Assembly: GCA_903922605.1 (NCBI GenBank)
Contig: CAIXUG010000026.1
Span: 62,001 to 126,000 of the forward strand
From: an uncultured Verrucomicrobiota bacterium
Lineage (GTDB): Bacteria > Verrucomicrobiota > Verrucomicrobiia > Limisphaerales > UBA9464
Length of the DNA stretch: 64,000 bases
Direction: 5' to 3'
The notes under the pieces are model-generated. The model did no database searches. It was not told where the DNA came from and saw nothing but the letters and a program-made list of their open reading frames with translations. The position numbers were made by a program, and so were the translations under genes. Shown in pieces: positions 1 through 64,000 of this stretch. The first letter of the stretch is position 1. Each line of letters starts with the position of its first letter.

Positions 1-429
1 GAATGGCCCGGCGGCAAAAATCTCATGACCACGCCCATTATCTGGCGGCGCGCGTTCAATGACATTCCGTCGGCGAATTTCGGCCTGAACTACGACCCGT
101 CACACTTCGTGCTGCAGGACATGGACCCGGCCAGCCCGTTGCGGGAGTTCCAGGACAGGCTCTTCCACCTCCATGCCAAGGACGTGAAGATCCGCCGCGA
201 CCGCATCAACGAGGTCGGCGTCTTCGCGCACCCGCTGGAGTGGCATCAGCCCCGCATCCCCGGCTACGGGGAAATGGACTGGGGCAAATTCCTGGGCGCG
301 CTGATGGAAACAACCTACCGCGGCCCCGTGTGCATTGAGGTCGAGGACGACACCTTCGGCAAGACCCTCGAAGGCCGCCAACGCGCGCTGCGGGTGGCGG
401 GAAATGCGTTGCGGCCGTTCCTGGGCTGA
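1..429 (+). CDS. Sugar phosphate isomerase/epimerase family protein, C-terminal part (5' end outside window)
   Basis: The reading frame is open from the first base of the window, so the gene begins upstream. It encodes about 142 residues. Visible motifs are NYDPSHF, LFHLHAKD and a final PVCIEVEDD, which match the last strands of the xylose-isomerase-like TIM barrel; their acidic and histidine residues usually bind a divalent metal. An ENWPGGKN-like stretch lies at the very start. The family isomerises or epimerises sugars in the cytoplasm. The substrate cannot be told from this fragment. Confidence 0.8.
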   Translation, partial: EWPGGKNLMTTPIIWRRAFNDIPSANFGLNYDPSHFVLQDMDPASPLREFQDRLFHLHAKDVKIRRDRINEVGVFAHPLEWHQPRIPGYGEMDWGKFLGALMETTYRGPVCIEVEDDTFGKTLEGRQRALRVAGNALRPFLG

Positions 430-458
430 TACGAAAGGTTCAGAAAGCCTCCTCCCTC

Positions 459-1682
459 GTGAAGAAACCCGCCGCCAAAACCAAGCGCAGCATTGCGAGC
501 TATCCGACGCTGCTCACCGGCATCGGTTCGCTGCTCGAACAGTCCCGGCGTGCAGTCATGCGGGCGGCGAATGGCTTCATGACCGTCACCTACTGGGAGA
601 TTGGCCGGCGCATCGTGGAGTTCGAGCAGGGCGGCAAACGGCGTGCGGAGTATGGGGAGGAGCTGCTGAAGCGGCTCGCCGAGGACTTGACCACCCGGCA
701 CGGGCGGGGGTTCTCGGAACGGAACCTGGAGCAGATGCGCCGGTTTTACGAGAGCTGGCCAATTTCGCAGACGGTGTCTGCGAAATCTTTTCCCGCCGAG
801 CCTCCGGCAATTTCGCAGACAGTGTCTGCGAAATCTCCCGGTCTGATCTCTGCAGCATTCCCGCGCAAAGCCGCCAGCCCAGACTGGACCGAGGTGCCTC
901 ATGCCCTCACCACCTGTTTTCCGCTCCCGTGGTCGCACTATGTCAAACTGCTCACCGTGAAGGACGAGGCGGCCCGCCGGTTCTACGAGGAGGAAGCCCT
1001 ACGGGGCGGCTGGAGCGTGCGCCAGCTGGATCGCCAGATCGGCTCCCTTTTCCACCAGCGCACGCTCCTGTCAAAAGATAAGGCCACCATGCTGCACAAG
1101 GGCGCGAAGCCCCGGCCCGGTGACACCCTCACGGTGCAGGAAATTGTGCGCGACCCGTTCGTGCTCGAGTTCCTCGATCTCAAGGACGAATACTCCGAGA
1201 CCGACCTCGAGGAGGCCCTCGTGCGCCACCTCGAGAGCTTCCTGCTCGAACTCGGCGGCGACTTCACCTTTGTCGGGCGCCAGCGCCGCCTCCGCATCGG
1301 CCAGGTCTGGTATCGCGTGGACCTCCTCTTCTTCCACCGCCGCCTGCGCTGCCTCGTTGTCCTCGACCTCAAACTGGGTGACTTCACTCACGCCGATGCC
1401 GGCCAGATGCATCTCTATCTCAACTACGCCCGCGAGCACTGGACGCACCCCGGCGAAAACCCGCCCATCGGCATCATCCTCTGCTCCTCCGCCGATGCCG
1501 CACTCGCCCGCTACACGCTCGATTCGTTGCCCAACAAAATCATGGCCCGCGAATACCAGTTCGCCCTGCCGGAGGTGAAACGTCTCGAAGCCGAGCTCAA
1601 CACCACGCGTATGTTGCTGGAGCGATCCGGGAAGAAAACGCCGAGGCGTCGGGTGAGCAAAGGCCGATCCGCACAACACTGA
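459..1682 (+). CDS. DUF1016 / YhcG-type PDDEXK nuclease domain protein
   Basis: A 407-residue protein starting at GTG 459. Residues about 15-165 look like the DUF1016 N-terminal region (YWEIGRRIVEFEQ, GRGFSERNLEQMRRFY, FPLPWSHYVKLL). Residues about 225-385 form a PDDEXK nuclease fold, with D288 in YRVDLLFF and D303-x-K305 in VVLDLKLG as the likely catalytic set. The family is predicted to be a nuclease; its physiological role is unsettled. An unusual insert at residues 102-126 contains the nonapeptide ISQTVSAKS twice, each copy encoded by a perfect DNA palindrome. The gene stands alone between an isomerase gene and deoC, with no restriction or defence partner visible. Confidence 0.85.
   Translation: MKKPAAKTKRSIASYPTLLTGIGSLLEQSRRAVMRAANGFMTVTYWEIGRRIVEFEQGGKRRAEYGEELLKRLAEDLTTRHGRGFSERNLEQMRRFYESWPISQTVSAKSFPAEPPAISQTVSAKSPGLISAAFPRKAASPDWTEVPHALTTCFPLPWSHYVKLLTVKDEAARRFYEEEALRGGWSVRQLDRQIGSLFHQRTLLSKDKATMLHKGAKPRPGDTLTVQEIVRDPFVLEFLDLKDEYSETDLEEALVRHLESFLLELGGDFTFVGRQRRLRIGQVWYRVDLLFFHRRLRCLVVLDLKLGDFTHADAGQMHLYLNYAREHWTHPGENPPIGIILCSSADAALARYTLDSLPNKIMAREYQFALPEVKRLEAELNTTRMLLERSGKKTPRRRVSKGRSAQH
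762..834. repeat. Two coding palindromes inside the DUF1016 gene
   Basis: Two 25-base palindromes occupy 762-786 and 810-834. Each has 11-base arms, ATTTCGCAGAC and GTCTGCGAAAT, around a 3-base centre (GGT or AGT). They lie 48 bases apart and in the same reading frame, so both encode ISQTVSAKS. The reverse strand also reads as similar ISQT-SAK peptides. They fall between the two domains of the protein. Confidence 0.9.
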
Positions 1683-1785
1683 GGCCGGAGCTGATTCGCC
1701 ATTCTGTTCCAACCGGCCTTCGCTCCCAACCGCTTCCCTTCCCTCCTGAATTCGGCTGAACTCCGGCCAACAACTCCCGTCCCCG

Positions 1786-2580
1786 ATGAAATACACCTAC
1801 GAACAGCTCGCGAAGATGATCGACCACTCCCTCCTCCATCCCACGATGACGGATCAGGAGCTGGAGGATGGCTGCCGGCTCGCCGCGAAATACGGTGTGG
1901 CCTCAGTCTGCATCAAACCTTACGCCGTGAAGCGTGCAGCGGAACTGCTGCACGGAACTGGCGTGCTGGTCGGGGCGGTCATCGGCTTTCCGCACGGCAA
2001 CAGCGCCACGGAGTCGAAGCGCTACGAAACCCAACTGGCCTGCCAGGACGGCGCAGCCGAAATCGACATGGTCATCAACCTTGGCAAGGCGCTGGGCGGT
2101 GACTGGGATTATGTCGAACGCGATGTGAAGGCCGTGTGTGACGAAGCCGCCAAACATGGGGCCCAGGTGAAGGTCATCTTCGAGAACGACTACCTCACCA
2201 AAGGTGGCGCGGGCCTCAGCAGTGACGACTTCAAGATTCGCCTCTGCCAGCTTTGCGAACGCGCGGGCGCGGCGTGGGTGAAGACCAGCAGCGGCTACGG
2301 CTTCGTGAAGCAGCCCGACGGCAGCTACAACTATAAGGGTGCCACGGAACACGATCTGGCGCTCATGCGGGCGAATGTGTCGCCGAACGTACAGGTGAAG
2401 GCTGCTGGCGGCGTGCGCGATCTCGATGGGCTCATCAGGGTCCGCGACCTCGGCGGCTCCCGTTGCGGTGCGACCGCGACGGCGGCGATGATGGACGAGT
2501 ATCGCCGCCGCGAGGCGGCCGAACGCGCCGGTGCCGCCGTGGAGACCAAGGCGGCGGCCATCGGCGCCGGCGGTTACTGA
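1786..2580 (+). CDS. deoC: Deoxyribose-phosphate aldolase
   Basis: A 264-residue cytoplasmic TIM-barrel enzyme that splits 2-deoxyribose 5-phosphate into acetaldehyde and glyceraldehyde 3-phosphate in nucleoside salvage. Lys166 in WVKTSSGY is the Schiff-base lysine, Lys205 in VQVKAAGGV the second active-site lysine, and Asp94 in EIDMVINLG the proton-relay acid. The opening IDHSLLHPT is also typical. The last 25 or so residues are an Ala-rich tail beyond the usual end. It starts at ATG 1786 after a 103-base gap and is followed 7 bases later by the PQQ dehydrogenase gene. No other deo gene is adjacent. Confidence 0.95.
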   Translation: MKYTYEQLAKMIDHSLLHPTMTDQELEDGCRLAAKYGVASVCIKPYAVKRAAELLHGTGVLVGAVIGFPHGNSATESKRYETQLACQDGAAEIDMVINLGKALGGDWDYVERDVKAVCDEAAKHGAQVKVIFENDYLTKGGAGLSSDDFKIRLCQLCERAGAAWVKTSSGYGFVKQPDGSYNYKGATEHDLALMRANVSPNVQVKAAGGVRDLDGLIRVRDLGGSRCGATATAAMMDEYRRREAAERAGAAVETKAAAIGAGGY

Positions 2581-2587
2581 TTCCCCC

Positions 2588-4717
<2,130 letters not shown>

Positions 4718-4726
4718 ACCCACGTC

Positions 4727-5443
4727 ATGCAACGCGATCCCAAAACCAACCGATCCGGTTTCACCCTGATCGAGCTGCTGGTGGTGATCGCGATCATCGC
4801 CATCCTGGCCTCGCTCCTGTTGCCGACTCTGGCCCGGGCGAAGGGCTCCGCCCAGAAAACCGCCTGCACCTCCAACCTGCACCAGATCGGCGTCGCCTGG
4901 CTGATGTACCTGGGTGACAACGGCGACTGCTTTCCCGACCGGCGCGACCTGAAAACGTTACTGCCTGGCGGTTATATGCCCTGGACCACCTGGCCGACCA
5001 GCGACCCGCGCGCCGGTTGGGCCCCGATCGCGCTCAGCAATGTCATGATCGCCCCGAAAATCTGGCTCTGCCCGGCGATCCAGTCGGGCCCGCTCGCCCG
5101 CGCCCAGCAGGCCCACCAGTTCGGAGACACCAACACCAACACCGCCCCGGTGGTGAACTATTGGATGTGGCGTTTCGACCGGACCGACGATCCCGTGCCG
5201 CTCGACGACTTCTGGGGCAAGACCGTCGCCCAGGCCATCCTCCAGTTGCGGGTGGCGGCCAATCCCACCGTTGGGTTGCCCGCCGGCCCCACGGATGTCG
5301 AGCTGGTGGTGGACCCGTATTTTCCGAACACCATCCCGGCGGTGCCCGACGAGATCAAGGGCTGGTCAGCGCACCTTAAGGGGCGTAACCGACTGATGCT
5401 CGACAGCCACGTCGAGTACTTCAAAGACCTGCGGACGCGGTAG
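4727..5443 (+). CDS. Prepilin-like protein with type II secretion/pseudopilin N-terminus
   Basis: A 238-residue protein. Residues 11-36 carry the class III prepilin signal: a cleavage site RSG/FTLIE followed by a hydrophobic helix. The following [20 protein letters not shown] is the form common in verrucomicrobial and planctomycete pseudopilin-like proteins. The C-terminus has the family ending [17 protein letters not shown], akin to the DUF1559/H-X9-DG class. It is probably processed by a prepilin peptidase and displayed at the envelope. It starts 9 bases after the PQQ dehydrogenase stop, so co-transcription is likely. No secretion machinery is nearby, so it is probably one of many dispersed paralogues. 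Confidence 0.9.
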
Positions 5444-5513
5444 TGCCTGCCGTCACCTCTGATGTCGCCTCCGGCATTGCCGCCGGGCCGGTTGCAGATG
5501 AACCCTCACCCAC

Positions 5514-6041
5514 GTGCTGCCCATCGAACACTTCCATTGCTGCCCCCGCTGCGGACAGCCGCTGTCCCCCGGCGCCAAACAGGCCGCGTCGCTGGAATGC
5601 GGGACGTGCGGCTTCCGTTACTTTTTCAACGCTGCGGCGGCAGTCGCGGCCTTCGTGCGCCGCGAGGATGGCCGCTGGCTCTTCGTGCGCCGGGCGAAGG
5701 AGCCAGGCCAGGGGAAGCTCGCGCCGGCAGGCGGTTTTGTGGATATCGGCGAGACGGCGGAAGCGGCGGTGCACCGCGAACTCCGCGAGGAAATCGGCGT
5801 CACGCTGGCCTCGGTCACGTTCCTGTGCTCGCAGCCCAACGCCTACCTCTATCGCGACGTGACCTATCCGACGCTCGACCTGTTCTTCGTCGCCACCCTC
5901 GCCCCCGGTTCCGAACCAAAGGTGCTCGAAGAAGTCACCAGCGTCGGCTGGTTCACCGCGGTGGAAGTTGCGCCGGAGGACCTCGCCTTCCCCTCCATGC
6001 AGGCCGCGTGGCGGCAGCTGCTGGCCAGTCCGGCGGCCTGA
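5514..6041 (+). CDS. NUDIX hydrolase with N-terminal zinc ribbon
   Basis: A 175-residue protein starting at GTG 5514. Cysteines C10, C13, C29 and C32 form a zinc ribbon. Residues 74-96 match the Nudix box GX5EX7REUXEEXGU, ending RELREEIGV. This domain order resembles the NUDIX/zinc-ribbon group that hydrolyses NAD-type or other nucleoside diphosphate compounds. The exact substrate cannot be assigned. The upstream ATG at 5498 is out of frame. The downstream neighbour is unrelated. Confidence 0.9.
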   Translation: MLPIEHFHCCPRCGQPLSPGAKQAASLECGTCGFRYFFNAAAAVAAFVRREDGRWLFVRRAKEPGQGKLAPAGGFVDIGETAEAAVHRELREEIGVTLASVTFLCSQPNAYLYRDVTYPTLDLFFVATLAPGSEPKVLEEVTSVGWFTAVEVAPEDLAFPSMQAAWRQLLASPAA

Positions 6042-6202
6042 GATCCGCCCAGGCGCGAGGGAGCGCATGAAAAATCCGCTCCTGCTTGTAATCGGGGCCG
6101 CCGGTTCCCGTAATCACCGGTAGAAGCCAGCTGTTGGATCGGGTCGAAGGGGGTTCGCCCAATCCGTGCAGCCATGCCCGCAATGCCTCCAAGGATACCG
6201 AT

Positions 6203-7543
6203 ATGAAACTACTTTCAAAAACAAGCCTCCTGGTCGTCACCCTCGCGCTTGCCGACCCGCCCTTCCGCCCTCAGGCGGGTCCGGTGACACCTGATCCGGC
6301 CGACTGCTTTTTCATCCACATCTCCGCCCAGATCTCTACGGGAGGGAAACCCCAGAACATCTACATGGTAGCACTGTCCGGGGACGGCAAGACCGCCCTG
6401 TTACGCTCGCGCTATGCCGCCTACGAGGAGCCGATCATCAAGATCGACGAGGAGTTTGTCTTCGCGAACAAGACCCGGACACTGCTGACCCATTTCGACT
6501 CTGCCCAGCACGTCAACGGCCCGGTGTACCATATCAGCGGCCCGAGCTGGACCTCGGTGGACCTGCCCTTCGACGGTTCTTTTGTGGCCACCACCCAATC
6601 GGCGTCGCAGGCCCAGTTGCTCTCAGTTCCGGATGGGAGCGTTTCGGCCCTGCCGCTGAGCTCGGCGCTCAAGGTGAGTGGCAATGGGGCCTGGATCATC
6701 GGTCGTGACAGCGAGGACCAGCTGGTCCGGTTCCGGCGAGCGGACCACCATATCGACGTATTGGACGAGATCCCCGAGGCCACTGGCGCCTCAGTTTTTG
6801 GGGTGTCTTACAACGGGGACACGGTCTACGGACGAAACTTAAAAATTGGCCCCTCGGTGGTTTTCCGCTGGACCGCGACCCAGGGCTTCAGCGAGCCCCA
6901 TTTGCCAGAGAATTTTACTCCCAGCTCGATGGATGCGTCCGGTGAAATCTTGGCAGGCCAGCTATCGCTCGCCACCCAATTCGTCCCGGCCTATTGGAGC
7001 GAAGGGGGCGGATTGGTGCCACTGACCACCAAGCTGAACGGGGTGGACGCCGGGGGAGGCCAGGCCACACTGATTTCCGGCAATGGTCAGCTCATCTTCG
7101 GATCACTCGGCCCCCCGACGGGCCCGGGTGTCCCGGTGGTTTGGACCCGGGACGGTTCCGTTTACGAGCTTGCCTCGCTCATCCGGGGCGTGGACTTCGG
7201 GGGTGAAGCCATCAGCACCGTGGATGCCGTCAGCCACGACGGCCGTACGATCGGTGGCATTAGCTATGTTCAGGCCACCCTCACCGATTCGTTCTACCTC
7301 GCCGGCCTCGCCCTGCCCGGCGAAGGCCCCCGCATTTCACTACAGCCCGTCGCCGCCGGTGGTCACACGTTGAACTTCCATGCGAAGACCAGTTTTCACT
7401 ATCAGGTCCAAAGCTCCACCAGCCTGGGCGGCTGGTCCGCCGCCGCGGTCCCGGAAATCACGGGAGATGATGCGGACCACGCGGTGCCGTTGCCGGCAGG
7501 CTCCGAGGGCACGACCTTTTTCCGGGTCGTGGTGAATCCGTAG
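6203..7543 (+). CDS. Secreted protein with HAF-like repeats
   Basis: A 446-residue predicted exported protein. ATG 6203 is preferred over the longer frame because it starts a signal-like segment (MKLLSKTSLLVVTLALA). The body shows spaced, related motifs of the form S-x-D-G-x-x-x-x-G: VSGNGAWIIG, VSYNGDTVYG, MDASGEILAG, ISGNGQLIFG and VSHDGRTIGG. These resemble HAF-type extracellular repeats that build a beta-propeller. The last 75 residues (HTLNFHAKTSFHYQVQSSTSL onward) look like the short Ig-like C-terminal domain often found on verrucomicrobial secreted proteins. The function is unknown. Confidence 0.6.
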   Translation: MKLLSKTSLLVVTLALADPPFRPQAGPVTPDPADCFFIHISAQISTGGKPQNIYMVALSGDGKTALLRSRYAAYEEPIIKIDEEFVFANKTRTLLTHFDSAQHVNGPVYHISGPSWTSVDLPFDGSFVATTQSASQAQLLSVPDGSVSALPLSSALKVSGNGAWIIGRDSEDQLVRFRRADHHIDVLDEIPEATGASVFGVSYNGDTVYGRNLKIGPSVVFRWTATQGFSEPHLPENFTPSSMDASGEILAGQLSLATQFVPAYWSEGGGLVPLTTKLNGVDAGGGQATLISGNGQLIFGSLGPPTGPGVPVVWTRDGSVYELASLIRGVDFGGEAISTVDAVSHDGRTIGGISYVQATLTDSFYLAGLALPGEGPRISLQPVAAGGHTLNFHAKTSFHYQVQSSTSLGGWSAAAVPEITGDDADHAVPLPAGSEGTTFFRVVVNP

Positions 7544-7581
7544 GCGAAGTCAGCCTGCGATAAGTCACGCGTTGCTCCTGA

Positions 7582-8595
7582 TTATTTCTTCGGCTCTTCC
7601 TTCTTTTCCATGGCAGGGGCAGGGGCTGCCGGAGAAGGCAGTTCGACGCCGGTGTTGATGTCGAGGCCGGGGAGGGCATCTGCCAGCTTCTTCACGCCGG
7701 CGGCGGTCACTTTGGTCTGCCAGAGGTAGAGTTTGGCGAGGTGTTTCAGGCCTTTCAGGTTCTCCAGGCCGGCATCGGTCACGGCGGTGCCGTAGAGGTT
7801 CAGGTAGGTCAGATTGTTCAGGCCCTTTACGTGGACGAGGCCGGCGTCGGTGATGCCGGTGAGCTCGAGGCCGAGCACTTCCAGGTAGGGCAGCGATTTG
7901 AGGGTGGCCAGGCCGGCATCCGTGACCTTGGTGGTGCCGAGGCGCACCTCAACCACGCTCTTGAGGTCCTTGAGCGGGGCGATGGTCTGGTCGGTGACGG
8001 CGCTGCCGAGCAGGCGGAGGTTCACCTCGTGCCACGGGCCATCCATCGCGACGAGGCGGACCTCGACGCCGTTCTTGGCCAGCGCAGCGGTCGCGGCGGC
8101 CTCGGCGGCGGCGGGTTTGAAATCCTTGGGCCGTTCCGGCGCGGGCACCACGATCTTGGGCGGGCCGGCGGGCACGGGGGCCGCTGCCGGAGCTACCTCT
8201 GCGGTTGGGGCCGGCGCGGCGATGGTCACGCCGTCGGGCCACTTCGCGCCCTCGGTGATCCAGGCCTTCAGCGTCTCGATCTGTGGGGCGGTGAGCGGCT
8301 CGCCCTTGGAGGGCATCCGGTCGTCGTTGTCCTTGGGCAGGAGGATGCGCTTGTAGAGCTCACTGTCGGCAGGGGCACCGGCCTTGACGACCTCGCCATC
8401 CTTGCCGCCCTTGAGCAGGGCCTCCTTCGTGTCGAGGCGCAGCTTGCCCTTCTGCTTGTCGGGACCGTGGCACTCGACACAGCGGGACTGGAGGATCGGC
8501 ACCACGTCCTTCGCGAAGTCCACCGCCGCGTGCGCGGAGGACGGAAACAGGGCGAACGAGGCGACCAACGGAAGGGCGAGGACGGCAATTTTCAT
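7582..8595 (-). CDS. Planctomycete-type cytochrome c domain protein with leucine-rich repeats
   Basis: A 337-residue exported protein. ATG at 8595 is chosen because it starts a signal peptide (MKIAVLALPLVASFALF, cleavage near AHAA). Residues about 26-125 form the PSCyt1-like domain with heme site CVECH (residues 39-43), then GPDKQKGKLRLDTKEALLKG and MPSKGEPLT. An Ala/Pro-rich linker follows. The C-terminal 150 residues are leucine-rich repeats of the LTGITDAGLVHVKGLNNLTYL type. This architecture is typical of PVC bacteria; electron transfer or binding in the periplasm is inferred. It is divergent from argF across 158 bases and convergent with the upstream repeat protein. Confidence 0.88.
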   Translation of the reverse strand: MKIAVLALPLVASFALFPSSAHAAVDFAKDVVPILQSRCVECHGPDKQKGKLRLDTKEALLKGGKDGEVVKAGAPADSELYKRILLPKDNDDRMPSKGEPLTAPQIETLKAWITEGAKWPDGVTIAAPAPTAEVAPAAAPVPAGPPKIVVPAPERPKDFKPAAAEAAATAALAKNGVEVRLVAMDGPWHEVNLRLLGSAVTDQTIAPLKDLKSVVEVRLGTTKVTDAGLATLKSLPYLEVLGLELTGITDAGLVHVKGLNNLTYLNLYGTAVTDAGLENLKGLKHLAKLYLWQTKVTAAGVKKLADALPGLDINTGVELPSPAAPAPAMEKKEEPKK

Positions 8596-8753
8596 GGCGA
8601 GGATGACGGGACGGCCCCGGATATATTCGTTTATTGCCCCGGATTCAAACCCCGTGACGTGATGTTTTTGCAAGTTCGTTCGTGACTCCGTCCGCGTGGT
8701 TGTCGTAACAGAATCGCTTTCCGGCCTGAGCCAGCGCCGGTGCCATTGCCGAC

Positions 8754-9716
8754 ATGAAACATCTGCTGAGCCTGGAAGCGATCTCCGGTACGGACATGCG
8801 TTTGATCCTCGACCGTGTGGCCGGCTTCAAGCGTGACCGCGCGACCCACGCGCGGCCGCTCACGGGACAGACCTGGGCGCTGATCTTCAGCAAGTCGTCC
8901 ACGCGCACGCGGGTGAGCTTCGAGGTCGGCCTGCGGGAACTGGGCGCGCAGGTGATGTTCCTGAATGCCGGCGACATCCAGCTCGGACGCGGCGAGCCCA
9001 TCAAGGACACCGCCCGGGTGCTGGGCCGGATGATCCATGGCGCGGTGATCCGCACCTTTGCCCAGAGCGACGTGGAGGATTTCGCGACCTATGCCAAGAT
9101 CCCGACGGTCAACGCGCTCACGGACGACGAGCATCCGTGCCAGATTCTCACGGATATCTTTACCTACGAGGAACTGCGCGGCGAACCGATCACGGGCAAG
9201 ACGGTCACCTTTGTCGGTGATGCCGCCTGCAACGTGCCGGTGTCGTGGATTTGGGCAGCGGCCAAGCTGGGTTTCGAACTGCGTCTCGCCGCGCCCAAAG
9301 CTTACCAACCTGCGCGGGAAATTCTTCGGCGAGCCGCCGACGGGGCCGCCATGTCAGGCTGGACGAGTCAGAAGCCTGCGTTTGAATCCGTGGACGCGGG
9401 GAAAGGTACCGTAGTCATTACCGAGAATCTCGAATTCGCAGCCACAGGGGCCGACCTGCTCTACACCGACGTGTGGGTCTCTATGGGCAAGGAGGCGGAA
9501 TCCGCCCAGCGCCTGCAGGATCTCGCCGGCTACCAGATCAATGCCGAGCTGGTGAAGCTCGCAAAGCCGGGCGCATTGGTGATGCACTGTCTGCCCGCCT
9601 ATCGCGGCAAGGAGATCGACGAGGCGACCTTTGAGGCACACGCCGACACGATCTTCACGCAGGCCGAAAACCGGCTCCACACGCAGAAAGCGATTGTGGA
9701 CTGGATGGTAGGGTGA
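8754..9716 (+). CDS. argF: Ornithine carbamoyltransferase
   Basis: A 320-residue cytoplasmic enzyme that makes citrulline from ornithine and carbamoyl phosphate in arginine synthesis. The carbamoyl-phosphate loop SSTRTR is at residues 48-53, DEHPCQ is near residue 124, and the ornithine-side HCLPA at 278-282. Histidine is replaced by tyrosine in the usual HCLPAHRG (here HCLPAYRG). The ATG at 8754 gives the usual length. Its stop overlaps the GTG of the next small gene by 4 bases, suggesting translational coupling, although that neighbour looks unrelated. No other arg gene is adjacent. Confidence 0.95.
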   Translation: MKHLLSLEAISGTDMRLILDRVAGFKRDRATHARPLTGQTWALIFSKSSTRTRVSFEVGLRELGAQVMFLNAGDIQLGRGEPIKDTARVLGRMIHGAVIRTFAQSDVEDFATYAKIPTVNALTDDEHPCQILTDIFTYEELRGEPITGKTVTFVGDAACNVPVSWIWAAAKLGFELRLAAPKAYQPAREILRRAADGAAMSGWTSQKPAFESVDAGKGTVVITENLEFAATGADLLYTDVWVSMGKEAESAQRLQDLAGYQINAELVKLAKPGALVMHCLPAYRGKEIDEATFEAHADTIFTQAENRLHTQKAIVDWMVG

Positions 9717-10264
9717 GCCGTAGGCGAAAATGGCTGGTGGTGATCGGCGCAAGCGCCGTGTTGCTGCTCCTCGCTTTCGCTGTCGAATCCAAAATCAGCT
9801 CCCGTTCACCCACTGCAAATCCGGGTTTGGCGCTTCAGTTCGCTGGCTTTACGAACATCAACCGCCAGTGGTACGCACAGATGGTGCTGACCAACCAGAG
9901 CGGGGATATGCATTTTGTCAGCTTTTCCGGCGGTATTCCAGTATATTGGGGTGAGGCCGTGACATCAGCTGGCACCAATGTACTTCGTGGCATAAGATTT
10001 ACAGCAGGTCCCGCCGATCTGCCTGCCCAACAGAGTCGCAATTTTCGAGTCGAATTCCCCAAGCATACGGAATCGTGGCAGATAACGGTGTACTGTATGA
10101 GAAGTGATCCATTCAGCCGTAGCCTCGTCAAATGGAGCCATTGGTTTTCAGGCTGGCCCGATTGGCTCGTCCAGCCGACCGCAAGAGTGTTTCTCCAACC
10201 GACGTGGGATCGCGATTTTGAGGTCAGCTCCGGCATCCTCACCAATCGGCCGCCCGAGCCCTGA
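9713..10264 (+). CDS. Hypothetical protein with N-terminal membrane anchor
   Basis: A 183-residue protein of no recognised family. GTG 9713 overlaps the argF stop (GTGA). Residues 6-24 are hydrophobic (WLVVIGASAVLLLLAFAV) after a basic start, giving an uncleaved anchor or signal. The rest is soluble with a few aromatic motifs (HWFSGWPDWLVQP). Its base composition is visibly richer in A and T than the flanking genes, which may mean recent acquisition or weak expression. The overlap with argF is the main reason to believe it is translated. Confidence 0.55.
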   Translation: MSRRRKWLVVIGASAVLLLLAFAVESKISSRSPTANPGLALQFAGFTNINRQWYAQMVLTNQSGDMHFVSFSGGIPVYWGEAVTSAGTNVLRGIRFTAGPADLPAQQSRNFRVEFPKHTESWQITVYCMRSDPFSRSLVKWSHWFSGWPDWLVQPTARVFLQPTWDRDFEVSSGILTNRPPEP

Positions 10265-10366
10265 AAGCAGTTACGCCCGCCCACCCCGGAGACCGCGCAT
10301 TTCTTCCACCCACCGGCTTTTGCGGTTGGACGCCACTTTTCGCGCGTGGTTACTTAGGCGCGTCGC

Positions 10367-11614
10367 ATGGCTGAAACCGAACTTCCCGCCCCCGAGCCGG
10401 TAGCCGTACCGGCCCGGTCGCCCCAAGCCAGCCGCCTGCTCTCGCTCGATGCGCTGCGCGGTTTCGACATGTTCTGGATCATGGGGGCCGATTCGCTCGG
10501 CGGCGCGATCGCCGCGATGGCGTCCGGCCGGGTCACGCGCGGGATCGCCAACCAGCTCGAACACGTGGAATGGGAAGGCTTCCACTTCGAAGACCTGATC
10601 TTTCCGCTTTTCGTGTTCATGGCGGGGGTCTCCCTGGTGTTCTCCCTCGGCAAGATCATCCCGCGCTACGGCAAAGACGCTGCGTTTGTGCGCCTGATGA
10701 AGCGGACCCTGCTGCTGTACCTCGTCGGCATCTTTTACTACGGGGGTTTCTCCACCAGTTTCCAAGAGATCCGCCTGCTCGGTGTGCTCCAGCGCATCGC
10801 GCTGTGTTACGGGGCCACGGGATTCCTCTTCATCTTCTTCAAGCCACGAACGCTCGTCGCGGTCACGGCAGGAATACTCATCGGCTACTGGGCGCTGCTG
10901 ACGTTTGTGCCGGTGCGCGACATCTCGCTGGAGAAGCAGGCCATCCAGCTCAGCCTGCAAAAGGCCGGCGAGACCGACCCGCACAAGCTCTTTAACGCCA
11001 CGACCACCCATGTGCGGGGTGGCTATGAGGAAGGGAAGAACGTGGTGAATCACTTCGACTTCCGGTTCCTGCCGCTGCGGAAATGGGATGGCAACTACGA
11101 TCCCGAGGGCGTCCTGAGCACGCTGCCGGCCGTGGCGAGCTGCCTGCTGGGCATGTTCGCCGGCATTTTCCTGTGCGATCCCAGGCGCACGCCGCAGCAG
11201 AAGGCCATCGGACTGGCAGTGGCAGGGCTGGCACTGCTGGCGGCGGGCTTCGGCTGGGGAATGTTCTTCCCGATCATCAAGAAGCTGTGGACCTCCTCGT
11301 TTGTGCTGGTGGCGGGGGGCTACAGTTCGCTCCTTCTGGCGGCCTTCTTCTGGATCATCGACGTGAAGGGCCGGCAGCGCTGGTGCCAGCCGTTTGTCTG
11401 GGTGGGGCTGAACCCGATCACGATCTATCTCGCGGGCGAACTGATCGACTTTGGGCAGCTCGCCTCCCGGCTGGCCGGTGGCAACATGAACGCGCTGCTC
11501 GACCACTGGGTGACGAAGGGCTTTGGCGCGCTCGTGCTCTCGGTCCTTGCCCTGGGCTTCACCTTTGGGCTCGCGCGGTTCCTCCATGTGCGAAAGATCT
11601 ACCTGCGACTCTGA
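10367..11614 (+). CDS. DUF5009 / heparan-alpha-glucosaminide N-acetyltransferase-like membrane protein (copy 1)
   Basis: A 415-residue multi-spanning membrane protein. After a Pro-rich 25-residue head it has the family signature SLDALRGFDMFWIMG, then HVEWEGFHFEDLIFPLFVFM and about ten hydrophobic segments, ending LARFLHVRKIYLRL. The family (COG4299) is related to HGSNAT, which moves acetyl groups across a membrane onto glucosamine residues. Activity here is inferred only. The conserved His in QLEHVEWEGF may be the acyl carrier. It is followed after 15 bases by a close paralogue. Confidence 0.88.
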   Translation: MAETELPAPEPVAVPARSPQASRLLSLDALRGFDMFWIMGADSLGGAIAAMASGRVTRGIANQLEHVEWEGFHFEDLIFPLFVFMAGVSLVFSLGKIIPRYGKDAAFVRLMKRTLLLYLVGIFYYGGFSTSFQEIRLLGVLQRIALCYGATGFLFIFFKPRTLVAVTAGILIGYWALLTFVPVRDISLEKQAIQLSLQKAGETDPHKLFNATTTHVRGGYEEGKNVVNHFDFRFLPLRKWDGNYDPEGVLSTLPAVASCLLGMFAGIFLCDPRRTPQQKAIGLAVAGLALLAAGFGWGMFFPIIKKLWTSSFVLVAGGYSSLLLAAFFWIIDVKGRQRWCQPFVWVGLNPITIYLAGELIDFGQLASRLAGGNMNALLDHWVTKGFGALVLSVLALGFTFGLARFLHVRKIYLRL

Positions 11615-11629
11615 CCCCGGAAACCCAAC

Positions 11630-12934
11630 ATGCCCTACAAGTTTGAAACGACCGGCTACCGGCGGACTCGTTCGGGTCGCGACAACACGGTGCAGCACAA
11701 GCTGCCGACCCGCTTCATGTCGGTGGATGCCCTGCGCGGCTTCGACATGTTCTGGATCGTGGGGGCCGGCTACTTCGTCGCGGCGCTCAACCGCTGGACG
11801 GGCAATCCGCTCGTCGCGATGCTGCGGCACCAGCTCGAACATGTGGCGTGGGAGGGGTTCGTCTTCTACGACCTGATCTTCCCGCTTTTTGTCTTCATCG
11901 TGGGCGTCTCGGCGGCGTTTTTCCTGAGCAAAACCATCGCGGAAAAAGGCGCAATGACGGCGGCCAAACGTGTGCTCCTGCGGGGGCTGATGCTCTATCT
12001 CGTAGGATTGTTCTATTCGAAGGGGTTTGACGGCGCGGCCTATGTGCCGCCAGGAGGCGGTGAAGCCACCACCGGCGACCTGCTGCGCCATCTCTTGGAC
12101 AATACGCGCATGCTGGGCGTGCTGAACCGCATCGCCATCGCCTACACCGCGACCGGGCTGCTGTTCATCTTCCTGCCGGTGAAGCTGCTGTTCGGCGTCT
12201 TCGCCTCCCTGCTCCTCGGCTATTGGGGCCTCATGGAACGCTGGCCGATCCGGGACATCCAGCTGGAACCGGCCGCCCTCGCCAAACTGGCCGAGCAGAC
12301 CGGGGAGACCAACGTCGTCAAGCTCTTCAACAGCACGCTGAACACGGTCACCGGCCAGTATGCCCCGGGGTACAACCTGGCGAACCACATCGACTTCCAA
12401 TACCTGCCCGGCAAACTCTACGACACCTATTACGATCCAGAGGGCATCCTCAGCACACTGCCGGCGATCGGCACCTGCCTGCTGGGACTTTTTGCCGGCG
12501 TGCTCCTGCTGAACGAGGAACTGCCGCCCGGCGGTAAAACCGTCTTCCTGCTCACCATGGGCTTCCTGCTGATGGGGGTGGGCTACCTGTGGGGCTTTTC
12601 CTTCCCGGTGATCAAGAAGCTCTGGACCTCCTCATTCGTGCTGGTGGCGGGTGGCTTCAGCCTCATGCTGCTGGGCGCCTTCCACCAGATCGTGGACGTC
12701 TGGGAGCGGAACCTCTGGTGCCGTCCGTTCATCTGGATCGGCTCCAACGCCCTGACCATCTATCTCGCCTCGCAAATCCTTGGCTTCCGCAAGATTGCCG
12801 AGCGGTTCGTGGGCGGCCCGATCCAGGGACATCTGGGCGGCTTCGGCGAAGTGCTCGTGGCTGTGGTGGCCATCCTGCTGATGCTCGGTTTCGCCCGCGC
12901 GCTGTACGTCCGGAAGATCTTCCTCCGTCTGTGA
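11630..12934 (+). CDS. DUF5009 / heparan-alpha-glucosaminide N-acetyltransferase-like membrane protein (copy 2)
   Basis: A 434-residue paralogue of the preceding gene in the same orientation. It shares SVDALRGFDMFWIVG, QLEHVAWEGF, DLIFPLFVFIVGVSAAFFLS and the ending ALYVRKIFLRL. It differs by an extra Gly-rich loop after the third membrane segment (VPPGGGEATTGDLL). The pair looks like an old tandem duplication, diverged along the whole length. Its TGA overlaps the GTG of the next gene, so both acyltransferases and the transport genes may form one operon. Confidence 0.88.
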   Translation: MPYKFETTGYRRTRSGRDNTVQHKLPTRFMSVDALRGFDMFWIVGAGYFVAALNRWTGNPLVAMLRHQLEHVAWEGFVFYDLIFPLFVFIVGVSAAFFLSKTIAEKGAMTAAKRVLLRGLMLYLVGLFYSKGFDGAAYVPPGGGEATTGDLLRHLLDNTRMLGVLNRIAIAYTATGLLFIFLPVKLLFGVFASLLLGYWGLMERWPIRDIQLEPAALAKLAEQTGETNVVKLFNSTLNTVTGQYAPGYNLANHIDFQYLPGKLYDTYYDPEGILSTLPAIGTCLLGLFAGVLLLNEELPPGGKTVFLLTMGFLLMGVGYLWGFSFPVIKKLWTSSFVLVAGGFSLMLLGAFHQIVDVWERNLWCRPFIWIGSNALTIYLASQILGFRKIAERFVGGPIQGHLGGFGEVLVAVVAILLMLGFARALYVRKIFLRL

Positions 12935-14256
12935 AGGCTTGCCTGTTCCGTCTCCTTCTCGTCGTGGCGGCGTACGGCGCGTTGGAGCGGACCTTTGCCG
13001 AGCCGCCAGTCATCGTGCTCACCCCTCATCCCGAGGAGATTCGTGCCGAGTTCGAGCGCGGTTTCAACACGTGGTATCAGGCCCGTTATGGCACACCGGC
13101 GACGGTCGAATGGCGCGATGTGGGCGGCTCGGGTGAAGCCCAGCGCTACGTGGAGTCAGAATTCAAGACCAAGCCGGGCGGCATCGGCATCGACATCTTC
13201 TTCGGTGGCGGACCGGAACCGTTTCTCGCCCTTTCCTCCAAGAAGCTGCTCGAACCGCACCAGCCGCCCCCCGAGGTGATCGACGGCATCCCGCAAACGG
13301 CCCAGGGCACCGAAATTTACGACCCCACAAAGACCTGGTTTGGTGCCTGCCTCGCCGGCTTCGGCATTCTGCAAAACCTGCGGGTGCAAAATGCAACGGG
13401 CCTGCCTCGGGTGACGCGTTGGGAGGATCTCGCCCAGCCAAAACTGCTCGGCTGGGTGGGCGCGGGTGATCCGCGCAACAGCGGCACGATGAACAACATG
13501 TTCGAGGCGTTCCTCCAGGCCTACGGCTGGGAACGCGGCTGGCAGCTGCTTACGGAGATCAGCGGCAACGTACGCCAGTTCGACCGGCTGAGTTCCAACA
13601 CCGCCAAGGAATGCGCGCTCGGCCAGGTCGCCTACGCCTTCTCCATCGACTACTACGGATACATCCAGATCACCGCAGCCGGCGTGGGCAACCTCGATCT
13701 GGTGCTGCCCGAGGATTTTACCGCCGTGAGCGCGGATGGCATCGCGATCCTGCACGGCCCGCCGCACCCCGAGCTGGCGGGCCGGTTCCTTGACTTTGTG
13801 CTCAGTGACGCGGGGCAGAAGCTGTGGTATCTGCCGCTGGGCCATCCGGAAGGCCCGCAGAAACACGCCATCGAAAGGCTTCCGGTACGCCCGGCGCTCT
13901 ACGAGAAGTATCGCGGCCAGACGCACATCCCGGTGAACCCCTTCACGCTGAAGCAACCCTTCCGCTACGACGCCCGCGTTGCCCGTGACCGTCGCGAAAT
14001 CGTCCGCTCTCTCTTCGGCGCCACGATCGTGGACCTGCATCCCGAACTGATCGCCGCCTGGCGCGCGGTCATCGCCCGGGGCTCACGCCCGGAGGAGCTG
14101 GCCGAGCTGGGCCGGGTGCCGCTCAGCGCCGACCAGGCCATCACCATGGCGAAGGACCAATGGAAGGACGCGGAATTTCGCCAGCAGACCAAACTTGAGT
14201 GGCAGAAGCAGGCCCAGGCCAAATACCGCCGCCTCGCACGCCCGACCCAGCCATGA
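12931..14256 (+). CDS. ABC transporter substrate-binding protein (iron/polyamine type)
   Basis: A 441-residue exported protein. GTG 12931 overlaps the stop of the upstream gene (GTGA) and begins a signal peptide (VKACLFRLLLVVAAYGALE, then TFAEPP). Motifs such as IGIDIFFGGG, FGILQNLRV, RWEDLAQPKLLGWV and SADGIAILHGPPHPELAGRFLDFVLS match class II periplasmic binding proteins for ferric iron, polyamines or similar. The C-terminus carries about 100 extra residues of helical sequence. ATGA overlap links it to an ABC ATPase, but no permease gene follows. The ligand is unknown. Confidence 0.88.
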   Translation: MKACLFRLLLVVAAYGALERTFAEPPVIVLTPHPEEIRAEFERGFNTWYQARYGTPATVEWRDVGGSGEAQRYVESEFKTKPGGIGIDIFFGGGPEPFLALSSKKLLEPHQPPPEVIDGIPQTAQGTEIYDPTKTWFGACLAGFGILQNLRVQNATGLPRVTRWEDLAQPKLLGWVGAGDPRNSGTMNNMFEAFLQAYGWERGWQLLTEISGNVRQFDRLSSNTAKECALGQVAYAFSIDYYGYIQITAAGVGNLDLVLPEDFTAVSADGIAILHGPPHPELAGRFLDFVLSDAGQKLWYLPLGHPEGPQKHAIERLPVRPALYEKYRGQTHIPVNPFTLKQPFRYDARVARDRREIVRSLFGATIVDLHPELIAAWRAVIARGSRPEELAELGRVPLSADQAITMAKDQWKDAEFRQQTKLEWQKQAQAKYRRLARPTQP

Positions 14257-15305
14257 ACATCACGGTTCGCAACCTTACGAAACGCTTCGGCTCCACGCCG
14301 GTGCTGAAGGATATTTCCCTGGAGATTCACGACCGTGAACTGTTTTTCCTGCTGGGGCCCAGCGGCTGCGGGAAAACCACGCTCCTGCGCCTGATCGCCG
14401 GCTTCTACCAGCCCGACGGGGGTGAACTGCTCTTCGGCGACCGGCGGATGAACGATGTGCCGCCACACAAGCGCAACACCGGCATGGTGTTCCAGAACTA
14501 CGCCCTGTGGCCGCACATGACGGTGGCCGAAAACGTCGCCTATGGCCTCGACGTGCGGAATGTCGCCACCAAGGAAAAGCAGGACCGGGTGCGCGCCGCC
14601 CTGGAGACCGTCCGGATGGGCCAGCTCGCGGACCGGACGCCCAACCAGCTCTCTGGCGGACAGCAGCAGCGCGTCGCCCTGGCCCGTGCGCTGGTCATCC
14701 GGCCCGACGTGCTGCTGCTGGATGAGCCGCTGTCCAACCTCGACGCCCGCCTGCGACTGGAGATGCGGGACGAGATCCGCCGCATCCACTCGGAGACCAA
14801 GATCACGACCGTCTACGTCACTCACGACCAGAAGGAATCCCTGTCCCTCGCCGACCGCATGGCGGTGCTCCGGGACGGGGTGGTCGAGCAGCTGGCGGAT
14901 CCCCGCACGGTCTATCGCCGGCCGGCCAACCGGTTCGTGGCCGACTTCATTGGCGAGACCAACTGGGTCGAGGGCACGGTGTCGGTCACCGGCCCGGAGC
15001 GTCTCGAAATCACCTCCGCGCTGGGCACCTTTGCCGCTGAACCACGGTCGGGTCTGGCGGCCGGCACGCCAGTGTGGCTGGGCTTCCGCCCGGAGGCGCT
15101 GCGTCTCGAAGCCTCGCCCGTGAACGGCTTCTCCTGCCGGCTGGAACAGGTGAACTACCTGGGCGAGATCGAGGAATACCTGCTGAGCACGGCTGCCGGT
15201 GTCTCCCTCAAGGCCTTCACTCCGAACCCGGAGCGGCTGCTGCCCGCCGGCACCTGCCTGGAGGTTTCTCTCCGTCCCCAGGACCTGCTGGTGCTGCCCC
15301 GCTAA
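14253..15305 (+). CDS. ABC transporter ATP-binding protein (Fe/polyamine type, TOBE domain)
   Basis: A 350-residue ATPase. ATG 14253 overlaps the stop of the binding-protein gene. Walker A GPSGCGKTT is near residue 37, the signature LSGGQQQR near 134, Walker B LLLDEPLSNLDA near 155, and the H-loop in YVTHDQKE. The last 110 residues form the TOBE domain that may sense substrate or regulators. It belongs to the PotA/FbpC/UgpC family. It should energise uptake of the ligand bound by the upstream protein, but the membrane subunits must be encoded elsewhere. Confidence 0.93.
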   Translation: MNITVRNLTKRFGSTPVLKDISLEIHDRELFFLLGPSGCGKTTLLRLIAGFYQPDGGELLFGDRRMNDVPPHKRNTGMVFQNYALWPHMTVAENVAYGLDVRNVATKEKQDRVRAALETVRMGQLADRTPNQLSGGQQQRVALARALVIRPDVLLLDEPLSNLDARLRLEMRDEIRRIHSETKITTVYVTHDQKESLSLADRMAVLRDGVVEQLADPRTVYRRPANRFVADFIGETNWVEGTVSVTGPERLEITSALGTFAAEPRSGLAAGTPVWLGFRPEALRLEASPVNGFSCRLEQVNYLGEIEEYLLSTAAGVSLKAFTPNPERLLPAGTCLEVSLRPQDLLVLPR

Positions 15306-15316
15306 GGACGGCCTTG

Positions 15317-15339
15317 CGGATGGTCACATCCGTAAGTTT
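15317..15339 (+). terminator. Weak terminator-like hairpin after the ABC genes
   Basis: CGGATG, a GTCA loop and CATCCG (15317-15332) are followed by TAAGTTT. The stem is only 6 bases and the T-tract is poor, so this is a weak candidate for ending the ABC transcript. Between it and the sigma gene at 15551 lie about 210 bases in which I see no gene and no clear promoter. Confidence 0.35.
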
Positions 15340-15550
15340 ACGCCGATAAACTTCCCTGTCATCCGTGAGAACGGCACGCCTCTGGCTGCCTTGGCCCCGG
15401 TCCTGCTGGTTGAACCCCGCCGGTTGGAAGGCCGGTTCGAAGTTTCTTTGAGCCGTTTCCGGCCGCAGTTGTCCAAAGCACCGTGGCGCGGAGCCCATAA
15501 AAGTTGGCCAGGCACTTGCTAAACTCATCGCATCTGAAACTTGCCCCGTT

Positions 15551-16615
15551 ATGATTACATTCGTAAAACAAAAACGCGGACCGAAGACTTCAGCTTTCCT
15601 GCGCCGCCGGCCAATGCTCCGGCAACCAGGCGAGGGCAAGCCAGCCGCAGAGCATGGAACCCGCTGCCCGGGGGAGATCCGCCCCGCCCTCGCGGTCAAG
15701 CCGGCGGCGGAAAGCCAGCCGCGGCCGCGCAATCCGCGCCTGACCTCCGATTCCGCCAGCGGCGACCTGGACCTCAGCCTGCGGCTCTATCTCCGGGAGA
15801 TCAGCGAGACACCGCTGCTGACCTTGGAGGAGGAGACCGCGCTGGCCAGACGCATCCACCGGGGCGACGACGACGCCCGCGAGCACATGATCAAGGCCAA
15901 CCTGCGCCTTGTGGTGAAAATTGCCCGTGATTACGAGGGCCTTGGCCTGCCGTTGCTGGACATGATCAACGAGGGGAACATGGGGCTGATGCGGGCCGTG
16001 GACCGTTTTGATCCGGCCAAGGGTGCCAAGCTCTCCACGTATGCCTCGTGGTGGATCAAGCAGAGCATCAAGCGCGCCATGGGGGACCAGGCCCGGACGA
16101 TCCGGCTGCCGGTTCATCTGGTGGATCTCGTCGCCCGTATCCGCCGCACCTCCATGCGCTTGCAGGAGGAGATCGGTCGCGAACCGACCGAGGCCGAGAT
16201 CGCCAGCGAGATGCAACTGACCCGCGAACGCGTCACCGAACTGCTCTGCGCCAGCCACCGCCCAGTCTCCCTGGATGCCCCGCTGGGCGACGAGGACGAC
16301 ACGCGTTTTGCGGACATCGTGAAGGACGAAAACGCCGGCACCGCCTACGAGGATCTGGCGGACCACAACCGGCACGAAATGCTGCGCGAACTCGTGCGCC
16401 GGCTGGATGAGCGCGCCCTGGCCGTGATCAACCGCCGGTTCGGCCTCGACGGCGGGCCCGAAAAGACGCTGGAAGAAATCGGCGAGACCTTTGGGGTGAC
16501 CCGCGAACGCATCCGGCAGATTGAAGCCTCCGCCCTGCGCAAGCTACGCAAGCTGGTGGAGCGCCGTGAGGCCCAGATCGACCCGGACCTGGAGCAATTC
16601 CGGTCGGCAGCATAG
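15551..16615 (+). CDS. RNA polymerase sigma factor, sigma-70 (RpoD/RpoS-like group)
   Basis: A 354-residue sigma factor. The first 70 residues are a basic, Pro-rich extension. Region 1.2 begins at DLSLRLYLREISETPLL; region 2 has ANLRLVVKIARDYEGLGLPLLDMINEGNMGLMRAVDRFD and the -10 recognition helix in STYASWWIKQSIKRAM. Region 3 follows, and region 4 has the HTH in TLEEIGETFGVTRERIRQIE. No long region 1.1/non-conserved insert is present, so it is probably a group 2 alternative factor rather than the housekeeping one. It is transcribed toward the ECF-like protein and kinase, with only a 41-base gap. Confidence 0.92.
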   Translation: MITFVKQKRGPKTSAFLRRRPMLRQPGEGKPAAEHGTRCPGEIRPALAVKPAAESQPRPRNPRLTSDSASGDLDLSLRLYLREISETPLLTLEEETALARRIHRGDDDAREHMIKANLRLVVKIARDYEGLGLPLLDMINEGNMGLMRAVDRFDPAKGAKLSTYASWWIKQSIKRAMGDQARTIRLPVHLVDLVARIRRTSMRLQEEIGREPTEAEIASEMQLTRERVTELLCASHRPVSLDAPLGDEDDTRFADIVKDENAGTAYEDLADHNRHEMLRELVRRLDERALAVINRRFGLDGGPEKTLEEIGETFGVTRERIRQIEASALRKLRKLVERREAQIDPDLEQFRSAA

Positions 16616-16656
16616 CCCGTTGGACTTTTGCCATCGTCCCACCGTACCCTTGCCGC

Positions 16657-17304
16657 GTGCCAGCAGCCCTGCCCGGTAACAAGGCGGAAGCGCGGACGGT
16701 TTCCTCGTCCGTATTGGAGGTATTATGCCGCAAATTCTGGTGGCCGCCGTACGCCTTGCTGCGCGATGACGGAGTTGCGGCACCCGATGCCAGCCTGCTC
16801 ACCCGGCATTTCCTGCGCGAATTTTCCCATGGCAACGAATTTGGCCGCCCCAAGCAGGCCTACCTGCGATTGCGGATGGGCATGTTCGAGGCTCTGAGCG
16901 GTTTTCTCGCCGACCAGACCGCCCGCGCGGCGGCGTATGATTCCACTCTGGATCAATCGCAGCCCGGGCTGGTTCCCCCCGATGCCGAGGCCCGGATGAG
17001 TGTCGTGTCCGCCGGCATCAGCGTGCCTGGTGATGTTTTTCGCCGCCGTTGGGCCCTGGTGGTGCTCGATCTGGCCCTGGCGGCGTTGCGCCGTGAATCT
17101 GCCGCCAACGGCCGGTTGGATGAATTTGAGGCCCTAAAACCGGGACTCGCCCGTCGCCTGGCAGTTAATGACCGGGGCGAAACGTCCGATAACGGCCTGA
17201 TCCCGTTCCGGGAGCGTTTTCAAAAGCTCGCGCTGGAAGAAGTGTCCCAGACAGTTTCCACTCCGACCGAACTTGATGCGGAGTTCGGGGAGCTATTTGA
17301 CTGA
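16657..17304 (+). CDS. Degenerate ECF-type sigma factor-like protein, partner of the adjacent kinase
   Basis: A 215-residue protein starting at GTG 16657. Its first half ([20 protein letters not shown], then [10 protein letters not shown]) resembles region 2 of the PVC ECF factors that sit beside Ser/Thr kinases. Its middle ([28 protein letters not shown]) and its end ([24 protein letters not shown]) also match that family. The segment that should hold the region-4 helix-turn-helix, between the two, is shortened to a non-helical [13 protein letters not shown]. It may therefore bind core polymerase poorly or act through protein contacts only. It precedes the kinase by 5 bases. Confidence 0.6.
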
Positions 17305-17309
17305 GCCGA

Positions 17310-20300
17310 ATGTCCAACCTTGCCGCCTGCCCAGAATGTGGTCTGCCACGCCACGCCCTCCTGCTGGAAGGGCTGTGCCCGGCTTGCCTGGTGCGGCATT
17401 CGCTGGTACGTCCCCGGCACAATGCGGCGGAAGGGCCGGCCTCGGGCCGTTTTGGCTATTCCAACTATGCCGCCCCGGTGCTGCACGCCTTCGGTGACTA
17501 CGAAGTGCAGGCGGAAATCGCCCGGGGCGGCATGGGGGTGGTTTATCGCGCCCGGCAGATCAGCCTGAACCGTACGGTTGCCCTCAAACTGATCCTGGCC
17601 GGCCAGTTCGCCGGCGAAGAAGAGGTGAAGCGCTTCCGGGCGGAAGCCGAGGCGGCGGCCAACCTGGATCACCCGAACATCGTGCCGATCTACGAAGTCG
17701 GCCAGTTCGACGGACGGCACTTCTTCAGCATGAAGCTGATCGAGGGCCGCAGCCTGGCGGAACGCGCCCGTGAAGGCGTGCGCGCCCCCGTCGAGAGCGC
17801 CATTTTGATGGCCAAGGTGGCCAAGGCGATCCATTACGCACATCAGCGTGGCGTTTTGCACCGTGATCTGAAGCCGGCCAACATCCTCGTGGACGCCCAA
17901 GGCGAGCCGCAGGTCATGGATTTCGGACTGGCGCGGCGCCTGGGCGTGGAAAGCCGGCTGACGCAGACCGGGGCGGTGTTTGGCACGCCGGCCTACATGC
18001 CTCCGGAGCAGGCCGATGACCCGCGCCAGCTTACGGTCGCCGCCGACATCTATTCGCTCGGGGCCATTCTTTACGATCTGCTGAGCGGTCGCCCACCCTT
18101 TGAGGCGCCGACCCCGGTGGAAACGGTGATGCTCGTGCGCGACAAGGAGCCGGCCTCGTTGCGCTCCATCCGTCCGGAAATCGCCCGCGACCTCGAGACC
18201 ATCTGCCTGAAATGCCTGCAGAAGGAGCCGGAGCGCCGCTACGCCTCCGCCCAGGCTTTGGCCGAAGATCTGGAGCGCTACCTGAAGGGCGAGCCCATCC
18301 TGGCCCGGCCCGTGAACCCCGCCGAACGGGCCTGGCGCTGGGCCCGACGACGCCCGGTCGTGGCCGCACTGACCGCCTTGGTGGTGGTGCTGCTGCTGAC
18401 GCTGGCGATCGGGGCCCCCTGGGTGGCCGCCCGGCTGGCGAAGGCGGCCACCCGGGCCGAGAACGCCAATGAACAGGCGCAAAACAAACTTCAGGAAGCG
18501 CGCCTGGCCCAGGCCGAGGCGCAGCGGCTGAGCGATGTGGTCGGACACAAGGAGGAAGGCCTGCGCTCGCTGGCTGAGGCAACCTCGATCCGCTCCCCAG
18601 GCCGCCTGCTCGACGAGGCAGTGGCCCAGTTCGCCCTGTATGACTATTCATCGCTGGGCGTCACGCGCCCGCGGGCCGGGCGGAGCCTGCCAGTTTGCTT
18701 CCTCCCGGATTTTTCGCGCTACCTGATGGCCGAGACCAACGCGACCCTCACATTGCGCAGCACCGAGAGTGATCAGGAACTGTGGCGCTGGCACCCGTAT
18801 CGCCCCCTGGATGCCGACGAGATCTTCATCTCTCCCGACGGGAGCACCGCCGCCGTGGTGTACGACAAGGACAGCACCAACGGGTTGCTGGAAATCCTGA
18901 ACCTCAGGGAGAAACGCCTGAACGCGGTGATTCCTGGCTTGCGCGCCGGTCCTTTCTCCCCGGATGGAAGGCTGCTGCTGGTTGCCAATGGCCAGCGACA
19001 ACCCGCCCTGGTGGACGTGTCGAATGGTCGTCAGCTCGAAGAACCGCCGTTGCCCAGCAACATGGAGGATGAAGTCGTCTTCGATCCGGACCCATCGGTG
19101 CCGTTGCTGGCCCGGATCGCGGGGCGTAACGTGGAATTTTGGGACCGCCGACAGGGCAAGGTCGTTTCACGCCTCACACATACCGCGGGCATCATCAGGC
19201 TCGCGTGGAACGGGGATCTGGTCGTTGCCGGAGATTACTTTGGGGACATCCGAATCTGGAATCTCCGCAACGAGAAGACAATCGTGCTGAAGGAGCATCG
19301 CGACAATGTCATCCGCCTGTTCTTCAGCGAAGACGGTCAACGATTGCTTTCGACCAGCCGGGATGGCCATACCGCCTGCTGGGATCCGTTCAGCGGGGAG
19401 CGGCTCCTGGTCAGCGACCGGTACCAGGCCTACCAAAACAGCAGCGACGACCATCGGCTGCATTTCGGAAACGACGAGCGATGGGGGTGGACGCCCGTTC
19501 TGCCGTCCAAGGGCTTCCGACGCCTGAACTGTGTGGATGAGGGCAGCCAAAAAACGCGGCGCCTGAACTTCAGCCCCAGCGGCCGCTGGCTGCTGGTCAC
19601 CAAGCAGGCCGGCCTGCATGTTTACGATACCGCCACCGGACAAAGAATCCTTTTCCACCCGGCCTTTGCCCTGACCGGCGCCTGGTTTTTAAGGGGCGGA
19701 AACTCGATTCTCGCGCATGACCGTGACCAGATCTACTGGTTCGATGTCGTGGTCAGCAATGGCGTGATGAGGCTGGCAGAGCGCCAGCGCAAAAGCATTC
19801 CCGGAACCGTCTGGCTGGAGCCAGGCACGCTTTCTCCGGATGGCTCCATTCTCGCGCTATGCACCGGTGGCGGACCCGTCATGCTGCTGGATGCCAACAC
19901 GGGGGACGAAATACAACGCGTGCCCGCGCCTGCCGCCCTTGTGGCCGCCGTAAGCAATGAAGCCCGCTGGACCGCCACCCGGGACCTTGGCACCAATCTG
20001 GTCTGCGTGCGCAACTTCGCCAACATCACGGACCCCATCCCTTTCCATCTCAGCGACGCGATCACCACGTTCAACACGGATGGGAAATGGCTGCTGGCCA
20101 GCTCGTTGGATGAGCATTGCTTCAGGGAATTACCCGGGGGAGCGTTGAAACATGAGGTGGCTGCGGGCGGGAACATCTATCATACCCCCGCCGTCGCCGC
20201 CTGGTCTCCGGATGGTCAGGTCGCGGCGGTAGTCATCGCCCGCGGTAAGATCGAACTGCTCCGCACCGGTACCTGGGAGCACCTGGTCACGCTGACCTCC

Positions 20301-21158
20301 CCGCAACCGACCACACTGGCCAGCCTGACGTTCAGCCCCAATCAGCGGTTTGTGGCCGCCGCCACGGGTGCCGACCAGATCGAACTTTGGGATCTCGAGG
20401 AAATCCGCTCGGAGATCGCCGCCTTTCACCTGTCCCTCCCCGAACCGAAGCTTCTGCAAACATCGGCCGATTTGGCTGACCATGCCTTTGTGGCTCCCAT
20501 CGTAATATCGCCGGCGCTGCCCACCCCGCTGCCGGTGACTGTTCCGTATCCCAAACGCACCAGTGACACTCCACCCAACTTATTGGATCTAAGCCATTTC
20601 TACAATCTGCGACTGGATGCAAGGTCATGGGCCAGCGACAGTCCCTTGGACAAGTCCTTTGCCTCCCTGCCCCAAGGAGTGCAGGAGTTTGGTGGCACCC
20701 TGTTTGATGTTCGCGGGGTCATTCAGTTGGCGGGTCTGGAAATGACCAAATTCCTGCCTGACCTGCCGCATTCAGCCGACGGCATTCAGGTAAACCTTCC
20801 GGCGCGACGCCTGCATTTTCTGGGGGCCGTCGAATCCCTTTTCAGCTCATTTTCCCGTGGTGAACCGGTCGGGTATTGCGTGATCCATTACGCCGACGGG
20901 CAGGAGGCCCATTTCCCCTGGGGCGCACGCAAAGAATTCGACGACATCCAATACAACCCACGAAGCGGCCGGGCGCAAACGCGCTGCCAAGTGGTCTGGG
21001 TCGGCACAACTCCCGGATCCGAATCGCTGAACGGTCGCAAGCGCCTCATGAAGGCGACTTGGGAGAATCCTCGTCCCAATGTTCCGATTACCACCATTGA
21101 TCTGAAGACGGAGAATCTTGCCCCGGCGCCATTAATTATCGCCGTCACTGCCGAATAA
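17310..21158 (+). CDS. Receptor-like Ser/Thr protein kinase with C-terminal WD40-like repeats
   Basis: A 1,282-residue membrane kinase. Residues 7-28 hold two CxxC pairs (zinc-ribbon-like). The PknB-type kinase domain spans about 63-335: glycine loop ARGGMGVV (71-78), Lys93, HRDLKPAN (184-191, Asp186), DFG (204-206), and [11 protein letters not shown]. All catalytic residues are present. A membrane segment lies near residues 350-372, followed by a coiled-coil-like stretch. The remaining 850 residues are WD40-like repeats with motifs such as [11 protein letters not shown] and [16 protein letters not shown]. It should sense an external or periplasmic cue and phosphorylate cytoplasmic targets, perhaps including the adjacent ECF-like protein. 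Confidence 0.92.
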
Positions 21159-21181
21159 GGCCTTGCGGTAAAACGTGGGGA

Positions 21182-22990
21182 TCAGGCCTTGCCCGCGACT
21201 TTCACCCAGGTGTCCTTTAGCGTGATCGTGCGGGCAAACACCGGCCGGCCCGGCTGCGAATCCTTCGGGTCGGGCCAGAAGTATCCCAGACGCTCAAACT
21301 GGTAGCGCGTCTCCGCCGGAGCCCCGGCCAGCGATGGCTCCAGCCGGGCCTGAACCACCTCCAGCGAATGGGCGTTCAGCACGCTCTTGAAATCGCGCCC
21401 GCCCTGTTCCGGCTCCTCCTCGGTGAACAGCCGGTCGTAAAGCCGGACCTCGGCCGCCACCGCGTGCGCGGCGCTGACCCAGTGGATCGTGCCCTTCACC
21501 TTGCGGCCCGCGTTGACGCCGCCGGAGCGCGATTCGAGGTCGGCCGTGCAGCGCACTTCGACCACCTGTCCCGCCGCGTCCTTCACGATCTCGTCGCAAT
21601 GGATGATGCAGGCGTACTTCAGCCGCACGTCGCCACCGGGACGCAGCCGGAAATACTTCGGCGGGGCCACTTCCATGAAGTCCTCCTGCTCGATGTACAG
21701 CTCCCGCGTGAAGGGAATCTTCCGGGTACCCGCCGCCGGATCTTCCGGATTATTCACGGCTTCAAATTCGATCACCTCGCCCGCGGCAATGTTGGTCAGC
21801 ACGACCTTGAGCGGGCGTAGCACGGCCAGCCGCCGCTGCGAGGTCGCGTTCAGCTCGGTACGGATCGCGTGCTCCAGCACGGCCACATCGGTAAGCGCAT
21901 TGAACTTGGTCACCCCGATAGTGGTCGCAAAAGTCCGTAGCGCACTCGCCGGCACACCCCGACGGCGCAGACCGGAGATGGTGGGCAGCCGCGGGTCATC
22001 CCATCCGGTGACGAGCTTTTCCTCCACCAGCTGCATAAGCTTGCGCTTGCTCATCACGGTGTAGCCGAGATTGAGCCGGGCAAACTCGATCTGGCGCGGC
22101 AAAGAGCGCGGCAGACCCAGCGAATCGAGGATCCAGTCGTACAATGGCCGGTGGACCTCGAACTCGAGGGTGCAGATGCTGTGCGTGATCCCCTCGATGT
22201 AGTCGCTCAGGCAGTGGGCGAAGTCGTACATCGGGTACAGGCACCACTTTCCACCGGTGTGATGGTGCTCCGCGTGCCGGATGCGGTAGATCACGGGATC
22301 GCGCATCCAGATGTTCGGCGACGCCATGTCGATCTTTGACCGCAGCGTGCGTGCGCCATCCGGGAACTCGCCGGCCTTCATCCGCGCGAACAGGTCCAGA
22401 TTTTCCGCGACGGAACGCTCACGGAACGGGCTGTTTGTCCCGGGACGATCCGGCGTGCCCCGGAATTTCTCCATGTCCTCCAGCGACAGGTCACAGACAA
22501 ACGCATGGCCCGCGCGGATCAGTTGGACGGCGTAGTCGTAGATCTGGTCGAAGTAATCCGACGCGTAGAACGGCTCCAGCCCGTCCCGCGCACCCGCCGT
22601 TACCGCCGGAAGCTGAAAATCCGCCTGCCCCTTCACGGTCAGGATGTCCGGCGTCTTGCCCTTGGGCTTCAGCCCGAGCCGGTCGTCTGCCCAGCCGCCG
22701 ATGAGCCAGTGCACATCCGCCTGGATGGACTCGACATATTCGATGTCCTCCTTGGTCGGGTTGGTGTCGTCCATCCGCAGGTTGCAGGTGCCGCCAAACT
22801 GCCGCGCGATCCCGAAATTCAGGCAGATCGACTTCGCGTGGCCGATGTGCAGGTAACCGTTCGGCTCGGGCGGAAAACGGGTGTGGATGTGCGTGTGCTT
22901 CCCGCTGGCGAGATCGGCGGCGACAATGTCGCGGATGAAATCGCTCGTGGCGGCGGGTTCGGCGGGCGTGTTGGTCTCGGACTCAGACAT
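21182..22990 (-). CDS. glnS: Glutaminyl-tRNA synthetase
   Basis: A 602-residue class I synthetase that charges tRNA-Gln. I chose ATG at 22990 because upstream codons run into the intergenic region and lack conservation. The HIGH motif appears in [15 protein letters not shown] near residue 45, and the KMSKS-like loop as VMSKRKL. Anticodon-binding beta-barrels follow (RFREL-type motifs, [10 protein letters not shown]). Presence of glnS implies direct charging rather than the amidotransferase route for Gln. It converges with the kinase gene and diverges from the BASS transporter. Confidence 0.96.
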
Positions 22991-23199
22991 AGAAAACGGC
23001 GCGGATTGATAGGACCGAATCGTCCCGAAGTCGAGGGGCAGCTTGCGGCGGGCGCTTCCACACGCCGCAGCCCCAAAGGCTTCCCCGTAGACAACCGCCA
23101 CCTCCTCGCCAACGATGACCGCGCCGTGCGGATTTCGTCGGTGCGCCTGACCCACGCCACTCGCCCGGACCGCTTTCCGTGCCGAGTTCCTGCTGATCC

Positions 23200-24183
23200 A
23201 TGAAGTTCAAATTTGACTGGTTCATGAAGGGCATGGTCGTCGCCATCTTCCTGGCGTGGCTGTGGCCGGACCCCGGAGCGAAGGACGGATTTCTGCATCC
23301 CGACCTCCTGACCAAGGCCGGCGTGGCCCTGGTCTTTTTCCTCAACGGGCTCGGACTCTCCTTCGCCGCATTGAAGGCTGGCACGCTGCAATGGCGGCTG
23401 CACCTGCTCGTCCAGGCCTCCACCTTCCTGCTCTTTCCGCTGATCGGCCTCCTGACGCTCTGGGCCTTGGGTGAGCATTTCCCCAAGGATCTCCGGCTGG
23501 GTTTCTTCTATCTCTGCGCCCTGCCCTCCACGGTTTCGTCTTCCGTGGCCATGACCGCCGCCGCGCGGGGCAACGTCCCGGCCGCCGTCTTCAACGCCAC
23601 CCTTTCCAGCCTGCTGGGAATCTTCCTCACCCCGCTCTGGATCGGACTGGTGCTGAAACAGGGGGGACAGCACATGCCGCTCGGCAAGGTCATCCTCGAC
23701 CTGCTCCTGTGGCTCGTGCTGCCGCTGGCGATCGGCCAGCTCGCCCGCCCGTGGCTGGGTGGCTGGGCCCATCAGCATAAGAAGCGTCTGGCCGTGGTGG
23801 ACCGCGTCACCATCCTCATTCTTGTTTACACCTCCTTCTGCGACTCGATGAAAACGCACGTCTGGTCGCAGCACGGCGTGGGGCCGGTCGTGGCGACCCT
23901 GCTTGGTTCGGCGGCGCTCTTCTACCTCGTGCTCTACGCCACGACGTGGGCCTGCAACGCGCTGGGCTTCACCCCGGCGGACCGTGCCGCCGCCGTCTTC
24001 TGCGGCTCCAAGAAAACTCTCGCCTCCGGCGTGCCCATGGCCCAGCTCATCTTCGGTGCCACCCCGGGCCTGAGCCTGATCCTGCTGCCGATCATGGTGT
24101 ATCACCCGCTGCAGTTGCTCATCTGCGGCATCATCGCCGGTCGCTGGGCCAAGGAGGCGGAGGCACACACCGCCGGCCAGTGA
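23200..24183 (+). CDS. Bile acid:sodium symporter family (SBF-like, YfeH type) transporter
   Basis: A 327-residue inner-membrane protein with nine or ten hydrophobic segments. Motifs [19 protein letters not shown] and [16 protein letters not shown] are the paired sodium- and substrate-site signatures of the YfeH/SBF-like group. The family carries organic anions with sodium; the substrate here is unknown. It is divergent from glnS across about 210 bases and followed by a GH31 gene after 60 bases. Confidence 0.9.
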
Positions 24184-24243
24184 TTTCTGGGACATGCGCG
24201 GCCTTCTCGCGGCCGCAGGGTCCGGCTAACATGACCCGACCTG

Positions 24244-26625
24244 ATGAAGAAAGCCGCCGTACCGAAGTTTTCGCCGCTACGGCAGCTCCGCGTCATCCCG
24301 CAAGCGGGGCCCGTGTTACAGCTCGCCGCCAGCCAGGCAATGGTGGAAGTGACCGCGCTGACACCGGACCTGCTGCGGTTGCGGATTGCCCGCGGCAGGT
24401 CGCTACCCAACACCCCGTCTTGGGCGGTAGATCGGACCGATTGGCCGGAAACCCAAACGCAGATCGCCTCGAACAAGACCTCCGCCTCCCTCACAACCGA
24501 AGCCGGCGGGCTTACTTTTCAGCTCGCCACCGGAGCCTGGGAACTGCGTGACCGGCATGGACTGCTGGTGTTCTCCGCCTCAGGCGGTGCGACTGGATTC
24601 GCTGGCGAACAATCACGACTCACACTGGACCTGGCGGACGGCGAATCGCTTTTCGGCCTGGGCGAAACAACCGGGCAGTTCAACCGTCGCGGACTCATCC
24701 GCGAGTTTTGGAACATTGACGTGCTTGGGCATGCCCCGGCGATCCACCCCTCCCTCAAGTCGCTGTATGTTTCCATCCCGTTCGCGGTCTCGCTGCGCGA
24801 TGGGCGCGCGGCAGGGATTTTCTGGGACAGTCCGGCACGGCAGGCCTGGGATCTGGGCCAGACCCGGCTGGACGAGTGGCAAATGTCCGCCGCCACCCCC
24901 GAACTCGACCTCTACCTGTTCCTCGGGCCGACGGTCGCCGAGGTCGTGGCCCGCTACGCTGACCTGACGGGCCACATGCCGTTGCCGCCCAAATGGGGGC
25001 TTGGTTACCAGCAGTGCCGGTACAGCTACGAGACGCGAGAACGGGTCGAGGAGATCGCGCGAGAATTTCGCCGGCGCGAGCTGCCGTGCGATGTGCTCTA
25101 CCTCGACATCCACCATATGGATGGGTACCGCGTGTTCACCTTCGGAAAGACCTTCCCCCAGCCTGCCAAAATGATGGCGAAGCTCGCGCGGCAGGGCTTC
25201 AAGGTCGTGACCATCGTGGACCCCGGGGTGAAAGATGAGCCCGCCTTTGGTGTCTTGAAACGCGGTCTGAAGGCCGATGCTTTCGTGAAGGCGGCCGATG
25301 GCCAGCAGGATTTCCTCGGCGAGGTCTGGCCCGGCATCTCGCGCTTCCCCGACTTTCTCAACGCTCGTGCCCGTGCTTGGTGGGGCGATGAGCAGAAGGC
25401 TTTATTCGATGTCGGCGTGGCCGGCATCTGGAATGACATGAACGAGCCGGCGAACTTTGCCCGGCCCGACAAGACGCTGGCTCCTGACGCGCTGCATCAC
25501 ACCGACCACGGCCCGCGGCGGCACTCCGAGGTCCACAACCTCTACGGCATGGAAATGGCCCGCGCCTCGCGAGAAGGTTGGCTGCGGCACACGCCCACCC
25601 AGCGTCCCTTCGTCGTGACGCGCGCGGGGTACGCCGGAATCCAGCGACACGCCCTGGTATGGACCGGAGACAATTCCTCCACTTGGGACCATCTCAACGA
25701 TGCGGTGCAGATGCTCCTCAATCTCTCGCTGAGCGGCGTGCCCTTCTGCGGCAGTGACGTCGGCGGATTCCTTGAAAACACGACGCCGGAGCTGTTCGTC
25801 CGCTGGTTCCAGTTCGCCGCGTTCACGCCATTTTTCCGCAACCACACCAACATTGGTACCATTGACCAGGAACCTTGGGCTTTCGGACCGGCGGTGGAGG
25901 ATATCTGCCGCCGCTATCTCGGGCTGCGCTACCAGTTGCTACCGCACCTTTACACGCTCTTTGCCGAGGCCCGCGCGAACGGTGCGCCGATTATGCGTCC
26001 GCTGCTGTGGCATTATCAGAACGACACGGTGGCCGTGGCCTGCAGCGACCAGTTCCTGCTGGGTCGAGACCTGCTGGTCGCACCGATTCTACGACAAGGC
26101 GCAGTCGCCCGGAGTGTCTATCTGCCGAATGACACCTGGTTCGATTTCTGGACGGGCGAGAAATTCCAGGGCGGCGACCATGTCCTCGCCGACGCCCCGA
26201 CGGACACGATCCCGCTTTTTGTACGCGCCGGAGCCATTCTGCCGATGGTGGATGTCCAGCAGTACGTCGGCGAGCAACCGACCGAAACAGTCGCCTTGCA
26301 TCTCTGGCCGGGCGGGCGCGGTGAGCTGGAATGGTACGAGGACGACGGCCTGACCCAGGCTTACGAGCAGGGTGTGAGTTGCCGGCGGCGCATCACGTCC
26401 TCAACCAATCGTCGCAAGCTCACGTTGCAGTTCTCTGCCGAAAGCGGTTCCTTCAGCAGCGAGGTGAAGACTTGGCGGCTCATCATCTGGCAGGCCCGTT
26501 CCCCTGCCCGTCTGCGGGTGAACGGCCAGCTCTTTCCCGGCTCTTTCGACGCCGAGCACAATGTGTTCATCGCCGAACTGCCGAATCCGCCCACCGCAAT
26601 GACCGTCGAGTTTACTGGCGTATGA
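24244..26625 (+). CDS. Glycoside hydrolase family 31 alpha-glucosidase
   Basis: A 793-residue enzyme with no evident signal peptide, so probably cytoplasmic or non-classically located. After an N-terminal beta-sandwich comes the (beta/alpha)8 domain (PPKWGLGYQQCRYSY). The nucleophile Asp lies in WNDMNEP near residue 395, and the acid/base region is CGSDVGGF with FRNHTN following. The C-terminal beta domains carry GRDLLVAPIL and WPGGRGELEWYEDDG. The family releases alpha-linked glucose (or xylose) from non-reducing ends. Its TGA overlaps the ATG of a lipoprotein gene. Confidence 0.93.
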   Translation: MKKAAVPKFSPLRQLRVIPQAGPVLQLAASQAMVEVTALTPDLLRLRIARGRSLPNTPSWAVDRTDWPETQTQIASNKTSASLTTEAGGLTFQLATGAWELRDRHGLLVFSASGGATGFAGEQSRLTLDLADGESLFGLGETTGQFNRRGLIREFWNIDVLGHAPAIHPSLKSLYVSIPFAVSLRDGRAAGIFWDSPARQAWDLGQTRLDEWQMSAATPELDLYLFLGPTVAEVVARYADLTGHMPLPPKWGLGYQQCRYSYETRERVEEIAREFRRRELPCDVLYLDIHHMDGYRVFTFGKTFPQPAKMMAKLARQGFKVVTIVDPGVKDEPAFGVLKRGLKADAFVKAADGQQDFLGEVWPGISRFPDFLNARARAWWGDEQKALFDVGVAGIWNDMNEPANFARPDKTLAPDALHHTDHGPRRHSEVHNLYGMEMARASREGWLRHTPTQRPFVVTRAGYAGIQRHALVWTGDNSSTWDHLNDAVQMLLNLSLSGVPFCGSDVGGFLENTTPELFVRWFQFAAFTPFFRNHTNIGTIDQEPWAFGPAVEDICRRYLGLRYQLLPHLYTLFAEARANGAPIMRPLLWHYQNDTVAVACSDQFLLGRDLLVAPILRQGAVARSVYLPNDTWFDFWTGEKFQGGDHVLADAPTDTIPLFVRAGAILPMVDVQQYVGEQPTETVALHLWPGGRGELEWYEDDGLTQAYEQGVSCRRRITSSTNRRKLTLQFSAESGSFSSEVKTWRLIIWQARSPARLRVNGQLFPGSFDAEHNVFIAELPNPPTAMTVEFTGV

Positions 26626-27062
26626 AAAAAATCCGTTGGTCCACCCTTTATGCCTGGACGGTCGCCCTGCTGGCGACCGGCTGTACCTCGTTTGAAAAGG
26701 AATGGAAGGTGACCCGCCTGCAGCCAACGCCCAAGGACAACCTCACCGGAGCCTGGACGGGCACCTGGCAGAACACCAACAACGCCCACAGCGGCGCGCT
26801 CCGGGCCGTGGTCACGCAGGTCGATGCTACGACCTATTCCGCGCGCTTTCACGCCGTCTGGGGCAGCCACAGCGGCAGTTTCCGGTCAAAGCTCGTCGGC
26901 CAGCGTGCTGGCGATGAATTCACCTTCGTCGGGCGCAAACGCATCCTCGGCTTCCTCATCACGACGCGCGGCCGGGCCAGCGCGACCAACTTCTTCTCCA
27001 CCTACGAAAGCCGCTTCGACAACGGCACATTTACGCTGAAGCGGCCAAAGGAAGGCGAGTAA
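26622..27062 (+). CDS. Small lipoprotein, calycin-like
   Basis: A 146-residue protein. ATG 26622 overlaps the GH31 stop (ATGA). The lipobox LLATGC gives a lipidated cysteine at residue 21. The body has LTGAWTGTWQNTNNAHSGAL and FTFVGRKRILGF, a beta-rich pattern reminiscent of calycin-like bacterial lipoproteins. The function is unknown; coupling to GH31 may be incidental. Confidence 0.7.
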   Translation: MKKIRWSTLYAWTVALLATGCTSFEKEWKVTRLQPTPKDNLTGAWTGTWQNTNNAHSGALRAVVTQVDATTYSARFHAVWGSHSGSFRSKLVGQRAGDEFTFVGRKRILGFLITTRGRASATNFFSTYESRFDNGTFTLKRPKEGE

Positions 27063-27070
27063 ACCGTGAC

Positions 27071-27142
27071 GGAGCGCCGGTCTCCGACCCGGCGCGGTCC
27101 GAAACGGACAGCCCTTCACGCCGGGTCGGAAACCAGCGCTCC
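27071..27142. repeat. Dispersed inverted repeat, type A, copy 1
   Basis: A 72-base element with 24-base arms (27071-27094 and 27119-27142) that pair with two mismatches. The left arm starts GGAGCGCCGGTCTCCGACCC. A second copy lies at 31047-31117. It sits between the lipoprotein gene and ilvD. Confidence 0.85.
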
Positions 27143-27318
27143 TTCGCTCAATCAGCCAGCCGCAACCTTTCAAGATTTCGTCGCCCTCGCGTTTCGCATC
27201 GGCAAATGGGTGTGGAAATCCAGCACCCTGATGTGTTGACCGGGAAAGTCCGGGGCGAATTGCCCGCGCACTTTCCCCTTTGCGCGCGCCGCCGCATCCG
27301 CACACTTCCCGCCGCACC

Positions 27319-29046
27319 ATGAGCAAATCCGCCAAGTCCAAAGCGAAAGCAAAGCCGTCCACCACCGCCAGCGCCCGCGCCTTCTCATCGATCGTCGTCG
27401 ATGGCATCGAGCGCGCCCCGAGCCGCGGCATGCTTTACGCCACCGGTTTCACCAAGCAGGACTTCTCGAAGTCGCAGGTCGGCGTCGCCTCGACCTGGAG
27501 CATGGTCACCCCGTGCAACATGCACATCGACCAGCTCGCCGTGAGTGTCGCGCAGGGCATCAACGAGGCTGGCGGCAAGGCGGTCGTCTTCAACACCATC
27601 ACCATCTCCGACGGCATCTCGATGGGCACCGAGGGCATGAAGTATTCCCTCGTGTCCCGCGAGGTCATCGCGGACTCGATCGAGACGGTCGTGGGCTGCC
27701 AGGGCTTTGACGGCTTCGTGGCCGTCGGTGGCTGCGACAAGAACATGCCCGGCTGCATCATGGCGATGGGCCGGCTGAACCGCCCTTCCCTGTTCGTGTA
27801 TGGCGGCACGATCCTGCCCGGCGAACTCGACGGCAAGGATGTGGACCTCGTGAACATCTTCGAGGCGGTCGGCAAGAACGCGGCCGGCAACTGCTCCGCC
27901 GAGGACGTGGAGCGCGTGGCCGAGGTCGCCATCCCCGGCGCCGGCTCGTGCGGTGGCATGTACACCGCGAACACCATGGCCAGCGCGATCGAGGCGCTCG
28001 GCATGAGCCTGCCGAACTCCTCCGCCCAGGCCGCCGTGTCCAAGGAGAAGACGCTCGACTGCGAGAACGCCGGCGCGGCGGTGCTCAACCTGATCCGGCA
28101 CAACATCCGGCCCAGCGATATCATGACGAAGGAGGCCTTCGAGAACGCCATGACGCTCGTGATCGCGCTCGGTGGCTCGACCAACGCCGTGCTGCACCTC
28201 ATCGGGATGGCGCACAGCGTGGGCGTGAAGCTCACGATCGATGACTGGACCCGCATCGGCAAACGCGTGCCCGTCCTCGCCGACCTCAAGCCTTCCGGCA
28301 AGTACGTCATGGCCCGTCTCGTCGAGATCGGCGGCACCGTGCCGCTCATGAAGATGCTGCTCGACGCCGGCCTCATGCACGGCGACGTGATGACCGTCAC
28401 AGGCAAGACCATGCGCGAGAACCTGAAGAACGCGCCGAAGTATCCCGCCGGCCAGGATATCGTCCGCAGCCTCGACAATCCGATCAAGGCGACCAGCCAT
28501 CTCGTGGTCTTCCGCGGCAACCTCTGCCCCGGTGGCGCGGTCGGCAAAATCTCCGGCAAGGAAGGCCTCAAGTTCACCGGCAAGGCAATCGTGTTCGAGG
28601 ACGAGGAGCACGCGCTCCAGGGCATCCTGAACGGCAAGGTCAAGGCCGGCCATGTCATCATCATCCGCGGCGAGGGCCCGAAAGGCGGTCCCGGCATGCG
28701 CGAGATGCTGTCGCCGACGAGCGCCATCATGGGCAAGGGCCTCGGCAAGGAAGTCGCGCTCATCACCGACGGACGCTTCAGCGGCGGCTCGCACGGCTTC
28801 GTCATCGGCCACGTCACGCCCGAAGCATTCGACGGCGGCCCCATTGCGGTGCTCAAGAACGGCGACCCGATCATCATCGACGCCGAAAAGCGCGCCATCA
28901 CGCTGGCCATACCGGCCAAGGAATTGGAGGCCCGCCTGCGGAAGTGGAAGCAGCCCAAGCCAAACTACCGCCGGGGCGTGCTCGCGAAATACGCCGCCCT
29001 GGTCAGCAGCGCCAGCGAGGGTGCGGTGACGGACAAGCAGTTTTAA
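27319..29046 (+). CDS. ilvD: Dihydroxy-acid dehydratase
   Basis: A 575-residue enzyme of valine, isoleucine and pantothenate synthesis that dehydrates 2,3-dihydroxy-3-methyl acids. ATG 27319 is preferred since it leads straight into the basic head and RGMLYATGF. Iron-sulphur cysteines are seen in [11 protein letters not shown] and in [12 protein letters not shown]; the metal site continues in [10 protein letters not shown], and the C-terminal motif [11 protein letters not shown] is intact. Other ilv genes are absent nearby. A 256-base upstream gap holds the type A repeat. Confidence 0.96.
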
Positions 29047-29057
29047 GTCATTCTTTC

Positions 29058-29301
29058 ATGAGCCGGTGGGAGAAAGCCTTGGAACGGTTACGTGATCCAC
29101 ACCGGGATGAAGGTTGGGATTTTCAGGAACTGTGCTCCCTGGTGCAGCGACTTGGATTTGAAATGCGTCAACGGCAGCCATCATTTCTTCCGTCGCTCCG
29201 GGATTGAAGGCGTCATCAACCTTCAGTCATGGGGCGGGAAGGCAAAACCTTACCAGGTACGGCAGGCAAGGGCCGTTTTGGAAAGTCAGGGTCTGCTATG
29301 A
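29058..29301 (+). pseudogene. hicA: HicA-type toxin gene, frameshifted
   Basis: The first half reads in one frame from ATG 29058 (MSRWEKALERL, GWDFQELCSLVQRLGFE). The second half reads in another frame to 29301 (NGSHHFFRRSG, GKAKPYQVRQARAVL). Together they make a normal HicA mRNA interferase, including the active His in GSHH. The break lies at about 29160-29170, in GAAATGCGTC, where one extra or two missing bases explain it. Either the toxin is dead, or the base call is wrong, or ribosomes shift. Its stop overlaps the ATG of hicB. Confidence 0.8.
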
Positions 29302-29510
29302 ACAACCGGTACGAAATTGTCGTTTATTGGAGCTCGCAGGACGAATGTTTCCTCGCGGAGGTTCCAGAACTGCCGAGCCTCATCACGGACGGGCAGACCC
29401 GCCAGGAAGCACTCGGCAACGCCGAAGAGCTGATTGATGCCTATATTGTCACGGCTCGTCGTGAGGCATGGCCATTGCCGGAAGCCAAGGGCCGGATGGC
29501 TTTCGCCTGA
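29298..29510 (+). CDS. hicB: HicB-type antitoxin
   Basis: A 70-residue protein starting at ATG 29298, overlapping the end of hicA. It has the HicB partial RNase H-like fold pattern YEIVVYWSSQDECFLAEVPE, then SLITDGQTRQEALGNAEELI and PLPEAKGRMAF. It should bind and neutralise HicA and may repress the operon. It appears intact although its toxin partner is frameshifted. The C-terminus is short, without an added DNA-binding domain. Confidence 0.9.
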   Translation: MNNRYEIVVYWSSQDECFLAEVPELPSLITDGQTRQEALGNAEELIDAYIVTARREAWPLPEAKGRMAFA

Positions 29511-29547
29511 GCCTTGCACCGGAAAATCTTCAGCCATTCAAACACAA

Positions 29548-29584
29548 ACGTCGCGCCGATCCGTGAGGATGGCGCGACGTTTTG
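29548..29584 (+). terminator. Terminator hairpin after hicB
   Basis: Stem ACGTCGCGCC (29548-29557) and GGCGCGACGT (29571-29580) around a 13-base loop, then TTTG. A run of A before the stem means it may also serve the minus-strand binding-protein gene that converges from the right. Confidence 0.75.
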
Positions 29585-29613
29585 ATTAGACGGACTTTAC
29601 GCGGCCCGTGGGA

Positions 29614-30579
29614 TCACTTCGGCAGCCACTTCTCCCAGTTCTTGGCGTAGGCATCGACGTTGGATTTGTCCACCGGCACCAAGGGGCTGATTTCTTTCAC
29701 GGCGGGCGGATCCTTGTGAAAGTGAACCTTGTCGAGCAGCAGCTCGACGGAACGGTAGCCCCACGCATGGCACTGCTGCGCGAGCAGCTTCTGTACGTGG
29801 CCGCTGCGGATGTAGGCGAGCTCCGCGGGGAGCGCGTCCACGCTCACGCACTTCACGACGCCGGGCGCCCAGTGGAGCGCATTTTCGGTGAAGAGCGGCC
29901 AGCCACCGATCAGCGCCCAGCCGGTGATGTCCGGGTTGGCCTGCATCACCTGCTCGATCTTCGCGGCGGCGTCCTGCGGCGTCTCACGGTGGTAGTAGGT
30001 GTCGCGGATGGAAATGCCGGGGTACTTCTTGGCCTCGTCGCGCACGCCCTGGGAACGCTTCTGGAGGTTCGGCGCGTTCTGGTTGCCGGCGAGAATGGCG
30101 ACGACGCCCTTCTCCCCCATCACCTTGGCCAGCTCGATCATCACCTGGCGACCGCACTCGAGATCGTCCACGCCGTAGGTCACGAAGCGCTTGGAGGCCG
30201 GCGCATCGCTGTCAAACGTGCAGACGGGCACGCCGTTCTTCACGGCCTTGTTGATGGCGTCGGTGACCTTGTTGGCGTCGCTGCAGCTGATGGAGATGCC
30301 GTCCACGCCCGCGAGCACGAGCTGTTCGAGCGCCTCGGCCTGCTTCTGCGCGTCCTCGTCATTGGGCGTGCGCCAGTCGATCTTGATCTTCAGGCCGTGT
30401 TTGGCACTCAGCTCGCGCGCCGCGTCCTCGGCCCCTACCCGGGCGACTTGGAACACGGCGTTGCCCTGCGACTTGGCGATCAGGCCAAACGTGTAGGCCT
30501 TGGCGGTCGCCGCGTGCGCCACGAGCGAAGGCACGAGCGGCAAGGCGGCGGAGGCGAGAAGGAAGGAGCGGCGGTTCAT
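29614..30579 (-). CDS. Sugar-type ABC transporter substrate-binding protein
   Basis: A 321-residue exported protein of the Peripla_BP_4 (RbsB-like) family. The head MNRRSFLLASAALPLVPSL is a signal with a twin-arginine-like RR. Motifs ALEQLVLAGVDGISI, NGVPVCTFDSDAP and ITGWALIGGWPLF are typical. No permease or ATPase is adjacent. It lies 25 bases after ppnP in the same direction, so the two may be co-transcribed. The ligand could be a pentose or nucleoside; this is inference. Confidence 0.88.
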   Translation of the reverse strand: MNRRSFLLASAALPLVPSLVAHAATAKAYTFGLIAKSQGNAVFQVARVGAEDAARELSAKHGLKIKIDWRTPNDEDAQKQAEALEQLVLAGVDGISISCSDANKVTDAINKAVKNGVPVCTFDSDAPASKRFVTYGVDDLECGRQVMIELAKVMGEKGVVAILAGNQNAPNLQKRSQGVRDEAKKYPGISIRDTYYHRETPQDAAAKIEQVMQANPDITGWALIGGWPLFTENALHWAPGVVKCVSVDALPAELAYIRSGHVQKLLAQQCHAWGYRSVELLLDKVHFHKDPPAVKEISPLVPVDKSNVDAYAKNWEKWLPK

Positions 30580-30604
30580 GGAGGCGGGCGTAGCGGGTTA
30601 AGAC

Positions 30605-30931
30605 TCAGTCGAGGAAGGAGCAGATGTATTCGGCGATGCCGCTGGCGACCTCGATGTCGAAACCAGAATTGGCCGCAACATCGAAGTGCTGCCCGGCCGC
30701 GTAGGTCACGAGGGCGTCCTGGCCGTCGAGCTTCACTACACAGGAACCGGCCACGATCTCCATGCGCTCGGCCTTGGCGGTGCCGAAGTGAAATTTCCCG
30801 GGATAGATCAGGCCCAGGGTTTTCTTGGAACCGTCGGCAAACAGGATGGAGTGGGAAACCACCTTGCCTTCGAAATACACGTTGGCCTTGGCGACGGCGG
30901 TGACGTTCTTGAACTCTGCTGGGATGGACAT
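30605..30931 (-). CDS. ppnP: Pyrimidine/purine nucleoside phosphorylase PpnP (DUF1255)
   Basis: A 108-residue cupin. ATG at 30931 (MSIPAEFKNVTAVAKANVYF) gives the usual family length; the longer frame is spurious. Motifs KTLGLIYPGKFHFGTAKAE and ERMEIVAGS plus AGQHFDVAANSGFDI are conserved in YaiE/PpnP, which splits many nucleosides with phosphate to base and (deoxy)ribose 1-phosphate. It is upstream of the binding-protein gene on the same strand. Confidence 0.93.
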   Translation of the reverse strand: MSIPAEFKNVTAVAKANVYFEGKVVSHSILFADGSKKTLGLIYPGKFHFGTAKAERMEIVAGSCVVKLDGQDALVTYAAGQHFDVAANSGFDIEVASGIAEYICSFLD

Positions 30932-30999
30932 GGACGCGAGGTTCAGAGGTTCCGCCGCAAGATTCAAGTTCGCGCGTGAACGGGGATTGGAAGGAGTCT

Positions 31000-31019
31000 G
31001 GAAAGCAGGAAAACAGGAA
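31000..31019 (+). repeat. Short dispersed repeat, type B, copy 1
   Basis: GGAAAGCAGGAAAACAGGAA. Nearly the same 20-mer occurs at 54129-54148 and, inverted, at 54360-54379. Here it lies just before the second type A inverted repeat, in the 188-base gap between ispE and ppnP. Confidence 0.75.
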
Positions 31020-31046
31020 AGGATGGCGAGGCCGCCGCCGAAGTAC

Positions 31047-31117
31047 GGAGCGCCGATCTCCGATCCGGCGCGGCCCGAACGAAGCACCCTCCACGCCGGG
31101 TCGGAGACCGGCGCTCC
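31047..31117. repeat. Dispersed inverted repeat, type A, copy 2
   Basis: A 71-base element with arms at 31047-31070 and 31094-31117. The left arm starts GGAGCGCCGATCTCCGATCC and the right arm ends ACCGGCGCTCC. It matches copy 1 at 27071-27142 along the arms and in part of the loop. It ends 3 bases before the ispE stop codon. Confidence 0.85.
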
Positions 31118-31119
31118 GC

Positions 31120-31992
31120 TCAAAGCGTGACCACTTGCAACCAGCCCGCGTCGCCGAACTTGGCGCGAAACGGCTGCACCGCCGCCGCCGCCGAGGCGGT
31201 GTTAGGGAACAGGGCGAACGTGGTCGAGCCGCTTCCGCTCATCAGCGTACCGAATGCGCCCCGCTCCCGCAGAAAATCCTGGTAGAGCCGGAGGATGGGA
31301 TATTTTTCGAGGACGGGAGCCTCCAGCGAATTGTAGAGCGCCTGCCCGGCGGCGGTGAGGTCCCCCCGGCGAAAAACCTCGGCCACTTCCTGCGCGCGGC
31401 CGGAACATCCGTTCAGGGCTTCGGGAAACCGGGCCAGTTCCCGGAAGGCCCACGGGGTCGCCACGCCAAAACCGGGATGAAAAAGGAATATCGCGCACCC
31501 GTTCAGCAAGGAGAACGGTTCCAGCGGCGTGATCTGCTCGCCGCGTCCCGACGCCAGCGCAGGGTTGGGCTGGAGGAAGAAATTGACGTCACTCCCCAGC
31601 GTGGCCGCAATGGCGTCCAGGCGGGCAACGGGCAACGGCTGGCCGAAAAGCTCGTTCAATACGAGCAACGTGATGGCGGCATTGGCGCTGCCGGCTCCGA
31701 GGCCGGCTGCCAGCGGCAGGCGTTTTTCCAGATGCAGACGCACGCCGGAACGAATCCCGGCCGCCTCCAGAAATTTCGTCGTCGTCCGATGGACCAGATT
31801 CGTGCCGTCGCAGGGCAGGGCCGGATTGCTGCAGGTCAGGCCGATGCCTTCCGGGGCGGCTTCCGCGCTGATCTCGTCGTGCAATGGGACCGGGAAGAAC
31901 AGGGTTTCCAGCTCATGAAAACCATCGGCCCGCTTCCCGAGGATGTTCAGCAGGAAGTTGACCTTGCAGGGGGAGGAACGCCGGATGCGCAT
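31120..31992 (-). CDS. ispE: 4-diphosphocytidyl-2-C-methyl-D-erythritol kinase
   Basis: A 290-residue GHMP kinase of the non-mevalonate isoprenoid pathway. ATG at 31992 leads directly into SPCKVNFLLNILGKRADGFHELE, the family N-terminus with Lys10 and Asn12. The ATP loop is LPLAAGLGAGSANAA, and the third motif is LMSGSGSTTFALF. The longer frame upstream overlaps the terminator and lipoprotein gene and is rejected. No other isp genes are near. Confidence 0.95.
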   Translation of the reverse strand: MRIRRSSPCKVNFLLNILGKRADGFHELETLFFPVPLHDEISAEAAPEGIGLTCSNPALPCDGTNLVHRTTTKFLEAAGIRSGVRLHLEKRLPLAAGLGAGSANAAITLLVLNELFGQPLPVARLDAIAATLGSDVNFFLQPNPALASGRGEQITPLEPFSLLNGCAIFLFHPGFGVATPWAFRELARFPEALNGCSGRAQEVAEVFRRGDLTAAGQALYNSLEAPVLEKYPILRLYQDFLRERGAFGTLMSGSGSTTFALFPNTASAAAAVQPFRAKFGDAGWLQVVTL

Positions 31993-31996
31993 CAAC

Positions 31997-32024
31997 AAAA
32001 AAAACGCCAACCCACGGGTTGGCG
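31997..32024 (-). terminator. Rho-independent terminator of the TIGR04073-like lipoprotein gene
   Basis: On the minus strand CGCCAACCC, loop GT and GGGTTGGCG (32024-32005) are followed by eight T (32004-31997). It lies 24 bases after the lipoprotein stop and directly before the ispE start. Confidence 0.85.
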
Positions 32025-32047
32025 CGTTTTGATTCAGGCCGGAAAAC

Positions 32048-32476
32048 TTAGTCGCCCAGCACGCGGAAACGGCTACCGGGGAACATCGGGGCGATGTCGC
32101 CGGTGCCATCAAAGCCCAGCGAGGTGTCGGTCTCCAGCGTGGAGGTCGAGAGCGGACCGGGCTTGTAGCTGTCGGGATATACCGGATTCGTGGGCTTGAA
32201 GTAGGGATCGCTCGGAATCGGGAAGGTGACGACCTCGAACGCGCCGACCGCCGTACGGCCGATGGTGCGGTTGATGCCATGGATCACGCCCTGGGCGCCA
32301 GCCACGTCCGCACCGTCGTACAGGTAGCTCTGCTCATAGGAGCGCTGCAATTCCCCCATCCGGAACGGCTCGGTGAGGTTGTTGATGCCGCGGCCAAGCT
32401 TCTTCTCGGCGCTGGCGCAGCCGGTCAGCAGCGCGGCCGTACCGACAAGGGCGAAAACTGATTTCGTGAATCGCAT
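32048..32476 (-). CDS. Exosortase system-associated lipoprotein candidate (TIGR04073-like)
   Basis: A 142-residue lipoprotein. ATG at 32476 (MRFTKSVFALVGTAALLTGC) gives a standard lipobox. The body has KKLGRGINNLTEPFRMGELQ, GVIHGINRTIGRTAVGAFEV and VTFPIPSDPYFKPTNPVYPD, the pattern I recall for the TIGR04073 family found beside PEP-CTERM/exosortase systems. The role is unknown. A PEP-CTERM protein is encoded in the same window at 49855-50787, which supports the link. No exosortase gene is visible. Confidence 0.65.
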   Translation of the reverse strand: MRFTKSVFALVGTAALLTGCASAEKKLGRGINNLTEPFRMGELQRSYEQSYLYDGADVAGAQGVIHGINRTIGRTAVGAFEVVTFPIPSDPYFKPTNPVYPDSYKPGPLSTSTLETDTSLGFDGTGDIAPMFPGSRFRVLGD

Positions 32477-32544
32477 AGGAAAATGTTGGACGGACAAAAG
32501 CTAATCATGCCGCCGGGTCAGGCAAGCACGGAGTTTACTATTGT

Positions 32545-33567
32545 TCACGATTCACCCCGGGCGGCCATTTCCCGGCGCTCCTTGCGTTCCCACCACCAGG
32601 CGATGATCACGCTGATCTCGTAGAGCACATGCAGCGGCAGGAACAGGAGCATCATGTTGATGGGGTTGCCATCGGGCGTGATGAACGCCGCGATGACCAG
32701 GCCGGCCACCACCCAGTACATGCGGAACTTGTTCAGCTTGGTGGCGTTGAGGATGCCGATCTTCACCAGGGTGAGCAGCACCAGCGGCAGCTGGAAGGCG
32801 ATGCCCATCCCCAGCATGAAAATCGTGACGAAGCTGATGTACTGCTCCGCCTGCCACTCATCCGCGCCAAAGCCCAGCCACTGCGAGAAAGTCACGGTGG
32901 TGCTGAGGCAGATGATCAGCATCAGGAAGTAGCAGAACGCCACGCCGAGCATGAAGAGCCCGCTGGAAATGCTGGCCACCTTGAAGACGAATTTCTTCTC
33001 GTGAATGTGCAGCGCCGGGAGGATGAACTGGCCCAGAAAGAAGAGAATAAACGGGGCCGCCACCACGATTCCGCCGTAAATCGCGATGTCCATCACGATG
33101 TTGAAGCCGGAAATCGGGCCGAAGTTCTTGAGCTGGACGGAATTCTGTAACGTGGCTGCGACCGGCGGATTGGTCTCCGGCACGATGCCCATCACCCAGT
33201 TGGTACCGATCAGTTGGGGGGTAAGCCGGTAGAAGGAGTCCGCGTTGGTGGACAACCCGGGCAAGGCGGCCTGTTTGGCCATGTCCGGGGTTGGCATCCG
33301 GCCCAGCACGTTGGTGCCGAGCAGCAGGATGGTACGGGGGGCGGTGCTGGTACGGATCTTCAGCGCCTGCTCCAGCGGCCATTCGAGAAAACTGATGATC
33401 CAAGGCGCCGCGCTGAGGCAGACGACGAAGCCAATGGCAAAGGCCGCCGCCGACTTGATAAGTGTCCAGCGGAGATCCTCGAGGTGCTCGAGAAATGACT
33501 TGATCGGTCCACCACCCTCGTCCTCATTTTCAGACTCGGGTGGTAGCACCTCCAACTCGTCGGCCAT
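32545..33567 (-). CDS. tatC: Sec-independent translocase subunit TatC, with enlarged periplasmic loop
   Basis: A 340-residue membrane protein, the receptor core of twin-arginine export. The N-terminus has SFLEHLEDLRWTLIKSA, the conserved HLxELRxRL element. The usual six membrane segments are recognisable, with FELPLVLLTLVKIGI as a variant (FQLPLVLLTLVKIGI). The first periplasmic loop (residues about 70-153) is roughly 80 residues longer than usual, and total length exceeds the normal 240-260. It follows tatA by 18 bases. Confidence 0.93.
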   Translation of the reverse strand: MADELEVLPPESENEDEGGGPIKSFLEHLEDLRWTLIKSAAAFAIGFVVCLSAAPWIISFLEWPLEQALKIRTSTAPRTILLLGTNVLGRMPTPDMAKQAALPGLSTNADSFYRLTPQLIGTNWVMGIVPETNPPVAATLQNSVQLKNFGPISGFNIVMDIAIYGGIVVAAPFILFFLGQFILPALHIHEKKFVFKVASISSGLFMLGVAFCYFLMLIICLSTTVTFSQWLGFGADEWQAEQYISFVTIFMLGMGIAFQLPLVLLTLVKIGILNATKLNKFRMYWVVAGLVIAAFITPDGNPINMMLLFLPLHVLYEISVIIAWWWERKERREMAARGES

Positions 33568-33585
33568 GCCAGCGGGTCGGGGAGA

Positions 33586-33846
33586 TTAGCTCTGCGAAGG
33601 GCCCGACTGCGAGACAGTCTCGGTCGGCTTCTTCGGGGTGGGCGTGACGGGGGCGGCCGGGGTCTCGTAGGTGGCGCGTTCCAGCTCGTCCTGCACGTCG
33701 CGGGAGGCCTTCTTGAACTCCTTGATGCCGGTGCCGACGCCCTTCATGAGTTCAGGAACCTTCTTCGCGCCAAACAACACGAGCACGACAATCGCGATCC
33801 ACATGATCTCGCTGCCACCAATCAGAGCCAGTAACGGAGTGTTCAT
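33586..33846 (-). CDS. tatA: Sec-independent translocase subunit TatA/TatE
   Basis: An 86-residue protein with an N-terminal membrane helix ([20 protein letters not shown]), the hinge FGAKKVPEL, and an amphipathic helix ([17 protein letters not shown]). The Pro/Thr-rich tail is unstructured. It forms the Tat channel with TatC, which follows in the same operon. Several window proteins have RR-type signals that could be its cargo (54402 and 29614 genes). Confidence 0.94.
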
Positions 33847-33940
33847 AAAATTCTAAAGCCAGGGGAACCTAGGTGCCAAAAGCAGACCGGTAAAGGGGCA
33901 AAACATTCAGCCGAATCCGCGATAAATGGGGGTGGGAGGG

Positions 33941-33971
33941 AAAGCAAAGGCCCCGCCTTGCGGCGGGGCCT
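33941..33971 (-). terminator. Terminator after pal
   Basis: On the minus strand GGCCCCGCC, loop GCAA and GGCGGGGCC (33971-33950) are followed by TTTGCTTTCCC. It lies 18 bases after the pal stop and separates the Tol-Pal operon from tatAC. Confidence 0.75.
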
Positions 33972-33988
33972 CGCCAAAAGGGACGCGA

Positions 33989-34660
33989 TTACTTGAGATT
34001 TGCCGGCAGGAGCAGGATGAACTCCGCACGGCGGTTTTTCGCCCAGGCGGCCTCGTCGTGGCCCGGATCAGCGGGCTTGTCCTCGCCGTAGGGCTCGGTG
34101 GTGATGCGGTCGGCAGGTACACCGCCGTTGATCAGCTGTTCACGAACCGCCAGGGCGCGGCGCTCGCTGAGCGCACGGTTGTATTCCTCGGTACCCCGCT
34201 CGTCGGCATGGCCGGCCACCTTGAGGTTGGCCTCGGCATGCGACTTCAGGAAATCAGCCACCGTCGTAACTTTCGACGCCTCAGAGGTTTTGACCGCCGA
34301 CTTGTCGTAGTCGAAATAAACCGTAGCCCCGGCGAAGGTGGCGGCGTCTTCGATGCGGCCATCCCCAAGATTGCCCGTCGGAAGACCGGTCGAGCCGGTC
34401 GAGTTCCCTGGACCGCCCGGGGTTGACGTATCGATAGGCTGTTCAAGGCGTCCTGGGTTATTGCCCGGACCCAACGGGCGTCCACCATAATCGATGGGCG
34501 GACGATTAATAGGGCCAGTGGGCACCACAGTAACAGGTGCCGTAGCCGAGCCGACACTGCCGGGGATAGGGGTAATGTTTTTGGGCTTTTTGGAGCAGCC
34601 GGGAGCGATCGCCAGAACGGCGACAAGTGACAACAGACCAAGTTTGGCCAAAGAATTCAT
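33989..34660 (-). CDS. pal: Peptidoglycan-associated lipoprotein Pal (OmpA family)
   Basis: A 223-residue outer-membrane lipoprotein. Signal and lipobox are MNSLAKLGLLSLVAVLAIA, PGC. A Pro/Gly-rich linker spans about residues 25-105. The OmpA-like domain has VYFDYDKSAV, VAGHADERGTEEYN and the peptidoglycan-binding KNRRAEF. It anchors the outer membrane to peptidoglycan and interacts with TolB, whose gene is immediately upstream in the operon. Confidence 0.95.
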   Translation of the reverse strand: MNSLAKLGLLSLVAVLAIAPGCSKKPKNITPIPGSVGSATAPVTVVPTGPINRPPIDYGGRPLGPGNNPGRLEQPIDTSTPGGPGNSTGSTGLPTGNLGDGRIEDAATFAGATVYFDYDKSAVKTSEASKVTTVADFLKSHAEANLKVAGHADERGTEEYNRALSERRALAVREQLINGGVPADRITTEPYGEDKPADPGHDEAAWAKNRRAEFILLLPANLK

Positions 34661-34683
34661 AGGGATCCTGCGCGCTAAGGAGG

Positions 34684-35862
34684 CTATTTAGCCCAACTGG
34701 GTTGGGAACAGCTTCCAGAAAGACGGGCGACATCCTTGACCTGTCGCGTAGGCACGTCAAGCAGTGACAAGCGCCGGGCACCATCCCGGCCCCGGGTAAA
34801 TACGATTGTCCGCGAATTGGGAGCCCAAGAAGGGTCTTCCCCGGCGGTGATCGGCTTGGCGTCACCACCTCCCGCTCCGACAAGATAGATCGTAAATTCG
34901 CCCGAGGCCCGGGTGAAAGCGATCTGGGTGCCATCGGGCGACCAATCCGGCTCGGTGCAGTTCACCACGCCTCCCGTCGCCAGCCGTCGCAGCTCGCCCC
35001 CACTTGCCGGGATCGTATAGAGCTGGGCCCGGCCATCCTTGGTGGAAGTCAGGCAGATCGTTTTGCTGTCCGGCGACCAGCAGGGGGAGGATTCCGGCTC
35101 CGGGGTATGGGTGAGCTGGCGCAGGCCCGAGCCGTCGAGATTGGCCACCCAGAGATCCGGGCTGCCCGACTTGCTCAGGATCAGCGCCACCTTGGTGCCG
35201 TCCGGCGAGATGGCGGCGCTGGAATTCTGGCCGTTAAAGGCGAAAACGCGGGTCCGGGCGCCCGTGCTCAAATTGTGCGAGTAAACCGCCGGCCCCCCCG
35301 CCCGATAGCTGGTGTAAAAAAGCGCCAATTGACCCGGCACCCAGGCGGGCGAGGTCGCAATGGTTTTATCCTCGGTGGCCTGGAAGGCATTGGCCCCGTC
35401 GTAATCGCTCACGAAAATCTCCCCGATGTTCTCCCCAGCGGCGTTCCGGAGGCCGGATTGTGCCTTGTAGGCAATCTTGGTGCGCGCGATGCCGGGCACC
35501 CCGGTGATGGCCTTGACCACGTCATCCGAGAGCATGTGCGCCTGCGCCCGGGTGGTGCCACCCGGATAGCTGCGGGCAAAGAGGGCGTGTTTGTTGCCGG
35601 TATCCAGGAGCGTGCCCTGCACCTCAGCGCTCTTGCCCGCCTTAAGCTCGTATTGGGCCTGGGCGGGCGAAACAATTTCGAAGCCGGCCACATAGAGGTC
35701 AAATTTCAGGACCTTCTCCGCCTCATCCGCATAACCGGTGAGCGTGATCGGGATGGGCGGCTGCTTCTTGGCGGTGTTGCCGGTAACCACAATTTCCTGG
35801 GCAAACGCGGGCAGGATGGTAGCGCAGACGGCAAGCGTCTGCAGGAACGGAGGGAACTTCAT
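34684..35862 (-). CDS. tolB: Tol-Pal system beta-propeller protein TolB
   Basis: A 392-residue periplasmic protein with a signal peptide (MKFPPFLQTLAVCATILPAFAQ). Residues about 25-150 form the N-terminal alpha/beta domain, and the remainder a six-bladed propeller with FVSDYDGAN-type, ISPDGTKVALIL, CWSPDSKTICL and DWSPDGTQIAF repeats. It bridges Pal and the inner-membrane TolQRA complex. Its ATG overlaps the tolA-like stop by 4 bases. Confidence 0.95.
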   Translation of the reverse strand: MKFPPFLQTLAVCATILPAFAQEIVVTGNTAKKQPPIPITLTGYADEAEKVLKFDLYVAGFEIVSPAQAQYELKAGKSAEVQGTLLDTGNKHALFARSYPGGTTRAQAHMLSDDVVKAITGVPGIARTKIAYKAQSGLRNAAGENIGEIFVSDYDGANAFQATEDKTIATSPAWVPGQLALFYTSYRAGGPAVYSHNLSTGARTRVFAFNGQNSSAAISPDGTKVALILSKSGSPDLWVANLDGSGLRQLTHTPEPESSPCWSPDSKTICLTSTKDGRAQLYTIPASGGELRRLATGGVVNCTEPDWSPDGTQIAFTRASGEFTIYLVGAGGGDAKPITAGEDPSWAPNSRTIVFTRGRDGARRLSLLDVPTRQVKDVARLSGSCSQPSWAK

Positions 35863-36812
35863 GTGTTGGAATCTGCTTCGAGGGTAAATTTGATGCGGAA
35901 AGTGCGTTGGGCATCCGTGGTGCTGTCGGGCAGCGGACGTAGCTGCTGATAGTTGCGGATCAAACTGATCACGGAATCGTCGAGTTCACGGTAGCCGGAT
36001 TTTTCGAATTTGGAGTCAAGCAGACGGCCATCCCGGGCGATGACCACTTCCACCACGATGGACGCCGAGCGCACCGAGAGGGCCGAGGGCTTGTGCCAGT
36101 ACTGCTTGTAAAAGTCGCCGAGATAGGAGCCGTACGGCGCGTAGGCCTGGCCGCCGGGACCGGGCATTTCAATGGTGGTACTGGCGGAGGTCTGCTTGCC
36201 CACAGCCTGGGCGGCACCACCCAGGGTTTTGGCCAGCTCCGCCCGCTCCGCATTCAGCCGGGCGACCTGATTCGCCCGGTCGCGCCGGCGCTGCGCGGCT
36301 GCCTCCTGTTCCGCTGCCGCCTCACGTTCCGCCGCGTCGTCCTTGGGGTTCCGCTTCTTGGGCTCTTCGGCGACCTTGATGTCAGAGGCGGTCTTGGCCG
36401 GCTTCCTGACCGGCTTCTTATGCACGACCGGATCGGTATCTTGGGACGGATTCTCCGATTTCGGGCGGACCGGATCAGGCGCCACGGCCACCGGCTTGTT
36501 GACCTTTTCGGCGACCTTCACCGGCTTGGGCTTCGGTTCGGGCTCAGGCTCAGGCTCGGCAGGTTTGGGTTCGGTGTGCCTGGGCTCAACCGGTTGCGGC
36601 TGGACCTTGGGCAGGGTCGTGGGCGGCTGGACGTTGGGATTGCCCCCGCCGATTTTGTCACCATCCGTCAGCTTAATGTCGGGTGTGTAGAGTGTGAGGA
36701 TCGGCCCCGGCGGCTGCTCCCGGGTGAACGCCGGCGTGAACAGCAGCAAGGAAAGCAGCGTGCCGTGAATGAGCACGGAGGCCACAAGGCATCGTTGCTG
36801 CGTGGAAATCAT
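35859..36812 (-). CDS. TolA/TonB-like protein of the Tol-Pal system
   Basis: A 317-residue protein anchored by residues 10-29 (VASVLIHGTLLSLLLFTPAF). A long Pro, Glu and Lys-rich stretch (about 60-145) is followed by an Ala/Glu/Arg coiled coil (KDDAAEREAAAEQEAAAQRR). The C-terminal domain has SASIVVEVVIARDGRLLDSK and SVISLIRNYQQLRPLP, a TonB/TolA C-terminal fold. Position between tolR and tolB supports the role of TolA, the energy-transducing stalk. Overlap with tolB shows coupling. Confidence 0.88.
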   Translation of the reverse strand: MISTQQRCLVASVLIHGTLLSLLLFTPAFTREQPPGPILTLYTPDIKLTDGDKIGGGNPNVQPPTTLPKVQPQPVEPRHTEPKPAEPEPEPEPKPKPVKVAEKVNKPVAVAPDPVRPKSENPSQDTDPVVHKKPVRKPAKTASDIKVAEEPKKRNPKDDAAEREAAAEQEAAAQRRRDRANQVARLNAERAELAKTLGGAAQAVGKQTSASTTIEMPGPGGQAYAPYGSYLGDFYKQYWHKPSALSVRSASIVVEVVIARDGRLLDSKFEKSGYRELDDSVISLIRNYQQLRPLPDSTTDAQRTFRIKFTLEADSNT

Positions 36813-36814
36813 GG

Positions 36815-37237
36815 TCAGTGCCGGCTCTTTGGCTCGGTGGCCAGGTCAAAGCGCGTGATGCCATTGCGCCGGCAGATGTCCAGAATCGTCACCAGCGTCT
36901 GGGCCGGCCCGCTGCCTTCCACCCGGACGCGCACGACCAGGTTCTTGTTGGCCCGATAGGCCGCCACCAACTGCTGCTCCAGTTCCCGTTCACCGCCGAT
37001 CCGCCGGCCTTTGAACCGGAACTCACCGTTGGTGGTACCCTCGACCGTCACCACATCCGAGGCATTGGCGGTCTGCTTGGCCTCACCGCCGTTGGGCAGC
37101 TTGAGGCTGAGGCTCTGCTCCAGCAGGGGCGTGGTGATGATGAAGATGATCAGCAGCACGAACGCGAGGTCGAGCAGCGGCGTGACGTTGATCTCGTTCA
37201 GCGTCACCAGCTGGTTGCGGGAGGAGAAGCGGCGCAT
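36815..37237 (-). CDS. tolR: ExbD/TolR family proton-channel protein
   Basis: A 140-residue protein with a single N-terminal membrane helix. INVTPLLDLAFVLLIIFIIT holds the conserved Asp of the proton path. The periplasmic part is typical (GGERELEQQLVAAYRANK). It works with TolQ to energise the TolA-like protein. Its stop lies 2 bases before that start. The gene encoding the zinc-ribbon protein separates it from tolQ. Confidence 0.94.
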   Translation of the reverse strand: MRRFSSRNQLVTLNEINVTPLLDLAFVLLIIFIITTPLLEQSLSLKLPNGGEAKQTANASDVVTVEGTTNGEFRFKGRRIGGERELEQQLVAAYRANKNLVVRVRVEGSGPAQTLVTILDICRRNGITRFDLATEPKSRH

Positions 37238-37249
37238 GGTCGGGGCGGG

Positions 37250-37993
37250 TTACCAGAGACGCGGCAGGCGCACGCCGGAAAGCCAGACGGCCAGCCCAAA
37301 CAGCAGCAGCAGGCCCACCAGCGCGAGGGCGAAATAGAGCAGGTTCACCGGCTTGGGCTCGGCGCCGTCCTTCCAGCGCTCCTGCACGGTTCGATGCAGC
37401 TTGCGCTGGCACCGCTCACAGCGCGAATGAACCCGGGCGTTGCGGTGATTGCACTTGGTGCAGAAGACAAACAGGTGGGCACCGCAAGATTCGCACAGGT
37501 CGATGCCGTGCGGGTTCAGGTGCTCGCATTTCACACAGAGCACGCCCGGACCCATCGGTCCGTCCTCCCGGGGTGCCGGCAGGGGCTGCTGTAACTGGCG
37601 GGGATGGCACTTTTCGCAGTGGTCCAGCACGCACGGATTCAGGTGCCCACACCTCGGACAGGGGGCAAAGAGCGCCGCCTGGCAGGTCTCACATTTTTCC
37701 AGTCCCAGCGGGTTCAGATGCTCGCATTTCGCGCAAAGGACGCCTTGTCCTCGCGGTCCGGATTCGTGGTTTTCCGGCGGGGCCACGGGGATCTGCCGCC
37801 GCTTGCATTCCACGCAGTGGTCCAACACCGCCGGGTTCCGGTGCCCGCACGTCGGACAGGAGACGTAAAGCGGTGCCTGGCAGGTCTCGCATTGCTCGAT
37901 GCCCAAGGGGTTCAGGTGCTCGCACTTGGCGCAGAGCACGCCCCTGCCTTGGCGCTTTACGGCATCATCCGCTGCTGGGGTCAGTTCGCTCAT
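37250..37993 (-). CDS. Tail-anchored protein with three tandem double zinc ribbons, inside the tol operon
   Basis: A 247-residue protein of no family I can name. It has twelve CxxC pairs, at 21/24, 35/38, 46/49, 60/63, 87/90, 101/104, 112/115, 126/129, 153/156, 167/170, 178/181 and 192/195. They form three repeats of exactly 66 residues, each holding two zinc ribbons (CAKCEHLNPLGIEQCETC, then CPTCGHRNPAVLDHCVEC). A single membrane helix at about 217-239 ends the protein, so the ribbons should face the cytoplasm. It lies 3 bases after tolQ and 12 before tolR. A regulatory or protein-binding role with the motor is inferred from position only. Confidence 0.8.
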   Translation of the reverse strand: MSELTPAADDAVKRQGRGVLCAKCEHLNPLGIEQCETCQAPLYVSCPTCGHRNPAVLDHCVECKRRQIPVAPPENHESGPRGQGVLCAKCEHLNPLGLEKCETCQAALFAPCPRCGHLNPCVLDHCEKCHPRQLQQPLPAPREDGPMGPGVLCVKCEHLNPHGIDLCESCGAHLFVFCTKCNHRNARVHSRCERCQRKLHRTVQERWKDGAEPKPVNLLYFALALVGLLLLFGLAVWLSGVRLPRLW

Positions 37994-37996
37994 CGG

Positions 37997-38731
37997 TTAC
38001 TCGTCGTCTTTCAGGAATTCCGTCTCCATGCGGGACGCCAGACTCTGGGCAAAGTTGTCCAGCTCAACGGTCAGCACGCGCAGGTTGTGAACCAGCCAGT
38101 TATAGCCGAACATGGAGGGAATCGCCACCAGCAAACCGGCCACGGTGGTGATCAGGGCGGCGGCCACACCGGGTGCCATCGCGGCCAGGTCGGCGCGGTT
38201 GCCCGCCTGGGCGGCCATGGCGACACCGCCGAAGGCGTCCATCACGCCCCAGACCGTGCCCAGCAGGCCGAGGAACGGCGCACCGCTTACGGCGGCCGCC
38301 AGGAGCACGAGACCGGATTCCAGTTTCAGGGCTTCCCGGGCCACCGCCCCTTCCAAGGAGCGTTTCACGTGCTCCATCGTCTTGATGGAGACATGTGTTT
38401 TGCGGCCACCCTCCGCATTCCGCAAACGGCCTTCCAGGTCGGTGCAGCCATCCTGATAGACGGCGAACAGCGGGCAGCCATCCACGGGCAGCTTGCGGTC
38501 GTAGATGCCGAGCACGGACTTCTGCCCGCGGTACTCCGATTCGAAGTAGTGGTTCAGGCGCTTGGCCCGGCGCATCTGCTGCGCCTTGGTCAACATCACC
38601 GCCCACGCGAAAATGGAGAAAATTGCCAGGACAAGGATGATGACCTTGGCCTCGGGGGTGGCCTTGTCCCAGACATAGCTGAGCTTCATGCCACTATCAC
38701 CAGTGGCGAAAAGCCCGGACAACAGGTTCAT
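37997..38731 (-). CDS. tolQ: MotA/TolQ/ExbB proton-channel family protein
   Basis: A 244-residue protein with three membrane helices (near residues 28-48, 140-165 and 185-207). The conserved TolQ core is SGAPFLGLLGTVWGVMDAF and PGVAAALITTVAGLLVAIPS. With TolR it forms the proton-driven motor that powers Tol-Pal during cell constriction. It is the first gene of the minus-strand operon, behind a promoter at 38773-38801. Confidence 0.95.
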   Translation of the reverse strand: MNLLSGLFATGDSGMKLSYVWDKATPEAKVIILVLAIFSIFAWAVMLTKAQQMRRAKRLNHYFESEYRGQKSVLGIYDRKLPVDGCPLFAVYQDGCTDLEGRLRNAEGGRKTHVSIKTMEHVKRSLEGAVAREALKLESGLVLLAAAVSGAPFLGLLGTVWGVMDAFGGVAMAAQAGNRADLAAMAPGVAAALITTVAGLLVAIPSMFGYNWLVHNLRVLTVELDNFAQSLASRMETEFLKDDE

Positions 38732-38772
38732 TTATGACGGTTCAATTCTTGAAATCTCCAACGCGCACGCCC

Positions 38773-38801
38773 CGTTTAATGCCCGCCATCCGGACGGTCA
38801 A
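38773..38801 (-). promoter_or_regulatory. Sigma-70-type promoter of the Tol-Pal operon
   Basis: On the minus strand TTGACC (38801-38796), a 17-base spacer and TAAACG (38778-38773). The expected start point near 38766 leaves a leader of about 35 bases before tolQ. The fit at -10 is moderate. Confidence 0.5.
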
Positions 38802-38855
38802 AACCTTTTAGCGTGCCGTTGTTCACTTCCCTGACGGGAATCGGCTCTGCGGCGT

Positions 38856-39386
38856 TCAATGTCCCCGGTTCCGCCGATGAAACCGCAGGAACTCGCGGAG
38901 CTGCCCGGGATGAAGCCGCCAGAACTCCACCAACGACGCAAAGGCCGCCAGCGTGGCCGGATTCAGGTGGTGCTCGATGTCCTCGACTTCGGCCGCGATC
39001 GTGTCGGCCTCCAATCCCAGCTGCCCCAGCAGCGCGGTGAGCGTTTGGTGCCGCTCCTTGATGTGCCTTGCCACCGCGCGTCCCTCCGTCGTGAGCGTGA
39101 ATCCTCGGTAGCGCTCGTAGTTCACGAAGCCACGCGCCGCCAGCCGCCGGACCATGTTCGACACCGTGGAACGTGTCAGCCCCAGCGCCTCGGCAATGTC
39201 GGTGACGCGCGCATAGCCCTTGGCCTCCACGAGGTCGTGGATGCGTTCCAGATGGTCCTCGGTGGACTCGGAGCGGCGCACGTCCTGGGCACGCGGTCGG
39301 GCGGCGGTTGGCACACGCGGTTGGTAGCAGCGGCCCCTGCCGCCGCCAAGCCCGTGATTTTGGGCAAGAACAAATGTTTTAGGCAC
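38856..39386 (-). CDS. mntR: DtxR/MntR-family manganese-responsive transcriptional regulator
   Basis: Up to 176 residues. The DNA-binding winged helix is STEDHLERIHDLVEAKGYAR, then DIAEALGLTRSTVSNMVRRL; the metal-binding half includes EGRAVARHIKERHQTL and EDIEHHLNPATLAAF. The GTG start at 39386 adds a basic tail; an inner GTG at 39281 gives about 141 residues, closer to MntR. It is divergent from a porin-mntH-uspA set, so it probably represses manganese uptake when the metal is plentiful. Confidence 0.9.
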   Translation of the reverse strand: MPKTFVLAQNHGLGGGRGRCYQPRVPTAARPRAQDVRRSESTEDHLERIHDLVEAKGYARVTDIAEALGLTRSTVSNMVRRLAARGFVNYERYRGFTLTTEGRAVARHIKERHQTLTALLGQLGLEADTIAAEVEDIEHHLNPATLAAFASLVEFWRLHPGQLREFLRFHRRNRGH

Positions 39387-39390
39387 AAAA

Positions 39391-39404
39391 CAAATTATTT
39401 GACA
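39391..39404 (+). promoter_or_regulatory. Possible operator and -35 element in the mntR/porin intergenic region
   Basis: CAAATTATTTG (39391-39401) is a perfect odd palindrome that touches a consensus TTGACA (39399-39404). No convincing -10 follows at 17 bases. The palindrome sits directly upstream of the longer mntR start and 220 bases before the porin, so an MntR-binding role is possible but unproven. Confidence 0.35.
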
Positions 39405-39624
39405 GAATACTCGCGGGTTCGCATCGTCACCGCCATGAGATCGTTGCCGCCCGCCGTCATCGCCTCCGCTTCCGCCATGGAGGCGGACCCTTCGGCCCCG
39501 GACCGGCCGGAAGACGCCTTAATGGCGGATAGGGGCGTCAACCTCGAGATCATGGACTTAGCTGGTGGTTTGAACCCTTTTCTCAGGCTGGCGTGCCGCT
39601 GAGGATCGGGTTCCAATTTCCCCC

Positions 39625-40974
39625 ATGCGACAGACTGAACAAATTGCGGGCCTGGTTGGCGGGATGATCGTCTGGGCCACCGCCGCCGCTGCGGAGACGA
39701 CCAACTCTCCTGCCGCCACCGAGCCGCCGGAAGCACCGTGGAACTGGCACACCCAGGCCACGGTGGTCGCCGAGGGGAACACCCACTTCACCGCGCCGTA
39801 CGAAGGAACACGGAGCCTGCCGGATGTGAACTCGGTGCGCGAAACGGTCTCGTTCGACCTCGTCGGCGGGGTGCGGCTGTGGAGCGGGGCGGCGGCGTTT
39901 GCGGACGCGCTCGTATGGCAGGGCTTCGGCCTGGGCAACGCGGTGGGACTGGAGGCCTTTCCCAACGGCGAGGCGTTCAAGCTCGGTACCAAGCTCCCCA
40001 ACGTCACCATGGCGCGGGTGTTTCTGCGGCAGAGCTTCGGCCTCGGCGGCGAGCAGGAACAGGTGGAGGACGACATGTTCGAACTCGCCGGCAAACGCGA
40101 CGTTTCACGGCTCACCTTCACGGTCGGCAAACTCAGCGCGAAGGACCTCTTCGACGGCAACGCCTACGCGAACGATCCGCGCACGCAGTTCCTCGACTGG
40201 TCGCTGATGGCCAACAATGCGTGGGATTTTCCGGCGGATTCTCTCGGCTACATGACGGGCGCGACGGTGGAGCTGAACCAGCGCCGCTGGGCCCTGCGCT
40301 ACGGCTTCTTCCAGACCCCGCGCCGCTTGAACGGCATGGCGCTCGATCCCGCCTTCCTGCAGGCCTGGGGCATGGTCACGGAATTCGAGTGGCGCTACGC
40401 GCTCGGCGAGCGGCCCGGCTCCGTGCGGGTGCTAGGCTACCTGAACCGCGCCCACATGGGAGCGTACGGCACAGCGGTCGCCACGGCCATTGCGACGGGC
40501 ATTTATCCGGCGGATGCCACCGTGACGAATGGCGAACACCGCTACAAGTTCGGCACCGGCCTGAGCTGGGATCAGGGGCTGACCAAAAATCTCGGCGTGT
40601 TCGGCCGGCTCGGCTGGAGCGACGGACGCACCGAGTCGTGGACTTTCAACGACGTGGATGAGACGGCCACCGCCGGCTTCAGCCTGCGCGGTGGCGGCTG
40701 GGGCCGGCCGGACGACACGTTCGCCGTGGGTGGCGGATTCAATGGCATCTCAAAGGTTCACCAGGACTATCTCGCGGCGGGCGGCATCGGAATCCTTGCG
40801 GGCGACGGCGCGCTGAACTACGGCTGGGAACAGTTTTTCGAGACCTACTACGACTGCGCGGTCACGCACTGGCTGCACACCAGCGCGCACTACGAGTTTG
40901 TCGCCAATCCCGCGTACAACCGCGATCGCGGCCCGGTGCACGTGTTCGGCCTGCGGGCCCACGTGGAGTTTTGA
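39625..40974 (+). CDS. OprB-like outer-membrane porin in a manganese locus
   Basis: A 449-residue exported beta-barrel. Signal peptide is [16 protein letters not shown]. Motifs of the carbohydrate-selective porin OprB family include [31 protein letters not shown] and [18 protein letters not shown]; the protein ends with Phe (LRAHVEF), as barrels do. Its stop codon overlaps the mntH start region, and mntR is divergent upstream. It may be the outer-membrane entry path for manganese, comparable to MnoP in Bradyrhizobium; this is inference. Confidence 0.85.
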
Positions 40975-40979
40975 AGTTC

Positions 40980-42344
40980 ATGAAAGACCGTCCTCCCATC
41001 CCGGTTGCGGTCGATCCCTCGCCCGGGGCCTGGCACCAGGAATCAGCGCAAAAGAGCCTCGCCGAAGTGCATGGCACCATTCCGGTGCCCAAGAATTTCA
41101 GCTTCTGGCGGAAGCTGCTGGCCTTCTCCGGCCCGGGCTATCTGGTGGCGGTGGGCTACATGGACCCGGGCAACTGGGCCACCGACCTCGCGGGTGGCTC
41201 GCAGTTCGGCTACTCGCTCCTGAGCGTCATCCTCCTCTCCAACCTGATGGCGATCCTGCTCCAGTCGCTCTGCGCGAAGCTGGGCATCGTCACGGAACGC
41301 GACCTCGCGCAGGCCTGTCGGGACCATTATTCGAAGCCCGTGACGGTCGTGCTCTGGCTGATGTGCGAGATCGCCATCTGCGCGTGCGACCTCGCGGAAG
41401 TCATCGGCTCGGCCATCGCGCTGAACCTGCTCTTCAAGATTCCGCTGGTCTGGGGCGTGTGCCTGACCGCGCTCGACGTGCTGGCGGTGATGTACCTGCA
41501 AAACCGGGGCTTCCGCTACATCGAGGCACTGGTGGTCACGCTCATCCTGACTATCGGAGGCTGCTTCCTCGCGGAAATCATCTTTTCCCGGCCGGACGTC
41601 GTCGCCGTGCTGGGCGGGTTCGTGCCTAAGTTCGAGATCATCCGGAACCCCGCGATGCTGTATGTCGCCATCGGCATCCTCGGGGCGACGGTGATGCCGC
41701 ATAACCTCTACCTGCACTCCAGCATCGTGCAGACGCGCAAGTACGAGCCGACCTCCGAAGGCCGGCGCGAGGCCATCAAGTTCGCCACCATCGACTCGAC
41801 GCTGGCCCTGATGTTCGCGCTGTTCATCAATGCCGCCATCCTCATCGTGGCCGCGGCCACGTTTCATGGCACGTCGCACAACGTCGCCGAGATCCAGGAC
41901 GCACATCAGCTGCTCTCGCCCATGCTCGGGGTCGGCCTCGCGAGCACGCTCTTCGCGGTGGCGTTGCTCGCTTCCGGCCAGAACTCGACGCTGACCGGCA
42001 CGCTCGCCGGCCAGATTGTGATGGAGGGCTTTCTGAACCTCCGCCTGCGCCCCTGGCTGCGCCGGCTCATCACGCGGTTGCTGGCCATCGTGCCGGCGGT
42101 GGTCGTCACTGCGCTCTACGGGGAAAAAGGCACCAACGATCTGCTCATCTTCAGCCAGGTGGTGCTCAGCCTGCAGCTTTCCTTCGCCGTGATCCCGCTG
42201 ATCCTCTTCACGAGCAGCCGCAAAAAGATGGGTGAGTTCGTCAACCCGCTGTGGATAAAGACCCTCGCCTGGATCACCGCCGGCATCATCGTGGCGCTGA
42301 ATGTGAAATACCTTTTCGACAAGGCTGTCGAGTGGGTGAAGTAA
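40980..42344 (+). CDS. mntH: Nramp-family manganese/divalent metal transporter
   Basis: A 454-residue inner-membrane protein, if started at ATG 40980; a TTG at 40971 would overlap the porin stop and add three residues. Helix 1 has the metal-binding DPGN in [11 protein letters not shown], and helix 6 the MPH in [14 protein letters not shown], both intact. It imports Mn(II) with protons. A UspA-type gene follows 19 bases later. Confidence 0.95.
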
Positions 42345-42363
42345 CGGCCGGTCCGCTGCTCCC

Positions 42364-42789
42364 ATGTACCACAAAATCCTCGTCGCCCTCGAAAACGGCC
42401 GCGCCGACCGCTCGCTGCTCCCGCACATCCAGCAACTGGCGACCCTGATGCGCTCGGAACTGCTGCTCGTGCATGTCGCCGATGGCTGGGTGGCGCGCAA
42501 CTTCAACGCGCTGAAGCTCGCCGAGTCCGATGAGATCCGGGCCGACCGCGAATATCTGGAGACGACCGCCGCCGGACTGCGTGAGGCCGGGCTGGCCGTA
42601 TCGGTCTCACTCCCGATGGGTGATCCGGCGACGGAAATTCTGCGGACCGCCGCCGCCGAGCATTGCGACCTGATCGCGATGACCACCCATGGCCATCGCT
42701 TCATCGGTGACCTGCTCTTCGGCAGCACCATCGCCACGGTACGCCACAAGGCGACCGTGCCGGTGCTGCTTGTACGGGCGACGGCGTGA
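42364..42789 (+). CDS. Universal stress protein (UspA) family
   Basis: A 141-residue cytoplasmic protein. It has the start MYHKILVALENG, AAEHCDLIAMTTHGHRF and the nucleotide-loop ending GSTIATVRHKATVPVLLVR. The G-2x-G-9x-G(S/T) ATP motif is close to complete. Downstream of mntH in the same direction, so it may respond to metal or oxidative stress. It converges with the FG-GAP gene. Confidence 0.92.
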   Translation: MYHKILVALENGRADRSLLPHIQQLATLMRSELLLVHVADGWVARNFNALKLAESDEIRADREYLETTAAGLREAGLAVSVSLPMGDPATEILRTAAAEHCDLIAMTTHGHRFIGDLLFGSTIATVRHKATVPVLLVRATA

Positions 42790-42805
42790 CACAGCCAACC
42801 TCGGC

Positions 42806-44134
42806 CTAGGGGAAGACCGGCTTGGGCTGTGCCGCCTCCCACTCCGCCTTGCTGACCGTCTTCGCGGTGTGGGTGAAGACGTACACGCCATGTTTGTTGC
42901 CCACGAGGATATCCGGCTTGCCGTCCCGATTGTAATCCTTGACGACGACCTGCGTGCCCACGCCGCTGTTGTCGTCGATCAGATGCGGGATCCAGTCCAC
43001 CGTCTTGTCGGCATTGCGCTTGAGCTGGAACCAGAAGAGCACCGGGGCGGCGTTGGGCTCGGGATCGCCTTCGGGGCCGTGCGCCCAGAAGCGTTTGCCG
43101 GTCACGATGTCCTTGAGGCCGTCTCCATCCATATCCACGAGGTCAACCGCGTGCATCTGGGAGAAATGGACGCCGTAACGGTTCTCCTTCGCCTCCTTGT
43201 TCATGAAGTTGTGCTCCTTGAACTTGATCTCGCCGCCCTCGCGGTATTGCTCGAACCAGCTCAGCCCGTAACCGTGCGCCGCCAGGCTGCAGATCACGTC
43301 GGGCAGCCCGTCGCCGTTCACGTCGTAGGCGAACATCTGCGAGCCGCCCGTGCCGAAGGGCCATTTGTGGAAGGCCCAGACCGGGTCGCCCTCCAGCGAG
43401 GAGGGCTGTTCCCACCAGCCGTCCTTTTCGAGCAGGTCCATGCGGCCGTCGCCGTTCACATCACCCACGCCCATGCCGTGGGTGAACTTGTGATACTTGT
43501 TGTCGGGTGAGATCGAGTGCCAGGTGAAGGGCTTCGTCGGATCCTTCGGGTTGGGCGAGGCGTAGCCGTAGTGGCCCTTCGAGGAGCAGACGATCTCGGG
43601 TTTTCCGTCACCCGTGATGTCGGTGAAGGTCGGCGACTCGTTGTCCGTGACGTCGAGGGCAACGTGCTGGGTCCAGTGGCCGCCCTTGGAAAGGTCCTTG
43701 CCCGGATTTTCAAACCACCAGGAATTTTCACCGGGGAAACCGAGGATCAGGATGTCGGTCCAGCCGTCGCCGTTGATGTCGGAGGTGAAGGCGAAGAAGT
43801 TGGCCGAATACTCGTTTTCGCTGCCGAGCGCGCCCTTGAAGCCGGGAAACGTGACGTCCTGGCCGTTCTTCTTGCTCTTGGAGACTTTGTCGGCGGCCAT
43901 GAATTCATGGCGCACCTTGAAGTCCGGCCCCTCGTACCAGAACGGCCCGGCGACCACGTCCATTTTGCCGTCGCGGTTGAAATCGCCGAAGTTCGCCCCC
44001 TCGCTCCAGAACTGGTCGGTGAGCTGCTGCTTGGCAAAGGACTGCAGCTGGTACTTCGGCGCGGCGGAAACCGCCACCGACAGAACCACGCCCAAAGTCA
44101 GCAATGACAGGGGTCGGAAAAGGGGAATGTGCAT
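42806..44134 (-). CDS. Secreted FG-GAP/VCBS repeat protein
   Basis: A 442-residue exported protein. ATG at 44134 begins the signal peptide (MHIPLFRPLSLLTLGVVLSV, cleavage after VSA). At least six calcium-loop repeats appear: DFNRDGKMD, DINGDGWTD, DVNGDGRMD, DVNGDGLPD, DMDGDGLKD and DYNRDGKPD. These build an integrin-like beta-propeller. Such proteins are common in Verrucomicrobiota and Planctomycetota and may bind or act on polysaccharides; the function is unknown. It is divergent from rpmE. Confidence 0.85.
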   Translation of the reverse strand: MHIPLFRPLSLLTLGVVLSVAVSAAPKYQLQSFAKQQLTDQFWSEGANFGDFNRDGKMDVVAGPFWYEGPDFKVRHEFMAADKVSKSKKNGQDVTFPGFKGALGSENEYSANFFAFTSDINGDGWTDILILGFPGENSWWFENPGKDLSKGGHWTQHVALDVTDNESPTFTDITGDGKPEIVCSSKGHYGYASPNPKDPTKPFTWHSISPDNKYHKFTHGMGVGDVNGDGRMDLLEKDGWWEQPSSLEGDPVWAFHKWPFGTGGSQMFAYDVNGDGLPDVICSLAAHGYGLSWFEQYREGGEIKFKEHNFMNKEAKENRYGVHFSQMHAVDLVDMDGDGLKDIVTGKRFWAHGPEGDPEPNAAPVLFWFQLKRNADKTVDWIPHLIDDNSGVGTQVVVKDYNRDGKPDILVGNKHGVYVFTHTAKTVSKAEWEAAQPKPVFP

Positions 44135-44338
44135 GGGGAATTTTTGGTGTGCCTTGCCTCGACGGGTCAAGGCGCGATTCCCTTCAAGCGATTTACGCGA
44201 ATTTGGACCGGTGAGCTCTGGCCCGAACGAGCGGGAGTCCGCCCAGAATCACGGACGTCCTGACCCGGACCGTCTTTGCCAGTGTAAAATACCACTTGTC
44301 ACCTGCCCTTCGGCTGCTAGCGTCCGCCCTCCAATTTT

Positions 44339-44641
44339 ATGAAGGCAGACACGCATCCGAAGAATTACAAGCTGACGATCTTCCGGGACTCGGCCTCGGG
44401 ACAGATGTTCCTGACGAAGTCCTGCGCCCACACCAGTCTCACTGCGAAGTGGGAGGACGGCCAGGAATACCCGCTGTACCTGATGGGTATCAGCGCCTTT
44501 ACGCACCCGTTCTACACCGGCCAGCAGAAGTTCGTGGACACCGCCGGCCGCGTGGACAAGTTCCAACAGCGCGCCGCCAAAACTGCAGCCGCCCAGGCCG
44601 CCAAGGCCGACGCCGAGTCTTCCAAGAAGAAGAAGAAGTAG
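44339..44641 (+). CDS. rpmE: 50S ribosomal protein L31
   Basis: A 100-residue protein. MKADTHPKNYKLTIFRD, KWEDGQEYPLYLMGIS and SHPFYTG-like THPFYTGQQKFVDTAGRVDKF identify L31. It lacks the CxxC zinc pairs and so is the zinc-free form. The C-terminus is extended with an Ala/Lys-rich tail ending KKKKK. A strong terminator follows. Confidence 0.93.
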   Translation: MKADTHPKNYKLTIFRDSASGQMFLTKSCAHTSLTAKWEDGQEYPLYLMGISAFTHPFYTGQQKFVDTAGRVDKFQQRAAKTAAAQAAKADAESSKKKKK

Positions 44642-44656
44642 CCGCGCGTCGTCATA

Positions 44657-44705
44657 CCGCCCGCCGATCCGGTCAACCCCGGACGGCGGGCGGTTTGCTT
44701 TTTTA
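44657..44705 (+). terminator. Terminator after rpmE
   Basis: Stem CCGCCCGCCG (44657-44666) and CGGCGGGCGG (44684-44693), a 17-base loop, then TTTGCTTTTTTTA. A perfect 10-base stem with a long T-tract. Confidence 0.9.
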
Positions 44706-44771
44706 CCGGTCCTTCGTGACGTCACCATGGGCCGCCAGCCACTACTCGACCGCCTGTTCTAACCATTTCCC

Positions 44772-45851
<1,080 letters not shown>

Positions 45852-45913
45852 ATTTGCGGCGGGTAGATCTAAGCGGGCGTTGACGCTTTCCCGCCCAACC
45901 CCACCTTTCACGC

Positions 45914-46801
45914 GTGCTGCAGCTCGAACATCTCGCGGAACTCGCCGCCGCCCACGCCGATTCCCTCAAGGCCCGCGTCGCCGCCTTTGATCTGGGTGGG
46001 CGGCGCTTCGACGGCAATGCCCGGCCGGAGCTGATGGGCGTGATCAATCTCTCGGCAGATTCATGGTACCGCGAGTCGGTCTGTCTTTCTGCGGAGGCTG
46101 CGATCCAGCGGGGGCACGTGCTCGCAGCGCAGGGTGCGGCGATCCTGGACATCGGGGCAGAATCCACCCTGGCCCATGCCCAACGGGTGGATGAGGCAGC
46201 GCAGAACTCGAAGCTCCTGCCCGTCGTGAAGGAACTTGCCGGCGCAGGCTACCTCGTTTCGGTCGAGACCTATCACCCGGCGGTGACGCTTGCTTGCCTC
46301 GAAGCCGGCGCGAAGGTGCTGAACCTCACGGGCACCGACCGCAGTTCCGAGATGTTCCGCATGGTCGCCGACCACGACGCGGCGGTGATCCTCTGCCATG
46401 TGCAGGGCGCAAATGTGCGTGAGGTGGCCGACTTCGATTTCGGCGCGGACCCGACCGCGATGCTGCACGACTACTTCGCACGCCAGATCGAACTGGCGAC
46501 CGCCAATGGCGTGCGCAAACTGTGGATCGATCCCGGGCTCGGCTTTTACTACCGCAACCTGCAGGACTCCGCGACGCGCATCCGGCACCAGATGCGGGTG
46601 TTCCTGAACACCTTCCGCCTGCGCACGCTGGGCTGGCCGACCTGCCATGCGCTACCGCACGCCTTCGAGTGCTTCGGCGACGAGGTGCGCTGCGCCGAGC
46701 CGTATTTCGCAGTGCTCGCGGCGCTGGGGAAGACCGATCTCTTCCGCACACATGAGGTGCCGCGCACCCGGGCGGTGCTGGACACGCTGGTGATTTGGTA
46801 G
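45914..46801 (+). CDS. Dihydropteroate synthase-like pterin-binding protein
   Basis: A 295-residue TIM barrel starting at GTG 45914. LMGVINLSADSWYRESV corresponds to the MGVxNVTPDSF phosphate/pterin loop of FolP but is altered, and AAILDIGAEST is the second motif. The expected C-terminal SRK-type sequence is missing; the end reads FRTHEVPRTRAVLD, near the usual RVHDV. It may be a divergent folate enzyme or a paralogue with another role. It follows prfA in the same direction. Confidence 0.65.
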   Translation: MLQLEHLAELAAAHADSLKARVAAFDLGGRRFDGNARPELMGVINLSADSWYRESVCLSAEAAIQRGHVLAAQGAAILDIGAESTLAHAQRVDEAAQNSKLLPVVKELAGAGYLVSVETYHPAVTLACLEAGAKVLNLTGTDRSSEMFRMVADHDAAVILCHVQGANVREVADFDFGADPTAMLHDYFARQIELATANGVRKLWIDPGLGFYYRNLQDSATRIRHQMRVFLNTFRLRTLGWPTCHALPHAFECFGDEVRCAEPYFAVLAALGKTDLFRTHEVPRTRAVLDTLVIW

Positions 46802-46818
46802 GCGTGGTATCTCGCCGT

Positions 46819-46975
46819 CAAAAATCCGGTTCTTAACCGCTGATCGACACTGATCACCACTGATAAAAAGCGGTGAGGAAAGCACATTCTATCAGCGCAG
46901 ATCAGTGTCGATCAGCGGTTAAAAAACCCTGTCCATCCGGTTCATCCTATCAAAAATTCCGGTTTTTAACCACGC
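46819..46975. repeat. Composite intergenic repeat with 23-base perfect inverted arms
   Basis: Arms TTAACCGCTGATCGACACTG(ATC) at 46833-46855 and its exact complement at 46900-46922 enclose 44 bases that continue to pair loosely. Outside the arms TCAAAAATCCGGTTCTTAACC (from 46819) is repeated as TCAAAAATTCCGGTTTTTAA (from 46949). It fills the whole gap between the DHPS-like and GlcD-like genes. Confidence 0.85.
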
Positions 46976-46984
46976 TTCCGCCTC

Positions 46985-48364
46985 ATGCCTTTGCCGGAAA
47001 ACATCCTCGCCGAATTGCGGACCCGCCTCGCCGGCGCCCCGCTGCTCACCGCGCCGGAAGACCTGATCCCCTACTCGTTTGACGGCACCGCGGCGCTGAG
47101 CGCCATGCCCGGTTGCGTGGTGCTCGCCCGTTCGGCGGCGGACGTGATCGCTGTTCTCGAAATCGCGAGCCGGGAGCGCATCCCAGTCGTGACGCGCGGC
47201 TCCGGCACCGGGCTTAGCGGCGGCAGCCTCCCCTCCCCCAACTGCATCGTGCTGTGCACGGTGCTCATGGACAAAATCTTGGAGGTGGACCGCGCCAACC
47301 TGACGATGCTGGTCGAGCCCGGCGTGACCACGTTGCACGTCGCCGAGGCGGCGGCGGCCGTGGGCCTCTTCTACCCGCCCGATCCGGGCTCGATGAAGAT
47401 TTCCACCATCGGCGGCAACGTCGCGGAGAATTCCGGTGGCCTGCGCGGGCTGAAGTACGGCATTACGCGCAATTACGTGATGGGCCTGCAAATCGTGCTG
47501 CCGAATGGCGAGGTGATGTTCACCGGCAACAAGTGCGTGAAGGATGTTGCGGGGTATTCGCTCAAGGATCTGTTCATCGGTAGCGAAGGCACGCTCGGGG
47601 TCATCACCCAGGTGCTGCTGAAGCTGATTCCCAAGCCGGCCGCCAAGAAGACGATGCTCGCCACCTACGCCCAGATGGACGCGGCGGCGCAGACCGTCAG
47701 CGACATCATCGCGGCGCAGATCATCCCCTGCACCCTGGAGTTTCTGGACCGCACCACCATCCGCTGCGTCGAGGATTTCGCGAAGATCGGCCTGCCCGAC
47801 TGTGAGGCGCTGCTGTTGATCGAAACGGATGGCCATCCGGCACAGGTCGCGGAGGAGGCCGCCCAGATGGAGGCCATCGCCCGGCGCAACGGCTGTCTGG
47901 AGATCCGGGTGGCGCGCGACGAGGCCGAGGCCAACCAGCTCGCGAGCGCCCGGCGCAGCGCCTTCAGCGCGCTCGCGCGGGTCGCGCCAACAACCATCCT
48001 GGAGGATGTGACGGTGCCGCGCAGCGAGCTGGCGCAGATGGTCCGCTTCTGCGACCGCATCGCGCAGAAATACCGCCTCCGCATCGGCACGTTCGGCCAC
48101 ATGGGCGACGGCAACCTGCATCCCACCTTTCTCACCGACGAACGTAACCACGAGGAGATGGAGCGCGTCCACGCGGCCTTCCGTGAAATCTTCGACGAGG
48201 CCATCCGCCTTGGCGGCACGATCACGGGCGAGCACGGCGTGGGCCTTGCGAAGAAAGAATTCCTGCCCAAGTTTGCGGGTGCCGCCCAGATGCGGGTGAT
48301 GCGTGAGCTGCGACGCGCCCTGGACCCTCAGGGCATTTTGAACCCGGGCAAGATGTTCGACTGA
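46985..48364 (+). CDS. FAD-linked oxidase, GlcD/D-lactate dehydrogenase type
   Basis: A 459-residue flavoprotein. The FAD/PCMH domain has VVTRGSGTGLSGGSLP and ISTIGGNVAENSGGLRGLKYG. The C-terminal cap has GTFGHMGDGNLHPTF and TGEHGVGLAKKEFL, conserved in GlcD and D-lactate dehydrogenases. It likely oxidises a 2-hydroxyacid such as glycolate or D-lactate. glcE and glcF are not adjacent. Confidence 0.9.
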   Translation: MPLPENILAELRTRLAGAPLLTAPEDLIPYSFDGTAALSAMPGCVVLARSAADVIAVLEIASRERIPVVTRGSGTGLSGGSLPSPNCIVLCTVLMDKILEVDRANLTMLVEPGVTTLHVAEAAAAVGLFYPPDPGSMKISTIGGNVAENSGGLRGLKYGITRNYVMGLQIVLPNGEVMFTGNKCVKDVAGYSLKDLFIGSEGTLGVITQVLLKLIPKPAAKKTMLATYAQMDAAAQTVSDIIAAQIIPCTLEFLDRTTIRCVEDFAKIGLPDCEALLLIETDGHPAQVAEEAAQMEAIARRNGCLEIRVARDEAEANQLASARRSAFSALARVAPTTILEDVTVPRSELAQMVRFCDRIAQKYRLRIGTFGHMGDGNLHPTFLTDERNHEEMERVHAAFREIFDEAIRLGGTITGEHGVGLAKKEFLPKFAGAAQMRVMRELRRALDPQGILNPGKMFD

Positions 48365-48412
48365 GCCGTCACCCCCGGTGACGGACGTCGGGGTGCCCAA
48401 AAACGCGCGGCT

Positions 48413-48480
48413 GGGCGAGCGTCCCCGCGAGCCGCGGCAGGCTGGGTCTAAAGTGGCCCGGCTCGCGGGGACGCTCGCCC
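48413..48480. repeat. Perfect 22-base inverted repeat after the oxidase gene
   Basis: Arms GGGCGAGCGTCCCCGCGAGC(CG) at 48413-48434 and CGGCTCGCGGGGACGCTCGC(CC) at 48459-48480 pair without mismatch. The loop is 24 bases. A shorter palindrome, GTCACC-CCC-GGTGAC, precedes it at 48369-48383. Confidence 0.85.
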
Positions 48481-48503
48481 CACCGGGCTCCAATGCCGCT
48501 CCG

Positions 48504-48536
48504 AAAAACAGACGGCCGGATCGGATGATCCGGCCG
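48504..48536 (-). terminator. Terminator of the small lipoprotein gene
   Basis: On the minus strand CGGCCGGATC, loop ATCC and GATCCGGCCG (48536-48513) lead to TCTGTTTTTC. It lies 29 bases after the lipoprotein stop at 48565. Confidence 0.8.
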
Positions 48537-48564
48537 CTTGCGCGAAAAAAGCCCTGTGCGCCGG

Positions 48565-48939
48565 TTACTTCAGGCGCAGCGCGATCTGCTTGTCGAGCTC
48601 GCTGGCGAGATAGATGTCAGCGCCGCCGCCGCTTTTGCGGACCTGCACGAAGATGCGGCTCACGTGCGGTTCGACTTCGTCCACCTTCACCCACACGGTA
48701 CGGTTGTCGATGCTGGCGGCGAGGGTCTTCGCGATGGTGTTTTCACCCGTCAGCGTGCCGTTGAAAGCCAGCGTGTCCTTCGCGGCGGCGAACACCTGCT
48801 CGACCGGACGCTCGTAACGGCTTTCAATGGTGTCCTTGGACAGGGGAACGCCAAACTTGGAACGGCCTTCCTGCGTGGAATAGCAACCTGAGGCAGCGAG
48901 CAGGGCGATGCCGAGGGAAATTGCGGTAAGAAGCTTCAT
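48565..48939 (-). CDS. Small lipoprotein, DUF3568-like
   Basis: A 124-residue lipoprotein. ATG at 48939 gives MKLLTAISLGIALLAASGC with a lipobox. The rest (IESRYERPVEQVFAAAKDTLA, then VWVKVDEVEPHVSRIFVQVRKSG) resembles the small DUF3568-type envelope proteins. The function is unknown. No operon partner is present. Confidence 0.7.
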   Translation of the reverse strand: MKLLTAISLGIALLAASGCYSTQEGRSKFGVPLSKDTIESRYERPVEQVFAAAKDTLAFNGTLTGENTIAKTLAASIDNRTVWVKVDEVEPHVSRIFVQVRKSGGGADIYLASELDKQIALRLK

Positions 48940-49399
48940 AAGCGCGCGCCCATGCAAACACAGCGGCCCGCGCGGTCAAGTCCGGGTTGCTCAGGAAATG
49001 CCGTCCCTGAAACATCCTGACACCAAACCAGTCTGAAGCCGGCGACGTCCAAGACGGGGTTTCAGACGCCGGCCCTGCTTCGTTGGTTGCGCGAAACCGG
49101 GGCAGATTGGGTGAGCAAAGTGGCGGCTTTCCTGCGCCGCATGGGGCATCCGCATTTGCTCAGTAAAAGTAAGTATCGGGGGCTCTGTGCATTGACAACC
49201 CCTATCCTCGTTCATAGCGTTACTTCCGATTCGGGCTGTAGTACGTTTCTTCAGCGGGGTTCCCCACCCCCACCTCCTTGGCGTCTGCGGCCCGAATCAC
49301 CCTTGCTCCCTCGCTGTCTCCCTGTTGGGGCGTTACTTTTCCGGGACAAAATCGTTGACTCGGCGCTTCCACAACGTAAAACACGCGCCCACCCCGAGC
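48940..49399. other. Gene-free region upstream of tRNA-Asp
   Basis: About 460 bases without a credible gene. It includes a hairpin-capable segment near 49038-49075 (GCCGGCG and CGCCGGC) and a TTGACA at 49193 with no clear -10. The tRNA promoter lies at its right end. Short open frames here have no recognisable product. Confidence 0.6.
49355..49382 (+). promoter_or_regulatory. Likely promoter of tRNA-Asp
   Basis: TTGACT (49355-49360), a 16-base spacer, and TAAAAC (49377-49382). The expected start lies about 10 bases before the tRNA. Confidence 0.55.
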
Positions 49400-49476
49400 G
49401 GGGGTGTAGCTCAATTGGTTAGAGCGCTGCCCTGTCACGGCAGAGGTTACGGGTTCGAGCCCCGCCACTCCCGCCA
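49400..49476 (+). tRNA. tRNA-Asp, anticodon GTC
   Basis: A 77-base cloverleaf. Acceptor GGGGGTG pairs with CACTCCC (one G-T pair). D arm GCTC-AATTGGTTA-GAGC; anticodon stem CTGCC/GGCAG around CTGTCAC, which places GTC at 34-36; T arm CGGG-TTCGAGC-CCCG with an A-C mismatch at its base. The discriminator is G and CCA is encoded. GAU and GAC codons are read. Confidence 0.95.
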
Positions 49477-49854
49477 CTTTTCCTGAGGAAATCCACCGAA
49501 ACCACCCAGGCGTGGACACCCGGTGAACACCTGCCATCTCTCAGTGTCCCTGAACTTGGAAGGCATAGGGACAGCCGGAGTCCCGGCGCAGCCACTGAGC
49601 GCGCCAGCGTCCTGAAGTGCGGTGCTGCTGCACTGCTTTGGTCGGGGGAAGCGAATGGAACCAGAGCGTTCCCAGGCATAACTCGGCCGCCCGTGCAAAG
49701 CGCCGGAGCACCGGCGCAGTCCAAAACCTCGCGGAACCACCAAGCCCGCCGGTGAGCGCGCCAGCGTTCGCCTACCCGCCACCCAGCTCGGATGCCTGCA
49801 TTCGCCGACGCCGTCCTGGATCACAGCCCTGCAATCCGACGGCCACGTATCAGG
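49477..49854. repeat. Gene-free region with duplicated GC-rich blocks
   Basis: About 378 bases without a credible gene. GCCGGAGTCCCGGCGCAG (49574-49591) recurs as GCCGGAGCACCGGCGCAG (49702-49719), and GAGCGCGCCAGCGT occurs at 49597-49610 and 49754-49767. A TGTCCCT/AGGGACA inverted pair lies just upstream. No integrase or att duplication of the tRNA end was seen. Confidence 0.6.
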
Positions 49855-50787
49855 TCAGGCTTCGCTTCCGTTCCGGCGACCACGGCGCACCAGCCCCCAG
49901 CCGGCCAGCAGCAGCCCACTGGCCACGCCATAGGCTCCCGGCTCCGGCACGGCGGAGTAGTCGTGGCCGGAGCCGGCCGTGATCTCCGTGTCTGGCAGAA
50001 CCCCGTACAGGTTGAATCGCGCCCCCTCCGGAAACGGCACGTTGCTATCCGAGTTCCCGGTGATGGTGACGGTGCTTATGCCCCGGAGGCCCGTCTGGTC
50101 GGTGACCTGGAGCTGGCCGGAGACATTCTGGACGAGCCCATTAGGCACGGTCAGGACGAAGAAGCCGCCCGCGTTGGCCACGGTGTCGCCGGGGATTCCG
50201 TCGAGCAGATAACGGGCATCGATGACCCCGATGTCGCTGCCGTTGCCACCGAAGTGCATCTCCGCACTGGACCCGCTCGCGGCATACCGGTTGTCCTCGA
50301 GAAAGCCGGTGCCTCCCCAGGCCAGGTTCAAGGACATCCGCACCTGCACGGGTGCGGACAGGGGCAGGGACGGATTATAGACCGTCACCGTGTCGCTGAA
50401 GTTGGCCTGCGCGAAAATGGTGGCAAAGCCATCCACGAAGGGTGAAAGGTCCGCATTGGGAGTGCATTGGGCATGGGTCGAGCCGGACGCGAGCAGCAGG
50501 CCAGGCGAGGCGGAGGCCGAGACGGTGAAGGACGACACCCCCGACACGGAGTCAACCGTGCTCCCCGATCCATCCTTGGCCAGAAAACCGCTGAGGGAGT
50601 CTCCCGGGATTGGACCCTGGCTGTTGCTGTAGCTGGCGCTGCTCAGATTGCCAGGAACCGAGTCGGGATGGCCGAGGCTGCCCGAAACCGTCACCGAGAC
50701 GTCGGCCCATGCCGAAAATCCCATGGGCAAGCCCGCCAGCAAAAAGGTGGAACCGACAAGAGCCGTTCTGATTCCGATTAATTTCAT
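49855..50787 (-). CDS. PEP-CTERM sorting domain protein
   Basis: A 310-residue exported protein. ATG at 50787 begins a signal peptide (MKLIGIRTALVGSTFLLAG). The body is rich in Ser, Gly and Thr and looks beta-structured. The C-terminus is a classical sorting signal: VPEPGAYGVAS, a hydrophobic segment, then RRGRRN. An exosortase should recognise the PEP and transfer the protein to the surface or envelope. The role is unknown. Confidence 0.88.
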   Translation of the reverse strand: MKLIGIRTALVGSTFLLAGLPMGFSAWADVSVTVSGSLGHPDSVPGNLSSASYSNSQGPIPGDSLSGFLAKDGSGSTVDSVSGVSSFTVSASASPGLLLASGSTHAQCTPNADLSPFVDGFATIFAQANFSDTVTVYNPSLPLSAPVQVRMSLNLAWGGTGFLEDNRYAASGSSAEMHFGGNGSDIGVIDARYLLDGIPGDTVANAGGFFVLTVPNGLVQNVSGQLQVTDQTGLRGISTVTITGNSDSNVPFPEGARFNLYGVLPDTEITAGSGHDYSAVPEPGAYGVASGLLLAGWGLVRRGRRNGSEA

Positions 50788-51067
50788 AATGTATTGGCCG
50801 ATCACGCTCGTCCGGGCGGGACACTGCTGGTGCCCAAGAGACCCAACCAGCAGTGGATTCGCCACCCTGAAGACCGGTTTTTCAAAAATCTTCGATCGGG
50901 TGATCTCCAAAATTGTGGAATGCGACACCTCGGTCAGAGGAACTGCCAGCCTCCGCCCTCCCCTGAGTGAAAAAGATTGAGAAAGTGGCAGCGTCTAAGT
51001 GATCTGCGAAAAACCTCTGCACCTGGCCCAACTACACGCCCGTCGTGCTTTCCGGCCTGAGAACCAA

Positions 51068-52036
51068 TTAATCCCAAGGCAACCGCACCAGGCGGAAACG
51101 GGCCGGCTCGGTTCCAGGCAGGTCCATCTCCGCCTGCAGATAGCCGCCGTCCTTGAGCAGCTGGATGCCGGTCGGCGAGGGACACAGCAGCACCTTGAAA
51201 TCGCGCCAGCACCGGGCTTCACGCAAGGCGGAGGTATAGCGGCGGGCGGTCACACCCGCCCACGTGATCCGGGGAATCCCGGCGAGCAGCTGCGCGGTCC
51301 GCAAGATGAGGGGCGTGTGGAGGTGGCCGATCACGGTCCGCTCCACCTGCCCCAGGCGCGAACGGATCACCTCATCCCGCCACAGGAACGGCAGGGCGGT
51401 CGGATCGTGGACGAAGAGCAGCACGCGCTGATCAGGCTCCAAGGCCGCAAACGCCGCCCGCACCTCGGCCAGGTGCGCCTCATGCAGTGCCTGCCAGGCA
51501 GCGCGTTCCTCAGGCGGCAGCTCCGGCGCAAAAACCGGCAGGGCCAGCACGGTGGAGGTGACGCCGAGCAGCACATGACGCCCGATCTCACGCCGCCAGA
51601 ACGGGGCGATCCCCAGCCTATCTTGACAGCGGTTCCAGCTAGCGATCCGGGGTCCACCGACACCGCCAAAGAGGCTTTGCTTGCCCAGATCGTGATCGCC
51701 GATGGTGGCCAGCACGCGTTCGCCGTAGGCGTGCCGCAGTTCACCAAGAGCGATAGCCGCACTTTCCAGCGAGGCATCGTCACTCACTCCGACAAAACGC
51801 GTATCCACCGTGAAGTCACCATTGGCCACGACCAGGTCGGGAGCCGGATTCGCCCGGATGATCTGCCCGAGGCGGTGGTTGTGCGCCAGCGGGTCGCACA
51901 ACCAGACACCCTGCCGCCAGGCGTTCGCAAGCCCCCGCAGCATGGGATTGCCAATGACCCGTGCCTCGTGACCGCGCCGGGCCTGCTCCCCGGGCCCGGC
52001 GAAATGGAGGTCGGAGACAATGAGCAGCTTTCGCAT
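51068..52036 (-). CDS. Metallophosphoesterase
   Basis: A 322-residue calcineurin-like phosphoesterase. ATG at 52036 leads to LLIVSDLHFAGPG. The motif set is complete: SDLHF (D-x-H), VVANGDFTVD, TIGDHDLG, LFVHDP and VIGHLHTP. It should hydrolyse phosphomonoesters or diesters using two metals. It is divergent from the DUF350 gene across 79 bases. Confidence 0.9.
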   Translation of the reverse strand: MRKLLIVSDLHFAGPGEQARRGHEARVIGNPMLRGLANAWRQGVWLCDPLAHNHRLGQIIRANPAPDLVVANGDFTVDTRFVGVSDDASLESAAIALGELRHAYGERVLATIGDHDLGKQSLFGGVGGPRIASWNRCQDRLGIAPFWRREIGRHVLLGVTSTVLALPVFAPELPPEERAAWQALHEAHLAEVRAAFAALEPDQRVLLFVHDPTALPFLWRDEVIRSRLGQVERTVIGHLHTPLILRTAQLLAGIPRITWAGVTARRYTSALREARCWRDFKVLLCPSPTGIQLLKDGGYLQAEMDLPGTEPARFRLVRLPWD

Positions 52037-52115
52037 TGCGCCGGAGTCTGCGCATATTCGGCCGGCAACCACAAAACTTGCTCGCCCCCTCCCCGCCCTC
52101 AGGGCACAAGGTCTC

Positions 52116-52415
52116 ATGTTCAAATCCCGCCTTCCCCTGCTCTGCCTGCTTGCCCTGGCCGGTCCATCGCTGCATGCCGCCGACACCGGCTCTTCCTGGC
52201 ACGCCTCATCCTTGGCCGAGGCCATCGGTTTGGTCGCCCTGTTCACTCTGGTCGGCGTGGTCCTGGCCATCGCCGGCTACAAGCTCTTTGACGCCGCCAC
52301 ACCCGGAGACCTGCACCGCGAGATCATCGAGAACCGCAACGTCGCGGCAGCCATCATCGGTGCGGCGATCATCGTGGGTGTCTGCATCGTCGTGGCGGCG
52401 GCCATCGTCGGCTGA
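52116..52415 (+). CDS. DUF350 (YjfL-like) membrane protein
   Basis: A 99-residue protein with a probable signal (MFKSRLPLLCLLALAGPSL) followed by two hydrophobic segments (near 32-54 and 78-99). LFDAATPGDLHREIIENRNVAAAII matches the DUF350 pattern. It is half the length of E. coli YjfL, with one DUF350 unit. ATG 52116 is preferred over the longer frame because it starts the signal. It leads a three-gene set with a lipoprotein and a glutathionylspermidine-synthase-like enzyme. Confidence 0.85.
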   Translation: MFKSRLPLLCLLALAGPSLHAADTGSSWHASSLAEAIGLVALFTLVGVVLAIAGYKLFDAATPGDLHREIIENRNVAAAIIGAAIIVGVCIVVAAAIVG

Positions 52416-52482
52416 GTGGGTGGAAAAAGGCCGGTCCGTTCCGAATAGCCCGCCCGTCCGCCATCCCTAACGTGTCCGCCGT

Positions 52483-52968
52483 ATGAAACGCAGTCAGCAT
52501 GTGTGTCTGGTGCTGTCCGGGGTGGTTGCCTCGGCGCTCTGGACGACCGGTTGTCAGCAGGATGACGCGGCGGCCAGTGCGACCAACGTGCCGCCCATGG
52601 TTTCCACCAACCAGGTCTATACCAACAACGAATACGTCAGCGGTGTGGGCTACTACCATGCCCCCTATGGCGGCTGGTATGCGCGGCCGTTCAACTCCTA
52701 CCTGTCGGGCCGCGGCTATTATCACGGTGGCGATTGGTGGCCCACGCCTTACGCCGGGCCCATCGTGGTCTCCACCCCGCGGCCGGAAGCGGTCGAATCG
52801 GCCAATATCAAGACCGAGCCGTTGCGGACCAGAGCCAGCAGCTTCAGCACTTCCGGGGGAGGTGGAAGTTCTTCCGCGGACGGTAGCCGTTCCTGGAGCA
52901 CCGACAGCTCACGCTCGAGCGTTTGGCGCGGCGGCTTCGGAGGATCGCATTCCAGCTCCGAATCCTGA
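52483..52968 (+). CDS. Lipoprotein in the YjfM position
   Basis: A 161-residue lipoprotein. Signal and lipobox are MKRSQHVCLVLSGVVASALW, TTGC. The middle is Tyr/Gly-rich (YVSGVGYYHAPYGGWYARPF, SGRGYYHGGDWW) and the C-terminus is Ser/Gly-rich. It lies between the DUF350 and the synthetase-like genes, the same place as the DUF1190 lipoprotein YjfM in E. coli. Sequence likeness to DUF1190 is limited to composition. Confidence 0.65.
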   Translation: MKRSQHVCLVLSGVVASALWTTGCQQDDAAASATNVPPMVSTNQVYTNNEYVSGVGYYHAPYGGWYARPFNSYLSGRGYYHGGDWWPTPYAGPIVVSTPRPEAVESANIKTEPLRTRASSFSTSGGGGSSSADGSRSWSTDSSRSSVWRGGFGGSHSSSES

Positions 52969-52975
52969 TCCTGCC

Positions 52976-54103
52976 ATGCAACGCCACACCTGCACGCCCC
53001 GTCCGAACTGGCGCGAACGCGTCGAGGAGATCGGCCTGACCTATCACACCCACGAAACGGCGCCGTACTGGGACGAGACAGCCTACTACGAGTTCACCGC
53101 CACCGAGGTGGATACGCTGGAGGCGGCCGCGAATACCCTCCATGCGCTTTGCATTGAGGCCGCCGGCGCGGTCATCGAGCGGGACTGGTGGTCGCGGCTG
53201 GCCATCCCGGCCGCCGCGATCTCGGCGATCCGCGCCTCGTGGGAGCAGGACGATTTCAGCCTGTACGGCCGCTTCGACTTTGCCTGGAACGGCAGCGGCG
53301 AGCCGAAGCTGCTCGAATACAATGCCGACACGCCCACCACGCTGCTCGAAGCCAGCGTCGCGCAATGGTTCTGGCTGCAGGAGAACTACCAGAATGCGGA
53401 CCAGTTCAACTCCATCCACGAGCGACTGATCAAAGCCTGGCAAGCGGCCCCGGCGGGCCCGGTGCATTTTGCCGCCGTGCGTGACAATCAGGAAGATGCC
53501 CAGACCGTCCACTACCTGCGCGACACCTGCACGCAGGCCGGACGCGTGACCCAGGAGCTTCCGCTGGAGGAGCTCGGCTGGGATTCCCAACGCCAGCGGT
53601 TCGTGGATCTGGAGGGCGAGCCGGTGCAAAATCTGTTCAAGCTCTACGCCTGGGAATGGCTCTGGACCGAGGACTTCGCCCAGTTTCTGACCGCCCGCCG
53701 CGCGAACTTCATCGAGCCCTGCTGGAAAATGCTGCTCAGCAACAAGGGCCTGCTGCCCGTGCTGTGGGAGTTGTTCCCCGGTCACCCGAACCTGCTGCCG
53801 GCGTACGCCACGCCCGAACCGCTCGGCGGCAGCTACGCCCGCAAACCCCTGCTCAGTCGCGAGGGCGCGAACGTGTCGCTCGTCGTGAACGGGCAGCCGC
53901 TCGCCGCCAACGAGGGCAAGTACGGCGCGGAGGGATTCATCTATCAGGGGCTCGCACCCCTCGCCGAATTCGGCGGCAACCATCCCGTGCTCGGCGCCTG
54001 GATCGTGAATCACGAGGCCGCCGGGCTGGGCATCCGTGAGGATACGCGGCTCATCACCGGCAATTTGAGCCGCTTTGTGCCACACCTCTTCTGGCCACGA
54101 TGA
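52976..54103 (+). CDS. Glutathionylspermidine synthase-like ATP-grasp enzyme (YjfC/YgiC family)
   Basis: A 375-residue cytoplasmic ATP-grasp enzyme. ATG 52976 lies 7 bases after the lipoprotein stop. Motifs LEYNADTPTTLLEASVAQW, FKLYAWEWLW, EPCWKMLLSNKGLLPVLW and GGSYARKPLLSREGANVSL match the synthetase-only YgiC/YjfC group, which lack the amidase half. It probably ligates an amine to a carboxylate; the natural substrate is unknown. The ordering DUF350-lipoprotein-ligase is conserved with E. coli yjfL-yjfM-yjfC. Confidence 0.9.
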   Translation: MQRHTCTPRPNWRERVEEIGLTYHTHETAPYWDETAYYEFTATEVDTLEAAANTLHALCIEAAGAVIERDWWSRLAIPAAAISAIRASWEQDDFSLYGRFDFAWNGSGEPKLLEYNADTPTTLLEASVAQWFWLQENYQNADQFNSIHERLIKAWQAAPAGPVHFAAVRDNQEDAQTVHYLRDTCTQAGRVTQELPLEELGWDSQRQRFVDLEGEPVQNLFKLYAWEWLWTEDFAQFLTARRANFIEPCWKMLLSNKGLLPVLWELFPGHPNLLPAYATPEPLGGSYARKPLLSREGANVSLVVNGQPLAANEGKYGAEGFIYQGLAPLAEFGGNHPVLGAWIVNHEAAGLGIREDTRLITGNLSRFVPHLFWPR

Positions 54104-54128
54104 TCGAAAACAAGGCATGGATTAATTT

Positions 54129-54148
54129 GGGAAGCAGGAAAACAGGAA
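54129..54148 (+). repeat. Short dispersed repeat, type B, copy 2
   Basis: GGGAAGCAGGAAAACAGGAA, one base different from 31000-31019. It is the left boundary of an inverted pair with 54360-54379. Confidence 0.75.
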
Positions 54149-54231
54149 CGGAACTACCGGCTGCAGGCGCATCCTTTCATCGTGGTCGCTGCGGATCTTC
54201 CGAATCGTTGGTGGAGCCCGTGGGCGGACTC

Positions 54232-54270
54232 CTCTCCCCTTAACGGGGAGAGGGAAGGGTGAGGGGTGCG
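54232..54270. repeat. CTCTCCC/GGGAGAG repeat, copy 1 (intergenic)
   Basis: CTCTCCCC (54232-54239) and GGGGAGAG (54245-54252) with a GGAAGGGTGAGGGGTGCG tail. Two more copies lie inside the large heme-protein gene at 58658-58703 and 60146-60202. This is the common HLTPALSP-type repeat when translated. Confidence 0.8.
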
Positions 54271-54359
54271 GCCACTTGCGCCTGGGAACCTGCGCACTGC
54301 CCCAGCTCATCAGGGAACCATGATAAAAAGTTGCGCCCAATAGGATCCGAACTCCCTTT

Positions 54360-54379
54360 TTCCTGTTTTCCTGTTTTCC
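54360..54379 (-). repeat. Short dispersed repeat, type B, copy 3 (inverted)
   Basis: TTCCTGTTTTCCTGTTTTCC, the reverse complement of GGAAAACAGGAAAACAGGAA. With copy 2 it flanks about 230 bases of gene-free DNA before the amidohydrolase gene. Confidence 0.75.
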
Positions 54380-54401
54380 AGATTAAATCCATGTTCAGCC
54401 C

Positions 54402-55358
54402 GTGCCTCTCCCCGCCTTCCGCCTCAGCCGTCGCGATTTCCTCACGACCACCAGCCTCGCCGCGGCCGGCACCTTCGCCGGCTGCGTGACGGGCGACGGA
54501 CTGGCCGGCGGCATCATCGACACGCACACGCACTTTTATAACCCGACGCGACCGCAGGGCGTGCCCTGGCCGCCCAAAGGCGAGCCGACCCTATACCGCC
54601 CCATTCTGCCCGCCGAATACATCGCGATGACCCGCCCGCTCGGCGTCACCGGAACCGTCATCGTCGAAGCCAGCGCCTGGGTGGAGGACAACCAATGGGT
54701 GCTGGATCTCGCCGAGAATGAGCCCTTCATCGTCGGCTTCGTGGGCCACCTGACGCCCGGTGATCCGGAATTTTCCGCGCAGCTCAAACGCTTCGCCGCC
54801 AACCGGCTTTTCCGCGGCATCCGCATCGGTGGCGAGACGATGCAAAAGGCGCTGCACGACGCGGCCACCCTCGATGACGTCCGCCGGCTCGCCGACCACA
54901 ACCTCGCCCTGGATATCCTGCTCAGTCCGGATCAGTTGCCGGACGTGGAGCCCTTTGCGGCGCAGGTCCCTTCCTTGCGCATCATCATCGACCACGTCGC
55001 CAACGTCCCAGTCACGCCACCGCCGCATCCAAACCGCTGGGTGTCCGGCCTGGCGGGCTGCCATTACTCGCCGAACGTTGTGATGAAAGTCTCCGGCCTC
55101 GTCGAAGGCTCCGGCAAGCGCGGCGGGCAGGCGCCAACGGATCTCGAGTTCTACCGTCCCGTGCTCGACGCCGTGTGGCACATCTTCGGCGAGGACCGCC
55201 TGCTCTACGCCAGCAACTGGCCCGTCAGCGCGCTTTTCGCCAACTATGCGACGGTGCAGCGGCTCGCGGTCGAATACTTCACTGCCAAGGGGCCGCGCAC
55301 CGTGGGGAAAGTTTTCCGCACCAATGCCGCCCATGTTTATCGGACCGTCCATCGCTGA
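54402..55358 (+). CDS. Amidohydrolase-family protein with Tat/lipoprotein signal
   Basis: A 318-residue protein starting at GTG 54402; the ATG at 54391 is out of frame. The head SRRDFLTTTSLAAAGTFAGC combines a twin-arginine motif with a lipobox. The TIM barrel has IIDTHTHFYNP (metal-binding HxH), IIIDHVANVP and LLYASNWPVS, as in amidohydrolase_2 (dihydroorotase-like lactonase) enzymes. A periplasmic lactonase or decarboxylase is likely. It is followed by an oxidoreductase gene after 78 bases. Confidence 0.88.
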   Translation: MPLPAFRLSRRDFLTTTSLAAAGTFAGCVTGDGLAGGIIDTHTHFYNPTRPQGVPWPPKGEPTLYRPILPAEYIAMTRPLGVTGTVIVEASAWVEDNQWVLDLAENEPFIVGFVGHLTPGDPEFSAQLKRFAANRLFRGIRIGGETMQKALHDAATLDDVRRLADHNLALDILLSPDQLPDVEPFAAQVPSLRIIIDHVANVPVTPPPHPNRWVSGLAGCHYSPNVVMKVSGLVEGSGKRGGQAPTDLEFYRPVLDAVWHIFGEDRLLYASNWPVSALFANYATVQRLAVEYFTAKGPRTVGKVFRTNAAHVYRTVHR

Positions 55359-55436
55359 AAGCCTGTCTGAACATGCCAGCGGAGGTCGCCGTCCATCCTC
55401 GCCACAGTCTGAGCCAACGGATTCCTGAGTCACCCT

Positions 55437-56477
55437 ATGAGTTCCCCCACCTACAACGTCGGCATCATCGGTCACGGTTGGGTCGCCAGCGCGCACATCC
55501 CCGCCATCAACGCGACCGGCAAGGCCCGGGTCACGGCCATCTACAGCTCGCGTCCGCTCGATGAAAAGGAGCTGGCGGCGAAGTACGGCTACCCCATCAA
55601 GGCCTACTCCGATCTCGGCGCCATGTATGCCGATCGCGACCTCGACGTGATCGACATCTGCTCGTTTCCCAAGGAGCACCCGAAACAGTTCATCGCCGCC
55701 GCCAAGGCCGGAAAGCACATCATCATCGAGAAGCCCCTCGCGCTCGCGCCCAAGGATCTCGCCGCCATGGCCGAGGCCGTGAAGCAGACCAAGGTGAAGA
55801 CGTGCGTGTGCTTCGAGGTGCGCTGGTCGAGCCAGTTCAAGACGATCAAGGGCGTGCTCGATGCCGGCCTGTTGGGCAGCGTGCACTTCGCCGAGGTGGA
55901 CTATTATCACGGCATCGGGCCGTGGTACGGGCAGTTCCGTTGGAGCCACCAAAAGGACGAGGCCGGTTCCAGCCTGCTCAGCGCCGGCTGCCACGCGCTC
56001 GACGCCCTGCTGCTCTGCATGGGACCGGACGCCGTGCCCGCCGAGGTCACCGCCTACAGCACCTCTTCGAAGAGCGAATACTTCGCACCCTACGACTTCC
56101 CCACCACGCAGATCAGCATGGTGAAATTCTCGGACGGCCGCGTGGGCAAGACCACCTCGTGCGTGGACTGCCTCCAGCCCTACTACTTCCACACGCACTT
56201 GGTCGGCAGCCATGGCTCGCTGCTCGACGACAAGTTCCACAGCACGAAACTCGGCGCGCTGAACAAGGCCAAGTGGAGCCAGCTCTCCTGCGGCCTCGTG
56301 GACTCCGGCGACGTGAAGGACCATCCCTACGAATCGCAGTTCCACGCCTTCTTCGACGCGCTCGCCGCCGGCAAAGAAATGCCCCTCACCTCCTTCTGGG
56401 ACGCCTACAAATCCCACCAGCTCATCTTCGCCGCCGACAAGTCGGCAAAGACCGGCAAGCCGGTGAAGCTGGCTTAA
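55437..56477 (+). CDS. Gfo/Idh/MocA family oxidoreductase
   Basis: A 346-residue NAD(P)-dependent enzyme. NVGIIGHGWVASAHIPAI is the Rossmann start, and KHIIIEKPLAL holds the catalytic-type Lys of the family. SSLLSAGCHALDALL matches the C-terminal half with its conserved His. It probably oxidises a sugar or inositol derivative. Together with the upstream amidohydrolase it suggests a small carbohydrate pathway. Confidence 0.92.
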   Translation: MSSPTYNVGIIGHGWVASAHIPAINATGKARVTAIYSSRPLDEKELAAKYGYPIKAYSDLGAMYADRDLDVIDICSFPKEHPKQFIAAAKAGKHIIIEKPLALAPKDLAAMAEAVKQTKVKTCVCFEVRWSSQFKTIKGVLDAGLLGSVHFAEVDYYHGIGPWYGQFRWSHQKDEAGSSLLSAGCHALDALLLCMGPDAVPAEVTAYSTSSKSEYFAPYDFPTTQISMVKFSDGRVGKTTSCVDCLQPYYFHTHLVGSHGSLLDDKFHSTKLGALNKAKWSQLSCGLVDSGDVKDHPYESQFHAFFDALAAGKEMPLTSFWDAYKSHQLIFAADKSAKTGKPVKLA

Positions 56478-56530
56478 GCCAAGCAAGCTTCCGGCTCCCC
56501 TCCGGGGTGCTGGGGACATCGGGTACCGTT

Positions 56531-56694
56531 CCGGGGGCGTTGCCCCCGGCTAAATTCCGGTGCGCCTCCGGCGCGAAGCAGAGCCGGCCTGAGTTTCCGA
56601 AGTTCCCATGCTCTCTTTCAGCCGGTGCGCCTCCGCCGCTAATTTCCCTCGGCCCGGAGGGCCTGTGGAACTTAGCCCGGGGCAGCGCCCCGGG
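56531..56694. repeat. Cluster of GC-rich hairpins in a 350-base gene-free gap
   Basis: CCGGGGGC-GTT-GCCCCCGG (56531-56549) and CCCGGGGC-AGC-GCCCCGGG (56676-56694) are perfect hairpins. Between them CCGGTGCGCCTCCG occurs twice (56557-56570, 56622-56635), each near a GCTAAATT or GCTAATTT block. No gene is seen between 56478 and 56827. Confidence 0.75.
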
Positions 56695-56827
56695 ACAGTA
56701 TCCTCCTGGTGGTCTGCACCCTGGAGGGATGGCGGAACCTCACGCCGGAGCCATGCTTTGCGTCGGCTTTTTGCGGCGGGATCTGCTGCTTCTTTATTTT
56801 GGTGATAGGGAACTCATCCGAGACTGC

Positions 56828-57454
56828 TTACGGCGCCTCCGCCTGCAACCCGTCCCAAGTGTCCAGGTAAAGCTGCCGCACCGGCGCGGCCACGGGCAGG
56901 TCGCGCGGGAGCTTCTTCCACTGGATGAGCTCGGTCACGTCGGCCTTGTCCTTGAGGCGGCGCAGGGGACTTACACGGTAGCTGTCGAGCTTCAACGAAA
57001 CCAGGTCGGGCAGCGAGACGAGACGCGGTTCCGCTGAGACTTCCTTCGGTTCCGGGAACGGCACTTCGCAGCCATGTCGCAACACCCGTCCCGCCGGCAG
57101 CAGGTCGATCTTCACGTCGAAGCGCGTGTCCACCAGCCGATCGGCGACTCCCGACACTCGCTGAAAGGGGCCGGCAACGTCCGCCGTCAGAAACTCGGCC
57201 GCTTCCAGCACATCCGGCACCACGACATCCACATCGATCGTGAAGCGTGGATAGCCGTGTTCCTGAACGGCCAACCCATCGACGATGAGGTGCGGAACAC
57301 CCCAATGGGCCAGCGTTTCGGCGACCTTGCGGGCGACCTTTACGAGGCGGTGATCATCGGTGTTCTCGCGCAACAGCCAGGCCTCCCGATCACCAAAAGT
57401 GACCGGGCCATAATCCAGATAGGCTGGTGGCGTTTCACTCACATTGGAATGCAT
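56828..57454 (-). CDS. Nucleotidyltransferase AbiEii-like protein
   Basis: A 208-residue protein. HLIVDGLAVQEHGYPRFTID with DVDVVVPD is the nucleotidyltransferase G-S/x-Asp-x-Asp core seen in AbiEii-like and related minimal transferases, and LVSLPDLVSLKLDSYR matches their C-terminal part. The usual GS of the signature is replaced by DG. It may act on a small molecule or tRNA-like target; no AbiEi partner is adjacent. Confidence 0.75.
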   Translation of the reverse strand: MHSNVSETPPAYLDYGPVTFGDREAWLLRENTDDHRLVKVARKVAETLAHWGVPHLIVDGLAVQEHGYPRFTIDVDVVVPDVLEAAEFLTADVAGPFQRVSGVADRLVDTRFDVKIDLLPAGRVLRHGCEVPFPEPKEVSAEPRLVSLPDLVSLKLDSYRVSPLRRLKDKADVTELIQWKKLPRDLPVAAPVRQLYLDTWDGLQAEAP

Positions 57455-57496
57455 AACCCCACGTCGGGCATTTGTCGCGTGGTAAAGTGCCTGCCC

Positions 57497-57724
57497 TTAC
57501 CGCTTCCGCAGTAGTGCAATAAGCCCCGCGATCCCACCGACCAGCACGGCCATCTTGAGCACCCGCAGCAGGCTGATGACCCAGACGATGCCAATGCCCA
57601 GGGCCGCCCATTTCACCCACCAGTGACCCGGCGAAGTCATCGCATTGATGACCACCAGCATCAGCAGGATCAGCGGTCCTTTGAACAGGAACCCCGCCGC
57701 GCGCACCGTCTTGTCCAAAAACAT
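57497..57724 (-). CDS. Small membrane protein with two helices
   Basis: A 75-residue protein, if started at ATG 57724. Two hydrophobic segments (GPLILLMLVVINAM and WAALGIGIVWVISLLRVLKM) and a basic end (LIALLRKR). An earlier ATG at 57742 would add six residues. The family is unknown. Confidence 0.5.
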   Translation of the reverse strand: MFLDKTVRAAGFLFKGPLILLMLVVINAMTSPGHWWVKWAALGIGIVWVISLLRVLKMAVLVGGIAGLIALLRKR

Positions 57725-57929
57725 AAGCGTGACCTTTCTCATCCGGGACGGACCGCACACGGCACCTTGCCGCGCATCGCTCCGGCCAGAACCAACTGCC
57801 GCATCGTAAAAGTCCGCGTTGGGGTGGCCATTTGAAAAGGATGCCTCCGAATCCACCCGCTCGGGATTAAAAGTTCCAGATTCCCGGTTCGACTTTGCCG
57901 GGACATTTCTGGTTCTGTGGGGTCACTCA

Positions 57930-60900
57930 ATGACCCCCTTTGCCGCCATCCGCGCCGCGTGGCTGCTCCTGCTGTTGGGAGCATGGCGTTTGAACGCTGA
58001 CGTTCCCGCTGGCTTCACCGCGCTCTTCAACGGTCATGATCTCACCGGCTGGAAAGCTGACGCCGTCACCGCACGGCACTGGTTCGCGACCAATGGCATC
58101 CTCCGCCATGACGGCGTGACCAATGATCTCTGGACCGTGCGGGAGTACGGCGACTTCACGCTCCGCCTCGATTGGCGCTGGCCGGACCCGCCGCACTGGG
58201 AAGATCACCCCGTCTTCGGCGCCGACGGCGACGAACTCAAGGACGCGACCGGCAAGACGGTGACGAAGCACGTCCTCGATGGCGGCGACAGCGGTGTGTT
58301 TCTGCGCGGCTTCCCCAAGGCACAGGTAAACCTCCTCTGCTACCCCTGCGGCTCCGGCGAAGTCTGGGAATACCGCACGGACACCTCCCTGCCCCGCGCC
58401 ATTCGCGCCGCGCTCAATCCCCGCAAGCAAGCGGACAAACCCGTCGGCGAATGGAACCAGATGGAGATCGCCCTCATTGGCGACCGATTGACGGTGTCGC
58501 TCAATGGAGAGGAGGTTATCTCGCACGCCCAATTGCCCGGCATCCCCCCTCGCGGGCCAATCGGTCTGCAGCACGAGTTCGGCGCGGTCGAGTTCCGCAA
58601 TCTGCATATCCGCGAGCTTGCTTCCCCCTCAAGCCCCCAACCCGCCGGGGCCTTGGTCTCTCCCTCGCCCCTCAACAGGGAGAGGGCCGGGGTGAGGGGT
58701 GGGAACGCCGACACAGCCTCCTCACCGCCTCAGGCTCCAACCACCGCCTCGTCGCTCCCCCAACCCCGCCCCGGCTGGCGCATCGAGCAGATTCTCGGCG
58801 CCCCCACCCTTCGCCATCCCAGCGTCGTCTGCACCGCGCCCGATGGGCGCGTCTTCGTCGCCGAAGACCCCATGGACATCAGCACACCCCGGGCCGATGC
58901 CACGGAAGGGCGCATCCTCTGTTGGCATCCCGACGGGCATGTGACGGTCTTTGCCGAGCAGCTTCATGCCGTCTTTGGGCTCCAATACCTCGAAGGCCGC
59001 CTGTACGTGCTGCACAACCCGCAGTTCTCCGTCTTCCGCGACGAAAACGGCATCGGCCGCGACCGGATGGAACTGATCGAATCCACCAACCCAAACCCGT
59101 GGGCGCTGGAATGGAACGACCACGTGCCGTCGAATTTCCATCTCGGGCTCGACGGCTATTTCTACGGCGCCACCGGTGACAAGGGCCTTTATCGGGCACG
59201 CGGACGCGATGGGCGCGAAGTCTCGATGCGCGGCGGCATCTGGCGCATCCGGCCGGATGGCACCGGCCTGGAGGTCTTCGCAACCGGCGTCCGCAACATC
59301 CTCGACGTGGCGCTCAGCGAGGAGGACGACCTCTTCACCTACGACAACACCGACGAGCACCAGTGGATGTCGCGGCTCACGCACATGGTGGATGGCGGCA
59401 CCTACGGCTGGCCGCACGATTTCATCCCGCGCCGGCCTTACACGCTCTGGATGATGGCTGACTATGGAGCTGGCGCTGCCACTGGAGCACTCTGCTACGA
59501 CGACGATGCGCTGCCGGCTGCCTATCGCGGCAACCTCTTCCTCTCCGATTTCGGAAAGCGCCAGATCCTCCGCATCCCCGTGGCGCGCGCGGGCGCAACG
59601 TTCCGCGCGGGTGAACGCGAAGACCTGTTCCCTAATCCGCCGGCTGACTTTCGCCCCGTGGGCATCTGCGAATCGGTGGATGGTCGCAGCCTCTTCATCT
59701 GTGACTGGCAGCACCGCGACGAGAAGGATGCGAACCCGGAACGGAAGGGCCGCCTGCTCCGCCTGACCTGGGCCGGTGCGGACGAATCGGCGCCAAGGCC
59801 CGGATGGTTCATCGCAGCCGCCTCGGGCAAGCCTTTCACAGCATCAGACGCCGAGCTGATCGCGGCGTTGTCGCATCCGGTGCGGCTCGTTCGGCTGACC
59901 GCGCAACGACGGCTCGCCGAACGGGGAACCAAAACCAAGAACGCCCTGCTCGCGCTGCTAACTGACATGCACGCGGCGAGTCTCGTCCGGATTCACGCGC
60001 TGTGGGCGTTGCAGGCGATACACGACACCCAATCGACTCGCGCCGCCGTGCTCGCAGCCGTCAAGGACCCCGACCCGGTCGTTGCTCGTCAAGCCATGCG
60101 GCGACTCGCTACGCCAGATCATGCGGCAAATCCCACCGGCACTTCACCTCTCCCTCACCTCACCCCTGCCCTCTCCCCTCCCTCCGGGAGGGCAGAGGGA
60201 GAATCGCGGTCCGCCTCAACCGTACTGGTACCGCAACTTCGCTCACTCGACGCATCCCGCCGTTTCGCCGCCGCCACCGCGCTCGGTCGCCTGGCCAGTC
60301 CGATGGCGGTCGAAGCGCTTCGGAACACACTGGCCGACGAGGACTCCTGGGTCCGCTACGCCGCATTTACCGCGCTCAACCGAATCGGTCGCGCCCACGC
60401 CGAAGCGTGGCCTTCGATTGTGACCGGTATCGCCGAGGCGCGACCACAGGTTCGGGAAGCGACCGGCTTCAGCCTGCGTGAGACGTACGCTCCGGCACTC
60501 GTGGAGTCGCTCGCAGCTTTCGTCACCCAGCACCCGTCACTCCCCACTCCCTTCCCACTGCTCGGTGAACTTTACCGCAAGCATCCCGACTGGGACGGCA
60601 ACTGGTGGGCCTACCATCCCGCCGATGCACCGCCACCTGCGAAATCACTGACTTGGGCGGGCAGTTCGCGCATTGGCCAAGTGTTGTCGAATGGCCTTGC
60701 CGCTACCTCACCGGAAGTGAGGCTTGCGGCGGTCCAGGCCGTCCAGACCGCCCGGATCACGGAACTGAGGACACGGTTGGAAGCCTTGTCCGTCATCGAC
60801 CCCGACACGGCGACACGGATGGCCGCCTTCTCCGCGCTGGCTGAATTCGGCGAAGTCTCTTCCCTGTCACTCTTCACCCGTGTGCTCGCGGATGCGGATG

Positions 60901-62009
60901 CACCCGAGGCCCTGCGCCTGAAGGCCGTTGCCGGCCTGGTGCGCACCAAAGCCGGCAGTGCCGCCGGGCCGTTGCGCCAGCTCGCCCAGCAAACGCAGGT
61001 TTCCCCGCCGCTGCTGGCGGCCACCCTCAGCGCGCTCGGCGACCTGAAAGCCACGGAGGCCATTCCTGATCTGGCCCAGCAACTCCACCATCCTGACGCC
61101 GCCGTAAACCAGGCGGCCAGCGTTGCGCTGGCCGGTTTCGGCACCGACGAGGCGTTGGCCGCCCTGCTGAAGGCCGCCAAGGACGCAGCGATCCCGGTTC
61201 GCCAGGTCGTCATCCCGACACTGGGCCGGTTCCCACAGGCTGCCGCCCGTACCGCCCTGTTGCAGGCAGCGACCAAATCCGACACCGCCACCGAAGCCAT
61301 CGCCGCCCTCGCCAGCCGGCCGCACCTGGAGGCGCTGGATGCCTATCTCGATGGCCTTGCCCGGCCTTCCGCAACTTTGCGTGAGCAATGTCGCAAAGCC
61401 CTCACCACGCTGCGGACCAATGCGTGGCCCGTCTTGGAACCGCGTCTGGAAAAGTTGGACGCGGTCGTCATCGCGCAGCTCCAGCTCGTGTTTGCCGAGC
61501 ACGCCGCCGCCAAAAGCAGCCCATTGTTCACACGTCGGGATAGCTTGCCCCTGATCGGCGATTACCTGGCGGCCGCCCGGGGCGATGGTGGGGATCCGGA
61601 ACACGGCCGGGCCATGTTCCGCAACGCGGGCGGCCTTGCCTGCATCCGCTGCCACCGGGTGGCCGGTGAAGGCGCCGACATCGGGCCGGATCTGACCGGC
61701 ATCGGCACACAGTTCGACCGGATGGCCCTGGCGGAGGCCATCCTTTTCCCGAGCCAGACGGTGCGCGAGGGCTACCAGCAGACGATGCTGGAGCTGGCCA
61801 ATGGCGAGTCGATTTCGGGGATTTTAAAGGCCGAGTCCGCCGATGACCTCACGCTGCGCGACGCGGAGGGCCGCACTCATCGCCTCGCGAAATCCGAAAT
61901 CAAGGAACGCTTTGCCAGCGACCTCTCGCTGATGCCGGAAGGACTCCAAGCCGGACTCAGCCTCGACGCGTGGCGCGACCTGCTGGCCTACTTGGGCAGC
62001 TTGAAATGA
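57930..62009 (+). CDS. Giant secreted DUF1080 / PVC heme-binding propeller / HEAT / cytochrome c protein
   Basis: A 1,359-residue exported protein. ATG 57930 starts the signal peptide (MTPFAAIRAAWLLLLLGAW). Domain order: DUF1080 (3-keto-disaccharide hydrolase-like, about 22-233, FTALFNGHDLTGWK); a linker; a sorbosone-dehydrogenase-like propeller (about 280-620, HPSVVCTAPDGRVFVAEDP); HEAT-like repeats (about 650-1190); and a cytochrome c domain with CIRCH at 1238-1242 followed by GEGADIGPDLTGIGTQ. The linkers at about 244-258 and 740-758 are encoded by dispersed repeats. It probably oxidises a carbohydrate in the periplasm. Confidence 0.88.
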   Translation: MTPFAAIRAAWLLLLLGAWRLNADVPAGFTALFNGHDLTGWKADAVTARHWFATNGILRHDGVTNDLWTVREYGDFTLRLDWRWPDPPHWEDHPVFGADGDELKDATGKTVTKHVLDGGDSGVFLRGFPKAQVNLLCYPCGSGEVWEYRTDTSLPRAIRAALNPRKQADKPVGEWNQMEIALIGDRLTVSLNGEEVISHAQLPGIPPRGPIGLQHEFGAVEFRNLHIRELASPSSPQPAGALVSPSPLNRERAGVRGGNADTASSPPQAPTTASSLPQPRPGWRIEQILGAPTLRHPSVVCTAPDGRVFVAEDPMDISTPRADATEGRILCWHPDGHVTVFAEQLHAVFGLQYLEGRLYVLHNPQFSVFRDENGIGRDRMELIESTNPNPWALEWNDHVPSNFHLGLDGYFYGATGDKGLYRARGRDGREVSMRGGIWRIRPDGTGLEVFATGVRNILDVALSEEDDLFTYDNTDEHQWMSRLTHMVDGGTYGWPHDFIPRRPYTLWMMADYGAGAATGALCYDDDALPAAYRGNLFLSDFGKRQILRIPVARAGATFRAGEREDLFPNPPADFRPVGICESVDGRSLFICDWQHRDEKDANPERKGRLLRLTWAGADESAPRPGWFIAAASGKPFTASDAELIAALSHPVRLVRLTAQRRLAERGTKTKNALLALLTDMHAASLVRIHALWALQAIHDTQSTRAAVLAAVKDPDPVVARQAMRRLATPDHAANPTGTSPLPHLTPALSPPSGRAEGESRSASTVLVPQLRSLDASRRFAAATALGRLASPMAVEALRNTLADEDSWVRYAAFTALNRIGRAHAEAWPSIVTGIAEARPQVREATGFSLRETYAPALVESLAAFVTQHPSLPTPFPLLGELYRKHPDWDGNWWAYHPADAPPPAKSLTWAGSSRIGQVLSNGLAATSPEVRLAAVQAVQTARITELRTRLEALSVIDPDTATRMAAFSALAEFGEVSSLSLFTRVLADADAPEALRLKAVAGLVRTKAGSAAGPLRQLAQQTQVSPPLLAATLSALGDLKATEAIPDLAQQLHHPDAAVNQAASVALAGFGTDEALAALLKAAKDAAIPVRQVVIPTLGRFPQAAARTALLQAATKSDTATEAIAALASRPHLEALDAYLDGLARPSATLREQCRKALTTLRTNAWPVLEPRLEKLDAVVIAQLQLVFAEHAAAKSSPLFTRRDSLPLIGDYLAAARGDGGDPEHGRAMFRNAGGLACIRCHRVAGEGADIGPDLTGIGTQFDRMALAEAILFPSQTVREGYQQTMLELANGESISGILKAESADDLTLRDAEGRTHRLAKSEIKERFASDLSLMPEGLQAGLSLDAWRDLLAYLGSLK
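58658..58703. repeat. CTCTCCC/GGGAGAG repeat, copy 2, in-frame inside the heme-protein gene
   Basis: CTCTCCCT (58658-58665) and AGGGAGAG (58677-58684) with a GGCCGGGGTGAGGGGTGG tail. It encodes SPSPLNRERAGVRGG in the linker between the DUF1080 and propeller domains. Confidence 0.85.
60146..60202. repeat. CTCTCCC/GGGAGAG repeat, copy 3, in-frame inside the heme-protein gene
   Basis: CTCTCCCCTCCC (60171-60182) pairs with GGGAGGGCAGAG (60186-60197) with one mismatch. It encodes LPHLTPALSPPSGRAEGE between HEAT-like repeats of the protein. The orientation is opposite to copies 1 and 2. Confidence 0.85.
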
Positions 62010-62785
62010 ACAAGACCGCCATTGCCATCGCCGCGCACCCGGACGACATCGAGTTCCGCATGGCCGGTACGCTCCTGCTGCTGAAACAGGCAGGTTGGGA
62101 GACACACTATCTAAACCTTTCCGCGGGCAACTGCGGCAGCGTGCGCTTCGACTCGGCCGAGACGGCGCGGCGGCGGCGCCTCGAGGCTCAGAAGGCGGCA
62201 ACGCTGATCGGGGCCACATGGCACCCTCCTTTCTGCCGCGACCTGGAGATTTTCTACGACCTGCGGCTGCTGCGCCGCCTCGCGGCAATCATCCGTGAGG
62301 TGAAGCCAGCCATCGTCCTCACGCATCCGCCGGTGGACTACATGGAAGACCACACGGCCACCTGCCGGCTCGTGGTCACCGCCGCGTTCGCGCACGGCAT
62401 GCCCAACTTCCGCACCGTGCCCGCGCGCCCCGTGAACGACGTAGCCGTGACGATTTACCACTGCACCCCGCACGGCCTGGTGGACCCGCTCCGGCAGCCC
62501 ATAGTCCCCGCGTCATTTGTTGATACGACCAGCGTCCATGCCACCAAGCTCGAAGCTCTGGCGGCCCATGCGAGCCAGCAGGATTGGCTCGATGTGAGCC
62601 AGGGCATGAACAGCTACCTGAAGGCCGCGGACGACGAGTCCTTGGCCGTCGGGCGGCTGTCCAAGAAGTTCCGCCATGCCGAGGGCTGGTGGCGGCATTC
62701 GCACATGGGCTTCTGCGCGGAAGCGGCCGACCCGTTATGCGAGACGCTGAGGCGGAACTGGAAGGGCAATGAGAAGGCAGGCTGA
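62006..62785 (+). CDS. PIG-L family deacetylase
   Basis: A 259-residue enzyme. ATG 62006 overlaps the heme-protein stop (ATGA). AIAAHPDDIEF is the metal-binding AHPDDE-type motif, here AHPDDIE, and THPPVDYMEDHTATCRLV holds the second metal histidine. The family removes acetyl groups from N-acetylglucosamine derivatives. It is directly upstream of a NagB-like gene. Confidence 0.92.
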   Translation: MNKTAIAIAAHPDDIEFRMAGTLLLLKQAGWETHYLNLSAGNCGSVRFDSAETARRRRLEAQKAATLIGATWHPPFCRDLEIFYDLRLLRRLAAIIREVKPAIVLTHPPVDYMEDHTATCRLVVTAAFAHGMPNFRTVPARPVNDVAVTIYHCTPHGLVDPLRQPIVPASFVDTTSVHATKLEALAAHASQQDWLDVSQGMNSYLKAADDESLAVGRLSKKFRHAEGWWRHSHMGFCAEAADPLCETLRRNWKGNEKAG

Positions 62786-62859
62786 GTGCGCCTTCTTCCC
62801 GATGCGGGACCGTTCCAAGGCTTGAGCTTTGAGCTGGGAGCTTGGAAGTTGCCCTCGTC

Positions 62860-63798
62860 ATGCTGCGCAAACTTTCCTCCATCGCCCCCGAGTGGTGGGA
62901 TTACACCACGCTCGACACCGGGCTCATCAACGACGCCGCGAAACTCACGCCGGAGAAACTGCTGCGCCTCGCGCGCCCCGGCTTCAAAATCGTGTTCTAC
63001 GACACGCTGGAGGATTTCTACCTCGCGGAGGCACTGGAATATATCGCCGCCTGGCGGCGGAGTACCGCCGACAATCCGGTCGGCATCTGCGGGCCCATCG
63101 GACCGACCGAACAACTGCCCCTGGTAGCGCGTCTGGTGAACACGCTCGGGCTGTCGCTCGGTTCGGCGCATTTCTGGGGCATGGACGAGTGGTTTGACGT
63201 GGCCTCGGGCAAAGAAGTGCCCGTCACGCATCCGCTTTCCTTTGAAGGCGCCGACCGTGAGCTGTGCTTCAACCGAATCGAGAAAAAGCTGCGCCTGCCG
63301 GAGGCGAACCTGCATTTCCCCAAGGGCGATACCGCCGCCTATCGCGCCTCGTGGCAGGCAGGTGTGCGTTGCGCCGTGATGCAGGGTGGCCAGGGCGATA
63401 CAAAGCACTGGGCCTTCAACGATCCGCTGCCCCGGCGCGGCAGATGGAAGGCGGAACCGCCGACCGCCGCCGAATTCCGCAAGCTGACCACGCGCGTGGT
63501 GGACCTGCATCCACTGACACTGGCGCAAAATGCCCGCACCAGCGGCGGCGGCAACATCACCATGGTACCGACCAAGGCCATCACGGTCGGGCCGGTCGAG
63601 ACGTGGCAGGCGGAAAAGGTGTCCATCTGGCACGCCGGCGCGCATGACAACGCCCTCGGCCAGCGCCTCACCGCCCTGATGATCTCGCAGCGCATCGTGG
63701 ACACCTCCGTGCCCATGTCGCTGCTCGCGGAGCATCCGAACGTGCAGTTCAACTACTACCGTGGCGGGCTTGGCTCCTGCGCGGTGGAGATGCACTGA
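62860..63798 (+). CDS. NagB/GlcN6P deaminase-isomerase family protein
   Basis: A 312-residue protein, if started at ATG 62860; a TTG at 62842 is possible. [11 protein letters not shown] aligns with the NMDEY catalytic region of NagB, and [14 protein letters not shown] with its DGHIAFNEP, keeping the His. The usual GLATGSTP near the N-terminus appears as [11 protein letters not shown]. It probably isomerises and deaminates an amino sugar phosphate, with PIG-L supplying the deacetylated substrate; Bacteroidetes often fuse these two. Confidence 0.75.
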
Positions 63799-63828
63799 AC
63801 AAGCCGTTCGGACGAACTCAGATCGCAT

Positions 63829-64000
63829 ATGCCCATCGAAATCGGACATATTGAGGCAATCTTCCGGTATCCAGTGAAGTCCATGGCCGGTGAATGGCTG
63901 CAGGCAGCCCACCTGGGCTGGCATGGACTCGAGGGCGACCGACGCCTGGCCTTCCGCCGGATGGAAGATCGCAGCGGGTTCCCGTGGTTGTCTGCAAGCA
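63829..64000 (+). CDS. MOSC domain protein, N-terminal part (3' end outside window)
   Basis: The first 57 residues only, from ATG 63829. IEAIFRYPVKSMAGEWLQAA and LGWHGLEGDRRLAFRRM match the MOSC_N beta-barrel, which precedes the MOSC domain of molybdenum-cofactor-binding proteins. The rest lies beyond the window. Confidence 0.85.
   Translation, partial: MPIEIGHIEAIFRYPVKSMAGEWLQAAHLGWHGLEGDRRLAFRRMEDRSGFPWLSAS

Follow-up and report, generated by a model that had tools for sequence, protein, structure and literature searches.

A predicted membrane-anchored zinc-ribbon protein encoded in the tolQ-tolR gap of a Verrucomicrobiota order

A zinc-ribbon gene within the tol-pal operon

The window analysed here, a 64,000-nucleotide stretch of DNA from an uncultured Verrucomicrobiota bacterium, encodes on its minus strand a set of Tol-Pal proteins in the gene order tolQ-[ZnR]-tolR-tolA-tolB-pal, where ZnR denotes a zinc-ribbon protein with a predicted membrane helix at its C-terminus. 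The genes, and the parts of the ZnR gene, are located as follows.

37997..38731, minus strand: tolQ (PF01618, 1.8e-28; TIGR02796, 2.3e-44, below cut-off)
37250..37993, minus strand: ZnR gene, three double zinc ribbons and a C-terminal membrane helix, 247 aa (PF12773 and structure model)
37805..37933, minus strand: unit 1, residues 21-63, two C-x2-C-x3-N-x6-C-x2-C fingers (converted from residue numbers)
37607..37735, minus strand: unit 2, residues 87-129, two fingers (converted from residue numbers)
37409..37537, minus strand: unit 3, residues 153-195, two fingers (converted from residue numbers)
37343..37408, minus strand: basic linker from the last finger to the membrane helix, carrying the positive-inside signal (sequence and charge test)
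37277..37342, minus strand: predicted membrane helix at the C-terminus (residues 218-239), with an 8-residue tail after it that ends in LPRLW (sequence and model)
36815..37237, minus strand: tolR (PF02472, 1.2e-23; TIGR02801, 3.9e-19, below cut-off)
35859..36812, minus strand: tolA-like transducer (PF13103, 2.1e-9; TIGR02794, 6.1e-16, 58.6 bits against a cut-off of 59.45)
34684..35862, minus strand: tolB (TIGR02800, 1.2e-74, below cut-off)
33989..34660, minus strand: pal (PF00691, 5.3e-21; TIGR02802, 6.6e-34, below cut-off)

The names of the five tol-pal genes were assigned from Pfam and NCBIfam profiles; none of the five reaches the curated cut-off of its best-scoring NCBIfam equivalog. ZnR has an ATG start codon and is separated by 3 nt from tolQ and by 12 nt from tolR. 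The original prediction had described a tail-anchored zinc-ribbon protein with twelve CxxC motifs at this position, with these same gaps on either side; the coordinates agree, and the open reading frame, a match to the double zinc ribbon (DZR) profile and the predicted terminal helix bear the description out. The family profile gave three matches in the genome of the window, all within the ZnR gene, and thus no second copy. A scan for promoters and terminators returned no site on the minus strand.

Directly upstream of tolQ lies a gene for a DtxR/MntR-type metal regulator (38859-39386, minus strand), and an OprB porin gene and an NRAMP transporter gene (39628-42341, plus strand) are divergent. 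The same genome contains a TolQ-like match with 45% identity (G000:C30:42386-43048) inside a 755-residue open frame, perhaps a fusion or merely a long frame.

Fingers, fold and predicted topology

The twelve CxxC motifs of the window protein are arranged in three units with two zinc fingers each, at residues 21-38, 46-63, 87-104, 112-129, 153-170 and 178-195, and all six fingers fit the pattern C-x2-C-x3-N-x6-C-x2-C. The period of the units is exactly 198 nt, or 66 residues, as had been claimed, but the copies are not the exact repeats that were announced with it, since they have diverged to DNA identities of 62% and 71% against the reference copy; at the protein level, units 1 and 2 share an identity of 0.68. 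The usual form of the family is a protein of about 100-145 residues with a single double zinc ribbon, that is, two C-x2-C-x10-C-x2-C fingers, laid out as a variable N-terminus, the two fingers, a basic linker, one C-terminal helix and a short tail. Across the 72 loci in which a ZnR gene occupies the tolQ-tolR gap (described below), the number of CxxC motifs is always 4, 12 or 32, and the last unit keeps a 10/7/10 spacing (10-residue loops, 7-residue joint) in 71. The asparagine-containing pattern is present in the first finger of the last unit in 67 of these loci, in the second in 51 and in both in 46.

The C-terminal hydrophobic stretch passes the Kyte-Doolittle test in 68 of the 72 loci and fails in four. 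In those 68 the mean net charge is +6.7 before the helix and +0.75 after it, with the higher value before the helix in 64, and the chain that follows the best 19-residue hydrophobic window has a median length of 8 residues in the gap family; a C-terminal LPRLW is frequent among members of family f1. For the two loci with two ZnR genes each, the first gene was used in the helix, charge and finger-spacing tests. By the positive-inside rule, these flanks predict that the fingers face the cytoplasm, as was originally proposed, and the family is accordingly predicted, from sequence, to be tail-anchored with its ribbons toward the cytoplasm.

Pfam DZR (PF12773) matches the window protein with an E-value of 1.6e-14 and 54.2 bits, above the curated cut-off of 27.3, and each unit is one double zinc ribbon; the single-unit member L006 scores 24.3 bits, slightly under the cut-off. 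At E<=0.001 the same profile matches 43 of 45 single-unit members, whereas PF00641 matches only eight and the TcaA profile (3.2e-4) and PF18073 (7.2e-4) one each. PF12773 names the domain; the architecture of ZnR and its site in the tol operon are not covered by it. Among solved structures, the best sequence match is to a chain of Double zinc ribbon and ankyrin repeat-containing protein 1 (E 6.6e-6). AlphaFold2 models the fingers (block means 91-95) and helix (94 and 88) of a single-unit member with confidence, while the model of the window protein has low confidence at the N-terminus and between the units. With both models, Foldseek returned nothing at E<=0.001 and nothing that reached E 0.05. 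The best E-values (0.08-0.2) belonged to GATOR2, IFT-A, PolD and RING entries, with poor rmsd, and the closest-fitting short overlaps were with RanBP2/NZF fingers (25-29 columns at about 1 A, with probabilities of up to 0.98), among them the TAB3 NZF (TM by target length 0.85). The ribosomal protein eL40 gave weak matches as well as fold overlaps.

ZnR has finger spacing and short fold overlaps in common with both RanBP2/NZF fingers and eL40. The RanBP2-type signature is C-x2-C-x3-N-x6-C-x2-C with a tryptophan two positions before the first cysteine; this tryptophan is missing from all six window fingers, which have V or A there. LapB/YciM proteins combine an N-terminal helix with TPR repeats and a C-terminal metal domain, a layout different from that of ZnR, whose helix is C-terminal and for which Pfam gave no TPR match in the window protein or the 45 single-unit members. 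Searches with the window protein against PHROGs, phage and plasmid sequences gave no matches. A cytoplasmic C-x2-C-x10-C-x2-C zinc motif preceding a membrane helix is described for Lactococcus Llmg_0524 and Llmg_0526 and Staphylococcus aureus TcaA, and in two Lactococcus membrane proteins with this finger spacing the zinc is held very stably (PMC4628341). ZnR, by prediction, resembles TcaA and Llmg_0526 in having an N-terminal cytoplasmic zinc motif followed by one membrane helix. These proteins, however, come from Gram-positive bacteria, and the Llmg proteins have one finger, whereas the fingers of ZnR are paired, its tail is short and its gene belongs to a tol operon; TcaA continues into a long extracellular C-terminal chain where ZnR has a median of 8 residues.

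Occurrence and evolution in the order

ZnR lies in the tolQ-tolR gap of 72 of 95 non-redundant orthologous pairs from the order, in 15 family codes, which excludes confinement to a single strain, a possibility raised with the original prediction; because the loci were collected mainly via ZnR hits, this proportion is not a prevalence. The 95 pairs are what is left of 101 after six ExbB-like paralogue rows without ZnR (L183, L186-L190) were dropped. Contig-end loci with tolQ or tolR cut off lie outside the 101, unless the remaining tolQ sufficed to match, and a record labelled Akkermansiaceae (L098), which sits in family f1 on the tree, was not counted among the family groups. Those loci that carry names come from Verrucomicrobia MAGs, one of them a Pedosphaera sp., and the order is therefore probably the one to which Pedosphaera belongs. 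Two loci of family f106 (L124, L125) contain two tandem ZnR genes between tolQ and tolR. In 44 of the 72 copies ZnR starts within the last 4-14 nt of tolQ, under a rule that takes the first start codon found from 16 nt short of the tolQ end onward and to which larger overlaps are therefore invisible; this overlap points to translational coupling.

Of 58 genomes drawn as relatives, 32 match the window protein. Loci were obtained for thirty of the matches; tolR adjoins the gene in 29 of them, and tolQ is also present upstream in 28. One locus (L004) begins inside the ZnR gene at a contig end, with tolR present, and at the thirtieth (L030) neither tolQ nor tolR was found. In 245 genomes of the order the family profile (E<=0.001) matches 88, weak generic ribbons counted, and leaves 157 without a match. 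A scan of contigs with a closer alignment (A2) yielded 11 loci, of which two labelled Akkermansia muciniphila were taken as mislabelled MAGs. In a sample of the phylum 82 of 387 genomes match, the best E-value outside the genome of the window being 1.5e-11. Near 29 loci (L032-L060, with flanks of about 1.5 kb) from the 81 matching genomes besides that of the window there was no TolQ match and one weak TolR match, and the phylum-wide matches were set aside as generic double zinc ribbons.

Stand-alone double-zinc-ribbon relatives of similar layout also occur in the order, away from tolQ and tolR (L088, L101-L106, L108, L110, L111, L113, L115-L121, L123, L126, L133, L135, L139, L144, L157 and L159; in L103 at 2410-3153), so the layout of ZnR is not Tol-specific. 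Most of the stand-alone open reading frames have a hydrophobic stretch, and two genomes (G456 and G498) contain three copies each. When the neighbourhoods of 31 ZnR-match loci outside tolQ-tolR gaps were clustered, one neighbour was common to six loci; it has, by eye, a pseudopilin-like N-terminal motif and was taken as incidental.

The gene is absent from other members of the order. tolQ was sought in 25 of the 26 relatives without a match (G049 was excluded), and 22 of them have a full-length tolQ (L161-L182), one has a partial tolQ at a contig start (L184) and two (G013, G031) have tolQ paralogues only. The family profile matched none of these 23 tolQ loci, full and partial, and in none of them does a listed open reading frame of at least 60 aa after tolQ contain a CxxC motif. 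At two ZnR-less loci (L175 in G043, L176 in G056) the tolQ-tolR gap holds an open reading frame of the 23S-rRNA-IVP type, called by the PF05635 profile for L176 and by similarity to L176 for L175. ZnR is missing from all sampled members of genera g2 (three) and g9 (four). Since the 22 full tolQ loci of no-match genomes and 157 of 245 genomes are without it, ZnR is dispensable. Outside the order, ZnR was found in none of the best 29 tolQ-like/tolR-like pairs of the 84 genomes with a match, and no more than 99 nt separate the tolQ stop codon from the beginning of the TolR domain in these 29, in keeping with the original statement that standard Tol operons have no such gene. We know of no textbook Tol-Pal system with a membrane-anchored zinc-finger gene. 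In open-access journal papers, at the level of titles and abstract openings, no description of a zinc-ribbon gene between tolQ and tolR was found; the word zinc is absent from the main text of a 2025 survey of tol-pal operons (PMC12204202), and another paper mentions Tol-Pal once (PMC5147048).

ZnR evolves under purifying selection. Compared with its closest relative (G004), the window gene has a dN/dS of 0.118, next to 0.061 for TolQ and 0.16 for TolR from the same two genomes; nine of ten chosen ZnR pairs have values of 0.105-0.223, and one pair of very low divergence (L149/L153) has 0.897. This constraint, together with the recurrence of the same gene in many relatives, argues against chance and suggests, at the level of sequence, that ZnR is a real, conserved extra part of the Tol operon. 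On the TolQ+TolR tree the presence of ZnR requires 10 changes, as against 20.7 when shuffled (none of 500 shuffles as low), and the starred branches force at least four. ZnR distances correlate with those of the TolQR tree (Mantel rho 0.335, 0 of 999 permutations), which is no proof of contact because vertical inheritance predicts the same. The TolQ column that best tracks ZnR, in the C-terminal VELDNF stretch of TolQ, has glutamate in 71 of 72 loci with ZnR and 14 of 23 without, and over random pairings the trend runs mostly in one direction; with four well-supported independent pairs, no TolQ or TolR column reaches significance, so the glutamate is a lead and not a result.

The number of units varies within the genus of the window between one, three and eight. 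Two congeners (L003, L005) have eight units with 32 CxxC motifs, and a third (L004), truncated where its contig stops, has at least six; genus g3 likewise contains three-unit members and one single-unit member. After their counterparts in G004, window units 1 and 2 are nearest to each other (0.68) and unit 3 is nearest to the one unit that congeners G003 and G002 possess (0.68 and 0.64). By these pairwise identities, units 1 and 2 are probably additions at the front, and the three units of the window and the eight of its two congeners look, from sequence, like later expansions.

Possible roles beside the TolQR motor

The position of ZnR, its overlap with tolQ in 44 of 72 copies, the purifying selection and the predicted topology argue for a part that is made with the motor. 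Many RanBP2/NZF fingers bind proteins, and some RanBP2-like fingers bind RNA. Given the type of finger and the freely changing number of units, an adaptor or scaffold fits better than a tuned sensor, and we tentatively favour the reading that ZnR is a membrane-anchored, cytoplasm-facing accessory adaptor that serves the TolQR motor in this order of Verrucomicrobiota. Its helix would sit with or beside TolQR in the inner membrane, the cytoplasmic string of fingers, two per unit, would act as a protein-binding adaptor, and ZnR would recruit to the motor a partner that is cytosolic or linked to division, or would tie motor units together, its zinc being structural and not sensed. More speculatively, ZnR could be a dedicated input module that binds TolQR and makes the activity or location of the motor depend on a cytosolic partner; the number of units would then tune reach or avidity.

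The original prediction had also envisaged a sensor of metal state, and a metal or redox sensor, in which loss of zinc or oxidation of cysteines in the ribbons would alter TolQR activity, might be expected of a cysteine-rich, predicted cytoplasmic part beside a proton motor, with an MntR-type gene upstream of tolQ and a divergent NRAMP gene. MntR homologues do lie upstream of tolQ at other loci with ZnR (L002, L006, L008, L012, L013), but also at loci without it (L161, L162, L164), and none was found within about 3 kb upstream in seven ZnR loci (L093, L095-L100); metal sensing therefore gains little from these genes, and the link between MntR and ZnR was set aside. A unit number of one, three or eight among congeners also speaks against this role, as do the Lactococcus C-x2-C-x10-C-x2-C proteins, which kept their zinc at 37 C and in the presence of oxidants (PMC4628341). 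We regard a metal or redox sensor as unlikely; of the first interpretation, what stands is the extra conserved Tol-operon gene with its tail anchor and predicted cytoplasmic ribbons.

A factor made between TolQ and TolR that builds or protects the complex, with no lasting signalling role, would explain the fixed site between both subunit genes and the overlap with tolQ, yet eight double ribbons are not obviously required for such a task and the lineages without ZnR retain tolQ and tolR; we consider such a factor improbable. The asparagine-containing pattern in all six window fingers, the weak eL40 matches and the fold overlaps with RanBP2-type fingers and eL40 would also suit a membrane-bound RNA-binding regulator, acting for example on tol mRNA or on ribosomes; the same pattern is nevertheless common to protein-binding fingers and the window fingers lack the RanBP2 tryptophan, and we consider RNA binding very unlikely. 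There is likewise little probability that ZnR is a tolerated passenger whose function has nothing to do with Tol, a double-zinc-ribbon duplicate that reached fixation in the gap by chance. Stand-alone relatives, patchy presence between genera and the unrelated 23S-rRNA-IVP type frame in the same gap of two genomes are what such a passenger would lead one to expect. Against it stand the retention of one site in 15 family groups under purifying selection, the lack of phage or plasmid matches to the window protein and the agreement of ZnR distances with the TolQR tree, though a vertically inherited passenger would show the last as well.

Further products of tol-pal operons, beyond those of tolQRA, tolB and pal, are known in YbgC, a cytoplasmic acyl-thioesterase, and CpoB, a periplasmic TPR protein; ZnR resembles them in this respect, although neither is a zinc-ribbon protein, and YbgC is the sole product of the Escherichia coli operon described as cytoplasmic (PMC12204202). 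Tol-Pal is an envelope machine that has been studied widely. If ZnR is an adaptor of the TolQR motor, a conserved cytoplasm-facing part encoded in the motor operon would offer a handle on where and when the motor runs. The pairs of genomes with and without the gene within one family, and the series of one, three and eight units within one genus, make this idea directly testable.
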